33,672 nucleotides of DNA, taken from Desulfuromonas sp. (GTDB taxonomy: Bacteria; Desulfobacterota; Desulfuromonadia; Desulfuromonadales; Desulfuromonadaceae). Both the position numbers and the translations under genes were made by a program. Below are positions 1 through 33,672 of the stretch, piece after piece (the first letter of the stretch is position 1; each line of letters starts with the position of its first letter). The notes beneath the pieces were generated by a model, which saw only the letters and a list, made by a program, of their open reading frames with translations, had not been told where the DNA came from and ran no database searches. The stretch spans positions 1 to 33,672 of the forward strand of contig JAQUDG010000015.1 of assembly GCA_028685815.1 (NCBI GenBank), given 5' to 3'.

Positions 1-537
1 CCCTTGCAGATCCATCGCTTCAAGGCTGCGGCGGGTTACGCCACAGTGAACCGTGATGAAATCGACCCCGTCATCCAGGTGTTTCTTGATGCCGTCGAAA
101 ATTTCATCCACGGTCACTTCAACCATGGCTTTCTTTTTCCTAGATACGGTGTCAACCGCGGCTTGATACAAAGGGACACTGCCGATGCAAGCGTTGGTCT
201 GGGCGATAATGGCAGCGCGAATCTCATCTATGGGGCCACCGGTAGACAGGTCCATGATGGCATGCGCCCCGGCAGCTATAGCTACCTTCGCTTTGGCCAG
301 TTCGTTGTCGATGTTGGTATCGTCTTTACTGGTGCCAATATTGGCATTGACCTTGGTTTTGAGTCCTTCGCCAACAGCCAGTGGGATGCCATGGGTATGT
401 TTGACGTTGTGGCAAATGCACACCGTTCCGGCGGCAACACGTTGACGCAGAATTTCAGGATCGATACCTTCAACTTCCGCGGCCTGGCGCAGGGTGGCGG
501 TGATAATCCCCTTGCGGGCAGATTCCATCAGGGTCAT
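1..537 (-). CDS. thiC: Phosphomethylpyrimidine synthase ThiC, N-terminal part (cut by window edge)
   Basis: ThiC is a radical-SAM enzyme that rearranges aminoimidazole ribotide into HMP phosphate, the pyrimidine half of thiamine. The first 179 codons are visible and the frame runs off the left edge. The protein begins MTLMESARKG and contains the conserved HGIPLAVGEG and NANIGTSKDD stretches, then MDLSTGGP and the start of the barrel. It begins directly at the catalytic region, so it is the short form without the extra N-terminal domain of the E. coli enzyme. The start at 537 is set by an AGAGGA Shine-Dalgarno about 8 nt upstream. It lies 15 nt downstream of thiED and is probably co-transcribed from the riboswitch-controlled promoter. 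The Fe-S cysteine motif lies outside the window. The paralogue BzaF (hydroxybenzimidazole synthase) looks similar, but the TPP-riboswitch context favours ThiC. Confidence 0.9.
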   Translation of the reverse strand, partial: MTLMESARKGIITATLRQAAEVEGIDPEILRQRVAAGTVCICHNVKHTHGIPLAVGEGLKTKVNANIGTSKDDTNIDNELAKAKVAIAAGAHAIMDLSTGGPIDEIRAAIIAQTNACIGSVPLYQAAVDTVSRKKKAMVEVTVDEIFDGIKKHLDDGVDFITVHCGVTRRSLEAMDLQG

Positions 538-552
538 TTTATGGGTCCTCTT

Positions 553-2055
553 CTATGGGTGATGTAGGTGACAGCGGAGTTTTTCTGCTGCAACAAAGTG
601 GTTTACCGGGCCATGACCATGGCCAAGTCCCGGAGCTGTGGTTATGGCGGTGTGGATAAATTCTTTGGCGGCGCGGGCGGCATCCGGTAACGCAAACCCC
701 TGAGATAGCAGGGCAGCCAGCGCGGCAGCCATGGTGCAACCGGTGCCGTGGGTATGCACCGAGTCAATGCGCTCTCCCTCTAGGCGGAGCGATTCAGATC
801 CGTAGCGCAGTATATCAATGGGAACTCCATCCATATGCCCACCCTTTACCAACACGTGTGCTGCTCCTAGGTTTTGGAGAGCGCAGGCGGCTTCTTCCAT
901 CCCAGCGATATCAGTTATTTTGATGCCGGTTAAGGTTTCAGCTTCAGGGATGTTCGGGGTCAGCAGATAGGTCTGGGGAAGAATTTCCTCCCTGAATGCG
1001 GTAACGGCTTCAGCTTGAAGCAGGTGGGCACCCCCCTTGGCGATCATGACGGGATCAACCACGCTCAGGGTTGGTGCCTGACTCAGAATTTTTGCCACCG
1101 CGCGGATGATTTCGGTACTAAACAACATGCCGGTTTTAATAACGTCAACGTCGATGTCGTCGAGAACAGATTGCGCCTGTTGCACCACAAAATCCGCTGC
1201 TACGGGATGGATTCCCTGGACCCCGGTGGTGTTCTGGGCGGTAAGGGCAGTAATTGCGCTGCTGGCGTAGCTGCCCAGCAAGGTGATAGTTTTTAAGTCT
1301 GCCTGGATGCCAGCACCACCGCTGGAGTCAGAGCCAGCGATGGTGAGCACGCTCCCAAGGGGTGGAAGAAAATCTGTGTTGCTTTTCATCTGGCGAAACA
1401 TCAGGCTCATTTCACGTGCCGCCACATCCGGACGTGGCGCGTTCATCACGGCGGAGACGACGGCGGCACTGCATGCTCCGTGGCGAATAACTTCGGGAAG
1501 ATTCGCCGCGCAGATGCCACCGATAGCTACCACAGGGATGTTGACCGCGGCACATACACGGGCCAACTCTGAAACGCCTATATGGACGGCGTCACCTTTG
1601 GTGTGTGTAGGGTAGACGCTGCCGCAACCGATGTAGTTGGCTCCCTGCTCCTGTGCTCGCAGGGCATGGACCACATTTTGCGTGGATACGCCAATAATTT
1701 TATCCGGCCCCAACTGTGCCCGAGCCTGAACTACATCGCCATCATCTTGACCGAGGTGTACCCCGTCGGCGTTGGCTTGTCGTGCTAGTTCGACACTGTC
1801 GTTGACAATAAAGCATGCAGCGTAGGTGTGGCACAGTTTTCTGAGTTTTATCGCAGTGCTGAGCTGGCGCGCAAACGGTGAATGTTTGTCGCGTAGTTGC
1901 ACGATGGCGGCCCCACCTTTGAGGGCTAGTCGGGTTGCTGCGAGGATCTCCACCTCCGAGCCATCTGGAGTAATGACATACAGTCCGAGGATTCTGTGTT
2001 TCCGAGTTAGAGTTTGGATTGAAATTTGGGCTGAATTTTCTTCCGCAGGGTGCAT
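553..2055 (-). CDS. thiED: Bifunctional thiamine-phosphate synthase / HMP(-P) kinase (ThiE-ThiD fusion)
   Basis: A 500-residue fusion of two thiamine enzymes. Residues about 20-225 are ThiE: LYVITPDG, then QLRDK with Q53, R55 and K57 in the pyrophosphate/HMP site, DGVHLGQDD near 97-105, and AIGGI near 177-181. Residues about 235-500 are ThiD of the ribokinase fold: TIAGSDSSGGAGIQAD at 238-253, DPVMIAKGG, LLTPN, and the C-terminal HGTGCT anion hole. ThiD phosphorylates HMP-P to HMP-PP, and ThiE joins that to thiazole phosphate, so the fusion holds consecutive steps. The frame stays open upstream to 2112, but that start would sit inside the terminator hairpin of the leader. The ATG at 2055 follows a GGAGG about 12 nt upstream, just after the terminator T-run. 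It is the first gene of thiED-thiC. Confidence 0.95.
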   Translation of the reverse strand: MHPAEENSAQISIQTLTRKHRILGLYVITPDGSEVEILAATRLALKGGAAIVQLRDKHSPFARQLSTAIKLRKLCHTYAACFIVNDSVELARQANADGVHLGQDDGDVVQARAQLGPDKIIGVSTQNVVHALRAQEQGANYIGCGSVYPTHTKGDAVHIGVSELARVCAAVNIPVVAIGGICAANLPEVIRHGACSAAVVSAVMNAPRPDVAAREMSLMFRQMKSNTDFLPPLGSVLTIAGSDSSGGAGIQADLKTITLLGSYASSAITALTAQNTTGVQGIHPVAADFVVQQAQSVLDDIDVDVIKTGMLFSTEIIRAVAKILSQAPTLSVVDPVMIAKGGAHLLQAEAVTAFREEILPQTYLLTPNIPEAETLTGIKITDIAGMEEAACALQNLGAAHVLVKGGHMDGVPIDILRYGSESLRLEGERIDSVHTHGTGCTMAAALAALLSQGFALPDAARAAKEFIHTAITTAPGLGHGHGPVNHFVAAEKLRCHLHHP

Positions 2056-2075
2056 GATGTGTATGTGCCTCCAAT

Positions 2076-2103
2076 AAAAAAACCGCATCTGCAAGAGATG
2101 CGG
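2076..2103 (-). terminator. Intrinsic terminator in the thi leader (riboswitch expression platform)
   Basis: Read on the minus strand, CCGCATCT and AGATGCGG form an 8-bp stem with a 5-nt loop (arms at 2096-2103 and 2083-2090), followed at once by seven T residues (2076-2082). It lies between the TPP aptamer and the thiED ribosome binding site. It is therefore the probable off-state terminator of the riboswitch, pointing to transcriptional attenuation. The GGAGG for thiED begins only a few bases after the T-run. Confidence 0.88.
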
Positions 2104-2130
2104 TGTAAACACGAGAGGATATGTGTGTTT

Positions 2131-2222
2131 CGTGTCGCTTCCCTACGCCGGCATAACCCGGATCAGGTTCCAAGGGTCGCTTCGGTATGAGCTCTCAGTG
2201 GCATTATCCACTCCCCCAGCTT
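2131..2222 (-). promoter_or_regulatory. TPP riboswitch (THI box)
   Basis: The minus strand carries the THI-box landmarks in order: a GGGGGAGT segment near 2212-2218, CTGAGA near 2191-2196, the GAACCTGATC segment and GGTTATGCCGGCGTAGGGAAG ending near 2137. These correspond to the pyrimidine-sensor and pyrophosphate-sensor helices of TPP aptamers. It lies in the 5' leader of thiED-thiC, upstream of an intrinsic terminator. Binding of thiamine pyrophosphate would be expected to favour the terminator. The recognition is by consensus, and the exact P1 boundaries are approximate. Confidence 0.93.
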
Positions 2223-2236
2223 TAGTTTTGCGTGCA

Positions 2237-2265
2237 ACCGTAAGCCATTAGCCGGGGGCTGTCAA
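2237..2265 (-). promoter_or_regulatory. Probable sigma-70 promoter of thiED-thiC
   Basis: On the minus strand a perfect TTGACA (2260-2265) is followed after 17 nt by TACGGT (2237-2242). Transcription would start roughly ten bases before the TPP aptamer, the right place for a riboswitch leader. The -10 box is weak, with 3 of 6 consensus bases, so the assignment rests on the -35 box, the spacing and the position. Confidence 0.6.
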
Positions 2266-2283
2266 CTCCAAGTGCAGAATAAC

Positions 2284-2313
2284 TTTACACCCGTTACGGC
2301 CTCATGGTACAAA
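2284..2313 (+). promoter_or_regulatory. Possible promoter of alr
   Basis: TTTACA (2284-2289) and TACAAA (2308-2313) are separated by 18 nt and point toward alr, back to back with the thi promoter. The match to consensus is moderate, and the leader to the alr start would be about 95 nt. Nothing else gene-like is seen between the thi leader and alr. Confidence 0.4.
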
Positions 2314-2414
2314 AACCCGTTCGCCTCGAGGATGTTCACCCTCTTTGCTTGTGAACCTCCTTTCCTATTGTGTTTAGTAACCTAAATCCTATCAAGTGTT
2401 TCTTATTCCTGACC

Positions 2415-3656
2415 ATGCACTATGCACATCGTCCAACCAGAGTAGAAATAGATTTAGGCGCTCTGCGCCATAATTTCACGCAGCTGCGCCGCAGTCTTAA
2501 TGCTGGCATCGCATCTGGGCATAATCATGCCAGAGGGGCCGATGCGGCCAAGGCTAATGTAGAGGTGCTGGCCGTGGTAAAGGCCGACGCATATGGACAT
2601 GGTGCGGTGCCTGTTGCCCAGACCTTGCAGGATGCCGGTGTCTCCATGTTCGGGGTCGCCATCGCCGAAGAAGGGCTGGAATTGCGCCGCGCCGGTATCG
2701 TACAACCAATCTTGATGTTGGGTGGAGCTTGGCCCGGTCAAGAAGATGTGGTGCTCTCGGAACAGATGCATACCGCTGTATTCGAGCTTGATCAACTCGA
2801 GCGCCTTAACTGTGCGGCCACGCGTCAAGGGCGGCGTTGCAACTGTCATATCAAGCTGGATACTGGGATGGGACGTCTGGGGCTTCAGCCTGAAGAATTA
2901 CCCCCTTTTCTAGCCGAATTAAAGCATTACCCTAACGTTGATATTGTAGGGGTTATGAGCCATCTTGCCTTGGCAGATGAGCCAGAAAGTCCCCTCAACG
3001 CTAGGCAGATGGAGATCTTTGCGCGTGGGGTGGAACAGATTCGTGCTGAGGGTTATGCGCCGCGTTATATCCATGCCTTCAACAGCGCCGCCAGTTTTTC
3101 CCCTCCGTGCCCCATGTGTAATCTAGTGCGCCCAGGGCTTGCCCTGTATGGCGGACAGCCTCTGGCCGATACACGCCTAGACTTGCGTCCGGTTATGAAT
3201 TTTAGAAGTAAAATTGCTCACTTGAAGTGGATTCCGGTCGGACGGGGAGTCTCTTATGGGCAACATTTTATCGCCACTAGACCAACCTTGATCGCAGCTG
3301 TACCCGTGGGCTACGCTGATGGTTACAATCGCCTGCTCTCCAATGGATTTGAGGCTATTGTGGGGAGGCGAAAAGTACCAGTGGCCGGCAATGTGTGCAT
3401 GGACTGGATTATGCTCGATGTCACCGATGTGCCCGATGTCGCGGTGCATGATGATGTCACTCTGCTGGGCTGTGAAGATGAGGTCTGTGTGTTTGCCGAA
3501 GATTGGGCCGAACGTATTGGCTCCATCTCTTACGAGGTGTTCTGTCAGGTGAGTAAACGGGTGCCGCGGGTGTATCTACCTGGTTCCGCCCCTGGCCCCG
3601 CGACTGCAATCACTGCAGCTTCAACCACGCTTGAATTTCGAGGAAGTCATGCCTGA
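2415..3656 (+). CDS. alr: Alanine racemase
   Basis: A PLP-dependent racemase that converts L-alanine to D-alanine for peptidoglycan precursors. The protein opens with RPTRVEIDLGALRHN, and the PLP lysine lies in AVVKADAYGHG (K56). Further family landmarks are KLDTGMGRLG, the SHLA segment, the NSAA segment and VRPGLALYG. The C-terminal domain carries the catalytic-tyrosine region GVSYGQ, then VGYADGYNR and GNVCMDWIMLD. Residues about 28-48 form a slightly long alanine- and histidine-containing insertion. The start at 2415 is chosen because homologues begin about six residues before EIDL. An in-frame GTG at 2370 would add 15 residues, and neither has a good Shine-Dalgarno. The next gene starts inside its last codons, so the two are likely translationally coupled. 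Confidence 0.95.
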   Translation: MHYAHRPTRVEIDLGALRHNFTQLRRSLNAGIASGHNHARGADAAKANVEVLAVVKADAYGHGAVPVAQTLQDAGVSMFGVAIAEEGLELRRAGIVQPILMLGGAWPGQEDVVLSEQMHTAVFELDQLERLNCAATRQGRRCNCHIKLDTGMGRLGLQPEELPPFLAELKHYPNVDIVGVMSHLALADEPESPLNARQMEIFARGVEQIRAEGYAPRYIHAFNSAASFSPPCPMCNLVRPGLALYGGQPLADTRLDLRPVMNFRSKIAHLKWIPVGRGVSYGQHFIATRPTLIAAVPVGYADGYNRLLSNGFEAIVGRRKVPVAGNVCMDWIMLDVTDVPDVAVHDDVTLLGCEDEVCVFAEDWAERIGSISYEVFCQVSKRVPRVYLPGSAPGPATAITAASTTLEFRGSHA

Positions 3657-4920
3657 TTATCGCCAGAAGGAACAACATGTAATGCTCGCCCTCGATCTGG
3701 GTACCACCACCCTTGGTGGTCAACTGGTAGATGCAGCAGGGCAGATTGTGGCGCAAGCCTCTATCTTCAACCCACAGCATCCATTCGGCCACGATATTAT
3801 CCGCCGCCTAGAACATGCAGCGCAACCAAGTGGCAGGCAGGAGCTGCAGCATGCCCTGTTTTGCGGAATTGCCGAGTTATTGGCTGTATTACTTAAAGAC
3901 AGCGGGGTTGAGGCCCAGGCAATTTCGAGTGCGGTGGCGGCGGGAAATTCCGGCATCACCCTAATGGCGCGGGGGGGAGACCCCACTGGTCTTCTGCGTC
4001 CGCCGTATCGTCCAGACAGCTGTGATGGCGTTACCCTGACGGTAGATACGCTGCCGGTTCCGCTATTTTTGTTCCCCTTGGCGGGGGGCTACGTTGGGGG
4101 TGATCTGCTTGCGGTGCTGTATGGTCTGGGTAATCCTGGTGCTGGTTCCCTTGTCGTGGATGTGGGAACCAACGCGGAGATGGCCCTGTTCGATGGAGAG
4201 CGCTGGCTTGTAACCTCAGTGGCCGCTGGCCCCGCTTTCGAGGGTGGAAACATCAGTTGCGGTATGTCGGCGCGCAGTGGGGCTATTCGTGGCGTACATC
4301 TTGAGGATGAACGCTTCTGCTTTGAAATTATCTCTGCCCCAGAGGGTTCAGGCGCGCACGTAGCGCCGCGCGGGCTGTGTGGCAGCGCCGTGGTTGAAGC
4401 CTTGGTCGCGGGGCTGCAGTCAGGTTTGGTGGGCCGTGATGGCACCCTTGCGGACCCCGATGATGTAGCGACAAGCCTTGCGCGCTATCTGGGGGTAGAG
4501 GATAGCGCGCAAGGGCAACAGGCATATCTGCGCTTATACCGCGATGCCGGTGTGGATTTGCGTCTGAGTCAGGAAGATATCCGCCAGCTTCAACTTGCGA
4601 AAGGGGCGGTACATGCCGGGGCACAATGCTTGGTGGAGCGCGCAGGAGTTGATCCTGCATCAATTGAACGCGTGTATATTACCGGGGCTCTGGGTGCAGC
4701 CATACGCCCAGAAATGTTGAAAGAAATTGCGCTGCTGCCGGAATATATGATAGAAAAGGTTGTGTTTAGCCCCGATGGAGTGCTCGGCGGTCTAGTGCAG
4801 TTTCTCAATGACAAAGACTCCGACCTTACCTTAAAAAAACTGCGTGAGAGGATCACTCTATACCCCCTTTCCGGCACCCCAGCATTTGAACGTGCTTTTG
4901 TGGGCGCCCTGAATTTTTAA
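3649..4920 (+). CDS. ASKHA-domain (DUF4445) protein, corrinoid-activator-like, without ferredoxin domain
   Basis: The protein belongs to the DUF4445/ASKHA ATPase family, whose characterised members (RACo, RamA) use ATP to reductively reactivate corrinoid proteins. Visible hallmarks are the phosphate-1 loop ALDLGTTTLGG at the N-terminus, VVDVGTNAEMALFDG, AGPAFEGGNISCG, GLCGSAVVEAL, DIRQLQLAKGAVHAG and YITGALGAA. Known members carry a 2Fe-2S ferredoxin domain and are much longer. This one starts directly at the actin-like domain, with about 413-423 residues and no CxxC cluster, so it would need a separate electron donor. The ATG at 3649 overlaps the alr stop by 8 nt behind GAGGAA. An ATG at 3679 behind AAGGA with 10-nt spacing is an equally good start. 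The true substrate is unknown. Confidence 0.8.
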   Translation: MPDYRQKEQHVMLALDLGTTTLGGQLVDAAGQIVAQASIFNPQHPFGHDIIRRLEHAAQPSGRQELQHALFCGIAELLAVLLKDSGVEAQAISSAVAAGNSGITLMARGGDPTGLLRPPYRPDSCDGVTLTVDTLPVPLFLFPLAGGYVGGDLLAVLYGLGNPGAGSLVVDVGTNAEMALFDGERWLVTSVAAGPAFEGGNISCGMSARSGAIRGVHLEDERFCFEIISAPEGSGAHVAPRGLCGSAVVEALVAGLQSGLVGRDGTLADPDDVATSLARYLGVEDSAQGQQAYLRLYRDAGVDLRLSQEDIRQLQLAKGAVHAGAQCLVERAGVDPASIERVYITGALGAAIRPEMLKEIALLPEYMIEKVVFSPDGVLGGLVQFLNDKDSDLTLKKLRERITLYPLSGTPAFERAFVGALNF

Positions 4921-5065
4921 ATATTTACCACCCGTCTCTCCCGAAAGAACTCCTTGTGTATGAAGGATAGCACCACTGAAGGGGGAATTTCCTTGTCTGT
5001 TATCGGAGAAACACGTAAACATAAGTGCCTTGGTCTGAATAGGTGGATACGGACAAATTTTTAAG

Positions 5066-5071
5066 TATAAT
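5066..5071 (+). promoter_or_regulatory. Candidate -10 box upstream of purH
   Basis: A perfect TATAAT lies 27 nt before the purH start in an AT-rich stretch. No good -35 hexamer sits at 16-18 nt; the best is GTGGAT. It could be a weak or activator-dependent promoter. The rest of the 178-nt gap after the ASKHA gene shows no convincing terminator or small gene. Confidence 0.4.
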
Positions 5072-5098
5072 CTTTAATATTACGAGAGAAGGTTCGAC

Positions 5099-6664
5099 AT
5101 GGCTGTTATCAAACGTGCACTGATAAGTGTTTCCGATAAAGAGGGAATCGTAGAGTTTGCCCGCGTTCTATCCGATTTTGGGGTAGAGATCCTCTCTACC
5201 GGAGGGACTGCAACTTTATTGCGGAATGAGGGGTTGACGGTAAAAGACGTTTCTGACTACACCGGATTTCCCGAAATGCTCGATGGTCGGGTGAAAACCC
5301 TGCATCCAAAGGTGCATGGCGCTCTATTGGGAATACGCGATAACCCAGCGCATGTCGCTAAAATGGCAGAACATGGCATTGAGCCCATCGATATGGTTGT
5401 GGTTAATTTGTATCCCTTCGAAGCCACCGTGGCCAAAGAGGGCTGCACCCTGGAAGACGCGATAGAAAATATCGACATCGGTGGCCCCACCATGTTGCGC
5501 AGCGCAGCTAAAAATAATCGTTTTGTCACGGTTGTGGTGGATAGCGCTGATTATGCCTCAGTGATCGAAGAGATGCGCGCCAGCGGTGGTTCAGTATCCG
5601 AGCAGAGCAATTTTCGTCTGGCAGTGAAGGTGTATCAGCACACAGCTGCATACGACGGTGCCATCTCCAACTGGCTCGGTTGCCGTATCGGTACAGAACA
5701 AACCCATTTCCCCGAGACGCTGTCACTGCAGTTTCAGCAGAAGCAGGTGATGCGCTACGGCGAAAACCCGCATCAGGATGCCGCATTCTATGTAGAAAAG
5801 GGCAATACCCAAGCAAACATAGCTACGGCAACGCAACTGCAGGGCAAGGAGCTGTCGTATAATAATATTGCCGATACCGATGCGGCGCTGGAGTGCATTA
5901 AACAGTTTGGCGAGTCCCCAGCTTGTGTCATTGTCAAGCACGCCAACCCGTGCGGTGTCGCGATGGCGGAAGATTTGCTCACCGCTTACGAGCGCGCATT
6001 TAGTACCGATAGTGAATCCGCCTTTGGTGGTATTATCGCCTTCAATCGCACCCTCGACGAGGCCACTGCTAAGGCGATCGTAGAGCGCCAATTTGTAGAG
6101 GTGATTATCGCACCCAAGATTAGTGCCGAAGCCCTTGAAGTGATTAAGGCCAAGAAAAATGTGCGCCTGCTCGAATGTGGTTCCTGGGCCGGACAGAATC
6201 AGACTCGGCTTGAATACAAACGGGTCAATGGTGGCCTGCTGGTGCAGGACGTGGACGCAGACCTCACCGCGGAAATGGAGGTGGTTACCAAACGCCAGCC
6301 CACCGAAAAAGAGATGGAAGACATGTTGTTCAGCTGGAGGGTGGCAAAGTTCGTGAAATCAAATGCCATCGTCTACGCCCGTGACAACATGACCATCGGT
6401 GTGGGTGCCGGTCAAATGAGTCGGGTGAATTCAGCGCGGATTGCAGCCATCAAGGCAGAACAAGCTGGTCTGGCAGTTAAGGGCTCAGCTATGGCGTCGG
6501 ATGCGTTCTTTCCGTTTCGCGATGGTCTAGATAATGCCGCCAAAGAAGGGGTGACCGCAGTTATCCAACCGGGCGGTTCGATCCGCGATCAGGAGGTTAT
6601 TGACGCTGCTGATGAACATGGTATCGCCATGGTGTTTACCGGCATGCGCCATTTCCGTCACTAG
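5099..6664 (+). CDS. purH: Bifunctional AICAR formyltransferase / IMP cyclohydrolase
   Basis: PurH catalyses the last two steps of de novo IMP synthesis: formylation of AICAR and ring closure. The 521-residue length is typical. The N-terminal MGS-like cyclohydrolase domain (about 1-190) shows [16 protein letters not shown] and [17 protein letters not shown]. The C-terminal transformylase domain has RYGENPHQ, the catalytic lysine and histidine in [21 protein letters not shown], and the C-terminal signature around SDAFFPFRD followed by the [13 protein letters not shown] segment. The start at 5099 has AGAAGG six bases upstream. It is first in a purH-purD-purE run with gaps of about 100 nt. Confidence 0.97.
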
Positions 6665-6765
6665 TAGGAAATTTCAAGTCATTAGTTCAAAGAGTATATG
6701 AAATATTACCTAACCCTTAGCAGGTCCAAGGTTGTGTGAAGTTAGGGCTATAAATGGAGCGTTCA

Positions 6766-8040
6766 ATGAATATTCTGGTCGTAGGTGGTGGAGGGCGCGA
6801 ACATGCCCTAATCTGGAAGATGGCGCAGTCACCGCTGGTGAAAAAAATATTTTGCGCGCCGGGTAATCCTGGAATCAGTGAATTGGCACAGTTGGTTCCT
6901 TTGGCCGTTGATGATATCGAGGGGCTGTATAATTTTGCGCGTGAAAACGCTATCGATCTGACCGTGGTTGGTCCAGAGCTCCCCTTAACCCTAGGGATAG
7001 CCGATCGATTCCGTGCCGGCGGGCTGGATCTATTCGGGCCGAGCGAAGCAGCAGCACAACTGGAGGGAAGCAAGAGCTTTTCCAAAGATCTGATGCTTAA
7101 ATATTCTATCCCCACTGCGGCCTATGCAGCGTTTACCGAGCGCGATGCCGCCGTGGCATATATAAAAGAGCAGGGCGCACCTATCGTAGTGAAAGCTGAT
7201 GGTCTAGCGGCGGGCAAGGGGGTTATCCTCGCTCAGACCGTAGCAGAGGCCATCGCTGCAGTGGATGAGATTCTGCTGCAGGGTAAGTTTGGCGCTGCGG
7301 GGGACTCGGTGGTTATTGAGGAGTTCCTGTACGGTGAGGAGGCTTCGTTTTTTGCCTTTACCGACGGTAAAAATATTCTCCCCTTGGCATCGGCGCAGGA
7401 TCACAAGCAAATCTTTGATGCAGATCAAGGACCAAATACTGGAGGTATGGGAGCTTATTCTCCCGCTCCGGTGGTTACTGATGCCCTGTATGAGCGCATT
7501 GTCACCGAAGTGGTCCAACCCACCATTGATGGTATGGCGGCAGAAGGGACCCCGTATCAAGGGATTCTGTTTGTTGGGCTGATGATCGACGGGGGCGACT
7601 TTAAGGTGCTCGAATACAACGCGCGCTTCGGCGATCCCGAGGCCCAGCCCCTATTGTGCCGCATGAAATCGGACTTGGTGCCGGTGTTACAAGCCTGCGC
7701 GCGTGGCGAGCTCACCGTTTCAGAGTTGGAGTGGCACGACCGTGCTGCGGTGTGTGTCGTTCTGGCTGCGTCCGGGTATCCTGACGCCTATCCTAAAGGG
7801 GACGAGATTCACGGGATTGACGCGGCCAATGCCCTTGAGGGGGTGCAGGTGTTTCAAGCTGGAACCGCCTTGCGGGATGGCAAGATTGTAACTGCCGGCG
7901 GGCGGGTGCTTGGAGTTACCGGTTGGGCTGAGACCATCGAGGCTGCTATCCAAAAGGCGTATGGCGGAGCTGACCTGATAAGCTGGAATGGCATGCAGAT
8001 GCGGCGCGATATTGGGCAAAAAGCCCTGCGCCGACGCTAG
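6766..8040 (+). CDS. purD: Phosphoribosylamine-glycine ligase (GAR synthetase)
   Basis: PurD is an ATP-grasp ligase joining phosphoribosylamine and glycine to give GAR, the second step of purine synthesis. The 424-residue protein begins MNILVVGGGGREHAL and shows APGNPG, VGPELPL, EGSKSFSK, the ATP-grasp lysine and glycine loop around VVKADGLAAGKGV, the EEFL-GEEASF stretch, QDHKQ, PNTGGMGAY, and the metal-binding region YNARFGDPEAQP. An ATG at 6754 is also in frame, but 6766 is preferred because it matches family starts and has GGAG about seven bases upstream. It lies about 100 nt after purH and is probably part of the same transcript. Confidence 0.96.
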   Translation: MNILVVGGGGREHALIWKMAQSPLVKKIFCAPGNPGISELAQLVPLAVDDIEGLYNFARENAIDLTVVGPELPLTLGIADRFRAGGLDLFGPSEAAAQLEGSKSFSKDLMLKYSIPTAAYAAFTERDAAVAYIKEQGAPIVVKADGLAAGKGVILAQTVAEAIAAVDEILLQGKFGAAGDSVVIEEFLYGEEASFFAFTDGKNILPLASAQDHKQIFDADQGPNTGGMGAYSPAPVVTDALYERIVTEVVQPTIDGMAAEGTPYQGILFVGLMIDGGDFKVLEYNARFGDPEAQPLLCRMKSDLVPVLQACARGELTVSELEWHDRAAVCVVLAASGYPDAYPKGDEIHGIDAANALEGVQVFQAGTALRDGKIVTAGGRVLGVTGWAETIEAAIQKAYGGADLISWNGMQMRRDIGQKALRRR

Positions 8041-8154
8041 TTTTATTAAGAGTTTAAGCAGGTTTGGAAGAAACCCCTTTTTGTATATTGAGCTCTGCCA
8101 CGTAACCATAAACCTACCTCCTCAGATGGAGGCGACAGATTAAGGATGTATCCC

Positions 8155-8673
8155 ATGGGAAAACCGCTGATTGGAATACTGATGGGGAGTGATTCCGACT
8201 ATGAGGTGATGCGCGAAGCTGCGCAGGCGCTGCAGGAATTTGACGTGCCCTTTGAAATGCTCGTCACCAGCGCACACCGTTCTCCGCAGCGCACCTCTGA
8301 GTATGTTGTCAGCGCACGCGCACGTGGAATCCGGGCCCTGATTGTTGGTGCCGGTGCTGCGGCGCATCTGGCCGGAGTTGTAGCTGCTGAAACAACCCTA
8401 CCGGTTATTGCGGTTCCCATTGATAGTACAGCGTTAAAAGGGCTCGATGCATTACTGGCCACGGTACAGATGCCGGGGGGGATTCCTGTGGCGACTATGG
8501 CCATAGGCAAGGCGGGAGCAAAGAACGCCGGGCTGTTTGCGGTACAGCTATTGGCGGTCACCGATCAGGCTTTGGCTGAACGTATGGCCAAGGCGCGTAC
8601 CCTCATGGCAGAAGCAGTTGCCGAGAAAAGTGAGAGGCTGCAGCAGCGTCTGAGAGCAGACGGACTGCTGTAA
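8155..8673 (+). CDS. purE: N5-carboxyaminoimidazole ribonucleotide mutase, class I
   Basis: PurE converts N5-CAIR to CAIR in de novo purine synthesis. The 172-residue protein has the class I signatures GILMGSDSD near the N-terminus and VTSAHRSP with the active-site histidine, then GAGAAAHLAG and a C-terminal helix. No purK is next to it, so N5-CAIR must be made from elsewhere in the genome. The ATG at 8155 is preferred because AAGGA sits about eight bases upstream. The ATG three codons earlier (8146) has that same sequence directly abutting it. A CCTCC-6nt-GGAGG hairpin at 8117-8132 lies in the leader and hides a perfect Shine-Dalgarno-like sequence. Confidence 0.95.
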   Translation: MGKPLIGILMGSDSDYEVMREAAQALQEFDVPFEMLVTSAHRSPQRTSEYVVSARARGIRALIVGAGAAAHLAGVVAAETTLPVIAVPIDSTALKGLDALLATVQMPGGIPVATMAIGKAGAKNAGLFAVQLLAVTDQALAERMAKARTLMAEAVAEKSERLQQRLRADGLL

Positions 8674-8733
8674 TTATCATAAGCGCTGGCGCGACGGAGG
8701 CGGCGCCTGCACCAGCGAAGGAGAATCAGGACC

Positions 8734-10089
8734 TTGACTCAAAAGAAACGTGGCTTTTTGATGGCCTTGTGGGATTTTTTCTGTTCCCTAAAATTATCGA
8801 TTTTTACCCTGATTATGTTGGCAGTGACGTCCATTATTGGAACAGTCCTCCAGCAGAATCAGACTAAAGAGCAGTATCTCCATGTCTTTAGCCCGAAAAC
8901 ATATGCAATTCTGGATAAAATGCAGATGTTTGATATGTACCACTCCACGTGGTTTATCGGGCTGCTCATGTTGTTCTGCGTCAACCTTATCTGCTGTTCA
9001 ATTAAGCGCCTGCCCAGGGTATGGAAAATAGTAACCAAGCCGACGCTGGTGCCGAGCCAGGCAGTCCTAGATGCGTTCCCTAATACAGTGGAACGCACCG
9101 TGCGTGGCAGCTTGAGTGAGATTCGCCCTAGGATGGAGGTATTTGTTAAAGATAATTTTGCCGCCACCCGCAGCACTGAAACTGATGACGGGGTATACCT
9201 CTACGCGGAAAAGAACAAATATGCACGTTTCGGTGTGTATGTCACCCACATGTCTATCCTGATTATTTTCACTGGGGCCATAATTGGAAATGTTTTTGGT
9301 TATAAGGCCTATGTCAATATCCCCGAGGGCGGTTCCATCGACAAGGTGTGGTTGCGTAGCGGCGAGCCCGTAGATCTGGGATTCAAGGTGACGTGCGAGG
9401 CTTTCTCCGTAAGTTATTACCCGGATTCTCAGCGCCCTAAAGAGTATAAGAGTATCCTCACCGTAGAAGAGGATGGCGTAGTAGTGGTGGACAAGCGCCC
9501 CATCATTGTTAACGACCCGATGACCCACAACGGCATAACCTTCTATCAGTCAAACTTCGGCCCCGCGGGCTCAGAAATAATGACCGTCAAGGCGAAGCTG
9601 CGCGGCGAAGACAAGGCGCAGGTATATACCCTGCGCAGAGGGGAAAAAGCGCAACTGCCCGATGGAACTAGCATAACTGCGGCGGACTTCACCACCTCGT
9701 ACCGTAACTTCGGCCCTGCAGCACGTCTGAATGTCAGAAAACAGGGCGAAGATGAGATTTCGGTTATTGTCTTCAAGAACTTCCCCGAGTTTGATCAGCA
9801 GCGTAAAGGAACCTACCTGTTCAGTCTGGAGGATTTTACCCAGCGCTATTACACCGGCCTGCAGGCCACCAAGGACCCGGGTGTATGGGTGGTGTGGTTG
9901 GGCTGTACCCTGATGGTCATTGGATCTCTGATAGCGTTTTTTGTCTCTCATCAGCGCATGTGGGTTGTGTTGCGTGAGAAGGATGGGAAGGTCCAAGTTC
10001 GATTGGTGGGAACTGCGCACCGGAATCAACCTGCGTACGAGCTTTACTTTGATAAGCTCAAAGAGGCATTTAACAAACACCTAGCGTAG
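8734..10089 (+). CDS. resB: Cytochrome c biogenesis protein ResB/Ccs1
   Basis: ResB pairs with CcsA to form the System II synthase that exports haem and attaches it to apocytochrome c outside the membrane. The 451-residue protein has hydrophobic segments at about 20-38, 72-90 and 168-190, a large extracytoplasmic domain, and a last segment at about 384-405 before a basic tail. The family-typical GITFYQSNFGPAG stretch occurs in the extracytoplasmic part. The TTG start at 8734 is favoured by AAGGAG ten bases upstream; the next ATG (8761) would cut into the cytoplasmic lead. A GC-rich hairpin (arms 8684-8689 and 8712-8717) ends exactly where that Shine-Dalgarno begins. Confidence 0.92.
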   Translation: MTQKKRGFLMALWDFFCSLKLSIFTLIMLAVTSIIGTVLQQNQTKEQYLHVFSPKTYAILDKMQMFDMYHSTWFIGLLMLFCVNLICCSIKRLPRVWKIVTKPTLVPSQAVLDAFPNTVERTVRGSLSEIRPRMEVFVKDNFAATRSTETDDGVYLYAEKNKYARFGVYVTHMSILIIFTGAIIGNVFGYKAYVNIPEGGSIDKVWLRSGEPVDLGFKVTCEAFSVSYYPDSQRPKEYKSILTVEEDGVVVVDKRPIIVNDPMTHNGITFYQSNFGPAGSEIMTVKAKLRGEDKAQVYTLRRGEKAQLPDGTSITAADFTTSYRNFGPAARLNVRKQGEDEISVIVFKNFPEFDQQRKGTYLFSLEDFTQRYYTGLQATKDPGVWVVWLGCTLMVIGSLIAFFVSHQRMWVVLREKDGKVQVRLVGTAHRNQPAYELYFDKLKEAFNKHLA

Positions 10090-10119
10090 GCTGGCTTTGC
10101 ATATACAGGGAGATCTAAC

Positions 10120-10974
10120 ATGACTAGTGGATCGTATTTTAATATTGTTACCATCAGCTACTTTGCCTCAATGGTATTGTTTATCGCATTCTTAGCCACT
10201 AAGAGTTTTGGTGTCGCGCGCTTGGCGACGTGGGTGGCTATTCTAGGTTTTATTCTGCAAACGGTCGGTATTGGGCTGCGCTGGTACGAAACCTACCAGA
10301 TCCCTGGGGGGGCTGGTTATGCACCCATGTCGAACCTGTACGAATCGGTAGTGTTCTTTTCCTGGACCATCCTGCTGATTTATCTGCTCATCGAATGGAA
10401 GTACAAGCAGAAGGCCGTGGGAGCGTTTGTTTTGCCCTTTGCTTTTCTAGCCATGTCTTGGGCACAATTAAGTCTGGATTCTTCCATTGCACCGCTGGTG
10501 CCGGCGCTGCAGAGTAACTGGCTTACCTATCACGTTATCACTTGCTTCCTTGGTTATGCTGCCTTCGCGGTGGCCTGTGGCGTATCCATCATGTATCTGA
10601 TCAAGGTGGGGAGAGAGGAAGATGTGGGACGCGGTAAAGCAGGGGGCGTTTTGAGTCTGTTTCCCAGCGCTAAAATTCTGGATGACCTTAACTATAAAGC
10701 TATAATGATCGGCTTTCCGCTGCTGAGCATCGGGATTATAACCGGCGCCGCTTGGGCCAACTACGCCTGGGGCACCTACTGGAGTTGGGACCCCAAAGAG
10801 ACTTGGAGTCTGATTGTGTGGTTTATCTATGCGGCGTTTCTGCATGCGCGCATAACCCGGGGTTGGGCAGGGCGGCGTGCCGCTATTTTGTCCATTATCG
10901 GCTTCGCGGCGACAATTTTCTGCTACCTAGGGGTTAACCTGCTTCTGTCAGGACTGCACTCATACGGTTCCTGA
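10120..10974 (+). CDS. ccsA: Cytochrome c biogenesis protein CcsA/ResC (haem-handling)
   Basis: CcsA is the integral-membrane partner of ResB and a member of the haem-handling protein family. The 284-residue sequence has about eight hydrophobic segments. It carries the tryptophan-rich WWD-type signature WGTYWSWDPKETW at 217-229 and conserved histidines at 138 and 242 flanking it in the fold. Another family stretch is PMSNLYES at 69-76, in a periplasmic loop. The ATG at 10120 follows AGGGAG with seven-base spacing. It lies 30 nt after resB, so the pair forms an operon that ends at the terminator at 11004. No c-type cytochrome gene is adjacent. Confidence 0.95.
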   Translation: MTSGSYFNIVTISYFASMVLFIAFLATKSFGVARLATWVAILGFILQTVGIGLRWYETYQIPGGAGYAPMSNLYESVVFFSWTILLIYLLIEWKYKQKAVGAFVLPFAFLAMSWAQLSLDSSIAPLVPALQSNWLTYHVITCFLGYAAFAVACGVSIMYLIKVGREEDVGRGKAGGVLSLFPSAKILDDLNYKAIMIGFPLLSIGIITGAAWANYAWGTYWSWDPKETWSLIVWFIYAAFLHARITRGWAGRRAAILSIIGFAATIFCYLGVNLLLSGLHSYGS

Positions 10975-11003
10975 GTAAGATATTAAGCTGATCACGTAAA
11001 ACA

Positions 11004-11039
11004 AAAAAGCCCATCCTGCACGTTGAGGATGGGCTTTTT
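11004..11039. terminator. Bidirectional intrinsic terminator between ccsA and bfr
   Basis: The arms 11004-11017 and 11026-11039 form a perfect 14-bp stem (AGCCCATCCT core, flanked by A-run and T-run) with an 8-nt loop. Because A and T tracts flank the GC core, it can terminate both the rightward resB-ccsA transcript and the leftward bfr transcript that converges on it. Confidence 0.95.
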
Positions 11040-11069
11040 GTATCGTGTTTTGTCTGAACAGCTACGTTG

Positions 11070-11537
11070 CTAGCGCGTTTGCTTTGACAGATAGCGTTGT
11101 AACCCCATCTGCTCAATTTGATCCTGTTGCTCTTCAATCCAGTCAAGGTGCTCTTCTTCGTCCTTGAGGATTTGCTCTAACAGCGCCTTGGTGCCGTTAT
11201 CTCCCACCTCCAGCGCTAGCTTAATGGTGTTGTTATACTGCTTTATGGCATCGGTCTCGGCAAAACTATCGTTCTTGTGCATCTCATCCACGTGCTCACC
11301 GATGCTAATTTTGCTGAGATTGCTGACAATCGGACGTCCTTCGAGGAAAAGAATGCGTTCAATGAGTTTCTCAGCGTGTATCATCTCCTGTATGGAACGC
11401 TTCTTTATGGCTTCCTGCAAGGTTTTGTAGCCCCAGTCTTCGCACATCTCAGCATGGACAAAATACTGATTGATGGCGCCAAGCTCTTCAGAAAGACGAT
11501 TGTTGAGTTCAGCAATAAGTTGCGGGTTCCCCTTCAT
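11070..11537 (-). CDS. bfr: Bacterioferritin (haem-binding type)
   Basis: This is a 24-subunit iron-storage protein that oxidises Fe(II) and stores ferric mineral in the cytoplasm. At 155 residues it has the usual length. All ferroxidase residues are at canonical positions: E18, E51, H54, E94, E127 and H130, with Y25 beside the centre. Met52, the axial ligand of the inter-subunit haem, is present, so this is a true bacterioferritin rather than a haem-free ferritin or Dps. The start at 11537 has AAGGAG six bases upstream. The gene stands alone; no bacterioferritin-associated ferredoxin is adjacent. The 196-nt upstream gap has a TACAAT near the gene but no clear -35 box or Fur site that I could recognise. 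Confidence 0.96.
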   Translation of the reverse strand: MKGNPQLIAELNNRLSEELGAINQYFVHAEMCEDWGYKTLQEAIKKRSIQEMIHAEKLIERILFLEGRPIVSNLSKISIGEHVDEMHKNDSFAETDAIKQYNNTIKLALEVGDNGTKALLEQILKDEEEHLDWIEEQQDQIEQMGLQRYLSKQTR

Positions 11538-11733
11538 GTGTTGCTCCTTTCGTGGCTATGATTGTATTCTCTGGTCTTCGCTCAGCCTCACTGCGCGGCG
11601 CTCCCGTTCTGCTTTGGCTACGCTGGTGCCAGGCTGCTGTCTGACACTTAAGTTTAGCGGCTGAATTTGAATGCGCAACTGTGAGTGGGGAATAAATTTT
11701 GCGGGGCAACCCGAGTCCACGTCGAACAGAGAG

Positions 11734-12807
11734 TTAAAGCCAGTTGCGTCGGCGGAAGAAGCGCAACATGAAGAGCGCGACAGAAATCAATACCCCCCAG
11801 AAAATAAAATAGCTGTAGCGGTAACGTAGCTCGGGAAGGTGCTCAAAGTTAGTGCCGTAGATCCCGGTTATAAAGGTAAGAGGGATAAATATTGCCGAAA
11901 ATATGGTCAGTACCTTCATGATTTCGTTGAGACGATTGTTGATCCCAGTACTGTAAACTTCAAGATAATCGGAAAGGATATCGCGGTAGGTTTCTATTGT
12001 TTCAGCGCTCTGGGTTGATAGGTCGAGCAGATCCTTGAGAAAAGGGGTGCTGGATTCACAGATGAGATCACTTTCTAGCTTGCTTAATTGGAGGATGAAT
12101 TCCCGCGCTGGCCGCACGGTCTTGCGTAAGTAGTTTATTTCTCTTTTATAAAGATTGATTTTCCCCAGGACATTCTGGTTGGGATTAGTGATGACCTCAT
12201 CTTCAAGATCTTCTATCTGTTCGCCAAGGTGCTCGATTGAGGAGATGTAATTATCTACCACAGAATCTAGGAGCGTATAGGTGAGGTAGTCGGTGCAGTT
12301 TTTGCGGATACGTCCACGACTTTTGCGAATCCGCTCGCGCACAGGGTCGAAAACGTCACTGGGTTGTTCTTGAAATGTGAGGACGAAGGAGTCACCTAAG
12401 ACAACACTGAGTTGCTCGCTGCGGATAATTTGAGATTTCTGATCAAAATACATCATTTTCAGGACAAAGTAGAGGTAGTGGTCAAACTCCACCATCTTTG
12501 GACGCTGGCCGGTGTGAAGAATATCCTCTACCGTTAAAGAGTGGAGGTTAAAGGCGGTACCGATGTTTTTAATCATCTCACTGTCGTGAAGACCAACAAC
12601 GTCAAACCATTGTACCTGCGTTTTTTGCTCGGCAATCTCTACGTAAAGGGGTAACGCTGAGGGGTCAATAATTGTTTCTTCAAATTTGTCCTGCGTATAC
12701 AACATAGATTTAATGCTAATCGCGGCAACTTTCTGCTCCCCAACAAATACGGCTGAGCCTGGTGGGAGCCCCAGGGTTGCTTCCTTTTTCTTTAAAAACC
12801 TGGCCAT
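11734..12807 (-). CDS. corA: CorA-family divalent cation transporter with GTN signature
   Basis: This is a pentameric inner-membrane channel for Mg2+ or related metals. The 357-residue protein has the standard plan: a cytoplasmic alpha/beta domain (about 1-240), a long charged helix, and two C-terminal membrane segments (about 298-318 and 332-350) ending in a basic tail. The loop between them should read YGMNF, but here it reads YGTNFEHLPEL, with codon ACT for Thr, so the near-universal GMN becomes GTN. The following EHLPEL matches ordinary CorA, which argues against a degenerate gene. The start at 12807 has AAGGAA six bases upstream. It probably still moves divalent cations, but ion preference could differ. 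Confidence 0.9.
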   Translation of the reverse strand: MARFLKKKEATLGLPPGSAVFVGEQKVAAISIKSMLYTQDKFEETIIDPSALPLYVEIAEQKTQVQWFDVVGLHDSEMIKNIGTAFNLHSLTVEDILHTGQRPKMVEFDHYLYFVLKMMYFDQKSQIIRSEQLSVVLGDSFVLTFQEQPSDVFDPVRERIRKSRGRIRKNCTDYLTYTLLDSVVDNYISSIEHLGEQIEDLEDEVITNPNQNVLGKINLYKREINYLRKTVRPAREFILQLSKLESDLICESSTPFLKDLLDLSTQSAETIETYRDILSDYLEVYSTGINNRLNEIMKVLTIFSAIFIPLTFITGIYGTNFEHLPELRYRYSYFIFWGVLISVALFMLRFFRRRNWL

Positions 12808-12980
12808 GCTATATTCCTTTCTCTGTAGTATCCAGATAACTGCATCCTCTGTGGCGGAAGTAAACCTGAAGGCGCGTTTTGCTTTACGGCTCGACTTTTA
12901 TCTAGTTGAGGATAGCTTGCCAAAAATAATTTTGCACCCAGCAATAGGGGCGAAAAACATTCTATCGGGGCGCGAGTACG

Positions 12981-13847
12981 ATGAAGGTGGCGGAGATGGT
13001 GGACGGTGAATTAAATAGCCGCAAAAATGGTAAGAGCGGAGTGCATAGCTGGTTAAATGAAGACGAAACCCTAGATCAACTACGTTGTGGCGGTCTGCAA
13101 CTGATTCAGCACCGCAGGGGGTACCGGTTCTCCCTTGATCCGGTGCTGTTGGCCCACTTTGCTACGGTAAAACCACATGAAATTGTGCTGGATATGGGTA
13201 GTGGGTGCGGAGTTATCGCCTTGCTCCTGGCCAAGCTGCATAACGGTGTTAAAGTGACTGGCGTGGAGATTCAGGCAGCGCAGGCGCAACGCGCGCAGCG
13301 TAGTGTGCGCTTGAACAAGTTGGAAGAGCAAGTCTGGATAGAAACTGCGGATGTGTGCCAGTGGACGCCGGGAGCGCAGATTCTATTTGACCGAGTGGTG
13401 TGCAATCCTCCGTTTCGTTCCCCTCAGGGCGGGCGCTTATCTGCCGGAGACGAGCGGCGTATTTCACGGCATGAAATTTGTGGGACCTTGGAAGATTTTG
13501 TCCGAACTGCGGCACGATTGGTGCGCGGGGGAGGTACCCTAAGTATGGTACATCTGCCGGAGCGGTTTGTGGATATAGTCACTGCCATGCGTGGCGGGGG
13601 GCTAGAGCCTAGGCGGGTGCGTATGGTACATAGTCGTTGGGGAGAGCAGGCGCGGCTGCTGCTTATCGAAGCACGCCGTGGGACTGGCCAGGGAATGGTG
13701 GTTGAGCCACCCCTGTATGTGTATGCAGAGGGCGTTAGCGCGGAAGGTCAAGTTGGAAGCGAGAAGGGGCAGGGTGGAGGAGGTAATGCCAGCAGCGCGC
13801 GCGCAAATTATAGCGCCGAGGTTGCGAGCTACTATGACTGCTGCTGA
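12981..13847 (+). CDS. TrmN6/YfiC-like tRNA (adenine-N6) methyltransferase
   Basis: A class I SAM methyltransferase resembling TrmN6, which methylates A37 of tRNA1(Val). The family opening ETLDQL-(x)n-RGYRFSLDPVLLAHF is present, followed by SAM motif I VLDMGSGCGVIALL, an acidic motif II residue in VTGVEIQ, and the catalytic-type NPPF in motif IV. The first 28 residues before ETLDQL are unusual, so the start is uncertain; 12996 is an alternative, and neither has a good Shine-Dalgarno. Near residues 250-275 there is a glycine- and serine-rich linker before the expected end YSAEVASYY. The last 16 bases overlap the end of the convergent DciA-like gene. Target specificity is inferred from family only. 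Confidence 0.82.
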   Translation: MKVAEMVDGELNSRKNGKSGVHSWLNEDETLDQLRCGGLQLIQHRRGYRFSLDPVLLAHFATVKPHEIVLDMGSGCGVIALLLAKLHNGVKVTGVEIQAAQAQRAQRSVRLNKLEEQVWIETADVCQWTPGAQILFDRVVCNPPFRSPQGGRLSAGDERRISRHEICGTLEDFVRTAARLVRGGGTLSMVHLPERFVDIVTAMRGGGLEPRRVRMVHSRWGEQARLLLIEARRGTGQGMVVEPPLYVYAEGVSAEGQVGSEKGQGGGGNASSARANYSAEVASYYDCC

Positions 13848-14368
13848 GATGTCCATTCAATCTGCCGGAGCTTGTCCAGACGCATCTGCTTGCTAAGCAG
13901 GCGTAGCATGGCGTTGCGCACGTTTTCATCCTTAATTGTTTCAACTAGGCGCTCTGCCCTGTGCATCTCCATGGTGCTGAGCTCCGGAAGTACCAGGTCC
14001 ACTTGCGGTTCTCTTCTGATTGGCGGTTCTGGGGTTTTGCGGCGCAGGTACATGCTGTCGATAGGGGGGCAGTTTAGTTCGCGGTTAAGCTTGGCGAGGA
14101 TCTGTGGCTTTAGGAGTTGCAGTTGCTGCATCCACACGGCGTGATCTACCCTGACTTCAAGGACGTTGTTGCGGATACTTGCAGGGCGTGCGTGGGCGGC
14201 GATTTGGGCCCCGACCACCTTATCCCATATTGTCCAGACCTGGTGTTGCTCGATCCGCGAGGCGATCCCCATATCGTCGAAGAGGGTCTTGACGATAGAA
14301 CGCGTGGTCGCACCAAATCTAGAGGTGGAGAATCTAATGCTCACGGATTGGCTCTTCGGTGCATCCAT
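13832..14368 (-). CDS. DUF721 / DciA-like protein (putative DnaB helicase loader)
   Basis: The 178-residue protein carries a DUF721 domain at about 20-105: TLFDDMG, VWTIWDKVVGAQIAAHARP, and NVLEVRVDHAVWMQQLQLLKPQILAKLN. DciA, in the same family, loads or supports the replicative helicase DnaB in bacteria lacking DnaC or DnaI. The C-terminal part after about residue 115 is charged, with a helical stretch. The ATG at 14368 overlaps the upstream membrane-protein gene by 28 nt without a clear ribosome site. A GTG at 14344 would overlap the upstream stop as GTGA and has a partial GAAGAG site, so it is a serious alternative. Transcription is probably from the promoter at 14708-14736. Confidence 0.8.
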   Translation of the reverse strand: MDAPKSQSVSIRFSTSRFGATTRSIVKTLFDDMGIASRIEQHQVWTIWDKVVGAQIAAHARPASIRNNVLEVRVDHAVWMQQLQLLKPQILAKLNRELNCPPIDSMYLRRKTPEPPIRREPQVDLVLPELSTMEMHRAERLVETIKDENVRNAMLRLLSKQMRLDKLRQIEWTSQQQS

Positions 14369-14595
14369 CCACCGCTAAGTTGACCGAGAACTGCACATGC
14401 AAGGGTGAACGGAATTACATGCCAGCCGAAGTCAAGAGATGTGCGCATCCATACGATAAATGGGATGGAGGCGTGGATATAGAAAAACCAGACCAGAGAT
14501 CCCTTGCGCGCATTCTGGCGCAGATAGCCAAGCACAATGTTGCTCAGCAAGGCAAAGGCCAGTAGCGTGGTCAAATAGATCCAAGAAAAATGCAT
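14341..14595 (-). CDS. Small membrane protein of unknown function
   Basis: I do not recognise a named family. The 84-residue protein has three hydrophobic stretches: IYLTTLLAFALLSNIVLGYL, LVWFFYIHASIPFIVWM and VIPFTLACAVLGQL. Basic residues (RQNARKG) lie between the first two, and a short HRRANP tail ends it. It immediately precedes and overlaps the DciA-like gene, and the pair shares one good promoter. An in-frame ATG at 14661 would add 22 basic, polar residues; neither start has a strong Shine-Dalgarno. The shared transcript suggests co-expression with a replication gene but does not prove a functional link. Confidence 0.6.
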   Translation of the reverse strand: MHFSWIYLTTLLAFALLSNIVLGYLRQNARKGSLVWFFYIHASIPFIVWMRTSLDFGWHVIPFTLACAVLGQLSGGWMHRRANP

Positions 14596-14707
14596 GATGG
14601 TGGGCGATGTCCTGCGTTTTGGTTGGCGAGACGCGACGGGATCGGCTCGGTTCTGGAGCATGAAATTATCGATGTTACTTCAATCTGCAATCTAGACTGA
14701 AACTGGC

Positions 14708-14736
14708 ACTTTAGTCATTTGCGGGCATGCTGTCAA
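14708..14736 (-). promoter_or_regulatory. Sigma-70-type promoter for the membrane protein-dciA pair
   Basis: On the minus strand TTGACA (14731-14736) is followed after exactly 17 nt by TAAAGT (14708-14713). Transcription would start around 14700, giving a leader of roughly 40 or 105 nt depending on the translational start. It lies just inside the upstream edge of the divergent DUF3343 gene. Confidence 0.65.
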
Positions 14737-14765
14737 TCGGGTGGATTGGCGAGGGGGAACGTATT

Positions 14766-15032
14766 ATGAGAATGATACAGGCACATCATCGCCTGCTGGT
14801 GTTTAATTCGGTTCACCGCGTGATGGTAGCCGAAGGGAAACTCAAAGAGAAGTTTGATGTCCTCCTGATACCGGTTCCGGCGGATATCTCAGCGGACTGC
14901 GGTATGGTGCTGCGTTTTAGTGACGTGGACGAGGACGCGATTCTTCAGACGTTGTGCCAGTTGAAACTTGAACCATTTAGCATCTATGCGCCGCAGGCAG
15001 ATGGCTTTGCACAGGTAGGGGATTTTTCTTGA
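14766..15032 (+). CDS. DUF3343 protein (putative Se/S carrier-like)
   Basis: An 88-residue protein matching the DUF3343 pattern: a hydrophobic first strand ending in a short S/T-containing helix (LLVFNSVHRVMVAEGKL), then LIPVPADISADCGMVLRF with the family's conserved cysteine, and a final region ending IYAP. Family members are called putative selenium- or sulfur-carrier-like proteins from sequence, and a mechanism has not been established as far as I know. The ATG at 14766 is chosen because AGGGGG lies eight bases upstream; an ATG at 14727 is in frame but lacks this. The gene sits directly upstream of ffh, and its stop codon lies within the ffh promoter -35 box. Confidence 0.78.
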   Translation: MRMIQAHHRLLVFNSVHRVMVAEGKLKEKFDVLLIPVPADISADCGMVLRFSDVDEDAILQTLCQLKLEPFSIYAPQADGFAQVGDFS

Positions 15033-15057
15033 CAACGTCGGTGCCCCTAACTATAGT
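15029..15057 (+). promoter_or_regulatory. Strong sigma-70 promoter of the ffh operon
   Basis: A perfect TTGACA (15029-15034), a 17-nt spacer and TATAGT (15052-15057, 5 of 6 consensus). The -35 box includes the stop codon of the DUF3343 gene. It would drive ffh and probably the following ribosomal genes. The mraZ promoter has the same hexamers and spacing. Confidence 0.85.
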
Positions 15058-15126
15058 CGCTGTCTGCTATTTTTGCACAATTTGCGCAGTGCTGTAGGCG
15101 CTGATATAGAGATAACGGGGTAATAA

Positions 15127-16485
15127 ATGTTTGACGGTTTAAGTGACAAACTTGATTCAGTATTCAGTAAGCTGCGTGGGCAAGGGCGTCTAAGTGAGGC
15201 CCAGGTTGTTGAAGCCCTACGTGAAGTGCGACTGGTGCTCCTCGAAGCCGACGTAAACTTTAAGGTCGTTAAAGATTTTATTGCTGCGGTCCAAGCGCGT
15301 GCGACGGGCACTGATGTGCTCAAGAGTTTAACGCCGGATCAGCAGGTGATAAAGATCGTCCGCGAAGAGCTCGGGCGTCTGATGGGAGAGGGCGAGGATA
15401 ATCAACTCAACCTCGCAGCCAGCCCACCGGTAACCATCATGCTTTGTGGTCTGCAGGGTGCGGGTAAAACTACCACCTGCGGCAAGTTGGCCAAAAAGCT
15501 GCGCCAAGAAAAACGTAAGCCCCTCATGGTTCCTGCGGACGTGTATCGCCCGGCCGCTATCGAACAGCTTAAAACCTTGGGGCGCCAGCTCGAAATAGAT
15601 GTGTTCGACTCCGATCCACAGCAGAGTCCGGTGGATATCTGTACCCAGGCGCGTGCCTACGCGGTAAATCACGGTTACGACACCCTGATTCTGGATACTG
15701 CAGGGCGTCTGCATATTGACGACACCCTCATGACAGAGCTGGAACAAATCAGTGCGGCGGTTAAACCGCATGAGATCTTGTTCGTAGCAGATGCCATGAC
15801 CGGTCAGGACGCAGTAAACGTAGTCAAAGAATTTGACGCGCGTCTCAATATTACCGGGGTGATCCTGACCAAGCTCGATGGTGACGCCAGAGGTGGTGCC
15901 GCGCTGTCGGTTCGCGCCGTAACCGGAAAACCGATCAAGTTTGTCGGCGTGGGGGAGAAACTCGATGCCCTTGAGGTATTCCATGCCGATCGCATGGCGC
16001 AGCGTATTCTGGATATGGGGGATGTCCTCTCCCTAATCGAGAAAGCGGAAGCGAGTATCGACAAGGACGAAGCGGCGCGGATGGAAGAAGCCATGCGTAG
16101 CGAAGGCTTCACCTTGGAGACATTCCGCGATCAATTGCAAATGATCAAGAAGATGGGCTCCATGAGCTCGCTGATGAAGATGATCCCCGGCATGAACAAA
16201 GCCATGAAAAAGGCCAGTGGCATGCAGGTCCCCGATAAAGAACTCAAAAAGATTGAGGCGATCATCTCTTCAATGACCGCCCATGAGCGACGTAACCATA
16301 AACTGATCAATGGTTCACGCCGTTTGCGGATTGCTAAGGGCAGCGGTTCTAGAATTCAAGATGTCAATCAGTTGCTCAAGCGCTTTACCGAAGCGCAAAA
16401 AATGATGAAGAAAATGCACAAGATGGGTCCGAAGGGGCTCAAGAACATGCTCGGCGGCGCAGGTGGTCCCCAACTCCCCTTCTGA
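15127..16485 (+). CDS. ffh: Signal recognition particle protein Ffh (SRP54)
   Basis: Ffh is the GTPase of the signal recognition particle. It binds 4.5S RNA and the signal peptides of nascent membrane proteins and delivers ribosomes to FtsY. The 452-residue protein has the N-terminal helical domain (about 1-85), then the G domain with P-loop GLQGAGKTTT at 108-117, DTAGRLHIDD and TKLDGDARGGAAL. The methionine-rich M domain (about 300-452) contains SRP RNA-binding residues near GSGSRIQDVNQLLKRF and a KMHKMGPKG stretch. The ATG at 15127 has a modest GGGG site. It heads the ffh-rpsP-rimM-trmD-rplS cluster. No 4.5S RNA gene was found in the window. Confidence 0.97.
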   Translation: MFDGLSDKLDSVFSKLRGQGRLSEAQVVEALREVRLVLLEADVNFKVVKDFIAAVQARATGTDVLKSLTPDQQVIKIVREELGRLMGEGEDNQLNLAASPPVTIMLCGLQGAGKTTTCGKLAKKLRQEKRKPLMVPADVYRPAAIEQLKTLGRQLEIDVFDSDPQQSPVDICTQARAYAVNHGYDTLILDTAGRLHIDDTLMTELEQISAAVKPHEILFVADAMTGQDAVNVVKEFDARLNITGVILTKLDGDARGGAALSVRAVTGKPIKFVGVGEKLDALEVFHADRMAQRILDMGDVLSLIEKAEASIDKDEAARMEEAMRSEGFTLETFRDQLQMIKKMGSMSSLMKMIPGMNKAMKKASGMQVPDKELKKIEAIISSMTAHERRNHKLINGSRRLRIAKGSGSRIQDVNQLLKRFTEAQKMMKKMHKMGPKGLKNMLGGAGGPQLPF

Positions 16486-16510
16486 TTCACCTGAATTTAT
16501 ACCAGAATTT

Positions 16511-16534
16511 GTGCAGGGTATAGTACCCTGTCAC
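16511..16534 (+). other. Hairpin in the ffh-rpsP gap
   Basis: GTGCAGGGTA and TACCCTGTCAC can pair into a roughly 10-bp stem with one bulged T and a 3-nt loop. There is no T-run after it, so it is not a standard terminator. It lies about 58 nt before the rpsP start and could be a leader structure, an mRNA processing site or a weak attenuator. Confidence 0.45.
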
Positions 16535-16591
16535 TACCGTGTCTGCAGAGAAACCGCAGGCGTTTGTACCACCTTACGAGAGGAAAAAATA

Positions 16592-16861
16592 ATGGCAGTA
16601 AAAATCAGATTAGCCCGTGGTGGCGCTAAGAAGAAACCCTTCTACCAGATTGTTGTAGCGGACGAACGGTGCCCGCGTGATGGTCGCTACATTGAGAACC
16701 TGGGACAGTATGATCCTCGGGCAGAAAAAGATCAAATCAAGCTTGATGCTGAGCGCGCCCTGAACTGGCTTAATAAAGGGGCTCAACCTTCCTTGGCTGT
16801 TATCAAACTGATGCGCCAATCAGGGGTATGGAGTACCTTCAAAGGGATAAAAAAGGCGTAG
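16592..16861 (+). CDS. rpsP: 30S ribosomal protein S16
   Basis: S16 is a small-subunit protein needed for 30S assembly. The 89-residue sequence begins AVKIRLARGGAKKKPFYQIVVAD after the initiator methionine, then ENLGQYDP and DAERALNWLNKGAQPS, all standard. The frame remains open upstream into ffh, but the ATG at 16592 with an AGGA site about eight bases away is the natural start. In many bacteria a KH-domain RNA-binding gene follows rpsP; here it is absent and rimM comes next after 80 nt. Confidence 0.97.
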   Translation: MAVKIRLARGGAKKKPFYQIVVADERCPRDGRYIENLGQYDPRAEKDQIKLDAERALNWLNKGAQPSLAVIKLMRQSGVWSTFKGIKKA

Positions 16862-16941
16862 TAGTCTGCGTCGTTAGCGTATACATAAGTTATAATGCAC
16901 AAACAATTCAAACCAACACAGAAGAAAATACGGCACCGGAT

Positions 16942-17487
16942 ATGGACGCAGAAAAACCCACAGCAGAAACGGACGGAGATAGTTTCCTCGCCGGTCTGAT
17001 AACCTCGACGCACAGTCTTAAAGGGGAGGTGAAAATTCGCCCCGAACAGGCTGCGGTTGCGGCCCTGTGTGATGCGTCTGAATATCAGCTCCGCTTTGCC
17101 CATGATCCAGGCATCACAGTTAAGGTGCGCCGTGCCTCACCGCACAAACAGCTTATCTTGGCTGCGTTTGCGGGGTATGGGCATATAGACAGGGTAAGTG
17201 GATTCATCGGTGCCGAGGTTTGGATTGATCCGAGCATGCTCCCAGAGGTTACGGATGGCAACTACTACTGGCACCAGCTTCAAGGTCTAGATGTAGTTGA
17301 TCATGCATTGGGTGCGTTAGGGACATTGGACGATATGCTGACTACTCCGGCGCACGATATCTACATTGTGCAAGGCCCATACGGAGAGGTGATGATCCCC
17401 GTGGTACCAGCGCTAGTACAGAATGTGGATTGGAGTGCGGGGATTCTTCATGTAACCCTGCCGCAAGGTCTGGTTGAGATTAACTGA
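16942..17487 (+). CDS. rimM: 16S rRNA processing protein RimM
   Basis: RimM assists maturation of the 30S head and binds S19. The 181-residue protein shows the N-terminal beta-barrel domain ([19 protein letters not shown], then the variable middle) and the C-terminal PRC-barrel ([11 protein letters not shown], then [18 protein letters not shown] and [12 protein letters not shown], ending LPQGLVEIN). The open frame reaches back into rpsP, but 16942 is the only usable ATG near the conserved start, though its Shine-Dalgarno is weak. Its TGA overlaps the trmD ATG by one base, so trmD is probably translationally coupled. A TATAAT at 16891-16896 lies in the preceding gap without a good -35 box. Confidence 0.93.
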
Positions 17488-18200
17488 TGCAGTTTGCCGT
17501 ACTTAGCCTGTTTCCGGAGATGTTTTCTTCGCCCTTTAGCCAAAGCATCATCGGCAAAGCAGTGGAGAAGGGACTGATCGGGATTGAGACCCATCAACTC
17601 CGCGACTATGCCGAAGGTCGTCATCAGGTAACTGATGATACACCATACGGGGGTGGAGACGGAATGGTGATGAAGCCCGAACCAGTGTGGCGTGGAATCC
17701 AAGATATGCGTCAGCGCTACCCGCAGGCAAAAGTGGTTCTGATGACACCCCAAGGGCGGATGTTCAATCAGGCTGAAGCACGCCACCTAGCAAGTCACGA
17801 GGCTCTGGTGTTTGTGTGTGGCCGCTACGAGGGGTTTGACGAGCGTATTCGTTCCTACGTGGACGCTGAGTATTCCATCGGGGATTATGTCCTCACCGGC
17901 GGGGAGTTGCCAGCCATGGTGGTTATCGATGCGGTAGCCCGTTTGGTTCCAGGAGTGTTAGGCAACGCTGGGAGTGCTGGGCAGGATTCGCATAGCGATG
18001 GGTTGCTCGAATTTCCACACTACACTAGGCCGGTGGAGTTCAATGGGCAGCATGTACCAGAGATTCTCCTTTCTGGCAACCATGCCCACATTGACGCGTG
18101 GCGTAACAAGCAGCAACGCGAACGCACCAAAGCACGCCGTCCCGATCTGTGGCAACAATACATGCAGCAGCAACCACCGCAAGATGGTATAAAAGATTAA
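17487..18200 (+). CDS. trmD: tRNA (guanine37-N1)-methyltransferase
   Basis: TrmD makes m1G37 in tRNAs reading CNN and related codons, preventing +1 frameshifts. The 237-residue protein is a SPOUT enzyme with a trefoil knot. Visible landmarks are FPEMF, the [27 protein letters not shown] stretch (residues about 36-62), [11 protein letters not shown], and the knot region [12 protein letters not shown] with [20 protein letters not shown], followed by the C-terminal DNA/tRNA-contact domain with [13 protein letters not shown]. The start overlaps the rimM stop. Confidence 0.97.
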
Positions 18201-18296
18201 ACTAGCTTGAAACCGAACAAAACCACGCCGCGCAAGCGGTAGCAATACATAAATTGATTCATAAACCAAGTTGTTAATGTTGACATAAGTAATGGA

Positions 18297-18319
18297 TATT
18301 GTTCTCCGCGAGAGCAATA
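18297..18319 (+). other. Leader hairpin directly upstream of the rplS ribosome binding site
   Basis: The arms TATTGTTCTC (18297-18306) and GAGAGCAATA (18310-18319) form 10 pairs including one G-U, with a 3-nt loop. The AAGGAG of rplS begins three bases later (18322-18327). The position suits control of translation initiation or protection of the transcript end. No T-run follows, so it is not a terminator. Confidence 0.55.
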
Positions 18320-18333
18320 GCAAGGAGACCGCG

Positions 18334-18681
18334 ATGAATATCGTAGATGAAATCGGAAATGAGCAGTTGAAACAGGATCTCCCCGTATTCAAGGGTGGGG
18401 ATACTCTGCGCGTACACGTGCGGATACAAGAAGGTGCAAAAGAGCGTATCCAGATTTTTCAAGGGATGTGCATCAAGCGTATGAACAACGGTATCGGTTC
18501 TACCTTTACCGTGCGTAAGATGTCAGGCGGGATGGGCGTAGAGCGTATTTTCCCTCTCCACTCACCCAATATCGCTAAAATCGAAGTTCTCACCGTAGGC
18601 CGAGTGCGCCGCGCAAAAATGTACTACCTGCGCAAGCTGCAAGGCAAAGCCGCACGTATTCGCGAGCTGCGTAAGAACTGA
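18334..18681 (+). CDS. rplS: 50S ribosomal protein L19
   Basis: L19 sits at the interface of the two ribosomal subunits. The 115-residue protein shows the family pattern: [26 protein letters not shown], then [23 protein letters not shown], and a basic end [19 protein letters not shown]. The frame is open further upstream to 18292, but the ATG at 18334 with AAGGAG six bases away is clearly the start. It is followed by a long hairpin terminator, closing the ffh-rplS cluster. Confidence 0.97.
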
Positions 18682-18706
18682 TTTAGAGCACAAGTTTTTC
18701 AAACTA

Positions 18707-18750
18707 ACACCAAAACCCGGAGCAGCGTATGCCGCTCCGGGTTTTGGTGT
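18707..18750 (+). terminator. Probable terminator after rplS
   Basis: A perfect 17-bp stem (arms 18707-18723 and 18734-18750) with a 10-nt loop. The T residues lie within the right arm, and the sequence after the stem (GTTTGTCG) is only partly T-rich. It is the strongest hairpin in the area and lies 25 nt after rplS, so termination or 3'-end protection is likely. Confidence 0.75.
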
Positions 18751-18851
18751 GTTTGTCGACCTAAACCCCAATAACCTAAGATTGGTACTGCTGGCGCGGC
18801 AATCAAAGCCCGATCAGCTAGTTTCTTCAGCCTAGATTAGCAGGACTATTC

Positions 18852-19433
18852 ATGTGTGAATATATTTCAGTATGTGGTGTAGATGAAGCAGGCAGGGGTA
18901 GTCTGGCTGGGGAGGTTTACTGCGCTGCAGTAATACTGCCCGCGTCTTTGATAATTCCAGGGCTCAACGACTCTAAAAAACTCACTCCCAAAAAACGTAC
19001 TGCGCTTGCCGCGCAGATAAAAGAACAAGCCATAGCGTGGAGCATCGCCACCGCCACAATGGACGAAATAACCGAGTACAATATCCTTCATGCAACCCTA
19101 CGCGCCATGGCAAGGGCAGTGGAGGGCTTGAGCATTCGCCCCGAAAGAGTTTTAGTAGATGGCAACAAAGCCCCGCAGCTCTCGATGCCAGTAGAGACCA
19201 TAATTAAAGGCGATTTGCTCGTTCCCGCCATCAGCGCCGCCTCCATCCTTGCAAAAGTAGCGCGCGACAAGACAATGGTTGAGCTGCATTCCGAATACCC
19301 ATTGTATGGGTTCGATCGGCATAAGGGCTATTTGACCAAGGCGCACCTTGAAGCCCTTACCACCTACGGACCTTGCCCAGAACATCGCGTCACCTTCTCC
19401 CCTGTAAGTAAAATGCTTGCGGCAAGACGGTGA
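18852..19433 (+). CDS. rnhB: Ribonuclease HII
   Basis: RNase HII removes ribonucleotides misincorporated into DNA and RNA in RNA-DNA hybrids. The 193-residue protein shows the acidic active site: D11 and E12 in GVDEAGRG, D103 in VDGN, and D121 in KGD. AISAASILAKVARD follows. The usual motif continues GRGPLAGPV, but here it is GRGSLAGEV, so both prolines are replaced. The catalytic residues are intact, so the protein is probably active. AGGA lies about seven bases before the ATG. It is separated from rplS by the terminator, so it has its own or read-through transcription. Confidence 0.94.
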   Translation: MCEYISVCGVDEAGRGSLAGEVYCAAVILPASLIIPGLNDSKKLTPKKRTALAAQIKEQAIAWSIATATMDEITEYNILHATLRAMARAVEGLSIRPERVLVDGNKAPQLSMPVETIIKGDLLVPAISAASILAKVARDKTMVELHSEYPLYGFDRHKGYLTKAHLEALTTYGPCPEHRVTFSPVSKMLAARR

Positions 19434-19495
19434 AATTGGAAGTTCCTGATATTAAAGTCTTCAAACTTATGCTGATCGTTAAAATATTCCCTCCG

Positions 19496-19540
19496 TAACG
19501 CTGTTAGGCCCACATGTGTTATCAAGTATTTACAGCGTTA
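19496..19540. repeat. Inverted repeat in the rnhB-yraN gap
   Basis: TAACGCTGT (19496-19504) and ACAGCGTTA (19532-19540) are a perfect 9-bp inverted repeat around a 27-nt loop, which itself contains the palindrome CACATGTG (19511-19518). No T-run follows. It may be a weak terminator for rnhB or a protein-binding site. Confidence 0.4.
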
Positions 19541-19601
19541 ACTCTGCACTCGCTCTGCTGTTTAGCTGTTGCTTACTTGCCGCACTTGTACGACACTTTG
19601 C

Positions 19602-19662
19602 TGATGCCGTTGTTAAATAGGTCAATAAAGGTGTTGACCAATGTGCAAGAATTGGCATCAAC
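19602..19662 (+). promoter_or_regulatory. Structured leader upstream of yraN with two competing folds
   Basis: Fold A: TGATGCC (19602-19608) pairs with GGCATCA (19654-19660), enclosing GGTCAA (19620-19625) paired with TTGACC (19634-19639). Fold B: GTTG and CCAAT (19633-19642) pair with ATTGG and CAAC (19651-19662). The two share bases and exclude each other. The yraN ribosome site begins about 14 nt downstream. No known riboswitch consensus is recognised, so this is only a candidate regulatory leader or operator. Confidence 0.35.
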
Positions 19663-19687
19663 GTGCACCTGAAACCGGAGTATTCTT

Positions 19688-20095
19688 GTGAGTTTTGCTC
19701 GTCTGCAGTTGGGGAAGTGGGGGGAACAGTGTGCGGCGCGCTATCTGCGTCGGCGTTTGTATCGCATTGTGGCGACCAATTACTCTAACTCCTGCGGTGA
19801 GATTGATATCATCGCCCGTCGTGGCACCATGCTGGCGTTTGTGGAGGTAAAGACGCGACGCAGCACCGCTTTTGGGTGTGCGGTGGAAGCGGTTAATGTA
19901 CGTAAGCAGAGGCAGATTATCCGTACTGCGCAGCTTTATCTGCAGCAGAATCCTGAGGCGAACAAATTCCAACCTCGTTTTGATGTTATGGGGATTCTGC
20001 TACAATCTAAAGTGAATCCATGTTTGGATGGGGATAGTGATGAGTGCGGTGGAAAATATACGGTGGAACACATAACAGACGCGTTCTGCCTCTGA
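19688..20095 (+). CDS. yraN: UPF0102 / YraN-family endonuclease-like protein
   Basis: A 135-residue protein of the UPF0102 family, which has a restriction-endonuclease-like fold. The family core is plain: GKWGEQCAARYLRRR near the N-terminus, then CGEIDIIARRGTMLAFVEVKTR with the acidic and lysine residues of the nuclease-type D-ExK site, and the end PRFDVMGI. Its role in the cell is not well defined. The GTG start at 19688 has CGGAG eight bases upstream. It is commonly found next to rnhB, as here. A gap of 80 nt separates it from nadE. Confidence 0.9.
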   Translation: MSFARLQLGKWGEQCAARYLRRRLYRIVATNYSNSCGEIDIIARRGTMLAFVEVKTRRSTAFGCAVEAVNVRKQRQIIRTAQLYLQQNPEANKFQPRFDVMGILLQSKVNPCLDGDSDECGGKYTVEHITDAFCL

Positions 20096-20176
20096 TGATT
20101 GCTGCATCTTGCCCACTACTGAATCAAGAAGGTCGTGAATGTTACTAGGGCGGTCAATAAAGCGAGAATATAAACC

Positions 20177-22129
20177 ATGAAACAGGCGCAACCGTTTGAT
20201 ATGGGATTTTTACGCGTGGCGGCGGTTTCTCCGCAACTGCGGGTAGCGGATGTGGAATTCAACCTTAAGCAGATATCTGCGCTGGTGCGGCGTGCGGTGG
20301 CAGAAAAAATTCAGGTGGTGGTGTTTCCCGAATTGGCTTTGTGCGCTTATACCTGTGCCGATCTGTTTTTTCAGCAGGTGCTGATTGAGCAGGTGGAGTT
20401 GGCGCTGCTACGCCTAGCTAAAAAGAGTGCGGAATGCGATGCGGTTGTGCTTGTCGGCGCACCGTTGGCGCAGGGCGGTAAATTGTTTAACTGTGCGGTG
20501 GTAATTAACCACGGTTCTATCCTCGGGGTTGTCCCTAAGACGTTTCTTCCTAATACTAGAGAATCGAGTGAAGGGCGTTGGTTTGCCAGTGCCCACATGC
20601 GCACTAGCGCCACGATCTGCGTTGGGGGCATCGAGGTGCCGTTTGGGGAAGATCTGCTGTTTCAGCACCCGCACAATAGAGAGTGTTGCCTAGGGGTGGA
20701 GATCTGCGAGGACGCCTGGAGCGCCTGTCCCGGTAGTGGCGAGATGGCCCAGGCTGGAGCCACCCTTATCTGCAACCTTGCGGCGAGTCCGGAAGTGCTC
20801 GGCGCGGCGAACTATCGGCGCCAGTTGGTGGAGGCGCAATCGGCGCGTTGCCTTGCCGCTTATGTGTATGCTTCAGCGGGAGCGGGGGAGTCGAGCACCG
20901 ACATGGTGTTTGCTGGCCATTGTCTCATTGCCGAGAACGGCACGCTACTGACGCAGTCCGAGCGTTTTGGCTTTGCGGATAAAATGATCAGCGCTGATGT
21001 CGATCTGCAACATCTGGCTTTGGAACGCCGCGCACACAACACTTTTGCTGCGACACCTGCTACGCGTGCATTTAGGCGCGTGGCGTGCTCGACTGGTACC
21101 TGGGCGGGTGCGGAGCTTCAGCGCGCCGTTGCGCGTAACCCCTTTGTGCCCTCAGATGGCGCGCAACTCTCCGCGCGTTGTGAGGAAGTTTTCGCGCTCC
21201 AGACTACGGCGTTGGCGCAGCGGCTCCGGCATACGGGTTCGCGCTGTGGGGTGGTGGGAGTCTCCGGTGGGCTGGATTCCACTCTGGCGCTGCTGGTAAT
21301 GGTACGCGCGTTTGAGCTGCTTGGCCTGGAACGCAGCGGTATTATTGGAATCTCCATGCCGGGTTTCGGCACTACCGGCAGAACCAGAAATAATGCGGAA
21401 CGGCTGATTGATTATCTGGGTGTGAGTAAACGGGTAATCAGTATTGATGCTGCAGTGCGGCAGCATTTCAGTGATATCGGCCATGATGAAAATGTGCTTG
21501 ATATTACCTACGAAAATGCGCAGGCGCGTGAACGCACCCAGATTTTGATGGATATAGCGAATCAACAGGGGGGGCTGGTTATCGGCACCGGCGATTTGTC
21601 TGAGATGGCGCTGGGTTGGTGCACGTACAATGCCGATCATATGTCTATGTACAGTGTGAATTGCGGCGTGCCGAAGACGTTGGTGCGTTATATGGTGGAG
21701 TGGTGCGCGCCGAGCCAGCTTTCTGGGCCTGTCCGAGAGATACTTATGGATATTTGTGCCACCCCCATTTCACCAGAGCTACTTCCCCCTAGTGAGGATG
21801 GGGCTATCCAGCAGTTGACGGAGGCGCATGTCGGCCCCTATGAGCTGCACGATTTCTTTTTGTTTCATGTGGTGCGTAACCAGTTCGCGCCGCGTAAAAT
21901 CATGTATTTAGCCCGAACGGCTTTCGCAGGGCGGTATTCCCCTGCGGAGATAAAGCGCTGGCTCCATTATTTCTATTCCCGCTTTTTTTCGCAGCAGTTC
22001 AAGCGTTCATGTGTGCCGGATGGCCCCAAGGTTGGGAGTGTTGCCCTGTCACCGCGCGGTGATTGGCGCATGCCTAGCGACGCCAGTGCCGCTGTGTGGC
22101 TGGCCGAAGTTGAGGCTTTGGATGTCTGA
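20177..22129 (+). CDS. nadE: Glutamine-dependent NAD+ synthetase
   Basis: This enzyme amidates nicotinic acid adenine dinucleotide to NAD+, taking ammonia from glutamine. The 650-residue protein is the long two-domain form. The N-terminal nitrilase-fold glutaminase (about 10-290) has the triad E52, K121 and C177 (FPELAL, VPKTF, EICEDAW). The C-terminal synthetase domain carries the PP-loop SGGLDS at 363-368 and later GTGDLSE-ALGWCTYNADHM. The ATG at 20177 lacks a good Shine-Dalgarno; an ATG at 20201 is an alternative. rsmI starts inside its last codons, suggesting coupling. The product feeds the NAD-dependent LigA encoded nearby. Confidence 0.96.
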   Translation: MKQAQPFDMGFLRVAAVSPQLRVADVEFNLKQISALVRRAVAEKIQVVVFPELALCAYTCADLFFQQVLIEQVELALLRLAKKSAECDAVVLVGAPLAQGGKLFNCAVVINHGSILGVVPKTFLPNTRESSEGRWFASAHMRTSATICVGGIEVPFGEDLLFQHPHNRECCLGVEICEDAWSACPGSGEMAQAGATLICNLAASPEVLGAANYRRQLVEAQSARCLAAYVYASAGAGESSTDMVFAGHCLIAENGTLLTQSERFGFADKMISADVDLQHLALERRAHNTFAATPATRAFRRVACSTGTWAGAELQRAVARNPFVPSDGAQLSARCEEVFALQTTALAQRLRHTGSRCGVVGVSGGLDSTLALLVMVRAFELLGLERSGIIGISMPGFGTTGRTRNNAERLIDYLGVSKRVISIDAAVRQHFSDIGHDENVLDITYENAQARERTQILMDIANQQGGLVIGTGDLSEMALGWCTYNADHMSMYSVNCGVPKTLVRYMVEWCAPSQLSGPVREILMDICATPISPELLPPSEDGAIQQLTEAHVGPYELHDFFLFHVVRNQFAPRKIMYLARTAFAGRYSPAEIKRWLHYFYSRFFSQQFKRSCVPDGPKVGSVALSPRGDWRMPSDASAAVWLAEVEALDV

Positions 22130-23021
22130 CATGGATGCGCACAATATGGAAATGGTCGGGATGGAAACGAACACGGAACCACGAAGTGGGGTGCTGTATA
22201 TAGTGGCGACCCCGATTGGCAATCTGGAAGATATGACCTTCCGCGCGGTGCGGATTCTGGGCGAAGTGGCGGTGATTGCCGCCGAAGATACGCGCCATAG
22301 TCGCAAACTGCTTACCCACTTTGGTATTTCTACCCCCCTCACTTCGTGCTTTGCCCACAATGAGATGCAGAAAAGGGAACAATTGGTCGAACGTCTGCTT
22401 AAAGGGGATGATATCGCCCTTATCAGTGATGCCGGTACCCCCGCTATCTGTGATCCAGGCAGCATGCTGGTGCAACTCTGTGTCGAAAAAGGGGTCAGGG
22501 TTGTCCCGGTTCCGGGTGCGAGTGCGGTCATTGCGGGGTTAAGTGCGGCAGGGCTGCCTACGGATATGTTTACCTTTGTGGGATTTGTCCCTGCGAAGAA
22601 GTCTGAGAGGGTAGCGTTCCTTCAGCGCTGGGGGACACTGGAGCATACCTTGGTTGCGTATGAAGCACCGCATCGGTTGCTCGCATCTCTGGAGGATATC
22701 TCCACCCATCTGGGCGAAAAACGTGAGCTGGTGGTGGCGCGGGAGTTGACTAAGGTGCACGAGGAGTTGTTTCGGGGGGAGGCGGCGCAGGCGCATGCGT
22801 ACTTCAGCACCCAGCGGGTCAAAGGGGAGATTGTTCTGTTGCTCCGCGCACAGCCAAAGCCCGAGGTGCGCGAGAGCGTAGAGGAGACTCTTCTTCGCCT
22901 GCTTAAGGCTGGCGACCAATCTCTACGCCAGGTGTCCAAGGAGGTTGCGCTGATCCATCCGATATCTGGTAGCGAAGCCTACAGCCGCGCCTTGGAGCTA
23001 CAACGCGAACCTAAGGATTGA
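22122..23021 (+). CDS. rsmI: 16S rRNA (cytidine1402-2'-O)-methyltransferase
   Basis: RsmI methylates C1402 in the ribosomal decoding centre. The 299-residue protein belongs to the tetrapyrrole-methylase fold: LYIVATPIGNLEDMT, AAEDTRHSRKLL, ISDAGTPAICDPG and PGASAVIAGLSAAGLPTD are all present, with the family VGFVPAKKSER segment. The ATG at 22122 overlaps the nadE stop by eight bases and has GAGG six bases upstream; ATGs at 22131 and 22146 are possible later starts. The frame upstream into nadE is fortuitous. The gene converges on acyP, with a 62-nt gap and no clear terminator. Confidence 0.95.
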   Translation: MSDMDAHNMEMVGMETNTEPRSGVLYIVATPIGNLEDMTFRAVRILGEVAVIAAEDTRHSRKLLTHFGISTPLTSCFAHNEMQKREQLVERLLKGDDIALISDAGTPAICDPGSMLVQLCVEKGVRVVPVPGASAVIAGLSAAGLPTDMFTFVGFVPAKKSERVAFLQRWGTLEHTLVAYEAPHRLLASLEDISTHLGEKRELVVARELTKVHEELFRGEAAQAHAYFSTQRVKGEIVLLLRAQPKPEVRESVEETLLRLLKAGDQSLRQVSKEVALIHPISGSEAYSRALELQREPKD

Positions 23022-23083
23022 AACCCGCTTGAGGCTCCGCAACGCTCTGGTGGCAAGGTATTCTGCCAGCTGCCGCGCTTGTA

Positions 23084-23377
23084 TCAATAGCGGATGGTGA
23101 AGCGCTCAAATTCCGGGGTGGTGCCGGGGATGTCGTTGCGGGAGATATCGATACTGATGTGCTCAACTTTGGCACGCGGTGGGCCGATGCGGCAGGCAGT
23201 AATGGCTTGTTGTACCATTTTCTCATCCCCTTCCAGCAGAGCTTCGACGCTGCCGTCCAGCAGGTTGCGAACCCAGCCGTTCAATCCTAGCCTAGCGGCG
23301 ATTTCAGCAGCATAGGCACGATAGCCCACCCCTTGAACCAACCCTTCAACTTTTATGCGTGCGCGCATGTACTCCAT
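23084..23377 (-). CDS. acyP: Acylphosphatase
   Basis: A 97-residue enzyme that hydrolyses acyl phosphates. The catalytic arginine lies in VQGVGYRAYA and the catalytic asparagine in GWVRNLLDGSVE, both conserved. The frame is open to 23437, but homologues start near the ATG at 23377 (AAGGG about ten bases upstream) or at 23368. It follows ligA by 90 nt on the same strand and is probably the second gene of that transcript. Confidence 0.94.
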   Translation of the reverse strand: MEYMRARIKVEGLVQGVGYRAYAAEIAARLGLNGWVRNLLDGSVEALLEGDEKMVQQAITACRIGPPRAKVEHISIDISRNDIPGTTPEFERFTIRY

Positions 23378-23467
23378 GAGACACAAACCCTTTCTGACTG
23401 CCTTATAAGCAACATAGAAGAATGATTTTATTGGCATTATTTCTGTGTAGGTAAATAACTGCGCAGA

Positions 23468-25609
<2,142 letters not shown>

Positions 25610-25666
25610 TCAGAGGCTGTGGAGAAAGTCAGGGTAGATAGTAACCTGTGCGTACGCAGGTGCCAA

Positions 25667-25696
25667 TTGCTTTTTTGAAAGCGAGTGAGCTACAAT
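25667..25696 (+). promoter_or_regulatory. Possible promoter of the CNNM/CorC-type gene
   Basis: TTGCTT (25667-25672), an 18-nt spacer and TACAAT (25691-25696) lie about 55 nt before the start codon. The remainder of the 273-nt gap from ligA shows no gene. A ligA promoter must lie here on the other strand, but none is clear. Confidence 0.5.
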
Positions 25697-25750
25697 GCGG
25701 CGTATGCGGATTCTAATATCTGCTCCATTTTATTTAAGAGGTAACGGTCT

Positions 25751-26998
25751 ATGTCCGAACAGATGTGGCTTGATCTGGCCACAATGATTTTGTTGTTTGC
25801 GCTGTCTGCATTTTTTTCCGGCTCAGAAACGGCATTGATGGCCCTCGACCGCAGTAGGATGAACTATCTGGTCGAGAAAAAACACCCTGGCGCGGCGGAA
25901 CTTAACAAAATGCTCCAGCGTCCCGACTGGCTTCTGGGTGGGTTGTTGATAGGGAATAATATCGCCAATATCGCCTTATCGGTGTTGGCCACCACGTTTT
26001 TTGTGCGTATTTATGGTGAACGGGGAGATCTGCTCACTATCGCCATTTTGACCCCGATGGTTTTGATTATATCAGAGGTTTGCCCGAAGACGTTTGCCGC
26101 GCGCCGTGCTGAGCTGGTTGCTTTTATTGTGCGGCGGCCGATTCAGTTGATTCTGTGGCTTCTGAGCCCATTTATATGGTTGGTGACCCGGTTTTCTCTG
26201 GTGTTGACAAAATTTTTTAAAGCAGATGCTGAACAGCCGTATATGTCGTCGGATGAAATTCAGACCATGATCGCCTTAGGAGCAAGGGCAGGATCCCTTC
26301 CCGGGGAACAACATAAAATGTTACATGGGGTGTTCGAGCTATCACAGATAAGAGTACGTGATGTGATGATCCCTCGAACCGAGGTTGACGGGGTGGAGTT
26401 CAGTGCTAGTTTTGCGGAAATCTTGGACCAAATTACGGCGGCGACCCACTCGCGCTTTCCAGTATATAAAGGTGATACCGACAATATAGTCGGATTGATT
26501 CATTCCAAGGATATCTTGCGCTATATCAACAAGCCAGAAGCATTTGATATGCTCAAAGTGATGCGCGAGCCTTACTTTGTCCCTGAAGTGAAGCAGGTTC
26601 ATGCATTGTTGCAGGCGTTTCGGCGCCGCAGAGTACATTTGGCCGTAGTACTGGATGAGTACGGCGGTGTGGAGGGAATCGTAACCTTGGAAGATGTCCT
26701 GGAAGAGATCGTGGGCGAGATTCAGGATGAATATGATATGGAGGAGCCTGGTATCACCGCCATTGGGAGTGGGGCTTATCTCATCGATGGCGGGATATCA
26801 CTGCGCGCGTTTAATCGTCGCTTTAGCCGCGAAATAAATGAAGATGAGGCAACCACCGTGGCCGGCCTCATGCTCTCACGCCTCGGAAATATCCCCGAAG
26901 AGGGGGAGCGCTGTCAGGTGGAAGATATAACCCTGACTGCACATAAAGTGGTGATGCATCGTATTGAGATGATTGAAGTGCAATTGCCTACAACCTAA
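25751..26998 (+). CDS. CNNM/CorC-family membrane protein (DUF21, paired CBS, CorC_HlyC)
   Basis: The 415-residue protein has the full plan of this family: an N-terminal DUF21 membrane domain (about 1-180, with [17 protein letters not shown] and [11 protein letters not shown]), a CBS pair (about 200-330, with [13 protein letters not shown] and [31 protein letters not shown]) and a C-terminal CorC_HlyC domain. Relatives are Mg2+ transport or efflux proteins often mislabelled haemolysins. AGAGG lies about ten bases before the ATG at 25751. It stands alone between ligA and the mra cluster. The transported ion is unproven. Confidence 0.9.
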   Translation: [415 protein letters not shown]

Positions 26999-27298
26999 TT
27001 CCGCCCATATAGCTATTTATGTAGATTCTCCCTTCCTTGCAGGTCGAATATCGCCCAATGGCAACGCCGGAATAACTCTCATCGCGTATAAATTATTCAC
27101 GCCAATCGCGCTCTCCTTGCTCCAGTCAAGTCCCTTTTTTCGTGCCCCTTCTCAAACCTGCCTTCTTTTTATTTTTCACGTTATTTATTGAAAAAATCAA
27201 TCTTTTTAGTGTCTTACACTTTGTTATAACTCCGCAACTGATGTTTTCAGCCAGCGGTTATTATTTCTGCACTGCCATGATTTAACCCTCCTCATTTC
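26999..27298. other. Non-coding gap upstream of the mraZ promoter
   Basis: About 300 nt without a convincing gene; the longest frame is a run-on of a shadow frame. The right half is T-rich. Two weak dyads are seen: ATTGA-5nt-TCAAT followed by CTTTTT at 27187-27207, which may be a poor terminator, and AGTGT-3nt-ACACT at 27208-27220. The latter includes, on the minus strand, CAAAGTGT, the same word found in the repeats downstream of the mraZ promoter. Confidence 0.5.
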
Positions 27299-27327
27299 TT
27301 GACACGGATATAGGTGGGCGCTATAGT
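27299..27327 (+). promoter_or_regulatory. Strong sigma-70 promoter of the mraZ cluster
   Basis: A perfect TTGACA (27299-27304), a 17-nt spacer and TATAGT (27322-27327). It is expected to drive mraZ-rsmH-ftsL and the following division and cell-wall genes, which mostly overlap or nearly abut. The hexamers and spacing are identical to those of the ffh promoter. Confidence 0.85.
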
Positions 27328-27338
27328 CACTCGCATAG

Positions 27339-27368
27339 GTGTCAAAGTGTGTCAAAAAGTGTATAGGG
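27339..27368 (+). promoter_or_regulatory. Three direct repeats at 10-bp spacing, candidate MraZ operator
   Basis: GTGTCAAAGT (27339-27348), GTGTCAAAAA (27349-27358) and GTGTATAGGG (27359-27368) repeat every 10 bp just downstream of the expected transcription start. MraZ proteins are known to bind short direct repeats at about one helical turn in their own promoter region. The third unit also overlaps the Shine-Dalgarno. The operator role is inferred from position and periodicity. Confidence 0.6.
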
Positions 27369-27379
27369 GAGTGCAAGCG

Positions 27380-27823
27380 GTGGGTCTAAGGGGAGAATTC
27401 TTCAACAACATAGATGCGAAAGGGCGCTTGAGCATTCCGGCAAAAATACGCGCCTTGTTGCAGGAAGAATTTGGCGACACCCAACTTGTGGTCACGCGTA
27501 CCAGCGAGGCCTTGGTGGCGTACCCCCTGTCCCGCTGGGAGAAAATACAGGCAGATGTAGAGGCCATGCCGAATGGCGCGGATAAGGACGTAATCTATCG
27601 CAACCGTATCAGCCCTGCTGCGCAGAGTGGTTTTGATTCCCAGGGGCGTATTGCCATCCCAGCTTCGCTGCGTTCCATAGCGCGACTGGAGAAAGAGGTC
27701 GTCATAGTAGGATTGTCGGACAAACTTGAGCTTTGGAGCCATGTGCGGTTTGTAGAGCAGATGGAGCGGTCGGAAGAGCGCTTGAGCACAATGACCGATC
27801 AGCTCGGGTCGCTAGGATTTTGA
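27380..27823 (+). CDS. mraZ: Transcriptional regulator MraZ
   Basis: MraZ is a ring-forming DNA-binding protein that regulates the division and cell-wall cluster. The 147-residue protein has two AbrB-like repeats: LRGEFFNNIDAKGRLSIPAKIR near the N-terminus and SGFDSQGRIAIPASLR in the middle. The frame is open upstream to 27314 through the operator repeats, but homologues start a few residues before RGE. The GTG at 27380 has AGGGGA nine bases upstream and fits best. Its stop overlaps the rsmH ATG. Confidence 0.95.
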   Translation: MGLRGEFFNNIDAKGRLSIPAKIRALLQEEFGDTQLVVTRTSEALVAYPLSRWEKIQADVEAMPNGADKDVIYRNRISPAAQSGFDSQGRIAIPASLRSIARLEKEVVIVGLSDKLELWSHVRFVEQMERSEERLSTMTDQLGSLGF

Positions 27824-28800
27824 TGATGGGCGCTTCTGATTTCAGGCACGAGCCGGTGTTACTGCATGAGGTGCTCGATTTACTCCACCTTTCCCTCGGC
27901 GCGGTAGTTGTGGACGGGACGGTCGGAGGGGGTGGCCACAGTCAGCGGATGCTCGAGGCTATCGGACCTGACGGGCGTTTGTTTGGCCTTGATCGCGACA
28001 AACGAGCGCTGCAGGCTGCGGCAAAACGACTGGCTCCCTTTGACGCGCGGGTGACTTTGCATCAGGCAAATTATGCGTCAGTGGCCGATGTCCTCAGGGC
28101 AGAAGGGGTTGAAGCCTGTGACGCCATCTTGCTCGATTTGGGGGTTTCTTCGCACCAACTAGATTGTCAGGAGCGTGGTTTTTCGTTTCAACACGACGCT
28201 CCATTAGATATGCGCATGGATCAAGCGGAAGGGATTACCGCTGCACAAGTGGTGAATGAACTTACAGCAGCTGGGCTTGCCACCATATTTAAAGAATATG
28301 GGGAAGAGCGCTGGGCAAAGAGGATTGCGCGTCGGATCGAACAGGAGCGCGCCGTGGCTCCAATAAACACCACCTTACAGTTGGCCGAGTTGGTGAGAAG
28401 CGCGGTCCCGGTTGGAAAACAGCCACAGCGGATTCATCCGGCAACGCGGGTGTTTCAGGCCCTGCGGATATATGTGAATGACGAGCTTGGTTACTTGAAA
28501 ACAGGGCTGGAAAGTTGTCTGGAGATGTTGCGCCCTGGTGGGATTCTGGCAGTAATAAGTTTTCATTCCCTGGAAGACCGCATAGTTAAACAGTTTTTTC
28601 GTGCTCAGACCCAAACTTGCGAATGTCCTCCACGTCTGCCGGTGTGTGTGTGTGCCAAACAAGCGCGGGTAAAATTACTTACCCGTCGGGGGGTTCGAGC
28701 AGGAATTGAAGAGATAGAACATAACCCGCGCTCACGTAGCGCGATTTTGCGGGGAGTAGAAAAATTACCTCAGCAGGAGCAGGGAGTAAGCGATGCTTGA
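27823..28800 (+). CDS. rsmH: 16S rRNA (cytosine1402-N4)-methyltransferase
   Basis: RsmH (MraW) adds the N4-methyl to C1402, the same nucleotide that RsmI methylates on the ribose. The 325-residue protein has HEPVLLHEVLDLL, the SAM loop VVDGTVGGGGHSQ, LFGLDRDKRAL, DLGVSSHQLD, GFSFQHDAPLDMRMD and the C-terminal VISFHSLEDRIVKQFF. Two consecutive ATGs exist at 27823 and 27826; the first overlaps the mraZ TGA by one base. The end overlaps ftsL by eight bases, so the genes are tightly coupled. Confidence 0.97.
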   Translation: MMGASDFRHEPVLLHEVLDLLHLSLGAVVVDGTVGGGGHSQRMLEAIGPDGRLFGLDRDKRALQAAAKRLAPFDARVTLHQANYASVADVLRAEGVEACDAILLDLGVSSHQLDCQERGFSFQHDAPLDMRMDQAEGITAAQVVNELTAAGLATIFKEYGEERWAKRIARRIEQERAVAPINTTLQLAELVRSAVPVGKQPQRIHPATRVFQALRIYVNDELGYLKTGLESCLEMLRPGGILAVISFHSLEDRIVKQFFRAQTQTCECPPRLPVCVCAKQARVKLLTRRGVRAGIEEIEHNPRSRSAILRGVEKLPQQEQGVSDA

Positions 28801-29119
28801 TATGGTTTGGTCCCCACCGGGGGTAGTGCAGGCGCGGGTGCGAGTGACCACCGTTGTTACCGCAATACTGCTTCTGTTGGGTATCGGAGTGTTTCATGTG
28901 TGGCTTAGAACAGAAGTAAACCGGTATGAATACGAAATATCCCAGCTGGAAAGTCAGATTCGTAAGCAGACCTACACCAACAAGCAGTTGCAGGTCGCTG
29001 TCGCCCGATATAGTAGCGCAGAATATATAGAGAGGGTGGCGACACGGCGTCTGGGTTTGCAGCAGCCGGATCCTGATCAGGTTATAACCGTGGCAGCGCG
29101 AGGGGTGAACAGGCTATGA
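28793..29119 (+). CDS. ftsL: Cell division protein FtsL
   Basis: A bitopic septal protein that joins FtsB and FtsQ and activates FtsWI. The 108-residue protein has a short cytoplasmic lead, one membrane segment (about 19-37, VTTVVTAILLLLGIGVFHVWL) and a periplasmic coiled coil (about 40-75, EVNRYEYEISQLESQIRK) ending in the typical RVATRRLGLQQPDPDQVI. AGGGAG lies six bases before the ATG at 28793. It overlaps rsmH by eight bases and the next gene by four (ATGA). Confidence 0.9.
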   Translation: MLDMVWSPPGVVQARVRVTTVVTAILLLLGIGVFHVWLRTEVNRYEYEISQLESQIRKQTYTNKQLQVAVARYSSAEYIERVATRRLGLQQPDPDQVITVAARGVNRL

Positions 29120-29412
29120 ACAGCAGAGAAGTTGCCGAAAAACAAGATTTATGGCACGAATTGAATGATCTGTGGTTGCAACGTCAGCGGCGGCGGCGCA
29201 AGGGGCGCTTAGGTCTTCTAATCGTACTGTCAGCGGTAGCAGTGTTCGGCGCGCTGCTGTACGTGACTAACATTCCGGCTCCGCAACAAGCGTTGTTCAT
29301 GCAAATCAAAGGGCAGAGGCTCGATGGCAAGGTAATAGAACGCAGCGCATCGGAACAGAGCATATACCGGGCAGAAGGTAGCGTTGAGATTACAGAGACC
29401 ATCACGCTCTAA
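29116..29412 (+). CDS. Unrecognised bitopic membrane protein between ftsL and ftsI
   Basis: I do not recognise this family. The 98-residue protein has a charged cytoplasmic lead (KQDLWHELNDLWLQRQRRRRKGR), one membrane segment (about 33-50, LGLLIVLSAVAVFGALLYV) and an approximately 45-residue exterior part with no coiled coil. The basic residues before the segment predict an N-in topology like FtsL and FtsI. Its ATG overlaps the ftsL stop as ATGA, and its last 29 bases overlap ftsI, so it is embedded and probably co-translated with divisome genes. It does not look like FtsB or FtsQ. The overlaps on both sides and normal composition argue that it is real. Confidence 0.72.
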   Translation: MNSREVAEKQDLWHELNDLWLQRQRRRRKGRLGLLIVLSAVAVFGALLYVTNIPAPQQALFMQIKGQRLDGKVIERSASEQSIYRAEGSVEITETITL

Positions 29413-31432
29413 GAATATATCCCAACGGCGGGTACGCGCGGATAAAGAGCAAGAGCTAAAGGCGATCCAGCGCCGGATTATCGGTTTTGTCGTTCTGTTC
29501 ATCCTGTTGGCGGCGACCCTGATTGGGCGGGCTTTTTATCTGCAGGTGCTGTGTGCGGATGAGTGGCGCGAGCGCGCCGCGGGGCAGCATCAGAAAATAA
29601 TCAGGCTGACTCCGCAGCGCGGCGCCATATATGACAGTAACGGTGAGCCGCTGGCGCTATCCTTGGAGGCCGATTCTTTCTATCTGGACCCAACCCGAAT
29701 GCGTTTGGAGCTAGGTATAACTGCTACGAACACGGCATACCGCGCCTATGCAGAAGAACTGTCCCGGGTGCTGGATCTCGATGCGGCAGAGGTGTTGCAT
29801 AAAATGCAGATGGACAGAAGATTTGTCTGGCTGCGCCGTCATGTAACCCGAGAACAGGCGCGTCGCGTAGAGGCGCTGGCGATACCTGGGGTCGATGGCA
29901 TAAAAGAGCACAAGCGCTGGTACCCCAATGGCAAACTTGCCGGACAAGTGGTGGGGTTTTCCGGAGTGGATAACCACGGACTGGAAGGGTTGGAGCGCTA
30001 CTACAACTCCATTTTGGCCGGCGGAGAGCACTATCTGGTAACGCGCAAAGATGCGACTGGAAGAAGCTTTGGCAGCAGCCGTCAGGTAATCAAAGGCAAG
30101 GTTGGGCGGGATATCTACCTGAGCATTGACAAGGTGATCCAGCATATTGCCGAGCGCGAACTCAAGAAAGCCGTTGTTAGTACTGGCTCACGTTTTGGAA
30201 CCGCCTTGGTGATGGAGCCGTACACAGGCAGTATCCTCGCCATGACCACATATCCAGACTATGATCCCAATGATTTTGGGCGTTACGCAGCTGGACTGCG
30301 GCGAAATCGCATAATTTGTGACACCTATGAACCCGGTTCGACCTTTAAGCTCTTTACCATTGCCGCCGCACTCGAAGAGGGGATAGTAACCCCTAATACC
30401 CGTATAGACTGTGGTCGGGGCACCTATAAGGTCGGAGGTAAAATTATCCATGATTACAAACCTATGGATGTTTTGCCGGTAAAGGACGTAATAAAGTATA
30501 GCTCCAATATCGGAGTAGCGAGAATAGTCGAAAATCTAGGGATTGAGCGTTTTCACCATTATCTACGTGAATTTGGCTTCGGAGAACAGACGGGCATCGG
30601 TTTTGATGGAGAGGTTGGCGGAATTCTCCATCCAGCTTCACGTTGGTTTCCCATTGACCTTGCCGCTATTTCATTCGGCCAGGGCATTACTACTACGCCG
30701 TTGCAACTAGGGCAGGCGCTATGTGCGGTGGTCAATGGCGGCGAGCTTGTTTATCCACATTTAGTGGAAAAGATTGTTGATCACACCAACGATCAAACCA
30801 CGACGATGGAGCGGAAGGTTAAGCGTCGGGTAATCAGTGAGAAAACGGCGGCGGCGTTGCGTGAGATGATGGTCGGCGTCACCACCGAGGGGACTGGAAC
30901 TCGAGCGCGGGTACCGGGATTTTCCGTTGGGGGTAAGACGGGTACGGCACAAAAAGTTGATACTGTGACCGGGGGGTATTCACCGGATAAGTTTGTGAGT
31001 TCTTTTGCTGGTTTTGCCCCGACAGATAAACCGCGCCTAGTGGTGCTGATTACCCTTGATGAACCTGTTGGGGATGCATACGGGGGACTGCTGGCAGCGC
31101 CAGTGTTTGCCGAAATAGTGGAACAAAGCCTACGCTATTTGCATGTGCCGCGCACGCACAGCGCTGCATCCGTAGCCGTAAAGCCTGAGCCGGTAGTGGC
31201 AGCCTCATCCTTTGCGGCTCTAGGGCCGCGGTTATTACAGGTTGATAGCGAATCGGGGACTATGCCTGATTTTGTCGGCATGAGTGCGCGCCAGGTGTTG
31301 CAGGTGATGGAAAAGACAGACTTGAATATCCATATTGAAGGATATGGGCGCGTAGTTAAACAGACGCCCGCGCCGGGGAATAATGTTGATCCCGATACCC
31401 GTTTGCAAGTGCTACTGCAACCACCGAGGTAG
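29384..31432 (+). CDS. ftsI: Septal peptidoglycan transpeptidase FtsI (class B PBP with PASTA domain)
   Basis: FtsI cross-links septal peptidoglycan as partner of FtsW. The 682-residue protein has a basic cytoplasmic lead, one membrane segment (about 33-50), a dimerisation domain starting RGAIYDSNGEPLALS, and a transpeptidase domain with S319-T-F-K322, S373-S-N375 and K518-T-G520. A C-terminal PASTA domain (about 627-680, MPDFVGMSARQVLQVMEK) is present, which E. coli FtsI lacks. The TTG start at 29384 is preceded by AGAAGG at five bases; no ATG or GTG lies before the membrane segment in this frame. The start overlaps the small membrane-protein gene by 29 bases. Confidence 0.93.
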   Translation: MRLQRPSRSKNISQRRVRADKEQELKAIQRRIIGFVVLFILLAATLIGRAFYLQVLCADEWRERAAGQHQKIIRLTPQRGAIYDSNGEPLALSLEADSFYLDPTRMRLELGITATNTAYRAYAEELSRVLDLDAAEVLHKMQMDRRFVWLRRHVTREQARRVEALAIPGVDGIKEHKRWYPNGKLAGQVVGFSGVDNHGLEGLERYYNSILAGGEHYLVTRKDATGRSFGSSRQVIKGKVGRDIYLSIDKVIQHIAERELKKAVVSTGSRFGTALVMEPYTGSILAMTTYPDYDPNDFGRYAAGLRRNRIICDTYEPGSTFKLFTIAAALEEGIVTPNTRIDCGRGTYKVGGKIIHDYKPMDVLPVKDVIKYSSNIGVARIVENLGIERFHHYLREFGFGEQTGIGFDGEVGGILHPASRWFPIDLAAISFGQGITTTPLQLGQALCAVVNGGELVYPHLVEKIVDHTNDQTTTMERKVKRRVISEKTAAALREMMVGVTTEGTGTRARVPGFSVGGKTGTAQKVDTVTGGYSPDKFVSSFAGFAPTDKPRLVVLITLDEPVGDAYGGLLAAPVFAEIVEQSLRYLHVPRTHSAASVAVKPEPVVAASSFAALGPRLLQVDSESGTMPDFVGMSARQVLQVMEKTDLNIHIEGYGRVVKQTPAPGNNVDPDTRLQVLLQPPR

Positions 31433-31460
31433 GCACTGGAGAAACCGGAGAGATGCATAA

Positions 31461-33020
31461 ATGAAAATTTCGGCCCTAGTAGATGAATTTAGCCGCAATG
31501 GCGTTGAGCTAGAGGTAACAGGCTCAGACGGGGCAGAAATCATGGGTCTGTGTGCAGACTCGCGCATGGTTACACGCGGTAGTGTGTTCTTCGCGGTGTG
31601 CGGAGTGAGCACGGACGGACATAACTATCTCCAACAAGCGGTAACTTCAGGCGCATGCGCGGTAGTGGTAGAAAAGCCATCTAGTATAGACCTCGCTGAA
31701 ATCAATCCAGACATCTGCGTAATTCAACTTGCCGATGTGCGTACCGCCATGGCGGTTGCCGCGCGTGCTTTCTATTCTGCTCCACGTCAAGAGTCCTGCC
31801 AGAAGCCCAACCCGAAAATGTATATCGCGGGCGTCACCGGCACCAACGGTAAAACCACCCTGACTTATATGCTCGAAGCTCTTATGCGCGCGCGCGGTCT
31901 AACCCCCGCCGTGATAGGGACTATCTCCAACCGTATGAACGGGAAGGTGTTTGAGTCCAGCCATACCACCCCTGATGTCCTGAGCCTATACCAGATGCTA
32001 TCCGAGTTTAAAGCCCACGGTGCAGATGCACTGGTCCTTGAAGTCTCGTCCCACGCCCTAGACCAAAAACGGGTTGTCGGACTCGACTTCGATCTTGGTG
32101 TGTTCACCAATCTAACCCCTGAACATCTCGACTATCACCTCAATATGGAAGCCTACTATAGCACCAAAGCTCGTCTGTTCTCCGCCGCAAGTGGATACGG
32201 ATGCCGTAAGGCTGTTATCAATATCGCCGACCCCTACGGAGCACGGCTTGCGGTGGATGTCCCCGCTGCGCTCTTGGTTGATCCTAGGCTGGGAAGCACT
32301 TTAGCGGCGGATGTTCGGGCCCTCAGTGCAGAGTTTAGCCTCGCTGGGGTCAAGACTGTAATTTACACGCCTGCTGCTACAGTTGAGTTGCATTCAAGTC
32401 TGATTGGTTCCTTCAATCTGGAGAACCTATGCTGTGCCATGGGGGCAGGTCTGGCCATGGGGTTAAGCGCGCAGGAGGCTGCCGCTTGTCTGGAGCAAGT
32501 GCAGCCCGTCCCTGGGCGCCTCGAGCGGGTGGAAAATACTTTGGATGCCCTTGTTCTGGTGGACTACGCCCACACCCCCGATGCGCTGGAAAAAGCGCTT
32601 GAGGCCGTTACCGCACTCGAGCCTAAACGCTTGCTCAGTGTAGTTGGCTGTGGTGGAGACCGCGACAAGAGCAAGCGTCCTTTGATGGCAGCAGCAGCTG
32701 TTCGCGCCTCTGCATTGACGTTGCTAACCTCGGACAATCCGCGTACCGAAGATCCGGCTGAAATTATCCGGCACATGGTCGCAGGAGCTACAAAAACCGG
32801 CGCAACCCGCCTGAATCTCGATGAGGCCAAAGCTGGGCAGCGCGGCTACTGCATTATGCAGGATCGAGCAGAGGCGCTTAAGTTTGCGGTGTCTGTGCTT
32901 CAGCCTGGAGACGTTCTGTTGGTAGCGGGTAAAGGGCATGAAGACTATCAGATCATAGGCACCACTAAATATCATTTTGACGACCGCGAGCATCTCAGCG
33001 CAGCGTTGAAAGAGCGCTAA
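31461..33020 (+). CDS. murE: UDP-MurNAc-L-Ala-D-Glu:meso-diaminopimelate ligase
   Basis: MurE adds the third stem-peptide residue in the cytoplasm. The 519-residue protein shows the N-terminal UDP-binding domain (CADSRMVTRGSVFFAVCG), the ATP P-loop VTGTNGKTT at about 125-133, the HTTPD and EVSSHALDQ segments, and a C-terminal Mur domain with VDYAHTPDALEKAL. D425-N-P-R428 is the motif that selects meso-diaminopimelate rather than lysine. CGGAG lies upstream of the ATG at 31461. It follows ftsI by 28 nt. Confidence 0.97.
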   Translation: MKISALVDEFSRNGVELEVTGSDGAEIMGLCADSRMVTRGSVFFAVCGVSTDGHNYLQQAVTSGACAVVVEKPSSIDLAEINPDICVIQLADVRTAMAVAARAFYSAPRQESCQKPNPKMYIAGVTGTNGKTTLTYMLEALMRARGLTPAVIGTISNRMNGKVFESSHTTPDVLSLYQMLSEFKAHGADALVLEVSSHALDQKRVVGLDFDLGVFTNLTPEHLDYHLNMEAYYSTKARLFSAASGYGCRKAVINIADPYGARLAVDVPAALLVDPRLGSTLAADVRALSAEFSLAGVKTVIYTPAATVELHSSLIGSFNLENLCCAMGAGLAMGLSAQEAAACLEQVQPVPGRLERVENTLDALVLVDYAHTPDALEKALEAVTALEPKRLLSVVGCGGDRDKSKRPLMAAAAVRASALTLLTSDNPRTEDPAEIIRHMVAGATKTGATRLNLDEAKAGQRGYCIMQDRAEALKFAVSVLQPGDVLLVAGKGHEDYQIIGTTKYHFDDREHLSAALKER

Positions 33021-33104
33021 GTTACGGGGGGTAGCCTAACAGGTAGCCGCCAACCTAGTAAATGATATGGAGCAGAATAAACGCACTTGACGTAAGGAAC
33101 GCTT

Positions 33105-33672
33105 ATGCAGTGGGATAGTGAAGAAATAGAGAGCATTGTGAGCGGGCGTCTGCTTGGAGCCCCTTACGCTTCTGCAATTACCGGAATCTCAACGGACAGC
33201 AGAACGCTCCAGTCTGGCGATTTGTTTGTGCCCCTGCGCGGGCCTAACTACGATGGCCACAACTATTTACGCCAAGCGGTGGAATACGGCGCCGCTGCCT
33301 GTTTGAGCGAAGAGGTTATCGGGGGGTTGCCGGTGCCGGTGATTCAGGTAGACGATACTCTCGAGGCGCTGGGGGCATTGGCGGCATCAATTCGCGCTGC
33401 ATTCGCTGGGCCAGTGGCAGCCATAACCGGCACCAGCGGAAAAACCTCAACCAAAGAGATGCTGGCTTCGATTTTGACTCAGTGTTGTCCAGGGCTAAAA
33501 ACTGCGGGTAACTTCAACAATCTTATTGGCCTTCCCTTGACCCTTGCAGGGCTGGCGCAGTCGCACCGCTGGATGGTTCTGGAGATGGGGATGAATCATC
33601 CGGGCGAGATTCGCCGCCTAAGTGCTATCGCCCGTCCCAGTGTGGCGCTGATTACCAACGCCGGTGCGGGAC
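33105..33672 (+). CDS. murF: UDP-MurNAc-tripeptide:D-Ala-D-Ala ligase MurF, N-terminal part (cut by window edge)
   Basis: MurF adds D-Ala-D-Ala, whose D-alanine comes ultimately from Alr, to the MurNAc tripeptide. The first 189 codons are visible. They contain ISTDSRTLQSGDLFVPLRG near the N-terminus, the ATP P-loop G109-T-S-G-K-T with STKEM after it, GNFNNLIGLP, and LEMGMNHPGEI, all MurF landmarks. The start ATG at 33105 has AAGGAA about six bases upstream. The gap to murE is 84 nt with no terminator seen, so it continues the cluster. The frame runs off the right edge. Confidence 0.95.
   Translation, partial: MQWDSEEIESIVSGRLLGAPYASAITGISTDSRTLQSGDLFVPLRGPNYDGHNYLRQAVEYGAAACLSEEVIGGLPVPVIQVDDTLEALGALAASIRAAFAGPVAAITGTSGKTSTKEMLASILTQCCPGLKTAGNFNNLIGLPLTLAGLAQSHRWMVLEMGMNHPGEIRRLSAIARPSVALITNAGAG

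Follow-up and report, generated by a model that had tools for sequence, protein, structure and literature searches.

The window analysed here, a 33,672-nucleotide stretch of a Desulfuromonas contig, contains a gene whose product resembles the ATPase part of a corrinoid-protein activator, carries no iron-sulfur (Fe-S) domain and is encoded in overlap with the gene for alanine racemase. Which protein could such an ATPase serve, and how could it do so without a redox centre of its own? The initial annotation had described it as a ferredoxin-less, corrinoid-activator-like ASKHA protein coupled to alanine racemase. The following features bear on these questions:

2415-3656, + strand: alr, alanine racemase, the upstream neighbour (TIGR00492 over cut-off)
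3649-4920, + strand: DUF4445/RACo-type ASKHA ATPase without a ferredoxin domain (423 aa, ATG at 3649)
3685-3711, + strand: LALDLGTTT, residues 13-21, presumably the first nucleotide-binding motif (D16, G18 and T20 invariant in 49 aligned short forms)
4159-4179, + strand: DVGTNAE, residues 171-177, presumably the second nucleotide-binding motif (from the same 49-sequence alignment of short forms)
5099-6664, + strand: purH, the downstream neighbour (AICARFT_IMPCHas and MGS domains)

The ATPase core and its missing ferredoxin domain

The 423-residue protein matches two Pfam families over their cut-offs and no others: Raco_middle (PF17651) at residues 13-158 and RACo_C_ter/DUF4445 (PF14574) at residues 167-422, the latter with 184.4 bits against a curated cut-off of 27. 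Its C-terminus lies one residue past the PF14574 match. In a phmmer search, residues 12-420 aligned with residues 208-616 of RACo (3zyy; E 1.4e-45). An AlphaFold2 model built from 49 aligned short forms (mean pLDDT 94.6, pTM 0.92) returned RACo as all of the best four chains in a Foldseek search against the PDB, and VIA-align superposed 407 residues of the model on residues 197-619 of 3zyy chain Y (Z 47.0, rmsd 3.0); the next different protein scored a Z of 16.1. The fold is common to chaperone and kinase ATPases. Given these matches in sequence and predicted structure, the protein appears to be the whole two-lobed ATPase core of RACo, minus its ferredoxin and linker domains. The likeness to corrinoid activators noted at the outset is thus upheld. 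The accompanying statement that only the DUF4445 ATPase part is encoded stands as far as it describes an ATPase without Fe-S, but misses the PF17651 middle half, with which the ASKHA core is whole. Residues D16, G18 and T20 of the first motif region are common to the long, ferredoxin-bearing forms as well, and D171, G173, T174, N175 and E177 of the second are invariant in the 49 aligned short forms. Both motifs are conserved in 51 class-level short forms as they are in long forms.

Neither Fer2 nor RACo_linker was among the Pfam matches of the protein up to an E-value of 1, and the protein ends with PF14574, in agreement with the claim that it has no N- or C-terminal Fe-S domain. As a positive control, 25 long DUF4445 proteins were scanned: Fer2 was found over the cut-off in 21 and below it in 4, the latter being members of family f62 (L214, L215, L216 and L217) on a deep branch. 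Because alr fills the DNA immediately upstream, there is no space for a hidden N-terminal Fe-S domain.

A phylogeny of DUF4445 proteins with and without Fe-S domains had been suggested, and it places the short forms together. The tree covers 104 ASKHA cores and gathers the Fer2-less forms in a single group (56 rows; SH-aLRT 92, not starred), 51 of whose rows form a class-level group (SH-aLRT 99); RACo itself falls in a separate group. In this tree the label 'Fd' denotes more than 90 in-frame residues ahead of the core, and the Fer2 scan covered 25 of the 47 other long rows. The 53 rows labelled short have an in-frame stretch of at most 72 aa ahead of the core. Two of the 56 rows (L099 and L011, the latter the same gene as L106) have longer frames, which run upstream over alr and contain no Fer2. 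Left out of the tree were rows with identical cores and L001-L005, L085, L093, L126 and L212, as duplicates, fragments or sequences with frame problems (L005 without a recorded reason). Besides the window's order, short forms turned up in Geomonas limicola, in two further families of the same class (f22 and f23) and in five genomes from other classes. As the short group is flanked on either side by long forms in this midpoint-rooted tree, the simplest reading is that the ferredoxin domain was lost in the ancestor of the short group. No cysteine is invariant among the 51 class-level short forms. A redox role for conserved cysteines was considered and rejected: a cysteine is often present at positions 204, 244 and 327 but at none of them always, and at 244 it is common in the long forms as well.

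Gene order around alr and purH

The 8-nucleotide overlap with alr was confirmed, the alr stop codon lying at 3654-3656 and the ATG of the DUF4445 gene at 3649, and the neighbourhood, whose conservation the initial annotation had proposed to check, is indeed conserved. The usual row, with names assigned from Pfam and similarity, reads ThiC, ThiED (opposite strand), then Alr, DUF4445, PurH, PurD, PurE and ResB. Elsewhere in the window, the + strand carries a 650-aa open reading frame with 20 cysteines at 20177-22129.

Of 42 loci compared, 4 are long paralogues; 28 of the other 38 have Alr, DUF4445 and PurH side by side. Two more (L085 and L099) have the three genes in the same order by tblastn, and extra open reading frames interrupt the row in L040, L087, L089 and L105. 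L110 is without Alr, L102 and L126 are truncated by contig ends, and L118 holds a remnant only. The spacing from Alr to DUF4445 ranges from overlap up to 1.6 kb, and in Geomonas limicola a gene with AIRS domains, which we take to be SelD-like, lies between the two. None of the 42 loci contains metH, and no electron carrier gene stands beside DUF4445 in the 28 contiguous loci.

The pairing with alr persists as a pairing of alr with purH in genomes from which DUF4445 is missing. Alr stands immediately before PurH, with no DUF4445 between them, in 13 of the 14 loci read from such genomes; the 13 include G081, a genome in which no cap-B12 protein was found, and the exception is G048, where no Alr was found nearby. 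Since the Alr-PurH order is kept where DUF4445 is gone, alr is a neighbour by inherited gene order and not a functional partner. The same applies to purH, which we do not propose as a partner either. Alanine racemase was accordingly rejected as the partner, and with it the coupling that had been claimed.

Association with one type of methionine synthase

A search for corrinoid methyltransferases, also suggested at the outset, pointed to a likely substrate. The window's genome encodes a single cap-type (PF02607) B12 protein, an 804-residue methionine synthase (MetH) with Hcy, pterin, cap and B12 domains, which ends after the B12 domain and so has no reactivation domain. No match to PF02965, described as reactivating B12 by reduction to Co(I) in the available part of a fitness study (PMC5764234), was found anywhere in this genome. 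Nor was there a match to CdhD/CFeSP (PF03599), which rules out CFeSP as the substrate. A look for a second, full-length activator had been suggested as well; apart from the gene at 3649-4920, the genome gave no PF14574 match.

Across 98 genomes of the order, we cross-tabulated matches to PF14574, PF02965 and PF02607. MetH-like proteins were open frames of 500 aa or more, two shorter ones in G011 and G088 being admitted by hand, and a MetH without PF02965 nearby was counted as PF02965-less. DUF4445 counts are of matches, the short form being established at the loci that were read, and partial matches in G028 and G067 were counted as absent. The gene was present in 72 of 77 genomes with a PF02965-less MetH and absent from 18 of the 21 without one (present in 3; Fisher's p = 1.8e-12, kinship ignored). 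Among genomes at least 90% complete, it was found in 55 of 57 with a PF02965-less MetH against 1 of 17 without, and the same split runs through family f8 (3/3 against 0/11). All seven genomes with both MetH types keep DUF4445. Of the 16 with solely a PF02965-bearing MetH-like protein, 14 lack DUF4445, G097 has the gene, and G067 retains a remnant between alr and purH (L118:5881-6294) that has lost a large internal stretch and contains an in-frame stop. Thus, the DUF4445 gene tracks the type of methionine synthase, not alr, in counts for which the kinship-corrected test (below) is not significant.

Four of the five misses (G011, G035, G057 and G065) are likely assembly gaps at the locus, as no intact PurH was found there either; the genome of the fifth, G028, is 73% complete and gives a partial DUF4445 match. 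G057 (7% contamination) also encodes a stand-alone 218-aa PF02965 protein (L120:5950-6606) alongside a MetH without that domain. The counter-cases are G097 (87% complete), where only a fused MetH was found, and G041 and G052, where DUF4445 is present and no cap-B12 protein was found.

Outside the order, all eight short-form genomes lack PF02965 and have a cap-B12 protein in a frame of about 800 aa. Among six DUF4445-less genomes searched alongside these, G195 and G149 carry PF02965 together with the cap domain, and the search found no cap-B12 protein in G135 or G159. The remaining two, G127 and G129, belong to other classes; each encodes a cap-B12 protein in a frame of about 805-810 aa and shows only a weak PF02965 match in a separate frame of about 240 aa. 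They could rely on a protein like TM0269, which we take to be a stand-alone form of the PF02965 activation domain. In G005, a second MetH of 822 aa lies near a 239-aa protein with a weak PF02965 match (L124:6048-10920), a set that in our view resembles the TM0268/TM0269 arrangement; G002 and G009 have similar PF02965 and cap-domain matches. The replacement MetH type, as read in G078, consists of two genes, one for a separate Hcy domain and one for a pterin-cap-B12-activation protein, an arrangement also described for Burkholderia phytofirmans in the available text of PMC7311316.

Shared ancestry could inflate such counts, and the association was therefore placed on a kinship tree of 52 genomes built from Alr, PurH and PurD. 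On this tree both DUF4445 and PF02965-less MetH undergo at least 5 changes of state; the well-supported branches give 4 independent pairs, and using all branches gives 5. Loss of PF02965-less MetH goes with loss of DUF4445 in a mean of 3.8 of 4 pairs and in the opposite direction in none (p 0.125, the minimum attainable with 4 pairs). When the trait scored is instead the presence of the fused type, 2.3 pairs agree with expectation, 0.3 go against it and 1.5 show no difference (p 0.5). The tree-corrected test is not significant because independent events are few (4-5). The G067 remnant and the 8/8 fit outside the order lend extra weight to the link with MetH.

A small gene beside metH served as a negative control. 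In the window's genome it lies next to metH (L119:6024-6458) and encodes a 145-aa protein with a RomY domain at its N-terminus; many relatives carry it near metH, and it is kept also with the other MetH type. It was matched by 40 loci (including the query's own, L032 and L119; some loci overlap) and is present in 92 of 98 genomes, among them all 14 fused-type genomes without DUF4445. Its presence with the other metH type led us to drop it as a third MetH partner, and its near-universal distribution indicates that membership of the order alone does not produce the DUF4445 pattern.

Three genomes (G002, G024 and G062) carry long, Fer2-bearing DUF4445 genes in addition to the retained short gene. 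A DUF1638 gene adjoins the long gene in G062, a DUF1638 gene and a 220-aa corrinoid protein lie near one long gene in G024, and the one gene scanned near the long form of G002 is YibE/F-like. On the basis of these three genomes, there may be a division of labour, long forms going with dedicated methyltransferases and the short form with MetH. The long-paralogue neighbourhoods with DUF1638 genes and, in L096, the small corrinoid protein are at L096:1371-2033 and 8734-9405 and at L112:6729-7478.

Proposed role and relation to known activators

Based on the genomic link to MetH without PF02965, MetH is a well-supported target. We propose that the gene probably encodes the ATPase engine of a RACo/RamA-type reactivator for MetH that lacks an activation domain, with the electron coming from a separate carrier. 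The cycle would start once MetH has been inactivated by oxidation of its cobalamin to Co(II). The DUF4445 protein would then bind the B12 module of MetH, ATP binding and hydrolysis would lift the Co(II)/Co(I) potential, and a separate low-potential carrier (a ferredoxin or flavodoxin) would hand an electron to the MetH cobalamin. In the O-demethylase system, binding of the nucleotide-bound activator and ATP hydrolysis shift the corrinoid from -530 to -250 mV, and the same 2019 paper describes the activators of ATP-driven electron transfer as Fe/S cluster proteins 'in all known cases' (PMC6739815). If it is the ATPase core that performs the potential shift, then a core without Fe-S could still function with an external carrier.

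MetH could also be served without electron transfer, by ATP-driven remodelling or cobalamin exchange that swaps or reloads damaged B12, for which the diol dehydratase reactivases offer a comparison. Such a role would suit a protein with no Fe-S domain and no invariant cysteine in 51 short forms, hence no evident redox centre, and with a fold shared by chaperone and kinase ATPases; the co-occurrence with MetH fits it equally. However, the protein is far nearer to RACo (Z 47.0) than to the next different protein (Z 16.1), and the PF02965 domain with which it alternates is described as reductive, to Co(I), in what was available of PMC5764234. We therefore consider exchange a rather unlikely account.

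Less probable again is that the protein activates another corrinoid or radical enzyme and that the link with MetH type reflects lineage history only. The window's genome has seven further PF02310 matches among which such an enzyme might lie, and the tree-corrected test falls below significance. Yet the cap domain occurs there only in MetH, CFeSP is absent, and the one of the seven matches that was read (L033) is a radical SAM protein. Lineage history also sits poorly with the split within family f8, where relatives differ in DUF4445 according to PF02965-less MetH, and with neighbours, Alr and PurH, that remain where DUF4445 is gone.

A role in alanine racemization, the cell wall or purine synthesis, which the conserved Alr-DUF4445-PurH order and the overlap in the window might suggest, is very improbable and largely refuted by the 13 loci that retain Alr and PurH without DUF4445, by the variable spacing to Alr and by the intervening AIRS-domain gene in Geomonas limicola. 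Finally, the chance that a sequencing error, frameshift or misassembly conceals an Fe-S domain is negligible, as alr lies immediately upstream, the short architecture is conserved across the 53 short rows and the two rows with longer frames hold no Fer2.

Returning to reactivation by an ATPase core with a separate electron carrier, we lean towards a class of RACo/RamA-type activators without a metal centre, dedicated to MetH and drawing its electron from a soluble carrier (or performing ATP-driven cobalamin repair instead). If so, the conserved Fe-S-less group would identify the ATPase core as the part that these activators cannot do without, and the short form would be a minimal natural protein for testing whether ATP pays for the corrinoid potential shift. 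It would also explain how most genomes of the order sustain a MetH lacking the reactivation domain, and would allow annotation pipelines to fill this gap in MetH reactivation.

Both ATP-dependent corrinoid reactivators and DUF4445 proteins as MetH reactivators have been reported. In Desulfovibrio and Phaeobacter, DUF4445 proteins were found to be co-fit with MetH and were inferred from fitness data to reactivate its B12 (PMC5764234, available part), and RamA and DUF1638 proteins of R. pomeroyi were more abundant on N-osmolytes (PMC12478193, available part). In the open-licence literature we found no report of a DUF4445 protein lacking an Fe-S domain, the available text of PMC5764234 giving no domain status for the Desulfovibrio proteins and the available parts of PMC7857596, PMC10567725 and PMC7005905 containing nothing on such a protein; nor did we find there any account of its exchange for the activation domain of MetH at a constant locus.

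Like RACo, the window protein retains the full ASKHA core and the ATP-site residues; unlike RACo, it is without the [2Fe-2S] and linker domains, scores 190.9 bits against the cut-off of 800 of the RACo/AcsV equivalog NF040756, and occurs in a genome that lacks the RACo substrate, CFeSP. RamA (TIGR04270), the activator of methylamine methyltransferases, matches partially over the ATPase part (84.1 bits, cut-off 500) and carries a C-terminal 4Fe-4S part that the window protein does not have. The PF02965 domain of MetH acts via SAM-dependent reductive methylation. This domain and TM0269 belong to a separate family from DUF4445, for which we propose the same role towards MetH and which alternates with PF02965 across genomes. 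The RamA-like proteins of Phaeobacter and Desulfovibrio are alike in that a DUF4445 ATPase is linked to a PF02965-less methionine synthase, but the Phaeobacter activator, as far as the available text describes it, differs from the short form in having a ferredoxin domain and a DUF1638 partner (PMC5764234).
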